DNA of 64,000 bases from Alphaproteobacteria bacterium (lineage in GTDB: Bacteria; Pseudomonadota; Alphaproteobacteria; Micavibrionales; Micavibrionaceae): contig JAUHWR010000001.1 of assembly GCA_030427385.1 (NCBI GenBank), forward strand, positions 992,001 through 1,056,000, in the 5' to 3' direction. Positions within the stretch are counted from its first letter, which is position 1, and every line of letters begins with the position of its first letter. The translations under genes were made by a program, and so were the position numbers. The notes under the pieces are model-generated. The model made no database searches and was not told where the DNA came from. It worked only from the letters and a program-made list of their open reading frames with translations. This document shows positions 1 to 64,000 of the stretch, one piece after another.

Positions 1-2
1 TA

Positions 3-158
3 GGGATGGGTATAGGGGCTATTCCGTGGTCATCAATTATCAGGTGGGCAGAGTTTCACGGCTTGTCCTGCTCTGATGATGTTGACGACTTAATAACAAT
101 TATCCGCGCACTTGAAAACGCCGTACATGAATTTGACCAGAGAAAGGACGCTAAATGA
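3..158 (+). CDS. Phage tail-region protein, C-terminal fragment (5' end outside window)
   Basis: An open frame enters from the left edge and ends in TGA at 156-158, overlapping the ATG of the tape measure gene (ATGA). About 51 residues are visible, with a hydrophobic start (IPWSSIIRWAEFHGL) followed by an acidic, helical C-terminus rich in D, E and R. A short protein directly before the tape measure is usually a tail assembly chaperone or an associated small protein; that role is inferred from position only. The 5' end and any programmed frameshift lie outside the window. Confidence 0.5.
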   Translation, partial: GMGIGAIPWSSIIRWAEFHGLSCSDDVDDLITIIRALENAVHEFDQRKDAK

Positions 159-3100
159 CTACTGATGCAGAAATTGTCATTGGCGTTAAAGGTGAATTAT
201 CTGGTGCGCGGACTGTTAAGAGGAGCCTTGATGATGTTGCGGATAGCGGGGATCGTGCGACACGTGAGCTTGACCGCATGGAGCGTCAAATGGGCTCTCT
301 TGAGAGGCAGTCCAGACTTTTAGCAAGTGCTTTCAAAACATTCATAGTCGCCTTTGCTGTAAACGAACTACGCAAAGGTGTTACATCTATTATATCAACC
401 GCAGAGGAAATGCGGAAGCTTGAAGCACGATTGGTTAATAGTACACGTTCTGTTGCTGAATTTAATCAGGCGTTTAAAGGCTTGAACCAAATTGCCATTG
501 AAACAGGTGGTTCATTATCTGCGTCTGTTGAGGTGTTTCAAAGACTCTCTTTCTCACGAGATGAAATCGGGGCAACTGTTAATGAGATGGTTAAGTTTAC
601 CGAGATTGTGCAAAAGCTTGGTGTTGTCTCTGGTGCTAGTACAAGCGCATTGCAGTCAGGTTTATTGCAATTAGGACAAGGTTTATCATCTGGTGTATTA
701 CGCGCGGAAGAATTTAACTCTATCCTTGAAAATATTCCCGCTGTTGGCGTTGCTATTGCTGATGAACTCGGCGTTTCGGTTGGTGTATTGCGGCAAATGG
801 TCTTGGCGGGTGAGTTGCTTTCTAAAGATGTATTTGAGGCAATATTAAGCCAGACTGATGAGACGAATGAAAAGTTTGCAAATATGCCGGTCACGATTGA
901 TAGGGCGTTTGGTAGTTTAAAAGCACAATTTGGAATATTGATAAATAATATCAATCAAACCTTTGCAGCTACAGAAAAACTTGCCAATGCTTTGCAAGGA
1001 GTAGCCGATAATTTCGCCAGAATAAATGGGGTTTCTATTGAGGGCGCACAAACGGCGTATCAAAATTCAAATACAATCGGTTCTTTTTATGGCGGGGGAT
1101 TAAACGCAGCATCACAAAAAGCTCTTGATGAGCAAGCGGGCATACAGAGAATTGATTTAGACTCAATCTCTACGGCATTGCCAGAGCAAGACCGCAAAGA
1201 AATGGAGAAGCTTTTAAAACAAGCGAATGAATATAACTCCCTTGTTACAACTGCATTGGCAGGAGGTAAGAGCAGTTTTTACGGTACGGTTGCTAAAGAA
1301 ATTAAAGAGGCTAAAGAAAAAACCACAACACTATCAAAAGCTCAAAAAGAAGCAGCTAAAATACAGCGGGAAGACCAAGCATTTTTCACTAATTTAATTA
1401 AAGAAACAGCAACCGAGCAAGAGTTATTCAATATGCGTATTGATGAACTTGAAGGAAAAAGAGGGCTTGCCAAAACAGCCGAGGAAATTCGCGCCATTGA
1501 CCGCGCTATTATTGCGGCAGGGGATGAATTAGAGAAATTCAGATTACAGGCAGAATTAGACAGCCCTTTAGCTAAAACATTTGCACGATTTGCGGGTGAG
1601 ATCGAGGACGGTTTCAAAGATGCATTTAAGGACGCATTTACAGCCACAGAGGGTGGTTGGAAAAAGCTTTTGAGTGGATTTAAAGAAACATTCAAGAACC
1701 TGCTTGCAGAGCTTGCTTATCAGGCGTTAGCACGTCCGATTATTGTTTCAGTTATGGGCGCAGCGGGTGGAAGCTTAGGCATTTCTAATAGTGCTGTAGC
1801 GTCAACGCTTGGAACAAGTGGTGGTGGGTTTGGTGGTATCGGCAATCTGGCGTCTTTAGGTGGCTCGGTAAATAGTCTTTTTTCTGGCGGGTCTAGTGCG
1901 TTACTAACCCAAGGTTTTGACAAGGTTGGCGGGTTGTTTGGTTTTGGTAATTCGGGTTTTATCGGCCCAATGCAAAACGGCGGTTTAAATGGGGGGTTGA
2001 GTCAGTATTCATCACTTACAAACGGATCATTTGGCGGCGCATTTGGTGGCGCTCTCGGAGGTTTTGCAGGTAATTTTGGCGCCAATGCTCTGTTCGGAAG
2101 TGACAGAGGAATTGGCGCAAGTATAGGAGGAGCTATTGGCGGAATCGCGGGGTCATTTATACCTGTTCCTGTATTAGGCCCTATGGTTGGATCGTTTGTT
2201 GGTAATGCAATTGGCGGCTTGTTTGGAAATTCAAAACCTTCAAACAGCACACAGTATGGAAGCATTAACTTTGACACGCTTGAACGCTCTGGTATTGGCG
2301 GTCTTGGCGGGAAGAAATTCTCACAAGCAAATTCAGATTTTAGAGATGGTATTCTTTCCCAAGCTGAAAGCCTTATCACACTTTTAAAAGGAGCGGGCGC
2401 GACAGTTTCAGGTGGCTTATATGCCAGTATCGGAAGCCGTGACGGTTATTATCTGGGTGATGAGGGCGGCGCGAACTATAAGAATTACCAAGATGTTGAT
2501 GAGTTTATTAAAGCTGTTAATGACAAAATTCTAAGCAGTGTTTCAGGTCTTGGCGCGACATCTCAAACCATCTTGAATAATGTTGGTGTATCAGACCTAA
2601 ACGCACTCTCACAAGCTCTTGAATTTGGCAAGGCGTATGATGCTTATTTAAAAACGCCTGAAAACCTAACAGACCTTGAAGCAACCATGAAGGCGCTTGA
2701 CGATCAATATAATCAATTAGCAAGCTCGGCTTCTTCTCTAGGTCTTTCTGTTAGCGGATTAACTGCAAAATACAATGAGCAGAAACAGGCCATTAAAGAC
2801 GGATTTATTGAAGCTATTGAAAATGAAATCATGGCAATTAAAGATCCTGCGGGATTGGCTTTGAGTTCACTTGAAGACCAATTTGAAGCTTTAAGAAAAG
2901 ACGCTGAAACCCTTGGTCTATCAAAAGATAAAGTAGAAGAATTATATGAACTACGCCTTGATATGCTCAAAGCAGAAGAAGCAGGATTTAGAAACTTAAA
3001 AGATTTGGCTGACAATCTTCTTGATTACTTGGACGGTCAAATATTCTCGGCAACATCTACGCTCTCACCAGAGCAAAAACTTGCAGAAGCGCAAGGGCAG

Positions 3101-3535
3101 TTTGATAGTTTGTTGTCTGATGCAAGAGGCGGGGATTACGGCGCAGTCGGTAAGATTACAGAAGCGGCAGACTTATTATTAAATACGGCGCGTGATGCTT
3201 ATGCTTCGTCTGTTACCTTTGCGGGTATTGAAGAATTTGTCCGCAATTCATTGAAAAATCTTGGCACACAACTTGACTTGCCGGGCTTTGCGGTAGGTAC
3301 TAATTCTGCTCCGACTGGCATGGCTTGGGTTGGTGAGAACGGCCCTGAAATTGTAAACTTCAAAGGCGGTGAAAGTGTTTACACAGCGCAGCAATCAGGG
3401 CGCATGAATAACATGGATAAGACAAATGCATACCTTGCTGAAATGGTGCAGCAAAATGAAGATATAAAACGTGACAATGCTATGCTCCGCAAACGCCTTG
3501 AAAATTTAAGCGCTAAAATGGCGGTGCGCGGGTAA
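155..3535 (+). CDS. Phage tail tape measure protein
   Basis: This 1126-aa protein would set tail length and take part in DNA ejection from a long-tailed virion. The N-terminal ~300 residues resemble the tape measure domain found in siphophage proteins (helical, with conserved GLLQLGQGL and LSKDVFEAI stretches). Residues ~395-470 are charged and coiled-coil-like. Residues ~525-700 are a Gly/Ala-rich hydrophobic stretch (GGSLGIS, GGAIGGIAGS) expected to insert in membrane. Residues ~850-1000 are helical again. The C-terminus has the common tape-measure tail signature (AVGTNSAPTGMAWVGENGPE) and a final coiled coil. It is the longest gene of the tail module. The start overlaps the upstream stop, and its own TAA overlaps the ATG of the next gene, so translational coupling is likely. 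Confidence 0.93.
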   Translation: MTTDAEIVIGVKGELSGARTVKRSLDDVADSGDRATRELDRMERQMGSLERQSRLLASAFKTFIVAFAVNELRKGVTSIISTAEEMRKLEARLVNSTRSVAEFNQAFKGLNQIAIETGGSLSASVEVFQRLSFSRDEIGATVNEMVKFTEIVQKLGVVSGASTSALQSGLLQLGQGLSSGVLRAEEFNSILENIPAVGVAIADELGVSVGVLRQMVLAGELLSKDVFEAILSQTDETNEKFANMPVTIDRAFGSLKAQFGILINNINQTFAATEKLANALQGVADNFARINGVSIEGAQTAYQNSNTIGSFYGGGLNAASQKALDEQAGIQRIDLDSISTALPEQDRKEMEKLLKQANEYNSLVTTALAGGKSSFYGTVAKEIKEAKEKTTTLSKAQKEAAKIQREDQAFFTNLIKETATEQELFNMRIDELEGKRGLAKTAEEIRAIDRAIIAAGDELEKFRLQAELDSPLAKTFARFAGEIEDGFKDAFKDAFTATEGGWKKLLSGFKETFKNLLAELAYQALARPIIVSVMGAAGGSLGISNSAVASTLGTSGGGFGGIGNLASLGGSVNSLFSGGSSALLTQGFDKVGGLFGFGNSGFIGPMQNGGLNGGLSQYSSLTNGSFGGAFGGALGGFAGNFGANALFGSDRGIGASIGGAIGGIAGSFIPVPVLGPMVGSFVGNAIGGLFGNSKPSNSTQYGSINFDTLERSGIGGLGGKKFSQANSDFRDGILSQAESLITLLKGAGATVSGGLYASIGSRDGYYLGDEGGANYKNYQDVDEFIKAVNDKILSSVSGLGATSQTILNNVGVSDLNALSQALEFGKAYDAYLKTPENLTDLEATMKALDDQYNQLASSASSLGLSVSGLTAKYNEQKQAIKDGFIEAIENEIMAIKDPAGLALSSLEDQFEALRKDAETLGLSKDKVEELYELRLDMLKAEEAGFRNLKDLADNLLDYLDGQIFSATSTLSPEQKLAEAQGQFDSLLSDARGGDYGAVGKITEAADLLLNTARDAYASSVTFAGIEEFVRNSLKNLGTQLDLPGFAVGTNSAPTGMAWVGENGPEIVNFKGGESVYTAQQSGRMNNMDKTNAYLAEMVQQNEDIKRDNAMLRKRLENLSAKMAVRG

Positions 3536-5211
3536 TGTTTGGATATTTTGCACTTGGAGAAATAGCATATGGCGAGAATATTGCTGATTACTCCACACCA
3601 TCCGAATTTAGAAAATTACTCGCAAATCCGAACGCCGAATTTGTTTATCTGGTTGTTTTAGAGCCGTATGATAACGCGCTTGGTTCTATTTTGGATGGTA
3701 GCCCCCCTTATGGCGGCGCGGCGTTCGGTGAGTATGAAACACCCTATCAAGGTGGCATACAGAGGTTTTACTTATCCGATAAGGGTTATACAACAACCCC
3801 ATTCGATGTTGAATTGCCGAACACTTATTTTGCGCCAAAGGTTGATAATCCTTACACGCTGGATTTAAGTTTGTTTTCCGGCACATCTGAATCAGGTTTT
3901 TCAAGAGGCAGCGCTCCGGGCTTTGGTTCTCTTAGAATTGTGAATGGTGATGGCGACCTTGATGATCTAGCCGATATGTCATGGCGGGGGCGTAAGGTTA
4001 AAATTTATACAGGAAAGAGTGATTTTACGTTTAATGAATTTGAATTGATTTTTGATGGTGTGAGCGCAGGTATTGAAGTTGATGATGCGGAAATTGTTAT
4101 TAATCTTTCTGACCAGTCTTATTTATTAGACCGATTAATTGAGCATGATTTATACGAAGGCACGGGGAGTTATGAAGGTTTTGAAGACTTAAAAGGAACG
4201 CCAAAGCCATTGGCTTATGGTCAACTTACGAATATACAGCCGATATTAATTCACTCTGGAAAGCTTATTTATCAACTGCACGATGGAGGTATTGAAGCTA
4301 TTAGCGCAGTGCGTGATCGAGGCGTTGCTATTCTGTTTGAAGAAGATACGGATGATTTGGAAAATACAGCGCCGAGCGCGGGTTATTATAATACCGATTT
4401 ATCACGTGGCTTAATAAGGCTTGGAAGCCCTGCGGATGGTCAAGTGACGGTAGATTGCCAAGGCGATAATAGCGGAACGTATGTGGATGAATACGGCGCT
4501 ATTTTAGTGCGTATCTTGCAATCGAGAATAGGCGTGAATGCGCTAGAAGATAACCTGATTGATAAGGGGGCGTTTTCGGATCTTGATGCGGTTTCAGGTT
4601 TATATTTAACAGAACAAACAGTCATATCCGATTTAATGGATAGGATTATTAACCCATACGGCGCGTATTGGTCATTTACACGTAAGGGCTTGTTAACTGC
4701 GGGGATTTTAGACCGTCCGAATATTGAAGAATACACAATCACAGATTTTGAAATAGATAGTGGCGGCGTTGAATTAGTCGGTGTTTATCCCGCCGTTTGG
4801 AAGCAAAGAGTAGGGTACAAACCAGTCGGTCTAGAGCAAAATTCTGATGATTTAGCATCCTCTACACCCGATGCGGTAAGGGAGCTTGTTTCGGAAGAAT
4901 ACAGATTTTTAACGAGTGAAAAACGCGCTGTGAGGTCGGCTGATAAAAACGCGGTTGAGCGTACGGATTACATCACTGCTTATAATCAAACAGAAGCGCA
5001 AGAGGTTTTAGAACGCCTTGTGAGCCTCTACAGCGTAGAGCGGCGATTATTCCGTGTATCGGTTCGTAAGATGTTATTCAGGCTTTATTTGGGCAGTGTC
5101 GTCAAATTAGTTTACCCGCGCTTTAATTTAGGCAGCGGTCAGTTATTCATTGTGATCGGTTTCTCGGAAGATGCGGAAACAGACACGACAATCTTGGAAT
5201 TATGGGGTTAA
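3535..5211 (+). CDS. Putative phage tail tip / baseplate hub protein
   Basis: The 558-aa product starts on the last base of the tape measure stop codon (TAATG). I recognise no named domain with certainty. The N-terminus describes a beta-rich protein with aromatic residues (FGYFALGEIAYGE, GAAFGEYETPYQG). The middle has a segment like tail hub proteins (FGSLRIVNGDGDLDD followed by WRGRKVKIYTG), and the C-terminal third is basic and beta-rich. Its place straight after the tape measure fits a distal tail, hub or upper-baseplate component of a siphovirus. The specific role is inferred from position. Confidence 0.6.
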   Translation: MFGYFALGEIAYGENIADYSTPSEFRKLLANPNAEFVYLVVLEPYDNALGSILDGSPPYGGAAFGEYETPYQGGIQRFYLSDKGYTTTPFDVELPNTYFAPKVDNPYTLDLSLFSGTSESGFSRGSAPGFGSLRIVNGDGDLDDLADMSWRGRKVKIYTGKSDFTFNEFELIFDGVSAGIEVDDAEIVINLSDQSYLLDRLIEHDLYEGTGSYEGFEDLKGTPKPLAYGQLTNIQPILIHSGKLIYQLHDGGIEAISAVRDRGVAILFEEDTDDLENTAPSAGYYNTDLSRGLIRLGSPADGQVTVDCQGDNSGTYVDEYGAILVRILQSRIGVNALEDNLIDKGAFSDLDAVSGLYLTEQTVISDLMDRIINPYGAYWSFTRKGLLTAGILDRPNIEEYTITDFEIDSGGVELVGVYPAVWKQRVGYKPVGLEQNSDDLASSTPDAVRELVSEEYRFLTSEKRAVRSADKNAVERTDYITAYNQTEAQEVLERLVSLYSVERRLFRVSVRKMLFRLYLGSVVKLVYPRFNLGSGQLFIVIGFSEDAETDTTILELWG

Positions 5212-5214
5212 GGC

Positions 5215-6108
5215 ATGACAAATATTATTCTTGCTTATCCCTTTTCAGATACCGCGACATTAGAGGGAAGCGTAGCGCCTGCGAGTATGCCAGTTGGTAA
5301 TTTAAAGACCATGCAGCCTACGGAGGTTTATCGGATTTTAAACCCTGCAAGTGCATTTATCAATATTGACTACCAAGGCGCAGAAATTGATTTAATCGCG
5401 CTTCTGGTTCATACAGCGACAAGTACGGCATATGTTAGGGTTCGGGCTTCAAATACACTCGGAAATGTAGAAAGCAGTCCTGATTATGATAGCGGTAATT
5501 TGCCCATGCGTTCTAATCAAACAGAATATGCAGCAGAGGCCGATAATGTCTTATTAGAAAACGGTGATGCGGTTCTGTTGGAAAACGGCGATAATATAAG
5601 TTTAGAGGATAGTGAAGCCGTATTAAATACTGATGGCGCGATGGCGGAGAATAACTTTATTCTAAAGCTTGATAGCCCTGTCGATTACAGATATTGGCGC
5701 ATTGATATTTATGATACCGCATCTTCCTATTTGGATATAGGCCGTTTATATATGTCAAAGGCTTGGCAACCCAATATAAATATTGAATATGGCGCAGTTA
5801 TAAGTTGGGCTGATACTTCAAAAATACCACAAGCCAGTTCCGGTCAAAAAGTCCCGCTTAGACGCAAGAAATTTAGATATACCGAATTTAGTATGACGTT
5901 TCTTTCGGAAGATGAGGCGCTTGATTATTTATTCGAGTTTGACAGATTGCGCGGCATTACAAGCGACATTCTTTACATCAAAGACATTAGTAATAAAAAG
6001 CAATTACAGCGCCAAACCATATACGGACTTATGGCAGCGCTTAATCCTATCGGTCACGATAGTTTCCAACTTCATTCTAAATCATACCGTATCGAGGAGT
6101 TAACCTAG
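5215..6108 (+). CDS. Phage tail protein of unknown function
   Basis: This 297-aa protein lies 3 bp after the putative hub gene and 1 bp before the collar fibre gene, so all are probably cotranscribed. It begins without a signal peptide and looks beta-rich. Residues ~115-135 carry an imperfect short repeat based on LLENGD (VLLENGDAVLLENGD then ISLEDSE). A second part contains YRYWRIDIYD, reminiscent of carbohydrate-binding jelly-roll folds, but this is only an impression. Given the order tape measure, hub, this gene, fibre, a tail-tip structural part is most likely. Confidence 0.55.
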   Translation: MTNIILAYPFSDTATLEGSVAPASMPVGNLKTMQPTEVYRILNPASAFINIDYQGAEIDLIALLVHTATSTAYVRVRASNTLGNVESSPDYDSGNLPMRSNQTEYAAEADNVLLENGDAVLLENGDNISLEDSEAVLNTDGAMAENNFILKLDSPVDYRYWRIDIYDTASSYLDIGRLYMSKAWQPNINIEYGAVISWADTSKIPQASSGQKVPLRRKKFRYTEFSMTFLSEDEALDYLFEFDRLRGITSDILYIKDISNKKQLQRQTIYGLMAALNPIGHDSFQLHSKSYRIEELT

Positions 6109-6109
6109 C

Positions 6110-7312
6110 ATGGTTTTAAAAATTGCAGATAGAGTGTTTGAAACCTCAAACACTCAAGGGACAGTCACGCTTAATTTATCAGGGCCGGTGCAAGGCTTTC
6201 GTAGCTTTGCCGCCGCTTTTGCGACAAGTGATAAAATTCCATATGTGATTAGCGATGATGTTGATTGGGAAATAGGAGTAGGGACGCTTACAGAGGGAAG
6301 TCCTGACCAATTATCAAGAGATACAGTTTATTCATCATCTAATGCGGGATCTCTAGTGAATTGGGGATCTGGTACACGTAATGTTCGAGTAGGCCCGATT
6401 GCTGATTTGATTTATCACAGAACAGAAAATAAAAACGTCATTATCGGTAAGGGAACGGCTACAGGAGATGGCACGACACATAACGTCACGATGGATATTA
6501 ATCCACTTGCCTATGAAACAGGAATGGAACTGACGTACTTATGTCCTACGGATGTTACAGGGGCATTAAATGTTAATGTTGGCGGTCTTGGTAACAAAGC
6601 AGTTAAGAGAAACGGCGCAGATTTACAGGCGGGCGATTTTCTTGAAGATGATGTTTGTAAATTATTTTACACTGGTGTCCATTTTGAAAGCCTACTTTTA
6701 ACACGCTTTAGTGATAGTGAATTTGCATCACAACCAGAAGCAGAGGCGGGTGTGGCGACTGATAAGCCAATGAACGCGCTTAGAACGAAGCAAGCTATTG
6801 AGGCGCTTGTTCCAGAGCCTATTGTAGCGGGGGCTATGGCTATGTGGCCTACAGATACAGCGCCTACAGGATGGTTGGAGCGTGATGGCTCTGCTATCTC
6901 CAGAACGACATACGCTGATTTATTCGCTGTTATTGGTGAGGATTATGGTGTGGGCGATGGCTCGACAACATTCAATCTTCCCGATGATCGCGGCTTATTT
7001 GAACGCGGTTGGGACAATGGACGCGGATATGATTCAGGACGTACATTCGGATCATACCAAGCTGACGCGGTTAAATCACACACACATACTGGCTCTACTG
7101 ACTCTGGTGGGTCACACACACACACACAAAATGTTTCAACAGGCGGGGGCGGTAGTGTAGGGGCTTCAACAACATCGCTTACAGGTAGCCAAAGTTCTTA
7201 TCTTTCGACAGGAAGTGGCGGCACTCACTCGCACTCATTCACTACAGCTGCAACAGGTGGCACGGAAAACCTTGTCAAAAACCGCGCCTACCTTCCAATT
7301 ATTAAATACTAA
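6110..7312 (+). CDS. Phage tail fibre protein with tail collar domain
   Basis: A 400-aa structural protein. Residues ~235-300 match the phage tail collar domain: GAMAMWPTDTAPTGWLERDG, then YADLFAVIGEDYGVGDGSTT and FNLPDDRGLFERGWD. The C-terminal ~80 residues are Gly/Ser/Thr-rich with repeated His-Thr clusters (SHTHTGS, SHTHTQN, GTHSHSF), as in fibre tips where His side chains bind metal along a trimer. The protein ends in NRAYLPIIKY, a typical collar-fibre ending. It should be a receptor-contacting trimeric tail fibre. The following 227-aa gene may be its assembly partner. Confidence 0.85.
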   Translation: MVLKIADRVFETSNTQGTVTLNLSGPVQGFRSFAAAFATSDKIPYVISDDVDWEIGVGTLTEGSPDQLSRDTVYSSSNAGSLVNWGSGTRNVRVGPIADLIYHRTENKNVIIGKGTATGDGTTHNVTMDINPLAYETGMELTYLCPTDVTGALNVNVGGLGNKAVKRNGADLQAGDFLEDDVCKLFYTGVHFESLLLTRFSDSEFASQPEAEAGVATDKPMNALRTKQAIEALVPEPIVAGAMAMWPTDTAPTGWLERDGSAISRTTYADLFAVIGEDYGVGDGSTTFNLPDDRGLFERGWDNGRGYDSGRTFGSYQADAVKSHTHTGSTDSGGSHTHTQNVSTGGGGSVGASTTSLTGSQSSYLSTGSGGTHSHSFTTAATGGTENLVKNRAYLPIIKY

Positions 7313-7321
7313 GAGGATATT

Positions 7322-8005
7322 ATGAAAGCACCGATACTATATAACTACCATCCTGAAACCAAAGAATTTACAGGCGCGACCTATGCTAAGAAATCACCTC
7401 TTGAAGAAGGTGTTTTCTTGCATCCTGCTAATACTACAGAGACAGAGCCTCTTGAAGTAGGTGAAGGTGAGGTTGCTGTTTTTGAAAATGATGGTTGGGT
7501 GAAAAAAGACGACCTACGCGGCAGTGATTTTTATAATATATCAGGTGAGCGCTTTACGATGGAAGATTTGGGTATTTTGCCTGATTGGGCTTTAACGGAA
7601 TATCCCGAAGTCACGGAGGAAACTTACAATTCTATAATTCTTTATGATCCCAAAGAAAAAAAAGAAATCAGAACGCATTTTCAGCCGCCTGTTTATTGGC
7701 AGAAAGCAAATGATTTACATTTTGTTGAGCAGGCTGAAATAGAGCCTCCAGAAGGTAAGAAATATAAAAGTACCAAGATTGAGAAAGTAGATGCGAATTA
7801 TTATCAGTTGCATTCCTACGTAAATAAAACCAAGGCAGATTTAACTGCTGAATGGGAAAATGAAATGGCGATGTCTGATAGTTCTCTGCCACGCGCACTA
7901 GAAGATATTATTGACGTTTTACCCGATGAGTTAAAGCAAAATATTTCACCCGAAACGCTTGAAAAATATCAATCCAAAAAAGAAAAAAGAGCAGAAAAGC
8001 CATGA
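7322..8005 (+). CDS. Possible tail fibre assembly / fibre-associated protein
   Basis: The 227-aa protein lies 9 bp after the collar fibre gene with the SD-like AGAGGA before its ATG. The N-terminus (YNYHPETKEFTG ... SPLEEGVFLHPANTT ... VFENDGWVKKDD) has the layout of tail-fibre assembly chaperones, which often begin with a substrate-like segment ending in a W-containing repeat. The remainder is acidic and Lys/Glu-rich, ending in KKEKRAEKP. No cysteine cluster, membrane segment or signal peptide is visible. The role rests on this resemblance and on position. Confidence 0.45.
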   Translation: MKAPILYNYHPETKEFTGATYAKKSPLEEGVFLHPANTTETEPLEVGEGEVAVFENDGWVKKDDLRGSDFYNISGERFTMEDLGILPDWALTEYPEVTEETYNSIILYDPKEKKEIRTHFQPPVYWQKANDLHFVEQAEIEPPEGKKYKSTKIEKVDANYYQLHSYVNKTKADLTAEWENEMAMSDSSLPRALEDIIDVLPDELKQNISPETLEKYQSKKEKRAEKP

Positions 8006-8547
8006 TTTATATTGTTATATTTTCCCTACTTCACATGATTAAGGGCGGCTTATTAGTCAGTATTCCCGCTGTTGAAAATGCGATTAAAAAACCAGTTTTT
8101 AAATATGTCTTTGATGGCAAAATTGTTTCATCTCTGGTTTGCATTCCTGTTTGTATTTTGGCGGGATTTCCAGAGTGGCAAGCCATGATCTTTGCTGCCG
8201 CTTGGTGGGTTTCAATGTCTCCGTCATTAGGGGAGGAGATAGGCGCGATTGGAGGTTATAAAGGTGTTTGGCTTGATTTAGATGGCAATGAAGATTACAC
8301 GATAAAGAACACAGAGGGTGGTTGGAAAAAAGGTGTGCAGCGCGGTATTTTTACAGGCGCGATTTTATCCCTTGCCGCATGGAATCCTCTTTTAGTTATT
8401 GCAGGAGCAACATTTCCTGTTTGCGTATGGTGCGGTATTTCAATCGGACAGTTATATAGCGGGAACATTCAAGAACATAAAGGGTGGCGCATTTATGAGG
8501 GAATTTTTGGCGCGGCAATCGGCTTGGCTTTCTGGATGGGGGCGTAA
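8002..8547 (+). CDS. Phage-encoded integral membrane protein of unknown function
   Basis: A 181-aa protein with about four hydrophobic segments (near residues 1-20, 44-70, 118-140 and 163-180). The ATG overlaps the upstream stop (ATGA). A soluble acidic loop around residues 85-105 contains LDLDGNEDYT. It stands at the start of the lysis cassette, directly before a holin-like protein, so it could be a holin or antiholin. At four segments it is larger than most holins, and I do not recognise a family. Confidence 0.5.
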   Translation: MIYIVIFSLLHMIKGGLLVSIPAVENAIKKPVFKYVFDGKIVSSLVCIPVCILAGFPEWQAMIFAAAWWVSMSPSLGEEIGAIGGYKGVWLDLDGNEDYTIKNTEGGWKKGVQRGIFTGAILSLAAWNPLLVIAGATFPVCVWCGISIGQLYSGNIQEHKGWRIYEGIFGAAIGLAFWMGA

Positions 8548-8868
8548 ATGAATCTTGAACACATATTAAGTCTAGGAAATTTCCTTTGGGTTGTAGGCGC
8601 GGCTATTATCGGTGCTTTATTCTGGATTTTTAAAATCGACAGCACTGTCAAAGAAAGCGCACAGAAGCACAAGTTAAGCGAAAAGCGCCATGATAAGCAT
8701 GAGGAACGGATTGAACGGATTGAACGGACAAATATCCGCGTTGAAACCAAGGTTGACCAGATCGAGGAACGTCAAAAAGAGCAGGTGGAAGATAGTAAAA
8801 AAATCCTAAATTCCATTAATCAAATTCAACTTCATTTAGCGCGTTTCAAAACTAGGGAGATTGATTAA
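8548..8868 (+). CDS. Holin-like protein: one membrane segment plus coiled coil
   Basis: A 106-aa protein beginning immediately after the previous stop. Residues ~10-28 form one hydrophobic helix (FLWVVGAAIIGALFWIF). The rest is a highly charged coiled coil (HKLSEKRHDKHEERIERIER). This layout resembles small phage membrane proteins of the DUF2730 type and class III-like holins placed before endolysins. Within the cassette (membrane protein, this gene, receiver, endolysin, spanins) it is the best holin candidate. The function is inferred. Confidence 0.5.
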   Translation: MNLEHILSLGNFLWVVGAAIIGALFWIFKIDSTVKESAQKHKLSEKRHDKHEERIERIERTNIRVETKVDQIEERQKEQVEDSKKILNSINQIQLHLARFKTREID

Positions 8869-9248
8869 TGCAGGTAGCTTTTATAGATGATGAATCCGCA
8901 AGTTTTACGCTGTTTTGCGCGGTGATTGATGATAATCAGGATTTCCGTGATTTCTTCAAAATTAAGCTTGAGGGAAACATAGACAGTTTCAAAGAAGTCA
9001 GTGAATTTCAAGATAATGGTTATGACGTAGTTTTCACAGATTTAAAGCTTTATGAGACTTTCGGAGTAGACACGATTTACGCACTAAAGAAAAAGACGAA
9101 TGCGCCGATTGTAGTTTTAACAGGTCTTAGCAATATGTCGGCAAGTGAGATGAAAATATTCCTTGATGCAGGTGCAAAGGAAGTCTGGTCGAAAGAGCGG
9201 ATTAATGACCCTGCGTTTTTAACAATGGTTCAAGAGGTGGTGGCATGA
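8868..9248 (+). CDS. Phage-encoded stand-alone CheY-like receiver domain protein
   Basis: The 126-aa product is a complete response-regulator receiver with no output domain. Expected residues are present: acidic pair D21-D22 (CAVIDDNQDF), phospho-acceptor D58 (VVFTDLKLY), T85 (VVLTGLSN) and K109 (VWSKERI), with GAKEV before the Lys. The ATG overlaps the last base of the holin-like gene, and its stop overlaps the endolysin ATG (ATGA). It is therefore embedded in the lysis operon. Receiver domains normally take phosphate from a histidine kinase. What a phage does with one between holin and lysozyme is unknown; timing of lysis by host phospho-signals is a guess. Confidence 0.8.
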   Translation: MQVAFIDDESASFTLFCAVIDDNQDFRDFFKIKLEGNIDSFKEVSEFQDNGYDVVFTDLKLYETFGVDTIYALKKKTNAPIVVLTGLSNMSASEMKIFLDAGAKEVWSKERINDPAFLTMVQEVVA

Positions 9249-9718
9249 GTTTCAGAACAAAAACATTAACAGGAATTACCGCCGCAGGAATAGCAGGAAG
9301 CGCGGCGTTTATTGCGCCTTGGGAAGGGTTGAAGACTACGCCATATTCCGATCTGGGGGGAGTCGCTACGGTATGTTTCGGAGAAACAAATGTTGAAATG
9401 CGTGAATATACCGAAGCGGAGTGTAAGGCAATGCTTCAAGAGAGTGTAGCAGGATATTACAACCATGTTGATGTAAGTGTGACCTATGACGTGCCATTAA
9501 GCACACAGATCGCTTTTACAAGTTTTGCATACAATGTTGGATTAGGCGCGTTTGATAGCTCTACACTGCTTAAAAAGGCAAACAGAGGAGATGTTCTAGG
9601 CGCGTGTAATGAACTAGAGCGATGGTCATATGTCGGACGCATGTGGATTAAAGGGTTGAACAATAGACGCAAGGCAGAATACGCACTTTGTGTTGCGGAT
9701 TTGGAGATAAAGACATGA
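9245..9718 (+). CDS. Phage endolysin (GH24 lysozyme) with signal-arrest-release N-terminus
   Basis: A 157-aa peptidoglycan hydrolase of the lambdoid/P21 lysozyme family. The catalytic triad has the family spacing: E27, D36 and T42 (WEGLKTTPYSD then LGGVATVCFG). Residues 8-25 are a weak Gly/Ala-rich hydrophobic segment (TGITAAGIAGSAAFIA), typical of signal-arrest-release lysozymes, which are exported by the host Sec system and released when the membrane depolarises. The C-terminal signature AFTSFAYNVGLGAF ... RRKAEYALC is conserved. A start with ATGA overlap couples it to the receiver gene. Confidence 0.93.
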   Translation: MSFRTKTLTGITAAGIAGSAAFIAPWEGLKTTPYSDLGGVATVCFGETNVEMREYTEAECKAMLQESVAGYYNHVDVSVTYDVPLSTQIAFTSFAYNVGLGAFDSSTLLKKANRGDVLGACNELERWSYVGRMWIKGLNNRRKAEYALCVADLEIKT

Positions 9719-9936
9719 AATATTTAATTCTATTAACGCCGCTTCTTATGGCTTTCACGATATGCGAAAAGTCCGAGCATGAATTTGTAAGTCAGAAAAT
9801 TGTGGAGGCAGTGGCAGAGAAAAAAGGATGGTGTGACCGTCCAATTCCAAAGCCAAAAAAGAGCGAAATTGTAATTTATTACACGCGCGATGAATCTGGT
9901 AATTGCACAATTCCAAACGCAATTCAGGGGGAATAA
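9715..9936 (+). CDS. Small exported phage protein in lysis cassette
   Basis: A 73-aa product from the ATG that overlaps the endolysin stop (ATGA); an upstream in-frame start at 9688 would run inside the endolysin and is less likely. The first ~17 residues (KYLILLTPLLMAFTIC) are a signal-like hydrophobic stretch. The following C does not have a good lipobox. The mature part is small, basic and contains three cysteines. Function unknown. Confidence 0.5.
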   Translation: MKYLILLTPLLMAFTICEKSEHEFVSQKIVEAVAEKKGWCDRPIPKPKKSEIVIYYTRDESGNCTIPNAIQGE

Positions 9937-9939
9937 TGG

Positions 9940-10143
9940 ATGAGAATGGAATTGATTGTCCTGATTGTGATTTGTGTCTCGTTTGTTGCCGTATACGCGA
10001 AAGGGCGGAGCGACTGCGCGATAAAGACAAAGATAATAACATTGGAAAAAATCGTAACGATAAAGGAAAAGCAAAATGAAGTACGCAATAAGCGCCCTGA
10101 TGCTAACGGTGTTTCTAAGCGGTTGCGCGAACACTCCTTCTAA
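9940..10143 (+). CDS. Inner-membrane spanin (Rz-like)
   Basis: A 67-aa protein with one N-terminal membrane helix (ELIVLIVICVSFVAVYA) followed by a charged helix (ITLEKIVTIKEKQNEV) and the segment NKRPDANGVSKRLR, an arrangement seen in many small Rz-like i-spanins. The gene for a lipoprotein with a canonical lipobox (10076-10312) starts inside it in another frame, the classic Rz/Rz1 embedded arrangement. The pair would link inner and outer membrane and complete lysis after the endolysin acts. Confidence 0.75.
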   Translation: MRMELIVLIVICVSFVAVYAKGRSDCAIKTKIITLEKIVTIKEKQNEVRNKRPDANGVSKRLREHSF

Positions 10144-10312
10144 TCCTAATGCGCTGATACTGCCTGATATAGTCGAATACACACCTGATATTCAGGATAA
10201 AGCCGCAAGTGAAATAGAATTGAATTATTGCCCGATTTTATCGGGTTTTTTTATGCCTGATTACAGCGTGATGCGTGATCAAACAAGAGTTGCAAAAGGA
10301 GAATTAAAGTAA
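10076..10312 (+). CDS. Outer-membrane spanin lipoprotein (Rz1-like)
   Basis: A 78-aa lipoprotein. The signal peptide is followed by the lipobox LSGC (Cys17), so the mature protein would be lipid-anchored in the outer membrane. A Pro/Asn-rich stretch follows (ANTPSNPNA). The gene starts inside the Rz-like gene in a different frame (68-bp overlap). AAAGGAAAAG upstream of the ATG provides a ribosome site. The 3' third contains a strong terminator-like hairpin (10231-10252). Its TAA overlaps the ATG of the next gene. The protein is longer at the C-terminus than minimal Rz1 proteins. Confidence 0.78.
   Translation: MKYAISALMLTVFLSGCANTPSNPNALILPDIVEYTPDIQDKAASEIELNYCPILSGFFMPDYSVMRDQTRVAKGELK
10231..10252 (+). 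terminator. Terminator-like hairpin inside the Rz1 coding sequence
   Basis: CCCGAT-TTT-ATCGGG forms a perfect 6-bp GC-rich stem with a 3-nt loop, followed at once by seven T. It is the form of an intrinsic terminator, yet it lies within the Rz1-like reading frame, upstream of the spike genes. It could attenuate transcription between lysis and spike genes. Confidence 0.55.
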
Positions 10313-10809
10313 TGGCTGATAGTAAAATAAGCGCCTTAACCGATGGCGGGGCTGTTCAAGATACGGATGAATTTATTATCCGAAGAACAACTGGAAATAA
10401 CAAGATAACAGGCGATGAAATTAAGCTTAAAGCTGAATCTGCGCCTGAATTATCCGCAAATTTAAAGGGCGGCGGTTTTTACGCTGAAAATGCAAAAGTA
10501 AAAATTACAGAGCATACAGGCACGACATACACTTTTCTTGCCACAGATACAGGCGGCGTTCATTTATTTAATAATTCGAGTGCCATCACTGTCACATTGC
10601 CGAATGATCTGGCTGTGGGTTTTGTTGTTGATTGCAGGCAAACAGGGATAGGTGACGTCTCTTTCACAGCCGAAGCGGGTGGCTCTCTTGTAAATATTGA
10701 CGATCAAGACACGCTTTCAGGGCAATACGCAGCGGCTTCAATAACAGTTTTAACTAATTCGGACGATGAGTCCGCAGAATATCATCTCGTCGGTCAAACA
10801 AAGGAATAA
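10312..10809 (+). CDS. Phage tail fibre/spike N-terminal-type protein
   Basis: The 165-aa protein starts on the last base of the Rz1 stop (TAATG). The N-terminus ADSKISALTDGGAVQDTDEF resembles the virion-binding starts of many phage tail fibres and spikes. The remainder is beta-rich and Gly/Thr-rich (TGGVHLFNNSSAITV). It lies 3 bp before the large SGNH spike. It may be an adaptor or a short fibre that carries the 919-aa spike; this is inferred from order. Confidence 0.55.
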   Translation: MADSKISALTDGGAVQDTDEFIIRRTTGNNKITGDEIKLKAESAPELSANLKGGGFYAENAKVKITEHTGTTYTFLATDTGGVHLFNNSSAITVTLPNDLAVGFVVDCRQTGIGDVSFTAEAGGSLVNIDDQDTLSGQYAAASITVLTNSDDESAEYHLVGQTKE

Positions 10810-10812
10810 AAT

Positions 10813-13572
10813 ATGCTAATAAATATTAATAATTTAAGTATGGCAGGACAGCGCGGCGGCGGTATCTCTGCGCCTTCCGTTGTATCAGAAAACCTTCAAG
10901 CGCATTATAAGCCGGAGGACAGGTCAACCCTTATAGGGACAGCGCCCGCAATTACGGGATTGTCCGATAAAACAGCCAATGGCTATGATGCCACCCTAAC
11001 CTCAAACTGGGCGCAATTAACCCATGCCGATAAGGGCAGTCATATGTTGCGTGTTGCCTATGATGCATCGAGCAAGCTAGATACAGGCACAGGCACATTT
11101 GGCGATACGTCATTATTTGCCGATGCGGGGGATGCCTTTACCATTTTCTGCGTGGGTACGTATAACGGTAATGGCACGATCTTATCTAAAACCAGTAGCG
11201 CCTTTGGGAATAAACAACTGTTATGCACCTATGAAAGCGGAGAGATTAAAGTCGGCGTGCGCGGCGGGACGACGACGACATTTGTCACAGGCGTAAGCGA
11301 TACACTAACCGCGATTGCTCTGCATTGGGATGGATCGGCATTCACAGCCAGTTACATAAAAGACGGCGAAAGCACATGGACAGATACCACGATTACAATC
11401 GGGGCGCAGTCTGCCGAAGCGGTGAATTTAATATTTGGCTCTCATACAGCCGGTACAAGCTTTCAAATCGAAGGCGAATATGGCGAGATGATGATTTATG
11501 ATGCCGCCTTAACCAGCGAGCAAATGACCCAGATGGCAACCTACATTGCCGCCAATTGGACAAATAAACAATATGACTTCAAAGCGGTTCTATTAGGGGA
11601 TTCTATCGCCCAAGGAATATGGGACGCGCAAGCGGATAGCTCCGCTATGGATTTGGATGTTGCCTTTGCGATTGATGCGAGCGCCTATGTTGAAACAGCA
11701 GAGGAAGGCACAAACGGCGATACCGCGGAAGATTTACGCGATGCCATTGATACGATTTTATCCGGGCATAGCGTCGAAGCCTATCCGACATACTTTATCG
11801 GGCATATCGGCACGAATAACGTCACACAAACCCGCCCTTACTTTGATCCAAATGGAAATGCGAGTGATTTGATTGACGGCTTTGCCGATGATCTGGATTA
11901 TATATTTAATGCCATTACAACGGCGGGTCATAAAATGTTCTTCGGACAAATTCCCTTCTATGACCGCCCTTTACCGGATCCCGAAACAGGCGATAAAGAC
12001 GGCACATGTGTGCGCTTCCAATATTTGGGATCACGCCCCTATAATGAAAATATTATCACGCCATGGCTTGCAGAAAACACCCCCGAATATTGCCATGCGG
12101 ACGGCACACCCTACTTGCAAAACTATGAACTTACCTATGATAGCGACATCATTAGCGATGATGGTATTCACCCAAGCTTTGCGGGATATCAAACTTATTA
12201 CCGCTATATGACGAATGTGGTCGGGAATGTGCTTAAAAATAATACCGCGCCAACACAGCTTGATGAAATTCCGCTATTATGGACACCTGCCGATTCTCAA
12301 TATACGAAGCTTTGGTTAGAAGCTAAAGATGATTATGTAGATGGCACTACGGTGGAATTATGGGATGGGCTTGTAGTCTCAAACGATGGTACGGCGGCAG
12401 GTGCGGATAGGCCATCGTTTAACGCAACTGGATTTGATGGCAGTTTAGGAGCTGTAGATTTCACAACTTCAAATGCTATTACCCTAGATACGAGCGTAAC
12501 GCATTCAACACATACAATTGTATCTCTCGCGGAAGTCAATGATAGCGTTACGCAGAAAACCATTTCTGGCGGAACTAATAACTCTATCCATTTTCATATT
12601 GATGGTAATGAAAAGCTACGGGTTACACAGCAAGCCGTAGCACAAAGAGCGATTAGCTCGGCAAGCATTCCGATTGATACACCAACTTTACTAGGGCTTC
12701 AAACTAAAAATTTAAATACAGGCGTAAGGCTTTTGATTAATGCTGAGGTCGATGGTGATTATGATGGAACGACTGGATTTAGTCAATCTACAACGACAAT
12801 CGGTAATATAGGCACTAAAAACATTGGTTTCAACGGTGGGATGCACAGCATAGGAATTATGAACACTGAGTCTGTAGACTTACGTCAAGCCATGGAAGGC
12901 TACTTCGCCCATGACGCGGGATATGAGGCGTTGTTGCCAGTCGATCACCCTTATAAATCCACGCCGCCTATCGTTCAAACAAATACTTTTTTTGTAGCAG
13001 ATGGGAACTCCATCACAGCGACTCAAGTAATCGGTGCATGGCCTTTAAGAGTAGCAGAGGACGCCCGTGCGTTAGGTATAACAATGACTAATTTCGCGGT
13101 ATCAGGGCAACATACTCAACACATGATTGATGATGGTGTAGCGCAGATTGATGCAGTATTGAGTGGGTCAAAGCCTAATGTACTGGCGGCTATGGAAATT
13201 AGGAATGATCTGTTTATCAATGTTGATACAGCAAGAGCGGCAGTGGATCGCTTCTGGACGTACTGCGATGCCAGACGTTCTGCTGGATGGACAGTGGTGG
13301 CTATCATTCCTCTCAATAGTATTATTGTTGGAAGCACTACATCGGGACTATCTTCGGCGGAATTTGAAGCCGAGCTTGCCGAGGTTGAAACATTGATGTT
13401 AGATGAATGGGAAGACCATGCTGATTATATCGTCAACCCAAGAGATCGTGCGGAGTTATCAGATATGACAGACACGGATTACTCGACGGACGGTACGCAT
13501 TTGACAGAATTAGGTGAACGCATATTAGCAGACGTTCTAACACCTGTTATTGTGGCGGCGGGGGCGGTTTAA
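10813..13572 (+). CDS. Tail spike with two LamG-like and two SGNH hydrolase domains
   Basis: A 919-aa mosaic protein. Residues ~30-250 look like a LamG/concanavalin-type jelly roll. Residues ~255-480 are an SGNH/GDSL hydrolase: GDS at 262-264, the block GHIGTNN and D450-G-I-H453. Residues ~490-720 are a second lectin-like domain ending in VDHPYKSTPP, a common LamG-type ending. Residues ~725-919 are another SGNH domain with GNS in place of GDS (S733), RND, and D893-G-T-H896. SGNH spikes usually remove acetyl groups from surface polysaccharide. By eye, the second half (from about 12250) uses more A/T-ending codons than the first. A remnant of an alternative C-terminus follows directly. Confidence 0.85.
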   Translation: MLININNLSMAGQRGGGISAPSVVSENLQAHYKPEDRSTLIGTAPAITGLSDKTANGYDATLTSNWAQLTHADKGSHMLRVAYDASSKLDTGTGTFGDTSLFADAGDAFTIFCVGTYNGNGTILSKTSSAFGNKQLLCTYESGEIKVGVRGGTTTTFVTGVSDTLTAIALHWDGSAFTASYIKDGESTWTDTTITIGAQSAEAVNLIFGSHTAGTSFQIEGEYGEMMIYDAALTSEQMTQMATYIAANWTNKQYDFKAVLLGDSIAQGIWDAQADSSAMDLDVAFAIDASAYVETAEEGTNGDTAEDLRDAIDTILSGHSVEAYPTYFIGHIGTNNVTQTRPYFDPNGNASDLIDGFADDLDYIFNAITTAGHKMFFGQIPFYDRPLPDPETGDKDGTCVRFQYLGSRPYNENIITPWLAENTPEYCHADGTPYLQNYELTYDSDIISDDGIHPSFAGYQTYYRYMTNVVGNVLKNNTAPTQLDEIPLLWTPADSQYTKLWLEAKDDYVDGTTVELWDGLVVSNDGTAAGADRPSFNATGFDGSLGAVDFTTSNAITLDTSVTHSTHTIVSLAEVNDSVTQKTISGGTNNSIHFHIDGNEKLRVTQQAVAQRAISSASIPIDTPTLLGLQTKNLNTGVRLLINAEVDGDYDGTTGFSQSTTTIGNIGTKNIGFNGGMHSIGIMNTESVDLRQAMEGYFAHDAGYEALLPVDHPYKSTPPIVQTNTFFVADGNSITATQVIGAWPLRVAEDARALGITMTNFAVSGQHTQHMIDDGVAQIDAVLSGSKPNVLAAMEIRNDLFINVDTARAAVDRFWTYCDARRSAGWTVVAIIPLNSIIVGSTTSGLSSAEFEAELAEVETLMLDEWEDHADYIVNPRDRAELSDMTDTDYSTDGTHLTELGERILADVLTPVIVAAGAV

Positions 13573-13725
13573 TCTCGGATATACTAGCCGATCCAAGGAC
13601 GGTTGATGAATTATCAGACGCAACGGATACGGAATATTATAGCGATGGTACGCACCCCACACAGGCGGGGCAAATTGCGTTGGCGGAATACATGCGTCCG
13701 ATTGTTTTAGGGGCGGTTTAATCTC
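13561..13725. repeat. 16-bp direct repeat flanking the displaced spike C-terminus
   Basis: The sequence GGGGCGGTTTAATCTC occurs at 13561-13576, over the stop codon of the spike gene, and again at 13710-13725, over the stop of the remnant. The copies are 149 bp apart. This fits recombination at a homologous 3' end. Confidence 0.8.
13572..13721 (+). pseudogene. Displaced C-terminal fragment of an SGNH tail spike
   Basis: Directly after the spike stop, in another frame, 49 codons plus TAA encode a second version of the spike's own ending. ILADPRTVDELSDATDTE and YYSDGTHPTQAGQIAL align with IVNPRDRAELSDMTDTD and YSTDGTHLTELGERIL of the intact gene, and both end in GAV. There is no start codon or ribosome site, so it is not an independent gene. 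It looks like the old C-terminus left behind after a tip exchange. It carries the DxxH catalytic motif of SGNH enzymes. Confidence 0.75.
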
Positions 13726-14074
13726 TGATGTCTACGAGGGCTTGTCTGGCTTTACTCGCACAGGTTTCGTAACTCTCATGACTGTTTTCGACCATCCAAT
13801 CCAAAGCCTTTTCCGCTATTTCAAGCTTGCGGGTGAGGTTTTGGTTTTCATCTGTAAGTGTAGCGTTCATTTCTCTTTCGCTCTCTATTGATTTTTCCAG
13901 ACTGTTTAGCCTAGATTCATTTAAAGAGTAGTCCTTTTTTTGGTAAAAACTTAATTGCTGATGAACACAATTTAACATTGTCTTTAATGAGCCAAATTGT
14001 TTTCTAAGTAAGGTATAATCATCGCTTGGTTTTGCATTTGGAAAAAAATCTTTCGGCATGTCGTTATCAGTCAT
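13718..14074 (-). CDS. Hypothetical phage protein, coiled coil
   Basis: This 118-aa protein is the last gene of a leftward operon facing the spike gene; its stop overlaps the end of the spike remnant. Residues ~50-100 are a strongly charged heptad-like helix (LEKSIESEREMNATLTDE). There is no membrane segment or signal peptide. The start ATG at 14072-14074 overlaps the stop of the upstream gene (ATGA). I recognise no family. Confidence 0.55.
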   Translation of the reverse strand: MTDNDMPKDFFPNAKPSDDYTLLRKQFGSLKTMLNCVHQQLSFYQKKDYSLNESRLNSLEKSIESEREMNATLTDENQNLTRKLEIAEKALDWMVENSHESYETCASKARQALVDIRD

Positions 14075-14256
14075 TCTAATTCTCCTGTAAAATACGATCT
14101 AACTTGTAAAAGACCATTATAAATTCCGTAGTCCAAGCCAGCGCCATAGCTATTCATTGCAATTTTGTTACTTTCTACAGCTTCTTGTTTGGCGAGTTCA
14201 ATTTCCTTATTTAACCATTCTCGAAATTTAATTTGTTCTTTCGTGTAGTTAGTCAT
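14071..14256 (-). CDS. Hypothetical small phage protein
   Basis: A 61-aa protein starting with MTNYTKEQIKFREWL. The frame is open up to a GTG at 14400, but that longer version would occupy the region that encodes a zinc finger in another frame. The ATG at 14256 overlaps the zinc-finger stop region and is the better start. The protein is helical and acidic (LNKEIELAKQEAVE) with a small C-terminal aromatic segment. Function unknown. Confidence 0.5.
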   Translation of the reverse strand: MTNYTKEQIKFREWLNKEIELAKQEAVESNKIAMNSYGAGLDYGIYNGLLQVRSYFTGELE

Positions 14257-14404
14257 AGGTTTTTCTTTCTCTGCAAGAGGATTTTGCATGGTTTTGGAGT
14301 TTAACTTTACTAAGAAAAGTGTTGCCACAACTCTTGCAACGAAACAGTTTAATCCTCTTTTGTTTCTTTGAAGGTATTGTGTACCTTTCAAAATATACAC
14401 TCAT
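14249..14404 (-). CDS. Small C2H2-like zinc-finger protein
   Basis: A 51-aa gene read in the frame alternative to the longer open frame. Its ATG overlaps the upstream stop (ATGA), and AGG lies just before it. It has basic flanks (PSKKQKRIKLF) around C23xxC26 in FRCKSCGNTF, then H39 and C44 in LQNHAKSSC, a CxxC-x12-HxxxxC spacing close to a classical C2H2/C2HC finger. This suggests DNA or RNA binding. The downstream gene starts 8 bp inside its 3' end. Being under 60 codons it is easy to miss. Supported by motif and coupling only. Confidence 0.6.
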   Translation of the reverse strand: MSVYFERYTIPSKKQKRIKLFRCKSCGNTFLSKVKLQNHAKSSCRERKTYD

Positions 14405-15327
14405 CCTATAATCTTTCTTTTGTGTTTTTTGAGTTCGTCGATTAATAGGTTTCTTCCCGCTGTTAGAGTTAGTTCCGTCGCGTTCATAAATTCATTTGGT
14501 TGACGTTTAAACCCCTCCAAATCAAGTGTCTCAAAGACAGGTGAAATATCACCGTTTTCATTTATTCTATAGGGTGGTTTATAACTAAGGGCGGTGCCAT
14601 AAGTATTCCCTAATGCCGCGCGCTTTATAGTTGAAACGTTTTGTTCAAAAAGACCATAAAATATATTTTTATTACCATATGGCAACATTTTATAAACTAA
14701 TTGCAGTGCTTTAGCTTGATCTTCACTCATAGTAGAATTATGATTCTTACTACCCATTAATACAGTGCCATGATTTTTTTTATGGCTTTCATTTTCTAAA
14801 TAAGAACAAATTTTTAAATTTTCCAATTTATTATTTGCTCTATTTCCATCTAAATGTGCAACACAATATCTTTTTGGAATATCGCCAATAAAATTTTCTG
14901 CCACAATCCTATGTATTAACTTTCTTTTTTTGTCCAAACAAATTGCCTGATACCCATTTTGTTTTTGAGGCTTTAGATATTTTCCTCTTTTTCCCTTTAA
15001 GTTACCTAAATTGCTTATTTGATAATCATTAAAACCCTTTATTGGCAACCATACCTCCAACGCATCTTTGTTTACATCTCCCTTATCAATGTTTACAAAG
15101 TCGGCGGGTTTGTTTACATCACTCTGCGGGGCGCGGGTGTTCCATTTTTCCAGTAACTCTAGAAAACCTTTTTCCTTATCAACTAAACCTCCCCGAACAT
15201 AAACTACTAACTCACAATCACGATTAAGACACATAAACTGCCAAGGAGCTTTTTCAAAGTAACGCTGTACGGTGCGCTGTCCACAAAACGGACATGGCTT
15301 TAATTCTTCAATCGGTGGGTTATTCAT
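14401..15327 (-). CDS. Lar-like zinc finger fused to NUMOD4-HNH endonuclease
   Basis: A 308-aa fusion. Residues ~8-70 match the small Lar-like zinc-finger proteins common in phages: LKPCPFCGQRTV, a second Cys pair in FMCLNRDCELV and ending WNTRAP. Residues ~92-115 match NUMOD4 (EVWLPIKGFNDYQISNLGNLK), followed by an HNH_3-type core with VAHLDGNRANNKLENLKI (H, N, N). A helical DNA-binding-like part (~195-240) follows. The last ~60 residues look unrelated to homing enzymes. The arrangement suggests an HNH homing endonuclease settled in-frame inside a Lar-like phage gene. Whether the zinc finger alleviates host restriction is unknown. Confidence 0.75.
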   Translation of the reverse strand: MNNPPIEELKPCPFCGQRTVQRYFEKAPWQFMCLNRDCELVVYVRGGLVDKEKGFLELLEKWNTRAPQSDVNKPADFVNIDKGDVNKDALEVWLPIKGFNDYQISNLGNLKGKRGKYLKPQKQNGYQAICLDKKRKLIHRIVAENFIGDIPKRYCVAHLDGNRANNKLENLKICSYLENESHKKNHGTVLMGSKNHNSTMSEDQAKALQLVYKMLPYGNKNIFYGLFEQNVSTIKRAALGNTYGTALSYKPPYRINENGDISPVFETLDLEGFKRQPNEFMNATELTLTAGRNLLIDELKKHKRKIIG

Positions 15328-15674
15328 AAAAACCTCCGTTCACTATAAGGCGCATCAATATAAGGATTTTGGCAAGAAATCTCTTTTTCTTTTAACATTT
15401 CGCAAAAATCCATCAATTCCCGCCGATCTTTAAATTTAAATTCATACCATTTAGAAAACCCGCCGCGTAAGTTTGTTGCGACAACAATCCGCGTATTTCC
15501 ATTGAACGTAGGGGATATGTCTTGAATTTCAGCGGTTGCGTCCTGCCATGTTTTTTCCATACGCTGATAACGGTTGTTTGATTCAGATATTTTATTCAAA
15601 CAATCAAGTATTTGGCTTTCATTTTTAGAAATGCCAAGCCATCTTTTAATTTTGTTTTTTATGCCTAAATTCAT
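15324..15674 (-). CDS. Hypothetical phage protein
   Basis: A 116-aa soluble protein whose stop overlaps the start of the HNH fusion gene. The N-terminus is basic (GIKNKIKRWLGI), followed by a helical segment. The C-terminal half looks alpha/beta (TRIVVATNLRGGFSKWYEF, RRELMDFCEML). No family recognised. It belongs to the leftward early operon of the prophage by strand and tight spacing. Confidence 0.5.
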   Translation of the reverse strand: MNLGIKNKIKRWLGISKNESQILDCLNKISESNNRYQRMEKTWQDATAEIQDISPTFNGNTRIVVATNLRGGFSKWYEFKFKDRRELMDFCEMLKEKEISCQNPYIDAPYSERRFL

Positions 15675-15856
15675 ATCATCTCACTTTCTGTCTTTTCACA
15701 TACAGAGATACTAAAATTATTATCAAATTTAGCACTTGAACTGACATTACATACCGTTGGAGATTGACCATCCTTAAATAGTTCATTGTCAAAATAATAT
15801 TGAACTATTTTTTTCATGGTATTTTCATTAAAATTTAAACTATTACTTCCTTGCAT
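15671..15856 (-). CDS. Hypothetical small phage protein
   Basis: A 61-aa protein with start ATG at 15854-15856 and a 4-bp overlap with the next gene (ATGA). The composition is Asn/Ser-rich (NSLNFNENTMKK, SSSAKFDNNFSI). No motif or membrane segment is recognised. Overlapping spacing is the main reason to accept it. Confidence 0.4.
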   Translation of the reverse strand: MQGSNSLNFNENTMKKIVQYYFDNELFKDGQSPTVCNVSSSAKFDNNFSISVCEKTESEMI

Positions 15857-16175
15857 AATCTCTCACTTTCTGCCCGAAGGCGTTTATTAAAGGATGGGTC
15901 GGGTTTATAGTCTAGCTTCACCCCGATTTCATAGACTGCGTTAAGTCCCGGCTTTCAACGGCTCTGATATCGCCCATCCATATAAAACCTGCGTACAGGG
16001 CTTATAAAGAGGGGTTGGAATATGGCGGGAATCGAACCCGCGTCTTTCATGCTATTAAACCGCTAAATCTAATTACGCATGAACGCTTCTCCATAATCAG
16101 CTTGTACTTCGCCTCATAAATCCAAAACTACATATCCCACAAATACCCACCCGAAGATGGGTATAAATTGATGGG
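15857..16175. other. Mostly non-coding stretch in prophage
   Basis: Between the small genes, this 319-bp stretch holds the tRNA-like element (16018-16098) and a 28-codon GTG frame at 15835-15921 on the - strand (VKLDYKPDPSFNKRLRAE) that overlaps the next gene. The latter looks protein-like but is too short to call. I see nothing else. Confidence 0.4.
16018..16098 (-). other. tRNA-like element (T-arm and acceptor, no normal D-arm)
   Basis: On the - strand, GCGGG-TTCGATT-CCCGC (16041-16025) is a perfect T-arm. The next seven bases pair 6 of 7 with GATTATG at 16098-16092, like an acceptor stem. Between them, TTCATGC (16083-16077) pairs fully with GCATGAA (16052-16046) around a 24-nt loop, where a 7-nt anticodon loop would be expected. 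No D-arm can be drawn. It may be a decayed phage tRNA or a tRNA mimic; it is not a standard tRNA. Confidence 0.4.
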
Positions 16176-16331
16176 TTAGTCTGCATAATCATTAGCAATT
16201 TTAATGCAAATTTCGATCATGCGATTTCTCGCTTCTTCTTCTTCTTCTGATAAATCGTCGTCCATATAATCACGGCAATCTTTTAAATCACCCAGTGTAT
16301 TTCTAAACATACAATATGACATGTTAGCCAT
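16176..16331 (-). CDS. Small conserved-looking phage protein
   Basis: A 51-aa gene with a clear ribosome site (GAAAGGAAG upstream of the ATG at 16331). It begins MANMSYCMFRNTLGDLKDC, continues with an acidic stretch (DDDLSEEEEEARNR) and ends with MIEICIKIANDYAD. Short proteins with this start (MSYC.F.NTL.DL.DC) are, from memory, common in phages of Proteobacteria with unknown role. It is shorter than usual ORF cut-offs but has good start signals. Confidence 0.65.
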   Translation of the reverse strand: MANMSYCMFRNTLGDLKDCRDYMDDDLSEEEEEARNRMIEICIKIANDYAD

Positions 16332-16374
16332 TTTTCTTCCTTTCGTTGTGCCTTTCGGCGGTTAAATTGATGGG

Positions 16375-16569
16375 TTATTTGAATAATACCGCACGAACAG
16401 CGCAATCTTTTGCTTCTAACAACTTTCTTAATGCCATTGTTCGCTCTGGATTTTGAGGTAATTCCATTACTTCTTTAGCTAATAACCCAAATGGTTTACT
16501 CACTTTTTGTAAATGCTCTGGTAAATGTTCGTACTCGAAAAATTGCATTAAATATTCGTAGTGTTGCAT
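16375..16569 (-). CDS. Probable Acb2/Tad1-hairpin family protein (anti-CBASS nucleotide sponge)
   Basis: A 64-aa helical protein. The segments FEYEHLPEHLQKVSKPF, then LAKEVMELPQNPERTMAL and RKLLEAKDCAVRAVLF resemble the Acb2/Tad1 hairpin family as I recall it: two helices joined at a Pro-containing turn, with conserved KPF and RKLLEAKD. Acb2 proteins assemble and sequester cyclic oligonucleotides, blocking CBASS (and sometimes Thoeris) defence. The location in a string of small accessory genes fits a counter-defence role. The family call is by recognition of sequence; the activity is inferred. Confidence 0.7.
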   Translation of the reverse strand: MQHYEYLMQFFEYEHLPEHLQKVSKPFGLLAKEVMELPQNPERTMALRKLLEAKDCAVRAVLFK

Positions 16570-16571
16570 GG

Positions 16572-16781
16572 TTAGTTTTCCTCTTCTTTGGTTTGGTTAA
16601 AATATTTCTCATAAAGCGGTTTCATTTCAGCGCACGCTTCCTCATAGGTCATTGGCTTTTTAAAATCTATAAATCCGTATGGTGTAGCCCATCCTTTTTG
16701 ACGGAGAACACCGTCTTTTTGAGCTACAGCGCTTTGATACCTATCCGTTTTATGGTGTGCTTTTTGACTATATATCCCCAT
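16572..16781 (-). CDS. Hypothetical small phage protein
   Basis: A 69-aa protein ending 2 bp before the Acb2-like gene, likely the same operon. It contains YQSAVAQKDGVLRQKGWATPYGFIDF (given in part) and an acidic helical C-terminus (YEEACAEMKPLYEKYF). There is no signal or membrane segment, and no family is recognised. Confidence 0.45.
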   Translation of the reverse strand: MGIYSQKAHHKTDRYQSAVAQKDGVLRQKGWATPYGFIDFKKPMTYEEACAEMKPLYEKYFNQTKEEEN

Positions 16782-16826
16782 CTTCTTCTCTTTCTCTTGG
16801 TTAAAAACTCACAATTTAAGCGCGGG

Positions 16827-17153
16827 TTATTCCCCGATCTTGGCTATTAGGTTGGCGGCTAGGGTGATAAATTCAGCATTTTCTTTACCAAGCGGTGTGT
16901 CTTTATGTAATGCAAATCCACCTTCTCGCGCACCAAAATGAACGTGTGCGCCGTAATTATCGCCAGGTGGATAATAACGCCATTTTTCAGGTTGCGCTTT
17001 CTTCCGCGCCGCCCTCAACTGCTCAATCACAGGCGCGATCTTGGCGTATTCTTGGGCGGCTTCAATAACGGCATTAATACTTTCAATATCGCAATGAGGG
17101 TCGTTCTCGTTAACGTCCTTGATAGCCTCTTTTATCTTCTCTAAATCAATCAT
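16827..17153 (-). CDS. Hypothetical small phage protein
   Basis: A 108-aa soluble protein. It begins MIDLEKIKEAIKD, closely like the start of the next upstream gene (MIDLEKIEYAF), suggesting shared 5' ends by duplication. The middle has an Ala/Arg-rich helix (VIEQLRAARKKAQPEKW), and the C-terminus has HVHFGAREGGFALHKDT. The ATG overlaps the preceding stop (ATGA). The function is not known to me. Confidence 0.5.
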   Translation of the reverse strand: MIDLEKIKEAIKDVNENDPHCDIESINAVIEAAQEYAKIAPVIEQLRAARKKAQPEKWRYYPPGDNYGAHVHFGAREGGFALHKDTPLGKENAEFITLAANLIAKIGE

Positions 17154-17371
17154 TCTGCCCTCGCTTTCAACATTATGTCGGCCATTTCATACGAACAACC
17201 TGCTATGTTTTCTAAGTCTATTCGCCCTATTTCTGTTACAAATCCGTTACTAGCCATCATTCCCTGCATAGCTGTTGCCGCCATATAATCGCGTAAAGTC
17301 ATGCCGGGGTCGCCTCCTTGTTCTGGATTGCCATGAGCAAAAGCATATTCTATCTTCTCTAGGTCAATCAT
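17150..17371 (-). CDS. Hypothetical small phage protein
   Basis: A 73-aa protein from the ATG at 17371, which overlaps the stop of the zinc-ribbon gene (ATGA); the frame is open further upstream but only through that gene. It contains GMTLRDYMAATAMQGMM, a motif I associate with many small phage proteins of unknown function, and a C-terminal helix (YEMADIMLKARAE). Its N-terminus MIDLEKI is shared with the downstream gene. Confidence 0.5.
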   Translation of the reverse strand: MIDLEKIEYAFAHGNPEQGGDPGMTLRDYMAATAMQGMMASNGFVTEIGRIDLENIAGCSYEMADIMLKARAE

Positions 17372-17565
17372 TGCATCCATGCCAAACATCCTTCGGTTTT
17401 ACATTTACCGTGTGTATGCCCATTGCTCTTAGCTTTAGAGAACATTAGTTCACCCGCACATTTAGGGCATGTTATTGTCCCTGAATATTCGCCACTTTCA
17501 TTAATTATTTCTATAGCGGCAATTATGTTTATAAGACTTTCACGCGCTTTGTTTTTATCAATCAT
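17368..17565 (-). CDS. Small zinc-ribbon phage protein
   Basis: A 65-aa protein. After an N-terminal helix (KARESLINIIAAIEII), a zinc-ribbon-like set of cysteines appears: TCPKCAGELMF, then KCKTEGCLAW. It probably binds zinc and possibly nucleic acid. The start ATG overlaps the end of the upstream GIY-YIG-like gene, and its stop overlaps the next start, so it is part of one translationally coupled operon. Confidence 0.55.
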   Translation of the reverse strand: MIDKNKARESLINIIAAIEIINESGEYSGTITCPKCAGELMFSKAKSNGHTHGKCKTEGCLAWMQ

Positions 17566-18016
17566 TGGGGGTCTCCTTGGGGGTGAGCGATTTTTTTACT
17601 TTTTTTCTCATATTAGGAATTGCAACTAAATATTGCCTGCTAAGATTAGTTTTTTTATTTTTATATTCCTCCTCAGCATCACGCTGTTTTTGTATAGAAA
17701 TATCTTCCTGTGAGTTATATCCTTCCAAAAGGAATTGTGAGTAATCACAGGCAGATTTTATGCCTGTGATAGCTTGTTCGGGCGATACATCAAACCACTC
17801 TCCAAACACACACGTTTTTCCCATTTCAGCATGGGCGTATTTTTCAACTTGCATATAAAATAATGAACTTATTTGTGCTGTATAATGAACTATAAGGGGG
17901 TATCTATAACAAGATTGAAGGGCAATTAAGCGTCTCTCAAAATTCCCGGTAATACCAATTTTGATTAAATCGTCATACTCAACGGCATATAAGGTTTTGA
18001 ACTCATTCAATTCCAA
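17558..18016 (-). CDS. GIY-YIG / T5orf172-like nuclease-family protein
   Basis: The domain begins KTLYAVEYDDLIKIGITGN and continues FERRLIALQSCYRYPLIVHY, like T5orf172/GIY-YIG proteins (Y, IKIG, R), then EKYAHAEMGKTCVFGEWFDV with the conserved H and E of the family. Residues after ~100 are helical and basic (KKTNLSRQYLVAI). The frame is open to 18280, but that part crosses the tRNA-Thr fragment and is an antisense shadow of it. No ATG precedes the domain, so I chose TTG at 18016 (TTG at 18010 is possible). It would be the first gene of the leftward operon. A nuclease role is a family inference; catalysis is not certain. Confidence 0.65.
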   Translation of the reverse strand: MELNEFKTLYAVEYDDLIKIGITGNFERRLIALQSCYRYPLIVHYTAQISSLFYMQVEKYAHAEMGKTCVFGEWFDVSPEQAITGIKSACDYSQFLLEGYNSQEDISIQKQRDAEEEYKNKKTNLSRQYLVAIPNMRKKVKKSLTPKETPND

Positions 18017-18187
18017 ACCGCCAGAACAAATATTTTTAGGATATTCAAAAGCAGTATAATTTAGGGAGCGCTCCCCCTGAACAATTGAACCCGTTTGATT
18101 TGGTGTTTTTGATTCGTTCCGCTTTTTATAAGTTAATCCATCAACACCTTGTAAGGTTTTATGCGGCTTGTGCGCTAGGTATGAGTT

Positions 18188-18232
18188 TTGGTAAGGGAGA
18201 GGTCGAGAGTTCAATTCTCTTCGGCAGCACCA
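18188..18232 (+). other. 3' half of tRNA-Thr(GGT): prophage attachment site
   Basis: From the anticodon loop TTGGTAA (18188-18194) rightward there is a normal tRNA 3' half: anticodon-stem strand GGGAG, variable AGGTC, T-arm GAGAG-TTCAATT-CTCTT, acceptor strand CGGCAGC, discriminator A and encoded CCA. The 5' half is missing: the bases before the loop do not pair with GGGAG, and no GCTGCCG occurs upstream. This is the expected product of phage integration into a tRNA gene with the crossover in the anticodon loop. It marks the right prophage boundary; the partner site should be left of the window. Confidence 0.8.
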
Positions 18233-18438
18233 TTTAAATAATATTAACATTCGATATAACAAAATCTTAGTCCGCGACATGCATTCTTGTGTATGTATCT
18301 ATATGAAACCAAACAAATTAAAAAAAACTCATTGAACTAATAAATGCTGAACGATAAAGTTCAAATCAAGTAAGTACCATTTTCTAAGGTAGAAAAATCT
18401 AATCTAAAATTCTATTAATTAAGAAAAAGAGGCCATTT

Positions 18439-19824
18439 ATGTTTGAGCTTGATCCCGTTTTACTCGCACGTATCCAGTTTGCTTTTACGATCAGCTTTCA
18501 CATTATATTTCCGGCTTTTACAATTGGTATTGCTGGATGGCTTGCCGTCCTTGAAGGGTTATGGCTTAAGACGGGTAATATTACTTACAAAGAAGTATAC
18601 AAATTCTGGGTGAAAATATTTGCTGTTTGTTTTGGTGTTGGTGTCGTCACGGGCGTTGTGATGTCTTATCAATTCGGGACGAACTGGTCGGTATTTTCTG
18701 ACCGCGTCGGAAATGTAATCGGCCCTTTATTGGCTTATGAAGTATTAACCGCCTTTTTTCTTGAAGCCTCATTTCTTGGTATCATGCTATTCGGTTGGAA
18801 TAGGGTAAGCGACAAAATGCACTTCTTTTCAACGTGCATGGTTGCATTTGGAACGCTTGTTTCATCGTTCTGGATATTGGCTGCTAATAGTTGGATGCAA
18901 ACACCGCAGGGATTTGAGATTGATGCAAACGGCATATTACAACCCACAAACTGGATGGAAATCATATTCAACCCCTCATTTCCGTACCGTCTTGTTCATA
19001 TGGTTTTGGCGGCCTATTTAACCACGGCTTTTACAGTTGGCGGGGTTGCTGCGTGGTATCTTTGGAATAAGCGTCATATTCCCCATGCGCGTATTATGTT
19101 TGGCATGGCGATGATTATGGCCGTTTTCATCGCCCCTATACAACTCGTAGTTGGGGACTTACATGGGTTAAATACCTTAGAACACCAGCCCGCCAAGGTC
19201 GCCGCGATGGAAGGTATTTGGGAAACTGAAAAAGGAGCTGACTTACGTCTTATCGGTTTTCCGGATGAACAGGCAGAAAAAAATCACTATGAAATCGTAA
19301 TTCCCGATTTAGCCAGCTATATTCTAACCCACCATTGGGATGGTGAAGTGAAGGGGCTGAAGGAATGGGCAAAAGAAGACCGCCCCCCCGTGGCGATTGT
19401 TTTTTGGTCATTCAGAATAATGGTCGGCATTGGCGTTGCTATGATTTTAACCGGAATAATCGCCGCAATTCTGTTTTTGCGTAAACGCTTATTCGATACA
19501 CGCTGGTTTCAAATTTGGTGTATGGCGCTCACACCCGCAGGTTTTATCGCCTTACTAGCGGGATGGTTTGTTACGGAGGTCGGCCGCCAGCCCTATACGG
19601 CTTATGGCATCATAAGAACCACTGAATCCGTCTCCCCGGTACTAGGGGAGCATGTTGCCCTCTCACTTTTAGCTTTTATTATCACATACATTGTCTTATT
19701 TGGGGCCAGCACCTATTACATTTTGAAGCTAATCGGAAAGGGTATTGATACTAAAGCTGAGGGCTTTGAAGAACATAGTAAAATTGCCACTCCGTTTAAA
19801 ACTCCCACTGAGAAAGAAGGATAA
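18439..19824 (+). CDS. cydA: Cytochrome bd-type ubiquinol oxidase subunit I (CIO type)
   Basis: A 461-aa membrane subunit carrying the quinol site and haem ligands. Haem-ligand His residues are visible at His19 (TISFHIIFP) and in RLVHMVLAAYL. The quinol loop begins at GDLHGLNTLEHQPAK and is short, as in cyanide-insensitive (CioA-type) oxidases. The conserved GRQPW motif reads GRQPY here (EVGRQPYTAYGIIRT). cydB follows after 3 bp and a 41-aa DUF2474 gene after that, giving a full cydABX-like operon. It allows respiration at low oxygen or with cyanide. It is the first host gene right of the prophage; AAGAGG precedes the ATG. Confidence 0.93.
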   Translation: MFELDPVLLARIQFAFTISFHIIFPAFTIGIAGWLAVLEGLWLKTGNITYKEVYKFWVKIFAVCFGVGVVTGVVMSYQFGTNWSVFSDRVGNVIGPLLAYEVLTAFFLEASFLGIMLFGWNRVSDKMHFFSTCMVAFGTLVSSFWILAANSWMQTPQGFEIDANGILQPTNWMEIIFNPSFPYRLVHMVLAAYLTTAFTVGGVAAWYLWNKRHIPHARIMFGMAMIMAVFIAPIQLVVGDLHGLNTLEHQPAKVAAMEGIWETEKGADLRLIGFPDEQAEKNHYEIVIPDLASYILTHHWDGEVKGLKEWAKEDRPPVAIVFWSFRIMVGIGVAMILTGIIAAILFLRKRLFDTRWFQIWCMALTPAGFIALLAGWFVTEVGRQPYTAYGIIRTTESVSPVLGEHVALSLLAFIITYIVLFGASTYYILKLIGKGIDTKAEGFEEHSKIATPFKTPTEKEG

Positions 19825-19827
19825 ATC

Positions 19828-20841
19828 ATGTTTAGTTTTGAAAATTTTATTGATCTTCCTTTAATTTGGGCCGGAATTATTGGTATAGCGGTTTTACTTT
19901 ATGTCCTTCTTGATGGTTTTGATTTGGGTGTAGGTATTCTTTTTCCCTTTGCCCCCACAGAAAAATGCCGAGACCGAATGATGAATTCCATCGCCCCGTT
20001 TTGGGATGGAAATGAAACGTGGTTAGTTTTAGGCGGCGGCGGATTATTTGCGGCCTTTCCTCTTGCTTATGCGATTGTTATGCCCGCAATGTATCTACCG
20101 ATTATTGCCATGCTTTTATGCCTGATATTTAGGGGCGTTGCATTTGAATTCAGGTTTAAATCTCATAAGTCACGTTTCTTATGGGATTATGCGTTTCATT
20201 TCGGCTCTTTAGGCGCCGCCTTAATGCAAGGAATGATTTTGGGCGGGATCATCCAAGGAATCACAATCGAAGATAGAAATTTTGGCGGCGGCCCGTTTGA
20301 CTGGCTTTCCGCATTCTCATTGATGACCGGGTTGGGCGTTGTATGTGGCTATGTGCTTTTGGGGGCAACTTGGCTGATCATGAAAACAGAAGGACAAACC
20401 CAAGATTGGGCAAGACGTGCAGCTAAATATATTTGGTTATTCGTCGCTATCAGTATGGGCGTAGTCAGTTTATGGGTTCCATATCTAGATAATGACATTC
20501 ATATGCGATGGTTTGGCGGCTTATTTATTTGGCTTCTTCCCATACCTATATTTACAGCCGCCTTATTCGGCGTATTAATCTACGGCTTAATGAGACGGCG
20601 TGAAGTTCTTCCGTTTATAACAAGTCTTCTGATTTTTGTTATGGGCTTTATCGGCTTGGTCATCAGCCTTTGGCCGTTTGCGGTGCCATATGATATTACA
20701 ATTTGGTCAGCCGCCGCAGCAAACACATCTTTATCCATCATGCTTATAGGTGTGGTCATTATGCTACCGATTATATTGTCCTATACCGCTTATTGTTATT
20801 ATATCTTTAGAGGTAAGGTAAGTGATGAACACCATTACTAA
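19828..20841 (+). CDS. cydB: Cytochrome bd-type ubiquinol oxidase subunit II
   Basis: A 337-aa integral membrane protein. The family landmarks are present: LYVLLDGFDLGVGILFPF near the N-terminus, then PFWDGNETWLVLGGG and FRGVAFEFRFK. Nine or so hydrophobic segments span the length. It pairs with CydA to form the oxidase in the inner membrane. Its 3' end overlaps the start of the small DUF2474 gene, so the three subunits are coupled. Confidence 0.95.
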   Translation: MFSFENFIDLPLIWAGIIGIAVLLYVLLDGFDLGVGILFPFAPTEKCRDRMMNSIAPFWDGNETWLVLGGGGLFAAFPLAYAIVMPAMYLPIIAMLLCLIFRGVAFEFRFKSHKSRFLWDYAFHFGSLGAALMQGMILGGIIQGITIEDRNFGGGPFDWLSAFSLMTGLGVVCGYVLLGATWLIMKTEGQTQDWARRAAKYIWLFVAISMGVVSLWVPYLDNDIHMRWFGGLFIWLLPIPIFTAALFGVLIYGLMRRREVLPFITSLLIFVMGFIGLVISLWPFAVPYDITIWSAAAANTSLSIMLIGVVIMLPIILSYTAYCYYIFRGKVSDEHHY

Positions 20842-20950
20842 AGGCAAAAAATTGAAGCAATGGGGATGGTTTATTGGCATCTGGACAGCCAGCTTGTTAA
20901 CGGTAATGACTCTGGGCTATATCATAAAATTTTTAATGTCTCTTATTTAA
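20825..20950 (+). CDS. Small cytochrome bd accessory subunit (DUF2474 / CydX-like)
   Basis: A 41-aa gene in another frame overlapping the end of cydB by 17 bp. A basic start (KGKKLKQWG) is followed by one membrane helix (WFIGIWTASLLTVMTLGYII). The W-F-x-x-x-W-x-x-S pattern matches DUF2474, the small protein that follows CIO-type cydAB genes and plays the part of CydX. It is too short for ordinary gene finders. Presence, length and order all agree. Confidence 0.8.
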   Translation: MNTITKGKKLKQWGWFIGIWTASLLTVMTLGYIIKFLMSLI

Positions 20951-20974
20951 GCTTATAAATTATCTGATGCTGCC

Positions 20975-22678
20975 CTAAAGTACATTGGTTGCCTGATTAG
21001 CCTCATCTTCATGATACCCACAATATTTCAGTGTTTTTTCGGTTAATTTCTGGCTAACCAATAGATGCTCCGGCACAGAATGTACATTCTCCATTTGACT
21101 AAAAAGCGCCACCTCATCTGCATTATGAGCGCGCACAATAATCGGAATAGCCTTGTTCTTTTGCCTGATGGAATTCACGATTAATCTGCTGAATTCAATA
21201 TTATCAATCGTAACCACTGCACAAAGGGCCTTATCGAGTTGCGCGGCTTCAAGTGTTGATTTTCGCGCAGCGTCACCAACATATACCGGACAAAGCTTTG
21301 TGCGCGCTTTTTGCACAAGAGCTATATTTTTTTCAAAAGCCAGAATGTCCAATCCTTCCTTACTTAAGGCATTTCCAATCTCGCTGCCCATCCGGCCATA
21401 GCCGAATATAACGACATGTTGTGTTTTGTCCTCCACATTCTGGTTTATATTGCTATTAAGATCGGATTTAGACTCAACGATTGCCCCAATTTTTCGTGCC
21501 GCGATAGCCATGGCCGGCGTAATCACCATCGTCATACCTACCGTAATCAGCATGAACTGGCCCACATTTTCTTCCATTAGCCCCATCGTTAACGCGCTGC
21601 CAATAACCAGAAGCCCAAATTCTCCGGCTTGTGAAAGTAAGATAGCGCTCTCAACTGAGGTGGCTGTCGATTGCCGCCATAACTTGCATAACATAAATAT
21701 AATAAAGGCTTTAATAACGATCAAACCTAAAACGGATCCCATTAACCAAAATGGTTTTTCCCCTATAAAAGCCAAATTAATACTCATACCAAAAGACAAA
21801 AAGAAGATCCCGAGCAACATGCTTTTAAATGGAATAATAAGAGAGGAAATTTCATGACGGTATTCCGTATCCGCTAGCAGTAACCCCGCTATAAACGCGC
21901 CAAGCGCCATCGACAGCCCCGCTAAAGATGCAATATAGGCGCTTGCAACAATTACAAGCAGACTAAGAGCCATAAAAACCTCTGAACCGCCATGCTTATT
22001 TGCAAATACGAAGAGGGGTTTCAGCATTACTTTTCCGCCAATATATATGGCAATAACCGTCCCTGCCATTTTCAACAGTGACAATGAGACAAAACTTATT
22101 AAATTATCACCGATATCTGCGCTTAAAATAGTAAGAAGCAAAAGAATGGGAATAACAGCCAAATCTTGAAATAGGAGAATACTGAAGCTTGTGCGTCCCA
22201 CATGGGTAACAAAGAGTTTTTGTTCATGAAGCCATTGCACCACCATAGCTGTTGAAGATAAAGCAAGGCTCAATCCTAACAGCATTGATACCTGCGTACT
22301 ATTCCCCCATAAATATGCAATTGTGCCAATGACGAAGGCAGTTCCGATTACTTGTACGCTTCCTAGTCCAAATACAAGGCTACGCATTTGCCATAGCCTG
22401 CGCGGTGTTAATTCCAAACCGATAACAAACAATAAAAGCACAATACCTAGCTCGGCTAGAATTTTAACATGCGCCGTATCTTCAAGAATAAAAGCATTAA
22501 AAAAAGTATATTGTTGGGCAAGCTCACCCAATCCGTAAGGGCCTAGAGCAATTCCTGCTAATAAATAACCTAAAGCGATAGGTATTCTGAAATATTTAAG
22601 CAAAGGAATCACAAGCGCTGAAAGCACAAGAAAAAAACCAGCATGCCAGAATATATCTGTTAAAACGCTCTCTTTCAT
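20975..22678 (-). CDS. Kef-type monovalent cation:proton antiporter with TrkA-N domain
   Basis: A 567-aa CPA2-family protein. The first ~385 residues are 12 or so membrane helices with the family signatures YLLAGIALGPYGLG and LALSSTAMVV. Residues ~415-535 form a Rossmann-type RCK/TrkA-N domain (HVVIFGYGRMGSEIGNAL) that would sense nucleotide or redox state. It exchanges K+ or Na+ for H+ across the inner membrane. KefB/KefC-like transporters protect against electrophiles, but the exact subtype is not clear. It converges with the cyd operon. Confidence 0.88.
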   Translation of the reverse strand: MKESVLTDIFWHAGFFLVLSALVIPLLKYFRIPIALGYLLAGIALGPYGLGELAQQYTFFNAFILEDTAHVKILAELGIVLLLFVIGLELTPRRLWQMRSLVFGLGSVQVIGTAFVIGTIAYLWGNSTQVSMLLGLSLALSSTAMVVQWLHEQKLFVTHVGRTSFSILLFQDLAVIPILLLLTILSADIGDNLISFVSLSLLKMAGTVIAIYIGGKVMLKPLFVFANKHGGSEVFMALSLLVIVASAYIASLAGLSMALGAFIAGLLLADTEYRHEISSLIIPFKSMLLGIFFLSFGMSINLAFIGEKPFWLMGSVLGLIVIKAFIIFMLCKLWRQSTATSVESAILLSQAGEFGLLVIGSALTMGLMEENVGQFMLITVGMTMVITPAMAIAARKIGAIVESKSDLNSNINQNVEDKTQHVVIFGYGRMGSEIGNALSKEGLDILAFEKNIALVQKARTKLCPVYVGDAARKSTLEAAQLDKALCAVVTIDNIEFSRLIVNSIRQKNKAIPIIVRAHNADEVALFSQMENVHSVPEHLLVSQKLTEKTLKYCGYHEDEANQATNVL

Positions 22679-22744
22679 AAATCCATTATGTCTTGTTTGA
22701 ATGCTAAAATATTAAAAAAATTGACCAAGCCGAGATTAGTTATG

Positions 22745-22772
22745 AGAGGACTACCTACAAAAACAGTCCTCT
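22745..22772. terminator. Hairpin between prepilin locus and antiporter
   Basis: AGAGGACT (22745-22752) pairs with AGTCCTCT (22765-22772) around a 12-nt loop, just downstream of the leftward prepilin operon. There is no T-run beyond it, so termination is possible but not shown. Confidence 0.35.
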
Positions 22773-22781
22773 AAACTTCAT

Positions 22782-24116
22782 TTAATTTAAATCCCGACAA
22801 GTTGCAAGATCAGAGAATAGACAGCATCGAATACCTGTTTGATTGGAATAGGCAGTCATAACCTCATATTCATTCACGCCAGGAGTTGCCGGATTATCCT
22901 TAGCACATTGTCCTGCCTTGATAGGGCCTGAATATACAGTCATACAAGATACTTTATTATCGGCTATTTTTACTATCGCCTCATTAACATTAGAACATGT
23001 ATTTATATAATCCAGACCGCCGGAACCATTTTCTGCTTCGCCGCCAAAAAATTCAGGACGTACACATAGACTACTATCCTGATTACACAATCGATCCGCA
23101 TATAAATCGATTGATTGCATATCACCTTTAACATGCAAAGGCGCTTGTGTTGGGTTAGCGTCATCAAAATCGCCCACGCCAACACCACCAAGGTTTTTGT
23201 TAACAATCTCACTCAAACCCGTACGCTCCCAGAGAGCGGATAATTCTACTAAACGATAAGATATTATGTCATCATAATAGGCGGTATCCGGATCGGTTTC
23301 ATTACGCAGAGCGCTAACATATATGCCTTCATTATGATCGCAATTCTCCACCTCGTTCTGAATGGTGGGAGATACGGGAAAGGGCGTGTCTACGCCGGCA
23401 ATAATAGAAGAAACACAATTATCCTGAATACGTTCACCACGCCGACCAAACGCGCCGCGTCCGTTTTGACCATGTGAAATTAAAACAAAATGGGCGCTAT
23501 AGGGATTTTCTAAAACGCTTTGTCTGTTTTCATCTTGAATTTCAATAACCCCGCCATTATCTGAATAAGTTAAAGATGACGTTAGCGCCGAAGAAACGAC
23601 ATAGGTTATTCTATTCCCATATCCATCATAAGCGGTTTCTTCAGATAAATACATGTCACGAGATGCACATTCGGAAAGATCATTTAACAAGCAACGCTCA
23701 ATGGTATTAAAGGGTATCATCCCCACCAGAATCGTATCATCCGGATCACCAACAGGATTTCCGTTTCTGATATCATTCCCTAAATTCGTCCCAGCAACCA
23801 AATCACCCGGATCGCACGTCTCTTCTCCGTAATTCAAATCGCCGACAACATCATTGATCTTCGCAGGGCAGGGATAACGACCGTATATTTGGAAATAGCG
23901 AGATAGCGAGGCCTCTAGAATATCAATATTTTCCTTAGTCTTTTGCAAGGCGACCTCCTCACTGTAAAGCGCAAGTGCCTTAAAAATAGAAAATAAGATC
24001 AGCCCGGAAATTGCGATCACAATTGCAACTTCAATCAGAGTAAACCCTGATTGAAGAAGTTTTGATTGATAAGCTAATTTTTGTTTTCTTCGATTATCCA
24101 CAGTAACAACCTGCAT
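22782..24116 (-). CDS. Large prepilin-like protein (444 aa)
   Basis: The N-terminus has a type IV prepilin/pseudopilin signal: SGFTLIEVAIVIAISGLILF, with cleavage before F by prepilin peptidase. A long globular region follows, five- to sevenfold larger than the N-helix. It shares with the two upstream genes the motifs YPCPA, VGMIPF, DGYGNRITYVV, HFVLISHGQNGRGA and YYDDIISYRL. The Cys-rich C-terminus (CAKDNPATPG, RCCLFSDLATC) differs between paralogs. I chose the ATG at 24116; it overlaps the 3' end of the upstream gene by 23 bp. No secretion ATPase or pilus assembly genes are nearby. It probably forms or caps a pilus-like or secretion structure. Confidence 0.7.
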   Translation of the reverse strand: MQVVTVDNRRKQKLAYQSKLLQSGFTLIEVAIVIAISGLILFSIFKALALYSEEVALQKTKENIDILEASLSRYFQIYGRYPCPAKINDVVGDLNYGEETCDPGDLVAGTNLGNDIRNGNPVGDPDDTILVGMIPFNTIERCLLNDLSECASRDMYLSEETAYDGYGNRITYVVSSALTSSLTYSDNGGVIEIQDENRQSVLENPYSAHFVLISHGQNGRGAFGRRGERIQDNCVSSIIAGVDTPFPVSPTIQNEVENCDHNEGIYVSALRNETDPDTAYYDDIISYRLVELSALWERTGLSEIVNKNLGGVGVGDFDDANPTQAPLHVKGDMQSIDLYADRLCNQDSSLCVRPEFFGGEAENGSGGLDYINTCSNVNEAIVKIADNKVSCMTVYSGPIKAGQCAKDNPATPGVNEYEVMTAYSNQTGIRCCLFSDLATCRDLN

Positions 24117-26400
24117 AATTTTGGGCTTTCGTATTTCCCGGAAGCGGCTTATGGCAGTTTCCGATTTTTTGGGCATCAGACATATTACAATCGCATACAC
24201 TATCAGCTTCTGCGCCTAAGAAAACACTTGATGGTGCGCCCATTGAAGAGCCTTTTTGCCATTTACAGACAACAGAAGCCAATTCTGTGCAGAACGTTTC
24301 TTTAACTTTTTTCGCCGATGCGCTTTTATCTAAAGATGCATGATCAGGATAATAATCGCCCCAAGATTGAGAATCACAGCTGTAATCACGCTTTTCTTTA
24401 ATTACACCAGTCCATCCGGGATAAAGCGACGAACAAGCCACATTTCTTGTTTGCGGGTCAATAGAACTATTACAGACGCAATATTCTTTTTTCACTTTAT
24501 CTGAATTAAGCGCCGAATTTTTTACATTCGCGGGAACAAGATCATTATCAAGTGTTTTTGGACCGTAACTTGAGGAAGTACATGAATATTCCTGGATAGT
24601 CGGAATTAAACGACCTGGTGTTTTTTCAGTCAGTGTCGAATCAAGCTGAGAGCATGCAACCGTATCTTTTTTAGCTTCTTTAGATACACACTCACATGCT
24701 CCCGAACCTGGCGCCAATTTCCATGGACCATCAAAACTACCGCCTACACCTGACGCCGGACAATTAAAGGTACGAATCTCATATCGTTCATTGCCAACAA
24801 GTTGTTCAGGTGGAGTGCACGGCGCCGCTCTTTTGGCATTACATTCCGTACCTGCATCACAAGTACATGTTGAATTTATATATTTTTCAACTCTTTTTCC
24901 TGACGGGCACTCTCTCATTGTTACACGTGTGTTGGTTCCACTTCGACATTGTCCACAGCTTACAACTCTAGTCTCCAATATTTCATCCGGAATACACTCA
25001 CATGTTCCATATGCCGCACTGTTTGGTTGCCAACTACCGGCTGTACATGTGAAATTCTGAGATCTGTTAACAACACCGTCGCTGTCCTTTTCATTTGCAA
25101 TATACTGATCACCCTCAAGGCCTGCTGGAATCTCTACTTCGCCTGGATGATCTGGGCATAAATCAATAGAAGTTGCCGCACAATCGCCGCCGCCTTCAAT
25201 TTGAAATGTCACGCATTCAACCTCACCCTGCGCACTAACACCGGACATCACATATCCAAGAGGGCAGGAGGCTGTTACTTCTTTTGCACATACAACTTTG
25301 TTTTGGGATATTTTTTTTACAAATTCTCCGGTTGGACATTCCATATTTTCATCATCACCGGCAATTAATGCGGCTTCAAAACACTCTGCCTCATTCCCGT
25401 ACGTACATACTTCGTTTGACTGCAAATCACCTTTAGCGCGTACATTAGCGCCAACATCTAATTCCTGCTCAGGCTCTGCCTGCGCGCCGCCAGATAGCAT
25501 CATACCTAATTTGCCATTATCACGAGCATCCATTAATTCAATATCATCTGTGTTACCCGCCAATTTAAAATAAGGGATATCATCCGTACGAATATAAGCA
25601 AAGACATCATCATACTCATTGGTATTAGAAAAATTTGTAGAGCGCTCCGCCAATCTAAATTCAGCATCTTTACCAGGCCCTGCACAATTTATCACCTCGT
25701 CATCTGTACCGGCAAAATTACATGCAATCTGCACGCCGTTACTATTGTAGGCACCATAATTATTTTCTCCGGCGCTATAAACCAAGAAATGTATCCCAGG
25801 CTCGCCCGCTGCCAAATCACCGGCTATGTCATTGTTATTCGCATCAAGAATACGGATACCGCCAAGTTCAGGTTTAAACTCACCATCTCTGGTTAAAACT
25901 TCAGTAACAGCATAAATCAATTTATTACTATAGCCATCATAACTATTACGCTCAGCCACATTTAACTGACGAAAGGGGACCGCCCCCACGATGATCCGCT
26001 TTATCAAAGCTTCCGTCGCTGGATCCGACGGATCTCTATATTGACTACTCTCAACACAGATACCCGCACGTGGGGTATTAAAACTCGTATCACATACCGC
26101 ATCTGCAACTGAGGCCGTCGTACAAACATCGCTCTCACGTCCGTAATTGGGATCATCTACACTTACTGCTGGTGGCGCGGGGCAGGGATAATGACCATTT
26201 ACGGCCAAAAATTCGGTAATTTCCCCAACCATTAATTCGGTATTTTGTTTGGTGGTAATTTCCGCTTTATTTGTAATATATAAATTATAAACAGGAACAA
26301 ACATGGAAATCATTAGTCCAAAAATGACCAGAACAAAACTGAGCTCTATCAAGCTGAAACCAGCTTGTTTCTTTACATTATGAGAGTTTGAATAATTCAT
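24094..26400 (-). CDS. Giant prepilin-like protein with Cys-rich repeat C-terminus (768 aa)
   Basis: The prepilin signal is AGFSLIELSFVLVIFGLMIS, after a short basic leader. Residues ~50-330 carry the shared domain (YPCPAP, VGAVPF, DGYSNKLIYAV, HFLVYSAGENNYGAYN, EYDDVFAYI). From ~350 on, the protein is very Cys-rich, with about six related modules of C-x-C, C and C-SW/G-W type (for example ACECVSKEAKKDTVAC, YCVCNSSIDPQTRNVAC, DYSCDSQSWGDYYP). This implies many disulfides in the periplasm or outside. It is by far larger than ordinary pilins (120-200 aa). ATG at 26400 has CCCTTTTTCTTT-type spacing on the + strand (AAAGGGAAAAAG site). Confidence 0.7.
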   Translation of the reverse strand: MNYSNSHNVKKQAGFSLIELSFVLVIFGLMISMFVPVYNLYITNKAEITTKQNTELMVGEITEFLAVNGHYPCPAPPAVSVDDPNYGRESDVCTTASVADAVCDTSFNTPRAGICVESSQYRDPSDPATEALIKRIIVGAVPFRQLNVAERNSYDGYSNKLIYAVTEVLTRDGEFKPELGGIRILDANNNDIAGDLAAGEPGIHFLVYSAGENNYGAYNSNGVQIACNFAGTDDEVINCAGPGKDAEFRLAERSTNFSNTNEYDDVFAYIRTDDIPYFKLAGNTDDIELMDARDNGKLGMMLSGGAQAEPEQELDVGANVRAKGDLQSNEVCTYGNEAECFEAALIAGDDENMECPTGEFVKKISQNKVVCAKEVTASCPLGYVMSGVSAQGEVECVTFQIEGGGDCAATSIDLCPDHPGEVEIPAGLEGDQYIANEKDSDGVVNRSQNFTCTAGSWQPNSAAYGTCECIPDEILETRVVSCGQCRSGTNTRVTMRECPSGKRVEKYINSTCTCDAGTECNAKRAAPCTPPEQLVGNERYEIRTFNCPASGVGGSFDGPWKLAPGSGACECVSKEAKKDTVACSQLDSTLTEKTPGRLIPTIQEYSCTSSSYGPKTLDNDLVPANVKNSALNSDKVKKEYCVCNSSIDPQTRNVACSSLYPGWTGVIKEKRDYSCDSQSWGDYYPDHASLDKSASAKKVKETFCTELASVVCKWQKGSSMGAPSSVFLGAEADSVCDCNMSDAQKIGNCHKPLPGNTKAQNYAGCYCG

Positions 26401-26421
26401 TTCTTTTTCCCTTTTAAAATT

Positions 26422-27939
26422 TTACGGCGTGGTATCCGGCACTTCACAAATAATATTTCCATATTGGTCAACACCAACCATAACACGTCCGGTATCAGCT
26501 GTATCGCACGTAGTTGCCGGCGCAAAAGGCGTGTATGTAAAACAAGCCGCATTATTTTTTGAAATGCCATTCATGGCAGAGTTAATCGATTCACAGCCCA
26601 TTCCTGAACCGGCAATGATAGAAGGGGAGAAGCAATCACCCAAACCATCTTGTGCACCTTGCTCGGAACATATATTTGATGCTAACGCGCGGCCGCTACC
26701 ATCAAAACCGCCCGGTTCGACTTTTATATTCCCCCCAACATCAATACCTGGCAACTTTTGGCTAAAGGAATCTATAATGTCCTCCATGGGGTTATCCACG
26801 CCAATACCTATAATTTGATACGGAGTATAAACATCAGATGACACACCGCTATCGGGACGAGACCTAGTGAACATTTTATAGCTATCGGCACGGAATGCAT
26901 AGACAACATCATCATAAAAATCTGCACCTGTACCGCCGGCATCCAATCTCAAGCCGTTTGTATAAAAAAGATTATTTCTAATTGGCTCACCTGCGCCGCG
27001 AATACAATTCATGCCGTCCAAAACATTCTCATCACATGCCCCAAGCTGACTACCATTTGCGTTATAACCTCCCAAGGCCGTTTCGCCATGCGAGATTAAT
27101 AAGACGTGATTGGCCTGATCTACATGCGCTTTATCATCTGCATCAAATGTAGCAAACGGTAAAGGCTGCCCTGGATTGGCAGGATCTTCAACACATAACT
27201 CTTCTGTTATGGTTTGGGCATCCGGCCCAATCCTTTTCGTATCATCCTTTAGCGTTGATTGAATCAGCACAGATGGGCGTTGATTATTCATAGCAACAGT
27301 TCCAGGTGTACTTTTATGTTGCTCGTCCCTCACAATATATCTTTCTTCAAACCCGCCAATGGCTACCGTGTTGCAAGAAAGTATGCCATTCGTACTTCTA
27401 GAGAAAAAATCGATCTCATAAGGTAATGTTGATGTCAAAGTTGTCGGCGGGACTTGCTCAGCATCATAATTAGGTATGCTTACCATAAACTTTGAGACGA
27501 CAAATGTAATCTTATTATCCCACCCATCTAACGCCAAATCGGCATCAATCCCCAAAGTTTGTACAGGTATAGAGCCCATTAAAACGCTTTGATCGGGATC
27601 TGAAAGCTCATTTTCAAACGCCGCGCAATTCTGCACACCGAAATTTGGGCTCGTCACAGAAGCTGTTGTGGTGGCATCTGAAAATACAAGAGTTCCGCTT
27701 CCGTCAATCGTACTCGTTACATAGTTTTCCGCAGGGCAGGGCAGATATCCATTTTCTTCATAATATTTTTGAACTGCAAATTCTATCGTATAAAAATTTT
27801 GTAGTGTCTGAGATTCCGCGCTATTTCTCTGATATAAACGATATTCCTGAATAAACGGCACAGCAATAAGCCCGATAACGATTAAGGCGATAACCATCTC
27901 CAGCAAAGTAAATCCGTACTCTTTATTCTTTGTATGCAT
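26422..27939 (-). CDS. Large prepilin-like protein (505 aa)
   Basis: First gene of the three-prepilin cluster. The ATG at 27939 gives a 9-residue leader followed by YGFTLLEMVIALIVIGLIA, a prepilin peptidase site; longer versions add unlikely residues upstream. The shared globular domain shows LPCPAENY, MGSIPVQTL, DGWDNKITFVV, HVLLISHGETALGGYN and FYDDVVYAFR. The C-terminus has several cysteines (GMGCESINS, AACFTY, TTCDTADTG). It lies 21 bp upstream of the 768-aa gene. No membrane segment other than the N-terminal helix. The function beyond an exported filament or pseudopilus subunit is unknown. Confidence 0.7.
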   Translation of the reverse strand: MHTKNKEYGFTLLEMVIALIVIGLIAVPFIQEYRLYQRNSAESQTLQNFYTIEFAVQKYYEENGYLPCPAENYVTSTIDGSGTLVFSDATTTASVTSPNFGVQNCAAFENELSDPDQSVLMGSIPVQTLGIDADLALDGWDNKITFVVSKFMVSIPNYDAEQVPPTTLTSTLPYEIDFFSRSTNGILSCNTVAIGGFEERYIVRDEQHKSTPGTVAMNNQRPSVLIQSTLKDDTKRIGPDAQTITEELCVEDPANPGQPLPFATFDADDKAHVDQANHVLLISHGETALGGYNANGSQLGACDENVLDGMNCIRGAGEPIRNNLFYTNGLRLDAGGTGADFYDDVVYAFRADSYKMFTRSRPDSGVSSDVYTPYQIIGIGVDNPMEDIIDSFSQKLPGIDVGGNIKVEPGGFDGSGRALASNICSEQGAQDGLGDCFSPSIIAGSGMGCESINSAMNGISKNNAACFTYTPFAPATTCDTADTGRVMVGVDQYGNIICEVPDTTP

Positions 27940-28054
27940 AATTTCAAAATACCACTTTTCTGCTGTTATTATAATATTAAATGATAAAATTTTAATTAAA
28001 TTATAGAAATAGACAATATCAGAAGTAATATCATGGCTATATAGCGTCACAACT

Positions 28055-30445
28055 TTATGGCGCGCTTCTTAAATAACTTCCTGTATTCACTGTGCTAGAC
28101 GTATTCATACGATAGAGTTCAGAAATCTCAGTAGAATTGAGTGCGCGGGAGTAAATACGCGTGTCGTCTATTTCTCCAAACCAATCATTTGATGCTGCGC
28201 TAGTATAGTCTCCTATTCTTAAGTCTTGAGTGCTAGTAATCACTCTTCCTGCTAAGTTAGCGCTTGTTCTTGTTAAGTCTCCATTTATGTAGCTTTTAAT
28301 ATTTAAACCATCATAAGAAAACAATACATGAGCCCATGTATCAGAAGCAATACTCTGGTTGCTACACATAGTTTGTTGCCCCATCCCTTGTATATTCATT
28401 GAAACAAAAGGCTCTAAAATACCACAACCTGAATATATACTAATGTAACTTGCAGCAGCTCCTGCATTTAAAGACATATCATGTGAGGCTGTAAAATCGG
28501 CGATATCTATTTTTACCCACTGCGCCCACGTTGTATCAATGTAGCTGTTTAAGCTCGCAGATTGATTAATTTCAACAGTTTCTTCACCATTATCGAAATT
28601 TAGTGTTTCTCTTAAAATTCCAGATTCTTGGTCTGCAAGCGTAAGTCCGTCGATCATGTTTCCATCATTATTTTGCCCCGATCGATCATAAGCAGTGGAA
28701 TTGCTGGTCCATTCGCTATCAAATGTCCAATGGCCTACCAACCCATCGTTTATGGGCGCGCCGTAATAAATTTGCGGCGCTATACCAATGCTTGGGTCAT
28801 CTTTATCCGGTCCGCTCGATTGCCCCCACCAGTTATTCTGCGCGAATAGGGCACGTCCATCATAATCAACCGCAAGATCTTCAAGAGTGTTTCCCGCTAA
28901 TACGTTATTACCCGCAGATCCCATCGTTCCGCCGCCTAAATCAACCTCAAAAGAAGCATCTGTATCATCATATACCGCTATGCCATGCTGGCTGTTTGAT
29001 GTCGTAATGCTGTTTTGTACTTTCGCGCTAAGTGTGCCGTTATTCGCTCCATGCAGGTAAATTCCCATCCGGGAATTTTGTGTTGTCACATTCTGAATAG
29101 TAACATTTCGTGCGCTGGCCGATGCTCCATCTGCTTCAACCACAATACCATCGCGCCCCGTTCCCCCATTATCAACTATCACGCCAGCAACTGTAATATC
29201 ATCCGCAGTAATTTTTACACCATCGCCCAGCGCATTAATATTACCAATAACCGGCGCCGCACCCGCGGCAGCAACAACCACTGAGGTCGGACTTGCACCA
29301 TTAGCCGTGGTAAATTTGGCATTATCATAAATAAAATTTGTCCCAGAGCCGATTAATTGCTGACCTTTTTTATTCAGAGTAATACCCTGATTTTGCCCCG
29401 CAGAACTTCCACTACCATACCTTACATAGATAATTGTTTGCTCATTTGCCGCGGCTTCAGCGGCGGCTAATGTGTTAAAAGGCGCCTCCGCAGAGCCATC
29501 GCCGCCATTTGCCGCCATATTATCTACATTTAAAACTTCTTGCGTCGCGCCGGTCACGCGGTTGAGAACCTGTACACGATCACCTCTATCAGTAACCTCT
29601 GCCCCTGTTACGATATCAATATCACGCTCCGGACTTTCATCCAGACGCGCACGCAATCCCTTCGAGCGATAGCTGGTCTTTGTTCCGAACGGAAAACGCA
29701 ATGTAGCCTCTAAGAATCCTTGACTACCTCTCACATCATCATGTTGGAAACGCGTACCAATCTGGATGTTTTCTGTGACATCAGATGCAATGCGCGCGCG
29801 CCAACCCGTAACGTCTTCAGTATAATCACCATCGAAATAATAACCGCCACCATATATCCGAAAGCTATCCGTATGCTCCTTAGCAAAGTCAATATACTGA
29901 CCCAGTTCAAAACCTAACTCCAAATCAAGACCGCGCTGTGGTTCCTCAATTAACGTCCCATTCGTATCAACGACAATTCCGGTCCCGGACAGGGCAGGGG
30001 CTTGTGGGTTAGCATTCGGAATGGAATGTTGTTTTTTGTCCGATATCGGCAAATAGCCATTAAGGCGAATATCAAAAAATGTTCCAAACCATTCCGCGCC
30101 GCCTGTTAATTGATGAAATGTACTTCCGCGCTCTGTTATTCTTCGGTCGAACCACCCGTTAACACCGGCAACACCATCCCCCAAAATTGGCAGCGATGTA
30201 AGATTGCGATATCCAACCCCTAAATTACCCTCACGGTTATTTTGATCATCGCCCATCAAGCGCAAGTCTCCGTACAATACAGAAGACTCACCCTCAACCA
30301 ATGGCACCCAAAACTCGCTCATAATAATTGATCGCTCATGTCCCATACGCCCGTTAATTTCAGCGCGCCCTTGCAACTTTTCATCAGCTAAAGCCGATGA
30401 AGATATAAGTGAAAACGCAGAGACTGATAACCATAAAAAACGCAT
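28055..30445 (-). CDS. Inverse-autotransporter-like surface protein with beta-helix and LamG domain
   Basis: The 796-aa protein starts with a signal peptide (FLWLSVSAFSLISSSALA). Residues ~20-275 look like an inverse autotransporter beta-barrel (YGDLRLMGDDQNNREGNLGVGYR, given in part; NGWFDRRITERGSTFHQL; GGAEWFGTFFDIRLNGYLP). Residues ~310-560 resemble a right-handed beta-helix (DGSAEAPFNTLAAAEAA; repeated NVTIQNV-type turns). Residues ~570-780 are a LamG/concanavalin-like domain (GLVGHWTFDSEW, WFGEIDDTRIYSRALN). It would be anchored in the outer membrane, with the passenger facing out, as an adhesin. It lies on the same strand as the prepilin genes, 116 bp upstream of the first. Confidence 0.7.
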   Translation of the reverse strand: MRFLWLSVSAFSLISSSALADEKLQGRAEINGRMGHERSIIMSEFWVPLVEGESSVLYGDLRLMGDDQNNREGNLGVGYRNLTSLPILGDGVAGVNGWFDRRITERGSTFHQLTGGAEWFGTFFDIRLNGYLPISDKKQHSIPNANPQAPALSGTGIVVDTNGTLIEEPQRGLDLELGFELGQYIDFAKEHTDSFRIYGGGYYFDGDYTEDVTGWRARIASDVTENIQIGTRFQHDDVRGSQGFLEATLRFPFGTKTSYRSKGLRARLDESPERDIDIVTGAEVTDRGDRVQVLNRVTGATQEVLNVDNMAANGGDGSAEAPFNTLAAAEAAANEQTIIYVRYGSGSSAGQNQGITLNKKGQQLIGSGTNFIYDNAKFTTANGASPTSVVVAAAGAAPVIGNINALGDGVKITADDITVAGVIVDNGGTGRDGIVVEADGASASARNVTIQNVTTQNSRMGIYLHGANNGTLSAKVQNSITTSNSQHGIAVYDDTDASFEVDLGGGTMGSAGNNVLAGNTLEDLAVDYDGRALFAQNNWWGQSSGPDKDDPSIGIAPQIYYGAPINDGLVGHWTFDSEWTSNSTAYDRSGQNNDGNMIDGLTLADQESGILRETLNFDNGEETVEINQSASLNSYIDTTWAQWVKIDIADFTASHDMSLNAGAAASYISIYSGCGILEPFVSMNIQGMGQQTMCSNQSIASDTWAHVLFSYDGLNIKSYINGDLTRTSANLAGRVITSTQDLRIGDYTSAASNDWFGEIDDTRIYSRALNSTEISELYRMNTSSTVNTGSYLRSAP

Positions 30446-30716
30446 AATTAAATAATAACGCGCTTTTACAAATGCGAAAATAGATAAACCCTAAATTTTA
30501 AAAACTGAAAAGCTTTATTATTTAGGTTCCAAGGCTATCTTGAGATGAAGGCTCATGTGAAACTTGTCTGTCACAAAAACGAGCCAAATAACTAAAAACC
30601 CCCTTCCAGTTAAACTTTTATCAATGATTTCTATTTTTATTTAAAATTTTCTTGCGTAATTATTTTTGGATATGTAAAGTTCAAAAAAATTATTAGAATT
30701 AATAGAGGAGTAAGTT
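30446..30716. other. Divergent intergenic region
   Basis: 271 bp between the leftward surface protein gene and the rightward RTX gene. It is A/T-rich, and only the ribosome site AGAGGAG of the RTX gene (30704-30710) is recognisable. Promoters for both directions are expected here, but I cannot name their elements. Confidence 0.4.
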
Positions 30717-32090
30717 ATGAGCGTAATAAATGACGCAATCGACGCAATTTCAAATATTGCACAAAATATTGGTAGTTTCATTTCAAATACATTTGATAAT
30801 GCAATAGAAGCAATAGGCGACATTATATCATCTGTTGGCTCCACCTTTAGAGGTTCCTGGGATGATAATAGCTCAACTCCAGAAAAAAAAGTAAAGGTTG
30901 CCATTGTAAGTGAAGCGCCCATTCCAAATAAAGTTGAGATCGGCTATTTTGGTTTTGACCTGTCAAAGCCCGGCGTAACAACTATGATTGCACCTGTTGA
31001 TATAGTCGGTACTATGATTGAAAGAGGCCAGGTTGCTGACGGCGTTAGTGTAAAATATGCAACCATGACTGCCGGTGAATTGGATGATCTCGGATTTTCT
31101 TCCAGAGGAAATGAGTTAAAATATATGGACATATTTGATGGCTCAATCACATATGAACTTCCTAAAGGGTACGATGGGAATGCAAGAGCGATAAATGAGT
31201 TTTACACAGATTTATTAGAAAATAATACTTTTGGTGAAATTCAAGAGGTACTTGATTCTATATACGAAGAAGAGACACCTGCATCAGACTATGTAAAGGC
31301 AGTTTCTAACCTCACTGGTAAATCAGAAAACTATGTTAAAAATAATATGGGTAGGGATCCTGATAAAGTTAATACTGGCAAAGCAAAAGATGAAGATTAT
31401 GGCCAATTTGTTAAAGGCACAAATGGTGCTGATAGATTTGTTTTTAAAGACGAAGCCCCTGTGTATGTCAATGGCGGCGCCGGAAGTGATAGAATAGCTG
31501 GCACCAGCGTAAGAGATGGTGATGTGCTTCTTGGTGAAGGCGGCAATGATACGCTCATCGGCAATGGTGGTGCAGATATAATCGATGGCGGCAAAGGCAG
31601 AGATAGTATTGATGGCGGCTTTGGTCATGATACTATTAACGGTGGCAATGATAACGACACGATAAAAGGCGGCGCTGGAAATGACATGGTAATGGGCGGT
31701 AATGGTAATGACTATATTAATGGCGGCGCCGGAAATGATTTCATCGATGGTGGTCATGGCAATGATACGTTAGTCGGTGGTGCCGGAAAAGATATCTTCA
31801 ACCTTCATGTCAGAGGACATAATGGCGATAAAACCCTTATTCTTGATCTAGACTGGAATGATACAATCCGTATCGGAGGTGAACCCGGAAGAATTAGCGC
31901 GCCTCTCAACTATAAATTTGTCAAAGCCGTTCAACATGGTAACGGAAATACCACGCTCGAAACAGTTAAACATGGGGGGGTTCGTATAATCGATGACGGG
32001 TCATTAGGTGACTATGTTTTTAAAGACACTAGAGAAGGAGTAGTCAATGCCGCTTTAGAAAACGGTGCAGATTTACTTATAGGTTTATAA
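30717..32090 (+). CDS. RTX-type calcium-binding repeat protein
   Basis: A 457-aa protein. Residues ~240-355 hold about ten nonapeptide GGxGxDxUx repeats (GGKGRDSID, GGFGHDTIN, GGAGNDMVM, GGNGNDYIN, GGHGNDTLV), which bind Ca2+ and fold into a beta-roll. Such proteins usually leave the cell through a type I secretion system using an uncleaved C-terminal signal; none of the transporter genes is near. The N-terminal ~45 residues are amphipathic (NDAIDAISNIAQNIGSFI), and the central part has no domain that I know. A well-formed terminator follows at 32115. Acidic composition fits secretion. Confidence 0.8.
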   Translation: MSVINDAIDAISNIAQNIGSFISNTFDNAIEAIGDIISSVGSTFRGSWDDNSSTPEKKVKVAIVSEAPIPNKVEIGYFGFDLSKPGVTTMIAPVDIVGTMIERGQVADGVSVKYATMTAGELDDLGFSSRGNELKYMDIFDGSITYELPKGYDGNARAINEFYTDLLENNTFGEIQEVLDSIYEEETPASDYVKAVSNLTGKSENYVKNNMGRDPDKVNTGKAKDEDYGQFVKGTNGADRFVFKDEAPVYVNGGAGSDRIAGTSVRDGDVLLGEGGNDTLIGNGGADIIDGGKGRDSIDGGFGHDTINGGNDNDTIKGGAGNDMVMGGNGNDYINGGAGNDFIDGGHGNDTLVGGAGKDIFNLHVRGHNGDKTLILDLDWNDTIRIGGEPGRISAPLNYKFVKAVQHGNGNTTLETVKHGGVRIIDDGSLGDYVFKDTREGVVNAALENGADLLIGL

Positions 32091-32114
32091 AATATTATTC
32101 TCTCATAACTAACT

Positions 32115-32139
32115 AAAAACCGCCATAAGGCGGTTTTTT
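32115..32139 (+). terminator. Intrinsic terminator of the RTX gene
   Basis: AAAAACCGCC (32115-32124) and GGCGGTTTTT (32129-32138) form a 10-bp stem with loop ATAA, ending in a T-run. It is 25 bp after the RTX stop. Confidence 0.85.
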
Positions 32140-32302
32140 ATTTCTACATTTTTATGTGTAGCTATAACTTACCAAACGACTCAAAAGCAATAAGGGGCCA
32201 CTTTTTTGGAGAGTCAGCACCATACGTCTATATCTCTCATGGAGAATCTAACCGAAATGCGAAGAAACGATGCTGGATAGTAGAGCGTTGATAAATAGAA
32301 GT

Positions 32303-32338
32303 AAATAAGCCGCCTAATTAGGCGGCTTATTTATTTTT
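32303..32338. terminator. Bidirectional terminator-like palindrome
   Basis: AAATAAGCCGCC (32303-32314) pairs completely with GGCGGCTTATTT (32321-32332), with T-rich sequence after it and A-rich before it. It can act in both directions and would stop the decayed small gene on the - strand. Between 32140 and 32302 I see no gene. Confidence 0.65.
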
Positions 32339-32355
32339 CTTCTTATTTTACTTCT

Positions 32356-32583
32356 TTAAAAATCTGGCTGTCTTGTAGGCAGATTTGCTCTTATTAAATT
32401 TTCGTTTATAATAATCGCTTCATATTGGCGTGCTTGGTGCTGTTCCCACTGTCAGTTTTTCTCGGCTTGATGTTCTTTTACATGCGCATCATGTAAATCG
32501 TAGTAATCACCTGCAGGCATTCCACCTACAGTTTTTGGAATTTTTCTATAAATATCTACTAAAGTTGTGTCGTCTAATCCCAA
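32356..32583 (-). pseudogene. Decayed small gene interrupted by TGA
   Basis: On the - strand a TTG start at 32583 (TAGGAG upstream) opens a frame of 75 codons ending TAA at 32356, with one internal TGA at 32454-32452. The parts read LGLDDTTLVDIYRKIPKT and AGDYYDLHDAHVKEHQ before the stop, and QWEQHQARQYEAIIINE after it. Both halves look like one protein, so a nonsense change is likely. No family is recognised. The 43-residue N-terminal product alone could still be made. Confidence 0.4.
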
Positions 32584-32635
32584 ATCACTTCTCCTAATTA
32601 GTTTTCATAATCTTAACATTTGATTAATTAGTTTG

Positions 32636-32886
32636 TCAACTTTTGACCTGATTATAAAAAACTTCTTTCGGTGTTTTATATCCTAAACATCTACGCGGGG
32701 TATTATTCATGATATTCTCAATGCGCTTTAATCCTTGTCACTAACGCTATCCAAATCAATCTCTCGCGGTAAGAAACGCCTGATACGATTGTTATTACAT
32801 TCAACGACATTTTCCTGCCAAGCATCAAATAAATCTGCCTGCGTTCTTCAAGTGAGAGGTGAGTATGATGTTTTTTTATGTCCCAT
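32636..32886 (-). pseudogene. IS30-family transposase remnant with internal deletion and frameshifts
   Basis: Three IS30-transposase pieces occur in order on the - strand but in different frames. The N-terminal piece MGHKK is followed by HTHLSLEERRQIY. It joins directly to a late piece, WQENVVECNNNRIRRFLPRE then IDLDSVSD. The last piece is IENIMNNTPRRCLGYKTPKE then VFYNQVKS before the TGA at 32638-32636. The whole central and catalytic part is missing. It is dead, and marks an old insertion between the RTX gene and hslO. No terminal inverted repeats were identified. Confidence 0.75.
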
Positions 32887-33042
32887 CAGCAAAATTGTTC
32901 TTTCCTGTATACATTGGAAATAAACGTTTTTCGCATTTGGGGATAGACAGTGCCCCATATAGCACAGTAAGTGTGATAATATATATTATGGAAATTAATA
33001 TAATAAATTATAATCCAATATTATAACTCACTTAAATACCGT

Positions 33043-33945
33043 TCAAATTTTTTGCGGATCTAATCTATATAACTTACTACAAAATTCGCAGGTCATTTCA
33101 ATTTTGCCGTCCTTAACTATATAGTCGCGGTCATCATCCGGCAACGCGCTAATAACCGCTTTTACACGTTCGACATCACAACGGCATTGGTGTTCTGCCT
33201 GTATGCTATCATAAACACGTACACCTTCCTGATGAAATAATCTGTAAAGTAAATCTTCTGACGTCAAATCATCTGACAGTAATTCATCATCACTTGCGCT
33301 TTGCATTAAAACCATAGCCCGGCGCCAGTCATCCTCATGTGTATTTCCTAAAGGCTGATGTTCTTCTTCGGGCATTTTTTGTAACATAATGGCTGTGGCA
33401 AACCATTGATTATCACGCTGTCCCACAGCCATCCGAAAAGCGGTGTCAATTTGCTCGGATTGACGGAAATATTCTTGGACGCACTCCACCAAAGATGCCC
33501 CGCTCAGCTCAACGATACCTTGATATCTCTCTTCATCGCCTTTTCTATCTATGGTAAAAGCCAAATATCCTTTACCCAAATATTGCGCCAGATGATTTTG
33601 AGATGTCTCAGGAACAGACATCGCCGCCAATTGCTGGCGGGCTTGTTCAACCCTGTCTGTGTCAAAGCTGGCGCAAGAGCGCACAATCGCAGGCGACGTA
33701 ACATCAGAAACCAACATATTGACCGGCCCGTCACCTTGGGCTTGCAGGGTAAAAATACCCTCAAACTTTAACATGGATGATAGCGCCAAAGATAATGTTG
33801 TGCTTTCCGCAACCAAATGAGAAACCGGTTTTGGATAATTATGCGCCGTTATAATCTCGTCCAGCACAGTCGACACACGTACAACCCGCCCACGCAAATT
33901 TGAGTGATCAATCTGAAACGGCAGAATATAATTCTGATGACTCAT
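33043..33945 (-). CDS. hslO: Redox-regulated chaperone Hsp33
   Basis: A 300-aa holding chaperone active under oxidative stress. The C-terminal zinc centre is complete: a CxC pair in HQCRCDVERV and a CxxC pair in CEFCSKLY. The oxidised form releases zinc and binds unfolding proteins. The N-terminal domain has the family segments VSTVLDEIITAHNYP and LVAESTTLSLAL. The ORF lies 23 bp upstream of the end of the ABC-2 permease gene in the same direction, suggesting a short operon. Length agrees with the family. Confidence 0.95.
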   Translation of the reverse strand: MSHQNYILPFQIDHSNLRGRVVRVSTVLDEIITAHNYPKPVSHLVAESTTLSLALSSMLKFEGIFTLQAQGDGPVNMLVSDVTSPAIVRSCASFDTDRVEQARQQLAAMSVPETSQNHLAQYLGKGYLAFTIDRKGDEERYQGIVELSGASLVECVQEYFRQSEQIDTAFRMAVGQRDNQWFATAIMLQKMPEEEHQPLGNTHEDDWRRAMVLMQSASDDELLSDDLTSEDLLYRLFHQEGVRVYDSIQAEHQCRCDVERVKAVISALPDDDRDYIVKDGKIEMTCEFCSKLYRLDPQKI

Positions 33946-33968
33946 CTTCTCATTTTACCTTTGTAATA

Positions 33969-34769
33969 TTAAGATTTTATTTTATATCCGGTTTTTAACA
34001 TCCTATAACACAGAAAAAACAAACCGGCATTTATGATGACCAACAAAGCAAAGCCGAATAGTAAATCGCCTTCGCTATACCCTGTAAAGCCATAGCGGAA
34101 TCCGTCGATCATGTAAAAAAATGGGTTATAATGCCCCAAAAACTGCCAAAATGGCGGCAATGTATTCATGGAATAAAATGTCCCTGATAGGAACGTCAAC
34201 GGCGTTACCACAAAATTAGTCACAGCGGCAATATGATCAAACTTCTGTGACCAAATACCACCCGCAGTCCCCAGCGCCGATAGCATCATTGTCCCCAAAA
34301 TGGCAAAGACCACAATTGCGCCAATATTATAAATTTGCATCGGGATAAAAAACGCAATGACTATTCCTGCGACCAATCCGACAATTAAACCGCGCAGCAC
34401 ACCGCCGATTAAAAAGCCGGTTAATAGCTCACCCGCCGAAAGCGGCGGCATCAATAAATCAACGATATTGCCCTGAACTTTGGCTATTACTATAGAGGAT
34501 GATGTATTCGCAAAAGCATTTTGCACCATGGTCATCATAATCAAGCCGGGAGCCAGAAATAACATATAAGGGGTATCCCCTACGCTTCTTGCGACGCCGC
34601 CAAATGCCAACGCAAATACGGCATAATACATTAATGTTGTAATCACGGGCGCAACGATGGTTTGGGTATAGACCGCCGTAAAGCGCCCTACTTCCTTTTG
34701 GATCAGGGTTTTTAAACCCTGCCAGTTTACGCCAGAAATTGTTTTTCCTTGAAGATTGACTTTTATCAT
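33969..34769 (-). CDS. ABC-2 type transporter permease
   Basis: A 266-aa inner-membrane protein with about six hydrophobic segments and the ABC-2 signatures LFLAPGLIMMTMVQNAF and TFLSGTFYSMNTLPP. This is the pattern of YadH-like permeases that work with a separate ATPase to export lipids, sugars or drugs. No ATPase gene is adjacent in the window. The substrate is unknown. It is divergent from recX. Confidence 0.88.
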   Translation of the reverse strand: MIKVNLQGKTISGVNWQGLKTLIQKEVGRFTAVYTQTIVAPVITTLMYYAVFALAFGGVARSVGDTPYMLFLAPGLIMMTMVQNAFANTSSSIVIAKVQGNIVDLLMPPLSAGELLTGFLIGGVLRGLIVGLVAGIVIAFFIPMQIYNIGAIVVFAILGTMMLSALGTAGGIWSQKFDHIAAVTNFVVTPLTFLSGTFYSMNTLPPFWQFLGHYNPFFYMIDGFRYGFTGYSEGDLLFGFALLVIINAGLFFLCYRMLKTGYKIKS

Positions 34770-34839
34770 CAGGGATATTTAGCATGCTCATAGAAAAAGT
34801 CACGCCCCCAACTGAAAAACATGCATATAATTCAGATAA

Positions 34840-35406
34840 ATGAATCAGCCATCCCCCAAAAAAAAAGTACCGAAAAAAATTACGCCCAATTATCTGAAAA
34901 ATAGCGGGCTATTTTATTTACAGCGATATATTGCCAGTTCACACCAATTCCAAAGGGCAATGCGCCGCAAAATTGACCGCTCCTGTTACGTACATACGGA
35001 ACTGGATAAGGCTGAATGTTATCAATGGCTTGATGATGTTACCGAGGAATTTCAACGACTTGGATACCTTAACGATTCTGCCTACCTAAAGGGGATGCTT
35101 ACTTCTTTAAGGTTTTCAAAAGGTCTATCATTGCGGATGATCTTAAGTAAAATGCGAGATAAAGGGTTTTCAGAAATACAGGTCCGAGACGCACTCACCA
35201 TACTTGAAGAAGAACATGCAGATCTTGAAAGCGATCCCGATTTCGAACGACAGGCCGCAGACCGTTTTGCCAAGCGTAAGAAATTAGGGAAATACCACCC
35301 TACCCCGCCCAGAAAAAATTACGATCAACAATTATCAAGCCTCGCACGTGCCGGTTTTTCTTATGATATTTGCAAAAAAATTATGGATGATCATGACAAA
35401 CCTTAA
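34840..35406 (+). CDS. recX: Regulatory protein RecX
   Basis: A 188-aa helical protein of the RecX family, which binds RecA filaments and limits recombinase activity. Signature helices include LYLQRYIASSHQFQRAM, CYQWLDDVTEEFQRLGYLND and SYLKGMLTSLRFSKGLSLR-type segments (RecX three-helix repeats with LxxLGYLND and the SKG/KG turn). The N-terminus is Lys-rich. It is convergent with the large histidine kinase gene. Confidence 0.85.
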   Translation: MNQPSPKKKVPKKITPNYLKNSGLFYLQRYIASSHQFQRAMRRKIDRSCYVHTELDKAECYQWLDDVTEEFQRLGYLNDSAYLKGMLTSLRFSKGLSLRMILSKMRDKGFSEIQVRDALTILEEEHADLESDPDFERQAADRFAKRKKLGKYHPTPPRKNYDQQLSSLARAGFSYDICKKIMDDHDKP

Positions 35407-35417
35407 ACAACAAATGG

Positions 35418-37961
35418 TTAGTGAATGGTTCGATCACCTTTATCATCTGTTTTTTCTTTGGCCACAATCGTACCTTGTTCATCATCGGAATACTGCTTCT
35501 TCGTGACAGTGGCACTACTAATTTTAGCCACACGCTTGGCTGGGAAAATAAGTGTTGCCGTCGTTCCGATCCCTTTACTTGATACTAACTCCAAGCGGCC
35601 GCCATGAAGTTTAATCAACGAGTCAACTAACGTTAATCCCAAACCGGTGCCCGATCCGTTCCATCCCGCATCTATATTTTCCGGCGCTGCATTAAAGGGT
35701 GCCAATGCCGATTTGACCTGCTCTTCGTCCATACCAACACCGGTATCTGTAATGGAAATTTTTAAATCATTGGTTGTTTTATCAACATCACAAACAAGAG
35801 TGATTAATCCCTGTGTATTTGAAAACTTGATGGCATTTGATAACAAATTCATAATCATTTGCTTAATACCCAACTCTTCCCCAACAATGCGCGGATATGA
35901 CTTTTCCTTATCAAAGGCAATATTAAGCTTTTTAGTTTCAAATTTTGGATCCATTAGCTTAAGGCACATCGGGATAATTTTTTGCAAATCAACCAGACTT
36001 TCGTTTAATTGCCGCTCGCCAACCTCAATCCGCGAGACATCTAAGATATTATTAATGACCTCTAATAACTTTTTACCGCTATCGTGAATGTCATTCGCAT
36101 AATCGTGATACGCTGATTGCCCGATGGGGCCAAAAACCTGATTTTTAATTATTTCTGAAAAGCCGATAATTGCATTAAGTGGGGTACGTAATTCATGGCT
36201 CATATTCGCCAAAAATTCTGATTTTGCTCTATTGGCAAGGTCAGAACGAATCTTTGCTTCTTTCAACTCATCTTCTGTACGTTTACGTGAACTGATATTT
36301 TCGATACTGCCCTCATAATACAGAATATCACCCTCATCATTCTTGACGGCGCGCATATTCTCACTAATCCATATTTTACTACCATCACGGCATAGTACTT
36401 TTGTTTCCGTACCCAAAGCCGCCTTAGTCGATGCAACGCGTGCTAAAAACGCATTTCGTGCATTTTTATCAATATAAATCTCTTCATTTACATTATGAAT
36501 TTCACGCAATAATTTTTCCTGGCTTTCATAACCTAATATTTTAACTAAAGCAGGGTTAACGCTCAGGAAATTACCTTCTGCTGTAATCTGATAAATGCCG
36601 CCCGCGGCATTTTCAACGATGGTGCGGTATTTTTTCTCTGTCTCACTCAAAGCACGTTCGGCGCGGCGGCGCTCTTCCACATCCGTGATTGTACCCACAA
36701 CGCGCAACTCGCCCTTATCATCATGACGCATCATTGAAATTGCGAGCTCCACAGCACGGAATGTACCGTTATGGGTACGTAATCTGGTATAAGAGCGATA
36801 GGGGTCAATATCCTTGCGAACTAATCCATATAATTTATGTTTTTGTTCTTCGCGGTCTTGGGGGTGAATCATATCCATCAATGATTTGCCAATCTGGGTA
36901 TTACTATCAAAACCGGTAATTCTGTACCAAGCGGCATTCAGGAACAGAATATTCCCCTCGGGATCAGCCTCAAAAATAATGTCAGATACCGCATTCAAAA
37001 CAGCGCGATTATCTTTTTCGGATTGATGGATTAATTTATTCAGCTTTTCCCGCGTCAATACCTCATTATTCAACTCCAGGTTTTTCATCGCCAAAACACG
37101 GTTCATTTGCGCCAATTTCTGAGACTGTTTTTGATTATTACGTACATATAATGTACCGATCAAAGTCAGTGTGATGCCAAATAACAGCATCAAGAAAGGT
37201 ATTTTCTCTAAAAAACTTGCCCTCTGATCTTTTTGGAACAGCGCATGTAATGAAAGTTTTTGATTGGCAATATCTAATTCCCACTCCTCGTTAATGCCTT
37301 CTTCGAGATTGCGATCATCCATAAACCCCCTTAGCTTATAGGATAAAAGAGAACGCTTTAGCTTGTCGCGTATATCCATAGATATTAACGGAAGATTATT
37401 CGCCTTAATGATCTCGGGAATATTTTTAGTCAGCGATACAAAGCCGACCACTCTAAAATCTTTTGAATTTACGGAAATATTTCGCTTTAACGTCAGATAT
37501 GTTGTCTCAAGGCGCGTATCAGGATTAAAGAATTCCGCATAAGTATCATCCAGATCTCTCAGATTGGGATTAAATAAAAACTCGCGCGGGACGGATTTAT
37601 AATCATGATAGACCGTGCCGTTAGATCGCAAGTCAATCAAACGTATCCCCTCAAATTTGGATATATTGGGGATGAGCATTTCCAGGGATTTAATATTAAT
37701 ATTCCGATTTTGCTCAATTAAGGACACAACCATTTCATAGGATTGCTCCAAATCAAAAAATTCATCCTGAATTAACTTCTGCGTATTTTCGGAATTTTCA
37801 TAGAATGTTTCCGATTGCATTTCATTGATAAAAATAGAAAGCGTAAAGAAAGCGGTCAACGTCAGGATCAGGCCGTTTAAAAAAACCATGAACTGCGCCA
37901 TATGAGAAGAGAGCCATCCCTTCCCACTATCTTTAGCATCAGATAGCATTTGACCATCCAT
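35418..37961 (-). CDS. Membrane PAS-domain sensor histidine kinase
   Basis: An 847-aa kinase. One membrane helix near residues 20-45 and another near 255-275 enclose a periplasmic sensor region of ~210 residues. PAS domains lie at ~325-440 (SDIIFEADPEGNILFLN) and ~445-565 (GGIYQITAEGNFLSVN), with PAC segments. HisKA has the phospho-acceptor H589 (ANMSHELRTPLNAII). The HATPase domain shows LLSNAIKFSN, DTGVGMDEEQ and GSGTGLGLTLV. No partner regulator is next to it. Signal unknown. The C-terminal ~30 residues are charged and beyond the kinase core. Confidence 0.9.
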   Translation of the reverse strand: MDGQMLSDAKDSGKGWLSSHMAQFMVFLNGLILTLTAFFTLSIFINEMQSETFYENSENTQKLIQDEFFDLEQSYEMVVSLIEQNRNINIKSLEMLIPNISKFEGIRLIDLRSNGTVYHDYKSVPREFLFNPNLRDLDDTYAEFFNPDTRLETTYLTLKRNISVNSKDFRVVGFVSLTKNIPEIIKANNLPLISMDIRDKLKRSLLSYKLRGFMDDRNLEEGINEEWELDIANQKLSLHALFQKDQRASFLEKIPFLMLLFGITLTLIGTLYVRNNQKQSQKLAQMNRVLAMKNLELNNEVLTREKLNKLIHQSEKDNRAVLNAVSDIIFEADPEGNILFLNAAWYRITGFDSNTQIGKSLMDMIHPQDREEQKHKLYGLVRKDIDPYRSYTRLRTHNGTFRAVELAISMMRHDDKGELRVVGTITDVEERRRAERALSETEKKYRTIVENAAGGIYQITAEGNFLSVNPALVKILGYESQEKLLREIHNVNEEIYIDKNARNAFLARVASTKAALGTETKVLCRDGSKIWISENMRAVKNDEGDILYYEGSIENISSRKRTEDELKEAKIRSDLANRAKSEFLANMSHELRTPLNAIIGFSEIIKNQVFGPIGQSAYHDYANDIHDSGKKLLEVINNILDVSRIEVGERQLNESLVDLQKIIPMCLKLMDPKFETKKLNIAFDKEKSYPRIVGEELGIKQMIMNLLSNAIKFSNTQGLITLVCDVDKTTNDLKISITDTGVGMDEEQVKSALAPFNAAPENIDAGWNGSGTGLGLTLVDSLIKLHGGRLELVSSKGIGTTATLIFPAKRVAKISSATVTKKQYSDDEQGTIVAKEKTDDKGDRTIH

Positions 37962-38085
37962 TTATAAGTATACCCCCCGCGGTATATTAAACTTCACAAT
38001 ATCTCTATTATGACCCCATTTAGTACTTTTCCACAAATTCACTTAATAGTTTACTAAAATTATCAATTTTTATATGAAAGAGTCT

Positions 38086-38427
38086 ATGACTGAAGAACTT
38101 ACATACGATGATTTTTTAAAAATTGATGTCCGCGTTGGCACAATAAAAGAAGCAAAAGACTTCCCTGAGGCGCGCAATCCCGCCTTTCAGCTCTTTATTG
38201 ATTTCGGCAAAGACATCGGCATGCGTAAAACATCTGCACAAATTACGAAGCATTATACAAAAGAATCACTAATCGGTAAGCAGGTTGCCGCGGTCATAAA
38301 TTTCCCGAAAAAACAAATCGGCCCTTTTATGTCCGAATGTTTAACTCTTGGCTTTCCGGATGAAAATGGTGATGTTGTTTTAATTCAGCCCGAACGTAAA
38401 ATCCCCAATGGGGGGCGTTTATATTAA
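38086..38427 (+). CDS. csaA: CsaA-type tRNA-binding domain chaperone
   Basis: A 113-aa protein comprising one tRNA-binding (OB-fold) domain. LTYDDFLKIDVRVGTIKEAKDF gives the N-terminal strand (partly listed), and FGKDIGMRKTSAQIT, VAAVINFPKKQIGPFMSE and GRLY complete the CsaA pattern. CsaA proteins have been proposed to aid protein export and bind tRNA-like folds. I chose the ATG at 38086, preceded by AAAGAG; ATG at 38074 gives four more residues but no ribosome site. Confidence 0.88.
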   Translation: MTEELTYDDFLKIDVRVGTIKEAKDFPEARNPAFQLFIDFGKDIGMRKTSAQITKHYTKESLIGKQVAAVINFPKKQIGPFMSECLTLGFPDENGDVVLIQPERKIPNGGRLY

Positions 38428-38438
38428 TAATAACGCCG

Positions 38439-39773
38439 CTAAACTGGCAGCCTTATTTTTACCGCCAGACCGCCTAAATCCTCACTTTTATCAAGGCTGA
38501 TTTTACCGCCATGTGATAAAACAATATCCATCGCCACAGATAAACCAAGTCCTGCGCCGCCGGTTTCTTTGTTACGTGACGGATCAAGGCGAACAAAGGG
38601 TTTAAATACTTCCTCATATTTATCTGGCGGGATGCCGTCTCCATTATCCTCTATCGTTAAAAAGACGCGCCGATCTGTGATGTTCAAGCTTACCCTGATT
38701 TGACTGGCATAGCGCAGAGAGTTTGTCAGAATATTTTCAATACAACGCCTAAAATTGACTTTTTGAATATCAATGGGAATATCTTGCCCCTTAAAAACAA
38801 ACTCGGTCTCGATTGAATTTGTGTGATAATTAGACAGAATATCTTCGATAAAATCTTTTAAAGGAACGGCGCTTATATCTTCTACCTTCTCACCTCTTGC
38901 AAATTCCAGATAGGCATCAACCATTTTTTCCATCTCATCCAAATCCGCCATCATTGTTTTGGCCTCGGCCTGATCATCCATCATCGAAAGACCCAGCTTG
39001 ACCCGTGTCAAAGGGGTTCTTAAATCATGTGACACCCCCGCCAACATAGCTGTCCTTTGTTCAATCTGCCGCCTAATGCGGCGCTGCATTGTTTCAAATG
39101 CTTCGGATGCCTGACGCACTTCTCTTGCACCGCGCGGCGGCCCCATGGATACCAATCGCCCCTTTCCCATTAACGATGCCGCTGCGGCAAGGCGCCGAAT
39201 TGGTCGAATCTGATTACGCAAGAACAAAATGGAAATCATCAATAAAGAAAATGTCGATATCACTAACAAAAATATGAACACATACCCCGAAGAAGAAAAG
39301 AGCCTTTTTTCCGGCACTGTTACACGCATAAATCCCGTGGGAAGATCAATTTGAATAATCACATTATGCCCGTTGGTTTTATCAATCAAAACATTATGCG
39401 GATATTTTAAATGTGACCGTAACGCCTTAATCAAAGGGGTAATGACGATTTGCCTATAAAAATTATATTCCGGCTGCACGGCGACATCTTGCGCGCCGTC
39501 ATATTCTTCCCTGAAATCAAGCTTGATGTTCAGGTATGTTTGCAAATAGTTTCCTAAAATTACCTCCAGTTCATCGGAATAATTATGTTCCAACTGATCT
39601 GCGATGATTGATACCTCTCCGGCAACTGCCCCCCCTAGGCGCTGTGTAATTTTATCCCAATGGTTATCCCAAAAAATCGTCACCGCAAAAACTTGCGCCA
39701 AAATCACCGGCACAACTAATATTAATAAAGAGCGCCCCATAAGGGTTTGCGGCATATAATCGCGTAGCCTCAT
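38439..39773 (-). CDS. EnvZ-like sensor histidine kinase
   Basis: A 444-aa inner-membrane kinase. Membrane helices lie at ~15-30 and ~165-185 around a ~130-residue periplasmic sensor domain. Then come HAMP (RNQIRPIRRLAAAA), HisKA with H249 (MLAGVSHDLRTPLTR) and a HATPase domain with NILTNSLRYA, DNGDGIPPDK and GGAGLGLSVAMDIV. The gene overlaps the regulator gene by 4 bp (ATGA), so kinase and regulator form a pair. The layout and motifs follow EnvZ of alphaproteobacteria, but the signal and targets are not known. Confidence 0.9.
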   Translation of the reverse strand: MRLRDYMPQTLMGRSLLILVVPVILAQVFAVTIFWDNHWDKITQRLGGAVAGEVSIIADQLEHNYSDELEVILGNYLQTYLNIKLDFREEYDGAQDVAVQPEYNFYRQIVITPLIKALRSHLKYPHNVLIDKTNGHNVIIQIDLPTGFMRVTVPEKRLFSSSGYVFIFLLVISTFSLLMISILFLRNQIRPIRRLAAAASLMGKGRLVSMGPPRGAREVRQASEAFETMQRRIRRQIEQRTAMLAGVSHDLRTPLTRVKLGLSMMDDQAEAKTMMADLDEMEKMVDAYLEFARGEKVEDISAVPLKDFIEDILSNYHTNSIETEFVFKGQDIPIDIQKVNFRRCIENILTNSLRYASQIRVSLNITDRRVFLTIEDNGDGIPPDKYEEVFKPFVRLDPSRNKETGGAGLGLSVAMDIVLSHGGKISLDKSEDLGGLAVKIRLPV

Positions 39774-40465
39774 ACAACATCCATCCTTAACATATACCCC
39801 TTACCACGCACCGTTTTTATGAATTTTGGATTGGCGGCATCCACCTCAATTTTTTTACGTAGGCGCGTAATTTGTACATCAATTGCACGATCAGTCCCCG
39901 ACATCTCGCACATATCCGCCAAACCTTCGCGCGTGATCACCTCATTCGGCAATCCAGCCAAAGCCCCAAGCAGTTTTGTTTCCAGCTCTGTAAGTGAGAT
40001 AGATGAGCCATCTCCGCCGCTAAGTTGTTGATGATCCGCATCAAATATATATGGTCCGATATGAACCTCTTTGACACGGGTCTTTTTAGGGACTCGCTTA
40101 AGCAAAGCTTGTATCCGTAACGTAAGCTCCTTTGGGTCAAATGGTTTTGGCAAATAATCATCTGCTCCCATTTCAAACCCTTGAATCCGATTTTCAACTT
40201 CTCCCAGTGCGGTCAAGAGAATCACCGGCATATGATTACTTTTCGCGCGTAATTCCTTTACAAATTCAAATCCGTCTTGCCCTGGCATCATTACGTCACA
40301 TACAATTAAATCAACTATAAAATCTTTTAAAATTATCTTTGCCTCGGCGGTATCTGCGGCGCACATCGCCACGAATTCATGCTTCCACAAATAACGCGCA
40401 ATCAGCGTGCGAATACGCTCATCATCATCAACCACCAGAATATGAGGCAGATCGGAAAATGTCAT
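39770..40465 (-). CDS. OmpR-like response regulator
   Basis: A 231-aa transcription factor. The receiver has DDD13-15 (LVVDDDERIR), phospho-acceptor D57 (LIVCDVMMPGQDG), T87 region (VILLTALGE) and K107 region (YLPKPFDP). The C-terminal winged helix (OmpR/PhoB type) runs from ~130 and shows TDRAIDVQITRLRKKIE and KTVRGKGYMLR. It is followed by its cognate kinase with an ATGA overlap. It is divergent from ilvE. Its targets cannot be read here. Confidence 0.92.
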   Translation of the reverse strand: MTFSDLPHILVVDDDERIRTLIARYLWKHEFVAMCAADTAEAKIILKDFIVDLIVCDVMMPGQDGFEFVKELRAKSNHMPVILLTALGEVENRIQGFEMGADDYLPKPFDPKELTLRIQALLKRVPKKTRVKEVHIGPYIFDADHQQLSGGDGSSISLTELETKLLGALAGLPNEVITREGLADMCEMSGTDRAIDVQITRLRKKIEVDAANPKFIKTVRGKGYMLRMDVV

Positions 40466-40547
40466 AAATACTTATATGTTGTCAGGTTTCATTATTTATA
40501 GATATAATCTGATTTATAGATAACTGACAACTGATGACTGAAATTTT

Positions 40548-41414
40548 ATGAGTGGATTTGACGATAAAGACGGCCTGATTTGGTATAATGGCAAATTTGT
40601 GGAATGGCGCGACGCAAAGGTGCATTTGCTAACGCATGGCCTGCATTATGCCAGCTCTGTATTTGAAGGGGAACGCGCCTATAATGGTAAAATTTTCCGC
40701 TCAGAAGATCACTCAAAACGCCTGATTAACTCGGCGAATATCTTGGGTATGACTATTCCCTATTCCGTTGAGGAATTGGAAGCTGCCAAATATGAAACCC
40801 TGAAACGTAATAATCTGACTGATGCCTATATTCGCCCCGTCGCATGGCGCGGAAGTGAGCAACTTGGCATTTCTGCGCAAAAAACCAAAACACACGTTGC
40901 GATTGCGGCTTGGGAATGGCCCAGTTATTACCCGGTGGAAATTCGCGAAAAAGGCATTAAACTCGTCACCGCGCCTTGGCATCGTCCGCCCGCTGATTGC
41001 GCCCCAACCCAGAGCAAAGCTGCGGGGTTATATATGATTTGCACCATGTCTAAACATTGGGCAGAGGAACAAGGTTGCCAAGATGCATTGATGTTGGATT
41101 ATCGCGGTCATGTTGTGGAGGCAACATCTGCCAATTTCTTTATGGTGAAAAACGGTGTTCTGGTTACCCCGCCGCCGGATTGTTTCCTGAACGGCCTAAC
41201 CCGTCAAACCATCATTGAACTGGCGCATAAACATAACGTCCCTTTCGAGGAACGCTTTATTATGCCGGATGAGCTAAAGGACGCGCAGGAAATCTTTTTA
41301 ACCGGCACCGCCGCCGAAGTTACGGCCGTGGGACAAATAGATGATATACACTTTACCGTTGGCCCCATCATTACAAAACTACGCAGCGCCTATGAAGACT
41401 TGGTAATTTCATAA
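40548..41414 (+). CDS. ilvE: Branched-chain amino acid aminotransferase
   Basis: A 288-aa fold-type IV PLP enzyme that swaps the amino group of Leu, Ile or Val with 2-oxoglutarate. THGLHYASSVFEGERAYNG is the conserved substrate region, and the PLP lysine is K157 (PTQSKAAGLYM). EATSANFFMV and ILGMTIPY-type segments agree with the family. The family also includes D-amino-acid and aromatic transaminases, so substrate choice is by similarity only. There are 65 bp between its end and the next gene, with a promoter in the gap. Confidence 0.9.
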   Translation: MSGFDDKDGLIWYNGKFVEWRDAKVHLLTHGLHYASSVFEGERAYNGKIFRSEDHSKRLINSANILGMTIPYSVEELEAAKYETLKRNNLTDAYIRPVAWRGSEQLGISAQKTKTHVAIAAWEWPSYYPVEIREKGIKLVTAPWHRPPADCAPTQSKAAGLYMICTMSKHWAEEQGCQDALMLDYRGHVVEATSANFFMVKNGVLVTPPPDCFLNGLTRQTIIELAHKHNVPFEERFIMPDELKDAQEIFLTGTAAEVTAVGQIDDIHFTVGPIITKLRSAYEDLVIS

Positions 41415-41420
41415 ATAAAT

Positions 41421-41450
41421 TTGCACGCATACGTTAACATGGCATATAAT
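41421..41450 (+). promoter_or_regulatory. Predicted sigma70-type promoter for the 686-aa gene
   Basis: TTGCAC (41421-41426), an 18-bp spacer and a perfect TATAAT (41445-41450) lie 33 bp before the ATG at 41483. Prediction by consensus only. Confidence 0.5.
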
Positions 41451-41482
41451 AATCTATAATTTAAAAAAATATAGAGATAATA

Positions 41483-43543
41483 ATGGGTAGCGAAACACGA
41501 TCCGGCGAAGATATAGCAAGGGAACTAGACGCATCTTTGCGTGAAGTTAGCTTAACAAATGCCGGAAATCTCAAATTTCAAGAAATGCAAAGGCAGTTAA
41601 ATGCCGTTTTAGGCACAAACTTGGTTGTTGACGGCTATGCCACTTTAAAGGTCAATAACGGTAAAGACGCCGCGAATATTGACCGCCTCTCCAATACGCA
41701 AACCGCCATTTCCGAATTCATCAATCAATATGCCCCGGAACTCGCTGGGCGCAAAGATTTAACGGTTGATAACCTGCTCGGCGCCATCGAAGAGGCATTC
41801 GAACTAAAACAAGATGGATTGCTTCAAAAAGCTGAAGACGCAGCAAAAGTAGAAAACGCAGAAATTGACGTTGCACCAGTCCCAGATGTTAACTTAACAG
41901 CGCCAGAAGTAGCAACCGCACCTCAAAAGACAATAGCCGGAATTATTGCTATGGCGGAAGGTAACGCCGATAAAATTGTTACACCTGATGCACCGGCTTC
42001 GCCTGCTTTGGATTCTGCTGAACTTGATATAGCCGATCCGATCAGGCCTGCAACACCGGAAATTGGTGATACTGCGGCTGCTTTAAACGTGCCCAACGCA
42101 GGTAATGCGCCTGAAACTCCACAAATGTCTAATATGGATCTGTATGTCGATCAGCTTAAACATAAATTGGGGCATGTCCCCGCGGCAGATGAACCCGTTC
42201 ACATGTCGGGCGGAGCTTATAATGCGCTGGATTTAAACGGCTTAAGCCGCTTTGTAGTAGAAAATGCAGATTTATATCTGACGGCTGGATCAGCATTTGG
42301 CTTTGTTGATATCAGCAATTTGCCCACGATCGAAGACATTCATACTGCCGCAACAGAGGGGCGCCCTGATGTGGCGGCACAAATGGCATTTGATGCTGCG
42401 GAATCCATGAAATTGCAAATAAAATCGCACGGAACCGATATTGGTGGGACGGCGGCGGGACTTCAAACTTTTCAGGATAACCTGATCAATGAAACACAAC
42501 GCGCCGGCTTCACATTGAATCGCACAGATTTAAACAACGTTGCGCCTGATGTTGGGACTATATCACAATACCTTCATGATATTGGCTCTGATAAGACATC
42601 CGCGCTCAACATCCCCGGGGAAATGTCGGCTCTGGAATCAAATATTGATCATCAGCCTCCGCCCCTTCAACAAGCAGATATAGTCCCATTGGATACGCTA
42701 GACGTGACTTCATTCGCAGATCAACTAGATCAAAATACTCTCATCGAATCCACAGCGACAACATATTCTTCTGATATTGAGAAATTACTTAAGAGCGACC
42801 TTCGTGACACACTTGAGCAAGCTGCCGTTTTTCACCCAACTGTAGATTCAACACATATTGACCGTGAAACAAATTTTATTACAAACCTATTAGAAAGAGG
42901 TAATACGGGCGATATTGATATAGCAACACAAACTGGATATGATTTGCTTGGAACCGTGGAGATTCAACTTGCAAATGTTTCAAGTGATAGATTGCCTGAT
43001 GTTGATCGAGCCGCGCTATTAGACAGAATTAAGCACCAGCAAGAAACCATTATTACCCACAGATCAGAAAAAGGTCTTGAAACGGATACATTCTATGACC
43101 GTTTGGTAACTGATGTTGCGATTGTTCTTGCATCCCCTGACGTTCGAGAAACAAGCTCGCATGATCCTGGAAAGGTTATGATCGATTTGGCTGGACTTAA
43201 CCGTAGCGATAATAAAGCTTCGCTTTTAAATAGCAGCTATAACTACCTAAATGATGCAAAAGAAACTTTAGAATCCGCCAATAAAATAGACGGCTATCCT
43301 TACGATCAAATTGGACCTTTACAACAATTAATCACCTATATGGGAAATATATTAGGAATTGAAATTGGCACGCCCCAAAATAACCTTCAAATCAATGAAG
43401 TTACATCGAATATAGTTTCGGCAATTGACCCGTTCAAAAATGCCGTCACTGGAACTGTTATGGCGCCGGCTGAAATGGAAGCTGCGCTTGCAGAAAATCC
43501 AGCCGCGAATACGGGCTTCGGTATGAAATCAGCGGTTGCTTAA
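41483..43543 (+). CDS. Large hypothetical protein, Asp/Ala/Thr-rich
   Basis: A 686-aa protein that I do not recognise. There is no signal peptide or membrane segment. The first ~130 residues are helical (REVSLTNAGNLKFQEMQRQL). Residues ~135-240 are a low-complexity, Pro/Ala/Asp-rich linker (PDVNLTAPEVATAPQKT, DAPASPALDSAELD). The rest is helical and acidic with repeated mentions of DxxLxxTL-like turns and no cysteines. The composition resembles cytoplasmic scaffold or secreted effector proteins, which is only an impression. It is flanked by ilvE and ychF; its 3' end overlaps the convergent ychF by 4 bp. Confidence 0.6.
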   Translation: MGSETRSGEDIARELDASLREVSLTNAGNLKFQEMQRQLNAVLGTNLVVDGYATLKVNNGKDAANIDRLSNTQTAISEFINQYAPELAGRKDLTVDNLLGAIEEAFELKQDGLLQKAEDAAKVENAEIDVAPVPDVNLTAPEVATAPQKTIAGIIAMAEGNADKIVTPDAPASPALDSAELDIADPIRPATPEIGDTAAALNVPNAGNAPETPQMSNMDLYVDQLKHKLGHVPAADEPVHMSGGAYNALDLNGLSRFVVENADLYLTAGSAFGFVDISNLPTIEDIHTAATEGRPDVAAQMAFDAAESMKLQIKSHGTDIGGTAAGLQTFQDNLINETQRAGFTLNRTDLNNVAPDVGTISQYLHDIGSDKTSALNIPGEMSALESNIDHQPPPLQQADIVPLDTLDVTSFADQLDQNTLIESTATTYSSDIEKLLKSDLRDTLEQAAVFHPTVDSTHIDRETNFITNLLERGNTGDIDIATQTGYDLLGTVEIQLANVSSDRLPDVDRAALLDRIKHQQETIITHRSEKGLETDTFYDRLVTDVAIVLASPDVRETSSHDPGKVMIDLAGLNRSDNKASLLNSSYNYLNDAKETLESANKIDGYPYDQIGPLQQLITYMGNILGIEIGTPQNNLQINEVTSNIVSAIDPFKNAVTGTVMAPAEMEAALAENPAANTGFGMKSAVA

Positions 43544-44640
43544 ACGTTGAACCGGAATAGAATCACGTCGCCGTCTTGGACGATGTAATCCTTACCCTCA
43601 GAGCGCATTTTGCCCGCTTCTTTTGCGCCCGCTTCACCTTTGCATGCTATATAATCCTTACAAGCAATAGTTTCCGCGCGAATAAAACCCTTTTGAAAAT
43701 CGGAATGGATCACGCCCGCCGCTTCCGGTGCACTTGCACCAATATGAACCGTCCATGCGCGTGCTTCCTTTGGTCCCGCCGTAAAATATGTTTGTAATTT
43801 TAATAGTTTATAAGATGATCTTATGATTTTATCTAAGCCTGACTCATCTAAGCCTAGAGACTCCAAAAATTCCTGTTTTTCTTCCGCCGTTTCCATTTGA
43901 GCAATTTCGGATTCAATCTCTGCGGAAATGATCACGACTTCGGCATTTTGAGCCTTTGCCATCTCCTGAACTTTCTCTGTCCATGAATTTCCCGCCGCCG
44001 CTTCATCTTCATTGACATTACAAACAAATAAAACGGGCTTTGCGCTTAATAATTGCAACATTTTAAAATATTTGGCTTCATCTTTATCAATTTGCACTGT
44101 TCTGGCGGGTTGTCCTTCATCCAAAACGCCCTTAACCTTTTGCATGATCTCAAGTTGCGCTTTCAGCTCTTTATCCCCTGATTTTGCTTTACGTGCCGCA
44201 TTTTCAATCTGTTTTTCCAGTGATTGTAAATCCGCCAACATCAGCTCGGTTTCAATCGTTTCCGCGTCACGGATCGGGTCAACTGACCCATCAACATGGG
44301 TAATATCATCATTTTCAAAACAGCGTAGAACGTGCAAAATCGCATCCGTCTCACGGATGTTGGCTAAAAACTGGTTTCCTAACCCCTCCCCTTTACTCGC
44401 GCCTTTCACCAACCCGGCAATATCAACAAATTCCAATTGCGCAGGGATAATGCTCGCCGATTTGGCCACGATGGAAATCTCTTTCAAGCGTTGATCTGGC
44501 ACGGCAACCCGACCGACATTCGGCTCAATCGTACAGAAAGGAAAATTCGCCGCCTGCGCCGCCGCAGTTGCGGTTAACGCATTGAACAGTGTAGATTTGC
44601 CAACATTCGGCAGCCCAACAATACCACAATTAATCGCCAT
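43540..44640 (-). CDS. ychF: Redox-responsive ATPase/GTPase YchF (OLA1 family)
   Basis: A 366-aa Obg-family P-loop protein that binds ribosomes and hydrolyses ATP. G1 is GLPNVGKSTLFNAL, the DxxG motif is in VDIAGLVKGASKGEGLGN, and the C-terminal TGS-like domain contains LQTYFTAGPKEARAWTVH and ends KDYIVQDGDVILFRFNV. The NVNE segment (VCNVNEDEA) replaces NKxD, giving ATP preference as in this family. The gene starts on the base at which pth ends (44640), as in many alphaproteobacteria. Confidence 0.97.
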   Translation of the reverse strand: MAINCGIVGLPNVGKSTLFNALTATAAAQAANFPFCTIEPNVGRVAVPDQRLKEISIVAKSASIIPAQLEFVDIAGLVKGASKGEGLGNQFLANIRETDAILHVLRCFENDDITHVDGSVDPIRDAETIETELMLADLQSLEKQIENAARKAKSGDKELKAQLEIMQKVKGVLDEGQPARTVQIDKDEAKYFKMLQLLSAKPVLFVCNVNEDEAAAGNSWTEKVQEMAKAQNAEVVIISAEIESEIAQMETAEEKQEFLESLGLDESGLDKIIRSSYKLLKLQTYFTAGPKEARAWTVHIGASAPEAAGVIHSDFQKGFIRAETIACKDYIACKGEAGAKEAGKMRSEGKDYIVQDGDVILFRFNV

Positions 44641-45257
44641 TATTTTATTCCTTCATTCTGTATATCCATTGCCACTTTACTCATATAGTCTTCCCCGCGC
44701 CCGTCAAGTAAAAGTGGCAAATAACGTGATAATGCGCGCAGCTCATCTTCCACCCAGTTTTGCTCACTCTTGGCAAAATCGCTTAAAACATAGCCATGTA
44801 CGCGATCTTTATGACCCGGATGTCCAATGCCCTGACGAATGCGATGAAAATCCGGCGTGCCCAGATGTGCCTGAATTGATTTCAGCCCGTTATGCCCCGC
44901 ATTGCCGCCGCCGGTCTTTAAACGCACCTTGGCGGGGTCCAAATCCAGTTCGTCATGAAAGACGTAAATCTGTTCCGGCTTTAATTTATAGAACTTTGCC
45001 GCCGCCCCGACTGATTGGCCGGATTCATTCATAAATGTCTGCGGCTTAAGCAAAATAACCTTAATACCCCCGACATTTTTTTCTGATAACTCGCCCTGAA
45101 ATTTATGACGCATTGCCGGAAATCCGCATTCATCGGCAATCGCATCTATCGTCATAAATCCGATATTATGACGGTTTTTTTCATACTTCTTTCCGGGATT
45201 GCCAAGGCCAACCAATAAAATCATAGGATCCGCCGATTTTTTAAAAAAAGAAAACAT
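44640..45257 (-). CDS. pth: Peptidyl-tRNA hydrolase
   Basis: A 205-aa enzyme that frees tRNA from stalled peptides. LVGLGNPGKKYEKNRHNIGF holds the conserved N and catalytic H; VFHDELDLDPAKVRLK, GGGNAGHNGLKS and RIRQGIGHPG complete the family set. It lies between rplY and ychF in the same direction, the usual alphaproteobacterial order. The ATG at 45257 gives a short basic N-terminal extension (FSFFKKSADP). Confidence 0.96.
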   Translation of the reverse strand: MFSFFKKSADPMILLVGLGNPGKKYEKNRHNIGFMTIDAIADECGFPAMRHKFQGELSEKNVGGIKVILLKPQTFMNESGQSVGAAAKFYKLKPEQIYVFHDELDLDPAKVRLKTGGGNAGHNGLKSIQAHLGTPDFHRIRQGIGHPGHKDRVHGYVLSDFAKSEQNWVEDELRALSRYLPLLLDGRGEDYMSKVAMDIQNEGIK

Positions 45258-45272
45258 ACTTATTTATAAACG

Positions 45273-45316
45273 AAAAAACCGCAAAGTCAGACAGAGAACT
45301 GCTTTCTTTGCGGTTT
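45273..45316 (-). terminator. Intrinsic terminator after rplY
   Basis: On the - strand, AAACCGCAAAG and CTTTGCGGTTT form an 11-bp stem (45316-45306 with 45286-45276) with a 19-nt loop, followed by a run of T (45278-45273). It separates rplY from pth. Confidence 0.8.
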
Positions 45317-45334
45317 AAACTTAAATTATAATTC

Positions 45335-46030
45335 TTACTCAGATTTCTCTTCTGACTCGCCTTCGGCTTTTTCTGCGTCACCACCTTCAGCATCTTCGTC
45401 AGATTCTGTACCGGCTTCGATATCTGCATCCGCTTCGGCTTCTTCGGCCTCTTCTTCTGCTGCTGTCTTCGGCGCGGCAATTGTTGCGATGGTAATATCG
45501 CGATCAATCACTGATTTTGTGCCTGATGGCAATGTAATATCGCTGAGCTTAACAGAATCACCGATTTCATATCCGGCCAAATCAACTTCAACGCTTTCCG
45601 GAATGGCTGTTGCCATACATGACAGACCAATTTCATAACGAACCACGTTCAAAATACCGCCTTGCGACGCATATGGTGCATCATCTTCGTTAATGAAGTT
45701 AACAGGAACATCAACACTGATTTTTGTTTTGGAGCTTACTCTTAAAAAGTCAATATGTTGCACTGTATCTCTTACAGGGTGTACCTGAACATCACGAGCC
45801 AATGTTTGGTGCTTTTCACCATCAATCGTGACATCGGTCAATGTTGTGAACATATGTCCTTTATTATATTGTACATTTGCTTCCTTTGCTGAAATCGTAA
45901 TACTTACAGGCTCTTTGCCTGCGCCATAGATAACGGCTGGAATTTTATTTTCACGACGTAGAGCGCGAGCGACCCCCTTACCGGCTTTGTCACGCTTCTC
46001 GGCGGAAAATTTAATATGTGTTGTTGCCAT
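45335..46030 (-). CDS. rplY: 50S ribosomal protein L25/general stress protein Ctc
   Basis: A 231-aa two-domain (Ctc-type) L25. The N-terminus AEKRDKAGKGVARALRREN is the 5S rRNA-binding beta-barrel signature, with KIPAVIYG following. The C-terminal TL5 domain begins after ~95 (VDVPVNFINEDDA). The last ~45 residues are an acidic tail (AEEEAEEAEADAD), longer than typical. The promoter-side leader holds a small hairpin at 46065. A terminator follows, which is reason to think it can be expressed apart from pth-ychF. Confidence 0.95.
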   Translation of the reverse strand: MATTHIKFSAEKRDKAGKGVARALRRENKIPAVIYGAGKEPVSITISAKEANVQYNKGHMFTTLTDVTIDGEKHQTLARDVQVHPVRDTVQHIDFLRVSSKTKISVDVPVNFINEDDAPYASQGGILNVVRYEIGLSCMATAIPESVEVDLAGYEIGDSVKLSDITLPSGTKSVIDRDITIATIAAPKTAAEEEAEEAEADADIEAGTESDEDAEGGDAEKAEGESEEKSE

Positions 46031-46064
46031 GTTAATTCTCCAATAAGTTAGTTAGTTAAAATTG

Positions 46065-46084
46065 CCGACCTCCAGGGGTGTCGG
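46065..46084 (-). other. Small hairpin in the rplY leader
   Basis: CCGAC (46084-46080 on the - strand) and GTCGG (46069-46065) enclose a 10-nt loop, 35-55 bp before the ATG, followed by CAATTTT. It could be a weak terminator of prs or an attenuator in the rplY leader. Both are speculative. Confidence 0.3.
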
Positions 46085-46138
46085 ATCAAGCGACGATTAT
46101 TAGAGCGTTTTTGGCACAATTGCAAGTAAAAGCGTACT

Positions 46139-47071
46139 TTATTTAAACAGCTCCGAAATCGAGCTTTCGCGGTGTGTGCGGATAATGGCTTCACCGATTA
46201 AACTCGCCACACTCAGAATTTTAATTTTTGGGCAGGCGCTGACTTCCTCACGCGCGGCGATGCTATCGGAAATAATCAAGCTTTTCATATCCGATGCCAT
46301 GATCCGCTGCTCCGCTTCATTAGATAACACCCCATGCACACAATAGGCATGAACTTCCTTGGCACCCTTTGCTTTTAAAGCGCCGGCGGCGTTGCATAAT
46401 GTGCCGCCGCTATCGACCATATCATCCACCAAAAGACAAATTTGTCCCTCAACATCACCGATCACGTTCATAACCTCTGAAACACCGGCTTTTTCACGGC
46501 GTTTATCAATAATGGCCAGATCCGCATCAATTCGCTTGGCAAAAGCACGTGCACGCACCACGCCACCCACATCGGGCGACACCACACAAATTTTTTGATC
46601 TTTGAAATGCTCATTAATATGCGGCTTGAAAATCGGACCGATTTGCAGATTATCAACCGGAATATCAAAGAAACCCTGAATTTGCCCCGCATGTAATTCC
46701 ATAGTTAGCACACGATTTGCGCCTGCTGTGGTAATTAAATTTGCCACCAACTTTGCTGTAATCGGCGTGCGTGATCCGGTTTTTCGATCCTGGCGGGCAT
46801 AGCCAAAATAAGGAATAACCGCCGTCACACGCCGTGCAGAGGCGCGGCGAATGGCATCCATGGCTATCAATAATTCCATGACATTTACATTGGCGGGATA
46901 GGATGTGGATTGAATGAAAAAAACATCTTCTCCGCGAATATCTTCCATAACCTCGACAAAAACTTCTTTATCGGCAAAGCGGCGAATACTGACTTCTGTT
47001 AAAGGGACTTTTAAATAATCGGAGATCGCTTGTGATAAAGCGGGATTGGACGTGCCGGAAATTAGTTTCAT
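46139..47071 (-). CDS. prs: Ribose-phosphate pyrophosphokinase
   Basis: A 310-aa enzyme making PRPP from ribose 5-phosphate and [19 protein letters not shown] is the family start; I chose this ATG (47071) with AAAGG upstream, not the longer frame at 47095. Family motifs: [12 protein letters not shown] (flexible loop), [18 protein letters not shown] and the PRPP loop [20 protein letters not shown] feeds purine, pyrimidine, His and Trp synthesis. It is upstream of rplY in the same direction. Confidence 0.97.
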
Positions 47072-47171
47072 ATCAAACCTTTTTAAATTACACACACCAT
47101 AAAAAAGCCAAACATTATAAGCAAGAATTTTCTATGATAATTTTACTTATAAAATTTGTAATCTAATGATT

Positions 47172-47200
47172 TTGTAATTACCTTTAAACTCTTATATACT
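47172..47200 (+). promoter_or_regulatory. Predicted sigma70-type promoter of the exported protein gene
   Basis: TTGTAA (47172-47177), 17 bp, TATACT (47195-47200), 53 bp before the TTG start at 47253. Based on consensus only. Confidence 0.4.
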
Positions 47201-47252
47201 TGTTATAAAGACTGCTCTATTAATAATTATAATTATCGCCGTAAGGGTTATT

Positions 47253-48104
47253 TTGACTTTAAAAACAAACATTTTTACGATTGGTTTTTTGATCTTTTCT
47301 ATTTTTGCAATGCCCATGCTTGCAAAGGCTGATCCTGCGACAACGGCATTATCACCCACATGTAATGGTAATATCCTTCAATCTATCGAAATGCGCGGTT
47401 GGTTAGAGGCAGAGAGAGAAGTCGTTCAAAATCAAAATATCATTGTGAAACCTGATTCCGTGATGGAATATACTTGCTTTGACAGCCATCTTAACAATCT
47501 TGCGCTTAACGGCGCGGAAATTTTTAGCGAAAATTTATCCGATTGGTCGGGGGCAAGCAATATTTCTGACGACGATATGGATAATGCCTTGAACAATATG
47601 GTCTGGTCCAGTGCAAATGGCTATCTTGAGCAGAATTTTGGTCACACATTATTAGGGGGCAGATCGGCTATTAATTACCCCCTCCCATCCAGTGTAAATG
47701 GAGCGGACTATACGTGTGATATCATGGATAAAATATGGGAAGTTGCGAAATGTTATAATTTCCAACAACTCCCCAATGATGGCTTTATGGAGTTTGATAA
47801 ATATGCCACGACTGATAATCGTATGCTGCCAACTCCCTGCGGCGCAGCAGATTCGCGTGTGATTGATTATGTTATTGGAACATATGTCAGCCCGGATTGG
47901 GCGCCTGAAATGAAACCAGCTGTTAAAGCTAGCTATGATAATGCTACTTTATATAATTTAGTAAGAAATTGCGGCGGTTCATCCAGAGTTATTAAAACAG
48001 GCATTCGTATTTTTGACGACAGCCCCTCAAGTCCCAGAAATGATGCTATTTGTCTAAACCCAGGTTGTGCCTATAATGGCACGAATGCATGCACGCCTAT
48101 TTAA
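47253..48104 (+). CDS. Exported hypothetical protein
   Basis: A 283-aa protein from TTG at 47253 (TAAGGG upstream). A signal peptide is clear: IFTIGFLIFSIFAMPMLAKA, cleaved before DPATT. The mature part has ten or so cysteines (TCNGN, YTCFDSH, CDIMDK, PCGAADS, NCGGSS, LNPGCAYNGTNACTPI) and so is probably periplasmic or secreted with disulfides. I recognise no domain; the composition resembles the exported proteins of the prepilin locus in Cys and Asn content. It is convergent with pgeF and overlaps it by 4 bp. Confidence 0.6.
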   Translation: MTLKTNIFTIGFLIFSIFAMPMLAKADPATTALSPTCNGNILQSIEMRGWLEAEREVVQNQNIIVKPDSVMEYTCFDSHLNNLALNGAEIFSENLSDWSGASNISDDDMDNALNNMVWSSANGYLEQNFGHTLLGGRSAINYPLPSSVNGADYTCDIMDKIWEVAKCYNFQQLPNDGFMEFDKYATTDNRMLPTPCGAADSRVIDYVIGTYVSPDWAPEMKPAVKASYDNATLYNLVRNCGGSSRVIKTGIRIFDDSPSSPRNDAICLNPGCAYNGTNACTPI

Positions 48105-48874
48105 CAAATTGATATTAATGATATTTGCCGCCCATAATCCTTATCCTTACGATGGGTTGCGCGGCGATAGCTAAAGAAATCTTCCTCATGAAAAAATGTA
48201 TCTAACGTTTTTAGAAAAACTTGTTGAATACCAGCCTTTTTTAATTTGTGCTCACAAAAGGCAGGCAGATCAAAAAACAGCCCCCTATCTTCCTGCTTAA
48301 AAAACTGATCATAATCGGATGATACTTTGATAAATTCTGCTTTAAATTCTGCGCCCACTTCATAGGAATTCGGGCCAATTGTCGGCCCAATGGCCGCCAC
48401 AATAGTTTCCGCCACAGCGCCTAATGAACACATTTCCTTAATCGTACTCTCCAATACGCCTGCAACGGCCCCTTTCCATCCGGCATGAGCCGCGCCGATA
48501 ATTGGTTGCCCATCATGCTTTTGCCCTTGAAATAATACCGGCGTACAATCCGCGGTTAATATACTCAGCGTCTGACCAACTTGATCCGTCACTAAAGCAT
48601 CGGCATCGGATTCAACATTTTTGGTGCTATGAATTGAGACGCATTTTGCACTATGAATTTGATGAACATTATGCAGACGCGTTTGATCCAAGCCCAGCGC
48701 GCGTAACGCCGTTATTCGGTTTGCACGAACATTGGCGGGGTTGTCATCACTGCCTAGACCGCAATTTAACGTGGAATATACACCTTGGCTTACACCGCCT
48801 CGTGATCCGAAAAATCCATGAATAACGCGCTGGTTACATCCTGAAAACTCTTTCTGCTGAAAATAAATACTCAT
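48101..48874 (-). CDS. pgeF: Purine nucleoside phosphorylase / YfiH-type multicopper-oxidase-like protein
   Basis: A 257-aa member of the YfiH/PgeF/LACC1 family. The metal-binding residues are in STLNCGLGSDDNPANV, LTADCTPVLF (Cys) and AAHAGWKGAVAGVL (His), with FFSYRRATHRKDKDYGRQ at the end. Family members are zinc-dependent purine nucleoside phosphorylases and proofreaders of peptidoglycan synthesis (PgeF); older names call them laccases. Its start overlaps the end of midA by 4 bp, and lgt-midA-pgeF form an operon. Confidence 0.9.
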   Translation of the reverse strand: MSIYFQQKEFSGCNQRVIHGFFGSRGGVSQGVYSTLNCGLGSDDNPANVRANRITALRALGLDQTRLHNVHQIHSAKCVSIHSTKNVESDADALVTDQVGQTLSILTADCTPVLFQGQKHDGQPIIGAAHAGWKGAVAGVLESTIKEMCSLGAVAETIVAAIGPTIGPNSYEVGAEFKAEFIKVSSDYDQFFKQEDRGLFFDLPAFCEHKLKKAGIQQVFLKTLDTFFHEEDFFSYRRATHRKDKDYGRQISLISIC

Positions 48875-49935
48875 ATTTTATCCGTTGCAAATCCTGCCGG
48901 TGTGATGTGTTTCGTGAAACAGGCAAATACTTTAAACAGAGCCCCCATTTCATCCGCAGAGAGCAACCGTTTCGCCGCAATATCAATCGCCTCGGCTCCC
49001 TTAATGTCCAGTTTTGATTTTAGAATATTTGCGCGTGCATTTATACCACATTCTCGCAAAAAATCTTTTTGCATGACCGGGCCAAATGAATATAACCCAT
49101 TCGTTTTTGCCAGCGTTCTTAAATGTTCAAAATTCACATGCGCCGTTAAATCCTGTTCACCGGGGCGCGTTAACGGGTCAGCAAAATCATGCGCCTTCAC
49201 GGCTTGAAAAGTATCCCCATAACCGGTTTTTGTGTAGCCATAATCAATCCACAACATAGCCCCGCCATTTTTCTCAATTAAGCTATGCGCTTGCTTAAAG
49301 AAGCTTTCAATCGCGGGACTAATTTCATATATGCTCCCTTCTTTCGCATCGGAGAGAGGCGGGCTAAAATTAGCAGATTCCTCCCGGTAAACCAAACGAT
49401 CACCTTCACAGCCTACACCGCGCTCCTGCCAATCGCCGCCTTTGAAGATATATTGTTTTATGGGTAGAGCATCCAAAAATTCATTACCAATTATAAAAAT
49501 TGGCGCGTCATAATTCATGAGAATGGGATTGTGGATATCTGTGACCCACTGTACAGCATGATCCTTCAAAATTTCCTTTTGATGCATTATGAGCTGGTCA
49601 CTATTTTCCAACAATGTCACATCAACAAAATCATTTAATGGCTTTATTTTACTTATTATTCTTAAAATATCCGCCATTAAAGTTCCGCGCCCTGGACCGC
49701 ATTCAAGGATCATACATCTTTGCATTGACCCAAACTGACCCATAATATCCACAAGCCAGGCGGCGATCATTTCACCGAACATTTGGCTAATTTCCGGTGC
49801 CGTTATAAAATCACCCTCTCGCCCAAATGGAATTTGCGATGCATAATAATGTTCATTACAAAGCCCCATATAATCATCCAGCGGCATGAACCCACGCGCC
49901 TTAATTTGACTAATAAGATTACTTTGAAACGTCAT
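48871..49935 (-). CDS. Class I SAM-dependent methyltransferase (MidA/NDUFAF7 family)
   Basis: A 354-aa protein of the NDUFAF7/MidA family. The SAM site is MILECGPGRGTLMADILR, with NEFLDALPIKQYI and DYGYTKTGYGDTFQAVK also typical. In mitochondria the homologue dimethylates an arginine of complex I subunit NDUFS2; the bacterial role is likely similar but unproven. I chose ATG 49935 (MTFQSNLISQIK), which overlaps the end of lgt by 17 bp; the longer start at 49983 adds an unlikely hydrophobic extension in the lgt frame. Confidence 0.9.
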   Translation of the reverse strand: MTFQSNLISQIKARGFMPLDDYMGLCNEHYYASQIPFGREGDFITAPEISQMFGEMIAAWLVDIMGQFGSMQRCMILECGPGRGTLMADILRIISKIKPLNDFVDVTLLENSDQLIMHQKEILKDHAVQWVTDIHNPILMNYDAPIFIIGNEFLDALPIKQYIFKGGDWQERGVGCEGDRLVYREESANFSPPLSDAKEGSIYEISPAIESFFKQAHSLIEKNGGAMLWIDYGYTKTGYGDTFQAVKAHDFADPLTRPGEQDLTAHVNFEHLRTLAKTNGLYSFGPVMQKDFLRECGINARANILKSKLDIKGAEAIDIAAKRLLSADEMGALFKVFACFTKHITPAGFATDKI

Positions 49936-50761
49936 GCGGTTTATATCTAAGTGAATGAATGGCAATAACAAGACCCAGCGCAATCATCGGCAGACACAAA
50001 ATCTGTCCCATGGATATAACATTGAAAAACAATCCTAATTGCTCATCCGGCGCGCGGACATACTCAATTATAAAACGGAATATGCCGTATAACATTAAAA
50101 ACATAGCGCTAAGAATCCCCGGATATCGATGATGCAGCCCTTTTTTTGCCATTATAAATAAGATTATAAAAATAACTGCTCCCTCCAATGCCGCTTCATA
50201 AAGTTGAGAGGGATGACGGGGTTGTCCATCTGTACCCGGAAAAATGACGCCCCATGGCACATCTGTGACACGTCCATATAATTCCGCATTTATAAAATTC
50301 GCAATGCGCCCCAAAAGCAAGCCAATCGGCGCGGCGGCGCATATAATGTCACTTAATTTTAAAACAGGAATTTTATATTTATAGGCATAGGCGATCATCG
50401 CAATGGCAACGCCGATAACGCCGCCATGAAACGACATCCCCCCCTGCCAGACTGCAAGGGCGCTAGGAATATATAAATCAGTGCCAAAAATTTCAAAGGA
50501 TATAAAAGGATTCTGAATATAAAAATCCAGATTATAAAACAAAACATATCCAATGCGCCCGCCCAGAATAACACCGGGAATGGCCCAAATCAGAAAATCA
50601 TCAATATCCTCTTTATGGGGACGTCCCGCCCCTACTTTCTGCGCCAAACGCAGTGCATAAACCCATCCCAATAAAAATCCGCACAGATATGCCAAGGCAT
50701 ACCAACGAATAGCCAAAGGGCCAAGTTGTAAGGCGACAGGGTCTATTGCGGGAAACTCCAT
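49919..50761 (-). CDS. lgt: Prolipoprotein diacylglyceryl transferase
   Basis: A 280-aa inner-membrane enzyme that moves diacylglycerol to the lipobox cysteine of prolipoproteins, the first step in lipoprotein maturation. LGRIANFINAELYGRVTDVPWG holds the family motif (partly listed), and SFHGGVIG precedes it. Seven membrane helices are visible. It serves the host lipoproteins here (e.g. the LptM-like protein) and could serve the phage Rz1. It is 3 bp downstream of hldD. Confidence 0.97.
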   Translation of the reverse strand: MEFPAIDPVALQLGPLAIRWYALAYLCGFLLGWVYALRLAQKVGAGRPHKEDIDDFLIWAIPGVILGGRIGYVLFYNLDFYIQNPFISFEIFGTDLYIPSALAVWQGGMSFHGGVIGVAIAMIAYAYKYKIPVLKLSDIICAAAPIGLLLGRIANFINAELYGRVTDVPWGVIFPGTDGQPRHPSQLYEAALEGAVIFIILFIMAKKGLHHRYPGILSAMFLMLYGIFRFIIEYVRAPDEQLGLFFNVISMGQILCLPMIALGLVIAIHSLRYKPHDVSK

Positions 50762-50764
50762 AGA

Positions 50765-51763
50765 CTACTTATAACTATCGGTCTGCGATAAATATCCCTT
50801 CACATAGGCTTTAACACCGTCTTCTAATGATGTGAATTCCTTATTATAGCCTGCATCGCGTAGTTTTTGAATACTCGCCTCAGTAAAATATTGATACTTT
50901 CCGCGCAGTTCCTGCGGCATGTCAATATAGGTGATTTTAGGCTCCAAACTGGCGGCCGCAAAGGTGGCAACGGCCAAATCTTTAAAGCTACGTGCTTTGC
51001 CTGACCCCAGATTATATAATCCGCTTTTATCTTTGTTCTCATAAAACCACATCAACACATCAACACAATCATCAATCCATATAAAGTCGCGTAATTGTCC
51101 GCCATCTTCATATTCCGGGTTATGCGATTTGAATAATCTTGCCGCCGCACCCGCCAAAACTTGAGGATATAGCTTGCAAAGAACGCTCATCTGGTCGCCT
51201 TTATGATATTCATTCGGCCCATAAACGTTGAAAAATTTTAACCCCACCCATTGCGGCGGCACAGGCTCTTTACCTTCGTGCGGGCCACTGGACAAGCTAA
51301 CTGTGCGCTTATCAAATAAATGTTTGGACCATCCATATGGGTTTAAAGGATGAAGCTTGGATAGCGCCTCAATATTTTCCGTATCGTCAAAACCCTGTGT
51401 TCCATCGCCATAAGTTGATGCGGAAGATGCATAGATAAAACGCACGCCGTTTTCCCCGCACCAACGCCATAATTTACGAGAGTATGTAAAGTTTTGTTCA
51501 ATAACTTTATCCGCATCCTTTTCCGTGCTGGATGCAATCGCCCCCATATGAAAAACTACTGAAATCTGGTCTTTGTGCAGATTCATGTAATCAATCAGGT
51601 TTTCGGGCTTAATGATATCACGTAAATTACGTTTTGAGATATTGCGCCATTTATCGTCTGATCCAAGGCGATCACAAATCACCAAATCCTCATCCGTTTT
51701 TTCTTCTAAAGCCGCAAGAAGGTTCGAGCCAATAAATCCTGCACCACCTGTAATAATGATCAT
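50765..51763 (-). CDS. hldD: ADP-L-glycero-D-manno-heptose 6-epimerase
   Basis: A 332-aa short-chain epimerase. The NAD site is IITGGAGFIGSNLLAAL, the catalytic triad includes S in YASSASTYG and the YxxxK pair in PYGWSKHLFD, and FFNVYGPNEYHKG follows. It turns ADP-D-glycero- into ADP-L-glycero-manno-heptose for the LPS inner core, so this organism makes a heptose-containing LPS. Together with lgt it forms a cell-envelope operon. Confidence 0.93.
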   Translation of the reverse strand: MIIITGGAGFIGSNLLAALEEKTDEDLVICDRLGSDDKWRNISKRNLRDIIKPENLIDYMNLHKDQISVVFHMGAIASSTEKDADKVIEQNFTYSRKLWRWCGENGVRFIYASSASTYGDGTQGFDDTENIEALSKLHPLNPYGWSKHLFDKRTVSLSSGPHEGKEPVPPQWVGLKFFNVYGPNEYHKGDQMSVLCKLYPQVLAGAAARLFKSHNPEYEDGGQLRDFIWIDDCVDVLMWFYENKDKSGLYNLGSGKARSFKDLAVATFAAASLEPKITYIDMPQELRGKYQYFTEASIQKLRDAGYNKEFTSLEDGVKAYVKGYLSQTDSYK

Positions 51764-51930
51764 CTTTTTTTATCCTGTTTATTTAAGTAGTAAAAGCATT
51801 ATCACATCTTTGGAAAAATCAAAAAGGCAGCGTCAAAAGTTATCCACCTCTTTTGTTAATGAGTCTCTCAAAGTCACTTGATCGACTCGAAATCTTCATG
51901 TTAAGAAGCTGTATCATTTTGGGGAAACAT

Positions 51931-52191
51931 ATGTCACAGGCAAGGGTGATTGACGATTTATTAAAAGCTGCCGGCGGTGCTGTCAGCTTTGCGAGCTCGG
52001 CGCGCGCGCAACTTCATCAGGAAATCAAGGAACGTGTAACAGAGATGGCGGATCGCATGGATCTAGTCCCACGTGAAGATTTTGAAAAACTTGAACGACA
52101 GCTCCATGATACGAATGCAAAAATAGCCGCTTTAGAACAACGCCTTACCGCATTAGAACCAAAAGCCGCCAAGAAAACAGGGAAGAAATAG
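51931..52191 (+). CDS. ubiK: Accessory factor UbiK family (BMFP) protein
   Basis: An 86-aa protein from ATG 51931 (GGGGAA upstream); longer frames begin without ribosome sites. MSQARVIDDLLKAAGG is followed by an amphipathic helix (SARAQLHQEIKERVTEMADR), then a coiled coil (FEKLERQLHDTNAKIAALEQ) and a Lys-rich tail (KAAKKTGKK). This is the BMFP/DUF526 pattern: UbiK takes part in aerobic ubiquinone synthesis and can fuse membranes in vitro. Alphaproteobacterial order ubiK-ybjN-proC. Confidence 0.85.
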   Translation: MSQARVIDDLLKAAGGAVSFASSARAQLHQEIKERVTEMADRMDLVPREDFEKLERQLHDTNAKIAALEQRLTALEPKAAKKTGKK

Positions 52192-52192
52192 T

Positions 52193-52705
52193 ATGCAAAA
52201 ACATGTCCTTACCCCCTCATATCGTTTTAATCCGCTTGATTCTGTCGAAGATTTATTAATCGCAAATGACTGGGTTTACAAACGATTGACCAATGAAGAA
52301 TTAACATTGGATATTAATGGCAGAGCATGTGATTACTCTTTAAATTTTACATGGAATGAAACGGCCAGCGTCATAAAGATTTTCTGCGAAATCGAAGATA
52401 CCATTCCGGATGGAAAAATGGGTGAGGCGATTTTAATTGCCAATGAACTTAGCCAAAATATGAATATCGGGTATTTTGTAGTTGATCATCATAAAAGTAA
52501 AATCATCCACCAATATTCCATGATCGCTAATGATGATGATGATAAAATTATTGATCGTGGGTATTTAGCAAATGTTGTTGAGGCACTACTGAAAGATTGT
52601 GAAGAAAACTTTACATTGATCAAATATTTTCTCAATAAAGACATTGCCAGCACAGATAAGAAATCAATGTCATTATTGATTATGCCCAGTGAAGGTCACG
52701 CCTAA
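52193..52705 (+). CDS. YbjN domain-containing protein
   Basis: A 170-aa soluble protein of the YbjN (type III secretion chaperone-like) fold. FNPLDSVEDLLIANDW at the start, FTWNETASVIKIFCEIEDTIP and KMGEAILIANELSQNMNIGYF with YFVVDHHKSKII fit it. In alphaproteobacteria it stands between the UbiK-like gene and proC, as here. The function is not settled. The last base overlaps the start of proC. Confidence 0.85.
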   Translation: MQKHVLTPSYRFNPLDSVEDLLIANDWVYKRLTNEELTLDINGRACDYSLNFTWNETASVIKIFCEIEDTIPDGKMGEAILIANELSQNMNIGYFVVDHHKSKIIHQYSMIANDDDDKIIDRGYLANVVEALLKDCEENFTLIKYFLNKDIASTDKKSMSLLIMPSEGHA

Positions 52706-53514
52706 TGACCAATGCCGGGCGCCCATCGCTGGCATTAATCGGATGTGGAAGAATGGGGCAGGCTCTGCTTGCAGGATGGCTAAAACAGAAATTAGATTAC
52801 AACATCACTGTGGTTCAACCCAGTCCACTCCCCCCCACTTTTCCACAGGCGGGGTATAATTGCATCCCTAAGCTTAACTACAAAAAAACATTTGATATCA
52901 TTGTATTTGCCGTAAAACCTCAGATATTGGATGAAGTCGCGGCGGGCTATGTTGATGCGGTTCATGATGCGTCAATTGTTGTATCAATCGCGGCAGGAAA
53001 GAAAATAGCCACCTTCGAGAGAATTTTTGGAGATAAACAACCCGTTATCCGCGCTATGCCAAATACTCCCGCGGCGGTCGGTAAAGGAATTACCGCCTTC
53101 AGCGCAAATAATGTCACAAGTCAGGATGCCTGCAAAACCGTCTCAAACCTATTTACCCCCTGCGGTGAGACACTTTGGCTGGCAACCGAGCAAGAAATGG
53201 ACGCTGTTACGGCCATATCTGGCTCTGGACCTGCTTATATATTCTATTTCATAGAATCATTTACGGCGGCCGCAGAAAGTTTAGGGTTATCTAAAGAAAA
53301 GGCGATAAAACTCGCGCGCCAAACCGTGATCGGCGCGGCGGCTCTGGCAGAATCTGAAGCAGATATATCCGCAAAAACGTTACGTGAAAATGTAACCTCC
53401 CCCGGCGGCACAACGCAAGCAGCGCTTAGTATTTTAATGGATGGCTCTATGGATGACATTTTAAAGCATGCTGTCTCTGCCGCAAAGAATCGCAGCCGCG
53501 AACTTAGCAACTAA
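52705..53514 (+). CDS. proC: Pyrroline-5-carboxylate reductase
   Basis: A 269-aa enzyme, the last step of proline synthesis (NAD(P)H-dependent). The nucleotide site is ALIGCGRMGQALLAGW; RAMPNTPAAVGKGITAF and SGSGPAYIFYFIE are the substrate and dimer motifs, and LRENVTSPGGTTQAAL is the C-terminal signature. Length agrees with the family. It follows ybjN with a 1-bp overlap. Confidence 0.96.
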   Translation: MTNAGRPSLALIGCGRMGQALLAGWLKQKLDYNITVVQPSPLPPTFPQAGYNCIPKLNYKKTFDIIVFAVKPQILDEVAAGYVDAVHDASIVVSIAAGKKIATFERIFGDKQPVIRAMPNTPAAVGKGITAFSANNVTSQDACKTVSNLFTPCGETLWLATEQEMDAVTAISGSGPAYIFYFIESFTAAAESLGLSKEKAIKLARQTVIGAAALAESEADISAKTLRENVTSPGGTTQAALSILMDGSMDDILKHAVSAAKNRSRELSN

Positions 53515-53563
53515 TTTTGCGCTAACCCTTTACATTTTGCGAATAACTGATCATTTTATAGAT

Positions 53564-53758
53564 ATGAATTCACTCTTCATTATTCTTATGGCGATTGCCA
53601 TGTTCGCGACAGTAATCGTCTTGGTAACGGGCATTGCCGTAATGGTTAAGGGCGGTGAGTTTAACAAGCAATATGGCGGCAAATTGATGAATGCACGCGT
53701 GGTCCTACAAGGCATTGCGCTGTTATTTCTGGCGCTTGCCATTCTGACGAAAAATTAA
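53564..53758 (+). CDS. HIG1-domain-like twin transmembrane protein
   Basis: A 64-aa protein from ATG 53564. Two hydrophobic helices (LFIILMAIAMFATVIVLVTGI; GIALLFLALAIL) are joined by a short loop with GGEFNKQYGGKLMNARVVLQ. This is the HIG1/hypoxia-induced-type twin-TM pattern, found before etfBA in alphaproteobacteria. It may affect assembly of respiratory complexes, by analogy to mitochondrial homologues. The longer upstream frame overlaps proC and is rejected. Confidence 0.8.
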   Translation: MNSLFIILMAIAMFATVIVLVTGIAVMVKGGEFNKQYGGKLMNARVVLQGIALLFLALAILTKN

Positions 53759-53780
53759 AAAGATAAAGGGATAAACCACT

Positions 53781-54548
53781 ATGAAAATTCTAGTACCCGT
53801 CAAACGAGTCGTGGATTACAACGTGAAAGTGCGTGCGAAATCAGATGGATCGGGCATTGATCTGGCAAATGTAAAAATGTCCCTAAATCCATTTGATGAA
53901 ATCGCCGTTGAAGAAGCCGTGCGCCTCAAGGAAGCTGGTAAATGCGACGAAATCATTGTGGTCACCATTGGCCCGGAAAAAGCACAAGAACAACTGCGTA
54001 CCGCCATGGCAATTGGCGCTGACCGTGGCATTCTTGTAAAAACCGATACACCGATAGATTTGGGCGGCGTTGAGCCACTCGCGGTTGCAAAAACATTAAA
54101 AGCAATCGTTGAGAACGAAAAACCTGATCTGGTTATCATGGGTAAGCAATCCATTGATGATGATTCGAACCAGACGGGGCAAATGCTCTCTGCCCTATTG
54201 GGATGGGCGCAGGCAACCTTTGCATCAGAAATCAAGCTTGATGGCGATAGCGCGACCGTCACGCGGGAGATTGACGGCGGCTTAGAAACGATCAAAATCG
54301 CCCTTCCGGGGATTATTACAACCGACCTAAGGTTAAATGAACCACGATATGCATCGTTACCTAACATTATGAAAGCCAAGAAAAAACAACTAGATATCAT
54401 GGATCCTTCAGATTTCGGTGTAAGCTATGACCCGAAAGTGAAAATCTTGAACGTGTCTGAACCACCTGCCCGAACCGGCGGCGGAAAGGTATCCAGCGTG
54501 GATGAATTAATTGATAAATTAAAAAATGAAGCAAAGGTGATCTCATGA
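53781..54548 (+). CDS. etfB: Electron transfer flavoprotein subunit beta
   Basis: A 255-aa subunit. [20 protein letters not shown] is the family start, and [23 protein letters not shown] and [20 protein letters not shown] bind AMP/FAD in the family (listed in part). It accepts electrons from acyl-CoA dehydrogenases and passes them to ETF:ubiquinone oxidoreductase. The ATG of etfA overlaps the stop (ATGA). Confidence 0.97.
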
Positions 54549-55474
54549 AAATACTTGTAATTGCAGAACATCACGGCACTGAACTTGCCACAAACACACT
54601 TAACGTTGTTGCGGCGGCGAAAAAATTCGGCGGTGATATTGATCTCCTTCTTGCGGGATCCAATCTTTCTGATGTGGCGGCACAGGCGGCCAAAATTGAT
54701 GGCATCTCAAAAGTTAAAACCGCCGAAAGCGCAGATTATGATCATCATCTAGCCGAATCTATGGCCGCATTAATTGTACCTATGGCGGCTGATTATGATA
54801 TTTTGCTCGCACCTTCCTCCACTTTCGGGAAAAACATCACCCCGCGCATTGCTGCCTTACTTGATGTCCAACAAATTTCCGACATCATCAGCGTCGAAAG
54901 CAATGATACATTTACCCGCCCTGTTTATGGTGGGCAGGCCATTGCCAAGGTACAAACCAGTGATTCAAAACTTGTTATTACTGTCCGCCCAACCGGTTTT
55001 GACCCCGTAAATGCCGAAGGGGGAAGCGCCGCCATAGAAAGCGTGTCAGGTGGTGCGCCGGATGCAAAAAGTGAATTTGTCTCTCTTAAAGAAGCCGAAT
55101 CAGATCGTCCGGAATTAACGTCTGCCAATATCGTTGTCTCCGGCGGACGCGGCGTAGGTTCAGCGGAAAACTTCAAAATGATCGAGGCTTTGGCAGATAA
55201 ACTTGGCGCCGCCGTAGGGGCCTCACGTGCCGCCGTCGATGCAGGCTATGTTCCGAATGATTGGCAAGTTGGTCAAACCGGCAAAATCGTTGCACCGCAG
55301 CTTTATATAGCCATCGGCATTTCCGGCGCAATCCAGCACTTGGCCGGAATGAAAGATTCAAAATATATTGTTGCCATTAATAAAGATGAAGAAGCCCCGA
55401 TTTTTCAGGTTGCGGATTATGGCTTGGTCGCCGATTTGTTTGATACCGTGCCCGAACTAACGGAAAAGATTTAG
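54545..55474 (+). CDS. etfA: Electron transfer flavoprotein subunit alpha
   Basis: A 309-aa subunit holding [43 protein letters not shown] and [20 protein letters not shown] are the C-terminal FAD-binding motifs. The 5' overlap with etfB couples the two subunits. It is convergent with the pentapeptide gene, with which it overlaps by 4 bp at the stop. Confidence 0.97.
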
Positions 55475-56781
55475 TCGTCATCCTTTAATGAGCCTAATGA
55501 AAACGCTTTTCCACCCGATTGTTCTTCAAAAAGTGAACCATCGGTATTTGCATCATCAAAATTGGCTCCCGTAATAATGGCGGTGGATAAATCCGCTCCT
55601 TTTAAATTTGCTCCCGAGAAGTTTGCATAGGATAAATCTGCATTTTTAAACACGGCACTCTTCAAATTCGCGCCTGAAAAATCGGCATAACGCAGCTTTG
55701 CTTCATCAAAGTGGCACGGGCTGAAACGTTGTTGCGCTCCTTTTGCACCAAATAAAAGCGGGTCAAAATTGGCATTTTTTAAATTGGCATGCCCCATTTG
55801 TACGCCTTTCATACTTGCGCCGCGCATATCCGCTTCCTCCAAATCACAACGCCTGAAATCTGACTTGTCCAATATGGCACTTTGCATTTCGATCTTATAT
55901 AAATTCATACCAAAAAATTTGGTATTTTCTGCATGAATGGCTGTCAGTTTTTGTTGCTTTAATGACCCTAATTCGCGCAAATCATATCCGCTTAAATTTA
56001 GGCGCGTGCCCTGTGCGCCTGCGCTTTGCACCCATATATTATGATTATCAACTAATTGTTCCAATGGTTGATCGGTTGATGAAAGGGTTTGTCCGACGTT
56101 TTGATCCGTGATTGCCTCACTCATATCAATTCCGAACAGGGCTTTTGCATCCAATTTTATACCCGTCATGATGGCGGATTTCATATTGGCGCCTTGCATT
56201 TGGCATCCATCCAGTTCAACACCGGATAAATCCGCGCCCTCAAATTTTGCGCCGCGCAAATCGGCATTATTCACCTTTGCCCCGGTCATCAGCGCGTCAG
56301 AAAAATCCGCACTATTTGCCAATGACCCAATTAATTTTGCCCCGCTTAAATTGGCACCTCTGAAATTAACGCTTTGCGCCGCCGCGTAATTATTGTTGCT
56401 GCTGGTGCCGCCAACACGTAAATCTGCGGATTCGAGATCGGCATTTTCCAAATTTGCATTTTCAATTCTGGCGCCGCGTAAATCGGCGCGCACAAAAATG
56501 GTGTTATTCAAATTTGCATTGGTTAAATCGCATGCATAAAGCGCGGCTTCTTGAAAGTTCGCGCCGGATAAATCCATATTGCGCATCATGCAACCGCTGA
56601 AATCGGCCTGACGCAAATCTGTTTTGACCAAACTAAGTCCTGAAATATCTGTATTTCTAAGTAAGGCGCGTCTGCCGCCTATCCGCCCGTATAAAAAACG
56701 TTCATGCAGACGGACAAGGGCATCCAACTGGTCCTGATGCATTTTTTGAGGTTCTTGCGGGGCATTTGAGGAAGACGTCAT
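55471..56781 (-). CDS. Pentapeptide-repeat protein
   Basis: A 436-aa protein largely made of A(D/N)LxX five-residue repeats that coil into a right-handed quadrilateral beta-helix. The repeats occur in two blocks: residues ~45-225 (e.g. LRQADFSGC, ANLNNTIF, ADLRGARIE) and ~290-430 (ANLKNANFD, ADFSGANLKS). The N-terminus has no signal peptide, so it is cytosolic. Some family members protect gyrase, but this cannot be told from sequence. A few residues of linker (IWVQSAGAQGTRLN) separate the blocks. Confidence 0.85.
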   Translation of the reverse strand: MTSSSNAPQEPQKMHQDQLDALVRLHERFLYGRIGGRRALLRNTDISGLSLVKTDLRQADFSGCMMRNMDLSGANFQEAALYACDLTNANLNNTIFVRADLRGARIENANLENADLESADLRVGGTSSNNNYAAAQSVNFRGANLSGAKLIGSLANSADFSDALMTGAKVNNADLRGAKFEGADLSGVELDGCQMQGANMKSAIMTGIKLDAKALFGIDMSEAITDQNVGQTLSSTDQPLEQLVDNHNIWVQSAGAQGTRLNLSGYDLRELGSLKQQKLTAIHAENTKFFGMNLYKIEMQSAILDKSDFRRCDLEEADMRGASMKGVQMGHANLKNANFDPLLFGAKGAQQRFSPCHFDEAKLRYADFSGANLKSAVFKNADLSYANFSGANLKGADLSTAIITGANFDDANTDGSLFEEQSGGKAFSLGSLKDDD

Positions 56782-56813
56782 GTTAATAAGTGTGGCAGAT
56801 ATTGGTTAAAAAA

Positions 56814-57446
56814 TCATGGTGATTTTTCTTTTTTCAGCACATTTATAAAGGGCTGCATTTCGTCTTGAAGAAATTTCATTAAAAAATAATCGGTCCAATC
56901 GGCCTCACCCATGAATTCATACAGGACATTACCTTCCGGATCGATTAATAATGTCGTTGGCATACCGGCAAGCGGATAAGCCCTGAAGACCTCTCTGTCT
57001 TTATCATGATATAGGGCAAATGGTCCGATTTGATGATCAACCAAGAATTGTGCAATTTCTTCTGTGCTCAACTCGCGATCTAATGACAGCGCCACAAGTG
57101 AGAGTGGCCATTTTTTTTGGATTATATATTCCTGCAATTTCTGCAAAGATGGTAATTCCTTTACACAACCGGGGCACCATGTTGCCCATAAATTTAGTAA
57201 TAAATATTGCCCGCGAAAATCCCTAATCATCGTTTTTTCTCCGCGTGGGTTATAAAACACAACCTCAGGAAACGGCTTTTTACCTTCCTTATAATGTTTG
57301 AAATCATGGAATTGCTTTTCAATCGCAACCTCTACCGCCGGATCAATATTCAACTTATAATCAAAAATGATTTTAAAAAGAATGATGGACAAAATCAGCG
57401 TAAAAACACCAAGCGCGATTATCAATAGATAGTTTTTGTTTGTCAT
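56814..57446 (-). CDS. TlpA-like membrane-anchored thioredoxin-family protein
   Basis: A 210-aa protein. After the start an uncleaved membrane helix (YLLIIALGVFTLILSIILF) anchors the thioredoxin fold in the periplasm. The active site is WATWCPGCVKELPSL (WCPGC). AGMPTTLLIDPEGN contains the cis-Pro. It probably reduces periplasmic thiols, as do TlpA proteins for cytochrome oxidase CuA assembly. I chose ATG 57446; TTG 57455 is possible. It is divergent from the LptM-like gene, as in many alphaproteobacteria. Confidence 0.85.
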   Translation of the reverse strand: MTNKNYLLIIALGVFTLILSIILFKIIFDYKLNIDPAVEVAIEKQFHDFKHYKEGKKPFPEVVFYNPRGEKTMIRDFRGQYLLLNLWATWCPGCVKELPSLQKLQEYIIQKKWPLSLVALSLDRELSTEEIAQFLVDHQIGPFALYHDKDREVFRAYPLAGMPTTLLIDPEGNVLYEFMGEADWTDYFLMKFLQDEMQPFINVLKKEKSP

Positions 57447-57497
57447 GACACACAATGATCTTTAAGTTTGTAACAATTAAAAGAAGGATAAGTCATT

Positions 57498-57641
57498 TTG
57501 AAATATATTACAGTCGCTTTTTGCCTTATTGGGCTTTTTATAACGTCTGCCTGCGGTATTAAACCGTCCCATCTTTCTCCGCCGTCGGGTGATAAAACCA
57601 CGTTTCCCGCGACTTATCCTGCGGATGAAACTCTGGATTAA
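57498..57641 (+). CDS. Small LptM-like lipoprotein
   Basis: A 47-aa gene from TTG 57498 with AAGAAGGA upstream. A signal peptide (TVAFCLIGLFITSAC) ends in the lipobox TSAC (Cys19). The mature peptide GIKPSHLSPPSGDKTTFPAT is like LptM/YifL lipoproteins, which start CGxK and help the LPS translocon mature, and like alphaproteobacterial relatives that end in FPxTYP. lysA, its usual neighbour, is absent; the region could have been reordered. The stop overlaps the convergent zinc-ribbon gene by 4 bp. Confidence 0.65.
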   Translation: MKYITVAFCLIGLFITSACGIKPSHLSPPSGDKTTFPATYPADETLD

Positions 57642-58423
57642 TCCAAAAATGTTAATGGACGCAAATCTACGGATTGTACGGCATTTTGCGTATGTAACGT
57701 GAATGTCTTTTCAATTTTAATTGTGCCCTCCTCCGGTATAACGGGATCGTCCAATTCAAATTCGACCTCTTCGATGATGTCATTATTATTATTTTTTACT
57801 TCTGCAATAAGGGATGGAATATGAATTTCATGGGGAGTTAAGTTGTAAATCAACCCGCTTAAAGTAACCTCATCTCCATTTTGAATTGCCTCAAAACGCT
57901 CAAAGGAAATATCATTCATATTGATATAATCCTCACCGCCGCCGAATAAACTATATGCTCCGTAACTATCCGGCCATATCTGCGTGATTTGCGGTTTTAA
58001 TATAATTAAAGTGAAGCAGATACCAATAAACAACGCCAATGCCGCGATTCGTCCCTTTTTGCTTGCGCCCACCTTTTCGTTACCGGGCTTTATAGCCGCG
58101 GCGCTCTGCAAAGTTGGGGCGGGGTCTTCCGCTACGGGAATTTCTGCGCCGCTCTCCGCCTCTATTGCGTCATCTGCGCCTGATAAATCTATTTCAAACT
58201 CACCTGTTTCATCCTCGTCATCTTCTTCTGCAAGAAAATCTTCACTTATAACGTCTTCGGCCAGATCGTCTTCATCATCCCCATCCATCAGATCATCATC
58301 AAAAACCGGCTCTTGAAACCATTTGTGACCGCATTCGCCGCAACGAACCATACGACCTTCATCATGAAGATCTTCCGGATCAATTCGAAACTGACTTGTG
58401 CATTCTGCGCAGGTTAAAATCAT
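57638..58423 (-). CDS. MJ0042-type zinc-ribbon and DUF3426 membrane protein
   Basis: A 261-aa protein. The N-terminal zinc ribbon is MILTCAECTSQFRIDPEDL with VRCGECGHKWFQEP: two CxxC pairs. Then comes an acidic low-complexity stretch (~45-95, D/E-rich), one membrane helix (~128-145, IAALALFIGICFTLIIL) and a C-terminal DUF3426-like beta domain (VTLSGLIYNLTPHEIHIP). This architecture sits by ftsEX in many alphaproteobacteria. The function is unknown. The zinc ribbon would be in the cytoplasm and the DUF in the periplasm. Confidence 0.85.
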   Translation of the reverse strand: MILTCAECTSQFRIDPEDLHDEGRMVRCGECGHKWFQEPVFDDDLMDGDDEDDLAEDVISEDFLAEEDDEDETGEFEIDLSGADDAIEAESGAEIPVAEDPAPTLQSAAAIKPGNEKVGASKKGRIAALALFIGICFTLIILKPQITQIWPDSYGAYSLFGGGEDYINMNDISFERFEAIQNGDEVTLSGLIYNLTPHEIHIPSLIAEVKNNNNDIIEEVEFELDDPVIPEEGTIKIEKTFTLHTQNAVQSVDLRPLTFLD

Positions 58424-58555
58424 GGGGTCTAAAATTACTTTCTTGAATGAACAGCATAGAAATCTAAATTAACCATTCCTACCTGTCTTTATCTGTTTTA
58501 TCATGTGATGCTTTTTCCACAAAGAGGCAAAGTAAAAAATTGATTGGATCTTGTA

Positions 58556-59302
58556 ATGTACTATAAAAACATAGCCTTATTCTATACTTTGATCGCCTTG
58601 ATATATTCACCTCTTGCCGCCACAGCGCAGGAAGAGAATACGTGCAGGGCAACCGATAATATATGCATGACAACTCATCTGATATCTTTGGCGAAATCTA
58701 TTGAAAAAGATAGTTGGCGCGATAAAACATACCGCGAAATTGCCAAAACCATGGCGGCAGACGGACGCGCCATAGAGGCCATTCCTCTTATTGAAAAAAT
58801 TATTAATCCCGACACGAAAGCTCTGACCATTCGGGCCATAGGTATGGAAGCGGCAATGGCGAATAAAATCCCCGACGCTTTATTCGCAAAACTACATGCC
58901 GAAGCAACTAAAATCACCGACCCACCATCCTTTGGCATTGCATTAACCTATATCGCCATGGCGCAGGCCTATGCGGGTGATGATGCCGGCGCCTTAGAAA
59001 CCGCGAAATCAATGACTAATGATTCCCTGCGTCATAAAGCCTATGGCGAGACGGCAGAAATTCAAGCTGAGCAAAATAAATTTCAACAAGCCCTGCATAG
59101 TGTCTCAATGATTGAAAGTCAGTCATATAAAAATAAAGCTTATAAAAATGTCTCGCGTATTTTCAGCACGTCAAAACAATATCAGCACGCCTATGACAGC
59201 GCATTAAATATTATAAATCCGGTTATGCAAGCCGAAGCGATTCAGTTTATTCTCGATACCCAGCGCCATAGTCTGGAGAAAGAAAAGAAACAAAGTGATT
59301 AA
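58556..59302 (+). CDS. Exported TPR-like protein upstream of ftsEX
   Basis: A 248-aa protein with signal peptide (YYKNIALFYTLIALIYSPLAATA) and cysteines at the mature start (ENTCRATDNICMTT). The rest consists of helical hairpins of ~34 residues (e.g. REIAKTMAADGRAIEAIPLIEK; TYIAMAQAYAGDDAGALETA, listed in part), like TPR or SEL1-type solenoids. It probably acts in the periplasm as a protein-interaction scaffold. It overlaps the GTG start of ftsE by 8 bp, so it may work with FtsEX in regulating peptidoglycan hydrolysis; this is inference. I chose ATG 58556 over TTG 58544. Confidence 0.6.
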   Translation: MYYKNIALFYTLIALIYSPLAATAQEENTCRATDNICMTTHLISLAKSIEKDSWRDKTYREIAKTMAADGRAIEAIPLIEKIINPDTKALTIRAIGMEAAMANKIPDALFAKLHAEATKITDPPSFGIALTYIAMAQAYAGDDAGALETAKSMTNDSLRHKAYGETAEIQAEQNKFQQALHSVSMIESQSYKNKAYKNVSRIFSTSKQYQHAYDSALNIINPVMQAEAIQFILDTQRHSLEKEKKQSD

Positions 59303-59999
59303 ATTTGAAAATATAGGGTTACGTTATGGCGTAGGGCCGGAAGTTTTGCGAGACGTGCATTTTACCCTCGCGCCCGGCTCATTTCATTTTTTGTCGGGGC
59401 CCAGCGGCGCGGGTAAAACATCACTTATGCGCTTATTATATCTTGGAATTCAACCGACGCGCGGCGAAATGCAGATGTTTGCACAAAATGCCCAGCAACT
59501 TGATCGCCATAAAAAAGCTTTTCTGCGTCAAAAAATCGGAGTTGTCTTTCAGGATTTTAGATTGTTACAACATCTCTCTGCCTTTGATAATGTCGCTTTG
59601 CCGCTACGTATTCAGGGGCAGAAGGAAAAAGACATCAGAAAAAATGTCGAGGAACTACTAAAATGGGTCGGTCTTGGGGATCATATGAATCGCCTGCCTC
59701 ATACCCTTTCGGGTGGTCAACAACAACGCATTGCGATTGCGCGCGCCGTGGTCACAAAACCCCGCCTTCTTCTTGCGGATGAACCGACGGGTAATCTGGA
59801 TGATGAAATTGGGTATAAGCTGATGATCTTGTTTGAACAGCTTAATAAAACCGGTACCACCATTGTCATCGCAACGCATAATGAACAAATGATGGAACGC
59901 TTTCGTCATCCGCGCTTGGTGTTGGAGGACGGTGAATTATCCGTTGAGGATGCCATCTATGCCACGCAAACGAAGAAAATATTAGATGGGGTCTATTGA
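59295..59999 (+). CDS. ftsE: Cell division ATP-binding protein FtsE
   Basis: A 234-aa ABC ATPase. Walker A is GPSGAGKTSLMRLL, Q-loop is VVFQDFRLLQHLSAFDN, signature is LSGGQQQRIAIARA, Walker B LLLADEPTGNLDDE and H-loop VIATHNEQ. The start is GTG, overlapping the TPR-like gene. With FtsX it couples cytokinesis to activation of cell-wall hydrolases. Followed by ftsX with an ATGA overlap. Confidence 0.96.
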   Translation: MIKFENIGLRYGVGPEVLRDVHFTLAPGSFHFLSGPSGAGKTSLMRLLYLGIQPTRGEMQMFAQNAQQLDRHKKAFLRQKIGVVFQDFRLLQHLSAFDNVALPLRIQGQKEKDIRKNVEELLKWVGLGDHMNRLPHTLSGGQQQRIAIARAVVTKPRLLLADEPTGNLDDEIGYKLMILFEQLNKTGTTIVIATHNEQMMERFRHPRLVLEDGELSVEDAIYATQTKKILDGVY

Positions 60000-60961
60000 T
60001 GAATATTTTTCCCATCAAAAGAAAAGATCGTGCGCTCGGTACATCCGAAAAACATACCTATGACATTCCCTTGGATAAGGGGTCAGGGCGGCTATTTCTA
60101 ACAATTCTAACGGGATTGATGGTATTTTTGATGTTGCTCTCCGTCAGCGCAGCTTACATTCTGACCGATTTTGCCCAAAATTGGCAAACCGCGCTTGATG
60201 GTAAATGGACAGTTGAATTGCCGGTTATAGACGAAGATGGCAAGGATTTAACCAGCAAACAAATTGAAGATAAAAGCCAGCAACTTTTAACCACTTTACA
60301 GGAATTCCACGCCGTCAGAACCGCAACGCTGTTAAGTGATGAGGACATGAAAGAGCTGCTCTCTCCATGGTTTGACACAGATCAAGCCAAGAATGACAAC
60401 GGCGAAGAACCGTTACTACCTATTCCGGTTCTTATTTCTCTGGATATGAGTGAAACAGGTGCAAAAGCGGCGCATGATATCCGCATGGAGATTGAAAAAA
60501 TCTCTCCTCTCGCCCGCTTGGATCAACATGAAAGCTGGCTCAGCGAGCTTTTACGCCTAACAGGGACATTACGCTTTGTGGCGGTGTTGGTCACAATCGT
60601 CATTTGTTCGGCGGGAACACTTGCTGTGGCGGGGGCGATGCAATCACGCATGGCTGAACATAAGGAAAGTGTGGAGTTACTACATTTAATGGGTGCGGGT
60701 GATCAATACATAACCCGTCAATTTCAACGCCACGCCTTTATTATCGCACTGCAAGGGGCCACAATAGGGCTAATAATATCGGTACTTTTTATTACCGGAC
60801 TTGGATGGTACTTATCCGGTCATGATGAAACGCTTCTCCCCTCCTTTACGCCAACGCCGTTATTTTGGGCAATCTTTGCTATTGTTCCTCTCTCTATCAG
60901 CGGATTATGTGTATTAACAACCCGATGGGCGGTCTTGCATCGCCTACAGAAGATGCTGTAG
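59996..60961 (+). CDS. ftsX: Cell division protein FtsX
   Basis: A 321-aa membrane subunit with four helices. N-terminal basic region then helix (~32-55, LFLTILTGLMVFLMLLSVSA), a large periplasmic loop (~56-185) and three further helices (~195-220, ~245-270, ~285-310). It pairs with FtsE. The large loop contains SDEDMKELLSPWF, the part that would contact hydrolase activators. Overlaps ftsE by 4 bp. Confidence 0.93.
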   Translation: MMNIFPIKRKDRALGTSEKHTYDIPLDKGSGRLFLTILTGLMVFLMLLSVSAAYILTDFAQNWQTALDGKWTVELPVIDEDGKDLTSKQIEDKSQQLLTTLQEFHAVRTATLLSDEDMKELLSPWFDTDQAKNDNGEEPLLPIPVLISLDMSETGAKAAHDIRMEIEKISPLARLDQHESWLSELLRLTGTLRFVAVLVTIVICSAGTLAVAGAMQSRMAEHKESVELLHLMGAGDQYITRQFQRHAFIIALQGATIGLIISVLFITGLGWYLSGHDETLLPSFTPTPLFWAIFAIVPLSISGLCVLTTRWAVLHRLQKML

Positions 60962-60972
60962 AAGTTATTTTA

Positions 60973-61557
60973 ATGAAAAAAATATTCCTAAGTGTGGTAA
61001 TTATACTCATGACACCTCTGACACTCTGGTGCGCCGGATTATTGTGGTTCAGTGCAACAGCGATTACAACAGAACAAAAAACAACATCAATCCCCAAGAC
61101 CGATGCGATCATCGTCCTGACGGGTGATAAGGGACGCATCGATGAGGGGTTTTACCTTTTTGCAACTAATCGCGCCCCTCGCTTATTTATTTCCGGTGTA
61201 AATCGCGATGTGACCGAAGATATGTTGAAGCAACAATGGAACGGCGCACCTTTACCCGATTGCTGTTTGGACATTGGCTATACCGCCGTTAATACATGGG
61301 GCAATGCCTTGGAAAGCGTTAACTGGATCAATAAAAATAAAATTAAAACTGTATTTTTGGTGACTTCCGATTATCACATGCCGCGTGCACGCCTTGAATT
61401 TTCTTTTGTGGCGCCAGATGTTACGATCTACCCTCACCCGATTCATAATGAATCTAATGATCGCCCGCTCTATCAGTATGGCAAGCTAATGATCGGCGAG
61501 TATCATAAAACAATCCTGACATATCTCAGGCACCTCTTTAATCCGAAACTCCTATGA
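60973..61557 (+). CDS. YdcF family protein (DUF218)
   Basis: A 194-aa protein from ATG 60973. N-terminal membrane helix (FLSVVIILMTPLTLWCAGLLW), then the DUF218 fold: DAIIVLTGDKGRIDEGFYLF, LFISGVNRDVT and VTSDYHMPRARLEF. YdcF/ElyC proteins act in envelope metabolism or SAM binding; the role is not settled. It lies between ftsX and plsC, a conserved alphaproteobacterial order. Confidence 0.88.
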   Translation: MKKIFLSVVIILMTPLTLWCAGLLWFSATAITTEQKTTSIPKTDAIIVLTGDKGRIDEGFYLFATNRAPRLFISGVNRDVTEDMLKQQWNGAPLPDCCLDIGYTAVNTWGNALESVNWINKNKIKTVFLVTSDYHMPRARLEFSFVAPDVTIYPHPIHNESNDRPLYQYGKLMIGEYHKTILTYLRHLFNPKLL

Positions 61558-62273
61558 TTTATATCCGCTCAATTTTATTTAATGCCTGTTTTTACGCTGT
61601 CATCACGCTGATGTGCGTGATTTTCCTGCCTGCCGTTTTGCTGCCCAAACGCGGCGCGCTCTGGATTGCCCGTTTTCACCTGAAGGTCATCTACTTTCTG
61701 GAACGTCATATTATCGGTCTTGATTACGAAATCAGAGGATTGGAGCATCTCCCAAAGGACACAGCCTTTCTTGTTGCCGCAAAGCATCAATCCACTTATG
61801 AAACCTTAAAGTTACATTTTATATTTGATGACCCGGCGATTATTCTCAAAAAACAATTGCTCTATATTCCTGTCTGGGGCTGGTTTTTGTGGCGCACAGA
61901 ACCAATTGCCATTGATCGCAAAAACCGAAAACAAGCCTCAAAGCAAGTCATCGACGGCGCAAAACGGGTCATGAAACAAAATCGCCCGATTATCATATTT
62001 CCCCAAGGTACGCGCGTGCGTATCGATCAAGACACAGCTGAAAAGCCCTATAAAATCGGGATCGCCCGTATGCAGGAAGCAACAGGCCTTCCTATCATTC
62101 CACTCGCCCTGAATACCGGAAAATTTTGGCCGCGCAATTCATGGATCAAACGTCCGGGAAAAGTAATTTTTGAATTTCTCCCCCCTATTCCTGCAAATGG
62201 TCAAAAACCGGAAGCCGTTATCCGCACATTGGAAGAAACAATCGAAAACGCCAGTCAGGATTTACTGAAATAA
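61554..62273 (+). CDS. plsC: 1-acyl-sn-glycerol-3-phosphate acyltransferase
   Basis: A 239-aa acyltransferase that makes phosphatidic acid. Motif I reads AAKHQSTYETL (H-x4-E in place of H-x4-D), then EPIAIDRKNRKQA (motif II), FPQGTRVRI (motif III) and LPIIPLALNTGKFW (motif IV). An N-terminal hydrophobic helix anchors it in the inner membrane. It overlaps ydcF by 4 bp, and is followed after 1 bp by the DUF2125 gene. Confidence 0.9.
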   Translation: MIYIRSILFNACFYAVITLMCVIFLPAVLLPKRGALWIARFHLKVIYFLERHIIGLDYEIRGLEHLPKDTAFLVAAKHQSTYETLKLHFIFDDPAIILKKQLLYIPVWGWFLWRTEPIAIDRKNRKQASKQVIDGAKRVMKQNRPIIIFPQGTRVRIDQDTAEKPYKIGIARMQEATGLPIIPLALNTGKFWPRNSWIKRPGKVIFEFLPPIPANGQKPEAVIRTLEETIENASQDLLK

Positions 62274-62274
62274 C

Positions 62275-63081
62275 ATGAAAAAAATCGGCCTTTCCCTTGC
62301 TCTTCTTTGCATTATCCTCGCCAGCGCGTACACCATCGCATGGTATTATTTCGCAGGCGTAATAGAGCGGGAGGTCGCGGCCTTTGTCAGCATTCAAGAA
62401 ACACAAAACATCACCTTTGACGGCACCTTTAGCCCCGTTCACGGCTTTCCGGGGGTGTTTAAACTGATTTATACCGGCATGATTAAAACGCCCGATGTTT
62501 TGATCAAACTTCCGGAAATGCAAATCTCCGGCATTCCGCTCGAAGGGCAGGAAATAACGCTCATTGCCCCGCTTGGCATTGTCATTGACACTAACGCACT
62601 GCCGCCCCATCTACAAAAACTTGAACAGGCGGCGATGACATTTGTTGTCCCCACTGAATTTCCCCAAACATTGTCATATCCTTACCTCAAAGTTTGGCAA
62701 TCGAACGGTAATGCAAAACTAACAATCCCGTCATTAACTTTGCAATGGCAAGATGCCAGCATTTTCGCGGAATCTGAATTACGCCTTGATGAAGATTTAC
62801 AATGGGAGGGGGAAGCAACACTAGGTGTTACCAACCATAATTTCTTTGTCACCCTTCTGGCGGAAGAAATCGGCATTTCAGAAAGCCAGAAAATCATGCT
62901 CATCAGCTTTCTTAACATGCTGAATAATGCGAACGGCGCGGTTGTACTGCCGTTCCGCATTCAAGATAATGCCCTATATATCAACATGATCCGCTTGGGT
63001 CCCGCCCCCCTTATGATGTGGCCTGGGACGCCTTTTTCGGGTCGCGGGCAACGGGGTAATCGGCTTGACCTGCCTCAATAA
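62275..63081 (+). CDS. DUF2125 domain-containing protein
   Basis: A 268-aa protein with an N-terminal signal anchor (IGLSLALLCIILASAYTIAWY) and a beta-rich periplasmic portion starting GTFSPVHGFPGVFKLIYTG. This is the DUF2125 pattern in alphaproteobacteria, downstream of plsC and beside tyrC. The function is unknown. Its 3' end overlaps the convergent tyrC gene by 71 bp; the predicted end ...GNRLDLPQ may therefore contain an unusual C-terminus. Confidence 0.8.
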   Translation: MKKIGLSLALLCIILASAYTIAWYYFAGVIEREVAAFVSIQETQNITFDGTFSPVHGFPGVFKLIYTGMIKTPDVLIKLPEMQISGIPLEGQEITLIAPLGIVIDTNALPPHLQKLEQAAMTFVVPTEFPQTLSYPYLKVWQSNGNAKLTIPSLTLQWQDASIFAESELRLDEDLQWEGEATLGVTNHNFFVTLLAEEIGISESQKIMLISFLNMLNNANGAVVLPFRIQDNALYINMIRLGPAPLMMWPGTPFSGRGQRGNRLDLPQ

Positions 63082-63931
63082 TGGCGCGTCTGATGCCTCT
63101 TGTTTGCTCAAATGTTTGATAAAGATACTCCCCGTCTCCATAACGGATTGCGCGCTGTAATGCTGTTAAATCCTCACTGAAACGTTGTAAAATTTCCAAC
63201 ACCGCAAACTTGTTATTCAAAAACACATCCCGCCACATCGTCGGGTCAGAAGCGGCAATGCGCGTAAAATCACGAAAACCAGAGGCGGAATATTTAATCA
63301 CTTCAGATTGAATATCTTCCTCCAGATTGGTCGCCGTTCCCACAATGGTATAGGCGATCAAATGCGGTAAATGTGATGTGATGCCCAAGATTAAATCATG
63401 ATGCTCCGGTGACATAATCTCTATATTCGCGCCGGTCAGCTCCCAAATTTCAGTAATTTTTTCAACCGCCCGTAAAGGTGCTTCCGGTAAAGGCGTTAAA
63501 ATCACCCATCTGTTTTGAAATAATTCGGGAAAGCCCGCCAATGGCCCTGAAAATTCAGTTCCTGCAATCGGATGCGCCGGAATGAAGGCGGCATGATCCG
63601 GCAAATGCGGGGCGACTTTCTTGGTAACGGCATCCTTCACCGATCCCGTATCGGTCAGAACAGCGCCATCCTTCAAAAATGGAGCAATACTTTTTGTCAC
63701 TGCTTCCATGGCGCCCACGGGAACGGATAGCACCACAATATCGGCATCCGTCACCGCTTGCTTCAAATCGGTTGTGGCCTCATCCGCCAGACCGTTCTCT
63801 ATAACCACATCACAAACCTCCTGAGAGGCATCCGCCGCGGTAATATGTGTAACTTTACCGCTCAGCTTTAATGCCTGTGCAAAGGATGATCCAATCAGCC
63901 CAAAGCCGATGATAGTAACTTTTTCAAACAT
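63011..63931 (-). CDS. tyrC: Prephenate/arogenate dehydrogenase
   Basis: A 306-aa enzyme of tyrosine synthesis, oxidative decarboxylation of prephenate or arogenate. The NAD(P) site is VTIIGFGLIGSSFAQALKL, followed by LTDTGSVKDAV and FIPAHPIAGTEFSGP and LILGITSHLPHLIAY (substrate-binding His). The family usually is cyclohexadienyl dehydrogenase in alphaproteobacteria. It is convergent with DUF2125. Nothing else is visible to the right (63932-64000). Confidence 0.92.
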   Translation of the reverse strand: MFEKVTIIGFGLIGSSFAQALKLSGKVTHITAADASQEVCDVVIENGLADEATTDLKQAVTDADIVVLSVPVGAMEAVTKSIAPFLKDGAVLTDTGSVKDAVTKKVAPHLPDHAAFIPAHPIAGTEFSGPLAGFPELFQNRWVILTPLPEAPLRAVEKITEIWELTGANIEIMSPEHHDLILGITSHLPHLIAYTIVGTATNLEEDIQSEVIKYSASGFRDFTRIAASDPTMWRDVFLNNKFAVLEILQRFSEDLTALQRAIRYGDGEYLYQTFEQTRGIRRAIIEAGQADYPVARDPKKASQATS

Positions 63932-64000
63932 TTATTTTCTTTCTATTACATACTATTAACGTAAGTCATTATCCCGCAAAAGCAGGAATTTAAATCAATC

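Follow-up and report, generated by a model that had tools for sequence, protein, structure and literature searches.

Directly behind the stop codon of a prophage tail-spike gene, in another reading frame, lies a short segment without a usable start that resembles the end of the spike itself. The locus raises the question of how such a segment came to stand there, and whether the phage could still make use of it. The analysis covered a window of 64,000 nucleotides, the whole stretch of DNA under study, to which all positions refer unless other coordinates are given (Table 1). Module-2 alleles are named S for the spike, T for a second gene in an exopolysaccharide (EPS) locus of the same genome, and R for the remnant.

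Table 1. Coordinates of the spike gene, its modules, the remnant and associated features.
Feature	Position	Strand	Remarks
165-aa protein upstream of spike	10312..10809	+	PHROG 21510 E 9.5e-15, 18179 E 8.6e-11
Tail spike, 919 aa	10813..13572	+	two LamG-like and SGNH/GDSL modules in tandem; Pfam and PHROG matches
Module 1 (LamG1-SGNH1)	10940..12270	+	~95% nt identity with EPS-locus allele; left edge approximate; codon-aligned identity profile
Module 2, allele S (LamG2-SGNH2)	12271..13560	+	exchanged relative to EPS-locus allele T
16-bp repeat, copy 1	13561..13576	+	codes spike GAV-stop, then TCTC; covers TAA 13570-13572
Remnant R	13572..13721	+	start-less 49-codon end of a likely displaced module-2 allele; DxxH intact (SDGTHPTQAG)
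16-bp repeat, copy 2	13710..13725	+	codes GAV-stop of R; covers TAA 13719-13721; putatively ancestral
Convergent gene, 118 aa	13718..14074	-	stop overlaps remnant stop; AGGAG-type ribosome-binding site ahead of ATG
Allele T gene, 928 aa, double-SGNH phage-type spike	C1:1582701-1585487 = L009:7701-10487	-	EPS locus

The remnant and the repeated stop codons

The codons of R occupy 13572-13718 and are followed by a TAA at 13719-13721; the frame is -1 relative to the spike, contains no internal stop, and translates as ISDILADPRTVDELSDATDTEYYSDGTHPTQAGQIALAEYMRPIVLGAV, while the sequence that is R's own begins at 13577 (GGATATAC). Its only in-frame start-type codons, TTG at 13680 and ATG at 13692, both sit close to its end, and R is thus effectively start-less. 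The sequence-only reading had described a start-less homologue of the last 49 residues of the spike, DxxH motif included, and this description is borne out, since the alignment with the spike C-terminus reaches a BLOSUM score of 117, against 51 for the best of 5000 shuffles, and a protein search of the own genome recovers the spike end at 46% amino acid identity (E 1.7e-9). The similarity is far beyond chance. The same search returned three places in all, namely R itself, the neighboring spike and the EPS-locus allele T, to which R is 57% identical (E 2.5e-13), and in the reverse direction the full spike picks up R with an E value of 9e-7. R is somewhat nearer to T than to S, with 82% nucleotide identity to T over 57 bp (E 5.6e-9). 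The Lipase_GDSL family is matched at its very end (positions 183-207, E 0.08), which identifies R as the DxxH-bearing end of a module 2, of which it covers just the last tenth, the catalytic Ser and Asn blocks being absent.

Third codon positions account for 32 of the 66 differences of R from S and for 28 of the 58 from T, an excess that by itself is no proof; together with the stop-free frame, this mostly third-position divergence suggests that R probably coded until recently. A present function is most likely lacking: the segment is apparently no longer translated, though not yet degraded. A terminator or other regulatory role was rejected, as no terminator was found in the region around R and promoter matches there were no better than chance.

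The frame relation also permits a reading in which R is a C-terminal extension of the spike, fused to it by a -1 frameshift or by the gain of a G in the GGGGG run that precedes the stop. The R frame indeed stays free of stops upstream as far as 13521, and a single G added to the run would produce an in-frame fusion. However, inspection by eye of GCG GCG GGG GCG GTT TAA reveals no canonical X_XXY_YYZ slippery heptamer, the G5 run is shorter than a typical phase-variable tract, and the product would carry the end of the SGNH fold twice, the second time without the remainder of a domain. Such an extension is extremely improbable, and the frameshift variant was rejected on the missing slippery motif.

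Identical 16-bp sequences had also been claimed over the two stop codons, and they were recovered exactly there. A search of the 2.19-Mb genome that allowed one mismatch found no further occurrence of the 16-mer, GGGGCGGTTTAATCTC, and for two ends of 170 nt, ~7e-6 common 16-mers would be expected by chance. Copy 2 closes with TTAATCTC, 8 nt that also form the 3' terminus of the convergent gene (AGA GAT TAA on the minus strand). The same 8 nt follow the spike stop at copy 1, but no such gene continues there. Since TTAATCTC belongs to the convergent gene and only copy 2 is followed by the rest of that gene, copy 2 would represent the original context and copy 1 the copied one.

A mosaic spike with a second allele in the exopolysaccharide locus

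The spike combines a family match with the DxxH block of SGNH/GDSL hydrolases. Lipase_GDSL_2 (PF13472) matches two stretches of the whole protein (E 2.9e-14), the best at residues 261-460, corresponding to SGNH1, and module 1 matches PHROG 38537 (tail fiber) with an E value of 2.5e-19. SGNH2 searched alone gives a weak Pfam match below the cut-off (PF00657, E 0.006) and is degenerate by Pfam; the SGNH2 of allele T lies above the cut-off (PF13472, E 1.2e-8) and is accompanied by a weaker Laminin_G_3 match. For module 2, no sequence relative with a solved structure was found, and an AlphaFold model of SGNH2 was discarded at a mean pLDDT of 45.5. As a tail-associated SGNH hydrolase, the spike is probably a polysaccharide O-acetyl esterase. 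The 165-aa protein encoded upstream resembles the C-terminal parts of phage virion-protein families and is probably an attachment or adaptor protein, as judged from its sequence.

The allele T gene is surrounded by genes for a polysaccharide flippase, Poly_export/SLBB and GNVR chain-length proteins, Bac_transf, glycosyltransferases and an NAD-dependent epimerase. No phage genes were found beside it, and it stands alone in the EPS locus. It carries no remnant, and 5 nt separate its stop from the convergent flippase gene. In the codon alignment with the spike, nucleotide identity is ~95% from about 10940 to 12270 and falls sharply at ~12270, in the codons for DEIP, beyond which the module-2 proteins are ~58% identical; among conserved residues, the fraction of identical codons drops from ~0.93 to ~0.35 past this border. 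The abruptness of the mosaic break indicates that module 2 was swapped in its entirety, and R is placed exactly past the right edge of the exchanged module.

A module common to a prophage spike and a host EPS-locus gene is of greater interest than the scar itself. One may speculate that spike modules pass between the prophage and the host EPS locus, with the solitary EPS-locus gene serving as exchange partner or reservoir and R being the visible scar of such a trade, although we regard this as doubtful. If it were true, the ester-cleaving tip of the phage would follow the host polysaccharide through the exchange of modules with the EPS locus.

None of the 104 family, 142 order, 385 class and 398 phylum genomes searched yielded an intact spike whose end was of the R type, nor was an intact R allele found in GTDB contigs, viral contigs, phages or plasmids; the GTDB contigs yielded a single distant match of 36 aa in Leptolyngbya. 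The parental R allele is thus one that we infer. For neither spike module did the same collections yield a close relative outside the own genome, and the absence of an intact R consequently says little. Three prophages of the same family have tape measure, baseplate and collar genes in common with this one, at about 29-50% identity; no SGNH spike was found in them.

Origin of the remnant

R is likely to be the displaced 3' end of a former module-2 allele of the spike. Two marks of a displaced C-terminus are present, a start-less fragment homologous to the end of the adjacent gene and independent evidence of exchange at ~12270. The homology, the mosaic border, the repeat, the overlap with the convergent gene and the missing start codon are features of the DNA as it stands; the order of events and the source of S are what we infer from them. 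The ancestral spike would have joined module 1 to module R and closed with GGGGCGGTTTAA, where the stop codons of the spike and the convergent gene would have overlapped. Allele S would then have replaced R from the border of modules 1 and 2 (~12270) through the 3' end. The right junction would be non-allelic, in that after GGGGCGGTTTAATCTC the new sequence meets R just before its conserved ELSD codons. Two routes to this junction may be envisaged. A tandem duplication of the R end, in a unit of 149 bp (GGATATAC...TTTAATCTC), may have come first, whereupon the first R copy would have been overwritten by S as far as the GC-rich 16-mer. Alternatively, a single template switch or illegitimate crossover may have accomplished both. 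The remnant fits a recent evolutionary scar: the module would have been exchanged imprecisely, and its old 3' end either left in place or duplicated. The sequence-only reading had proposed a tip exchange by recombination, and it stands insofar as a C-terminal part was swapped, with a border at ~12270, and the old 3' end was left behind; the unit exchanged, however, was the whole LamG-SGNH module 2 of ~430 aa rather than a tip of 49 aa.

Tandem tail-fiber genes are common in phages, and R might instead be the deletion scar of a second tandem SGNH spike gene, of which only the last 49 codons are left. The missing start and the abrupt beginning in mid-domain would suit such a deletion. It would nevertheless require that two genes ended in an identical 16 nt while their remaining ends share 53% DNA identity, and that the last 8 nt of the convergent gene had been copied behind the first spike. 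Because displacement accounts for the 16-nt identity and the copied 8 nt in fewer steps, it is preferred, and the deletion of a tandem gene is considered unlikely.

A collapse of two prophage haplotypes, one with spike S and one with spike R, at the 16-mer during assembly is less probable still. Haplotype mixtures do occur; nonetheless, no computed result speaks for one, 16 bp is below usual assembly overlaps, and the junction of TCTC with GGATATAC offers no homology that could guide a false join. The assembly, moreover, comprises 3 contigs and is 100% complete.

In a diversity-generating retroelement, too, the 3' end of a tail gene has a homologous segment next to it, and a short stretch of identity marks the 3' boundary. 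On that reading, the variable repeat would be the end of the spike, R would serve as its template repeat and the 16-mer would act as the IMH; the homologous segments, the short GC-rich 3' identity and the location at a tail-protein C-terminus agree with this arrangement. In contrast to such elements, the differences from remnant to spike are not specific to adenines, as they fall on 15/38 A, 16/30 C, 21/42 G and 14/31 T, and no reverse transcriptase of this kind is present: the sole RVT_1 match in the genome lies 660 kb away and is a DRT9 defense protein (PADLOC E 1.5e-156). The probability of this mechanism is close to nil, and it was excluded on both counts.

Prospects of switching back and comparison with known systems

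The proposal that the phage could switch receptor or acetyl-ester specificity by recombining the remnant back into the gene did not hold up. Since the repeat lies at the 3' edge of both segments, recombination between the 16-mers only deletes R and leaves the spike protein unchanged. R might still be kept as a reserve tip, because its frame and DxxH motif are intact and two in-phase identities of 8 bp exist, TTATCAGA at 13456/13611 and GGTACGCA at 13492/13647, both at an offset of 155, from which chimeric ends could conceivably arise by deletion. Against this, the 16-mer copies are direct and not inverted, and in-phase homology elsewhere does not exceed 8 bp, a length too short for efficient RecA-type exchange. 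Any change would be one-way and limited to the last ~25-37 residues, and R cannot supply the Ser and Asn blocks that it lacks. We therefore judge a reserve function very improbable.

Alternative C-terminal segments beside a tail-fiber gene are familiar from the invertible tips of Mu gin and P1 cin, and the modular exchange of phage receptor-binding proteins is known. Unlike the Mu and P1 tips, the present locus carries direct repeats and a fragment devoid of a start and of most of the module. Analogous to orphan CdiA-CT and Rhs-CT segments, R is a start-less C-terminal fragment behind an intact gene, in a family that swaps its C-terminal part by recombination. In CdiA and Rhs, the sequence shared with the main gene (VENN/DPxGL) lies at the 5' edge of the orphan and enables reloading, and a deletion that loaded an orphan C-terminus onto the main gene has been observed (PMC3150448). 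Those orphans encode a whole toxin domain with an immunity gene and may form arrays; contrary to them, R is a single copy, a tenth of a module in length, without a 5'-edge sequence matching the intact gene and with the 16-mer at its 3' edge. The likeness to orphan Rhs C-termini drawn by the sequence-only reading is thereby retained for the start-less fragment and the C-terminal exchange and given up for the position of the shared sequence.

SGNH domains are known in receptor-binding proteins of temperate phages, e.g., those of Klebsiella prophages (PMC13123978), and that paper cites gp63.1 of E. coli phage G7C as an example of a tail fiber or spike with such a domain. The spike described here resembles them as a predicted tail-associated SGNH hydrolase and differs from them in its two tandem LamG-SGNH modules. 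What the locus provides is a base-resolution record of a tail-spike module exchange, in which one border falls between two modules and the other on the stop codon, and the old end stayed behind; together with the EPS-locus allele, it documents a modular SGNH spike with three module-2 alleles in one genome. The remnant reveals no new switching mechanism; the details are new, and the kind of event is already known.

Several neighboring and distant genes are worth recording in their own right. About 0.7 kb from the remnant, a minus-strand gene (14401-15327) encodes a Lar restriction-alleviation domain fused to NUMOD4 and HNH_3 homing-endonuclease domains. On the plus strand, a 126-aa response-regulator receiver-domain protein (8868-9248; PF00072, E 1.8e-7) is encoded immediately ahead of the phage lysozyme gene, an unusual site for a CheY-like protein. 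The DRT9 reverse transcriptase gene (L012:925-2508, minus strand, around C1:1665637) is adjoined by an ORF of 339 aa that, by eye, resembles a tyrosine recombinase.
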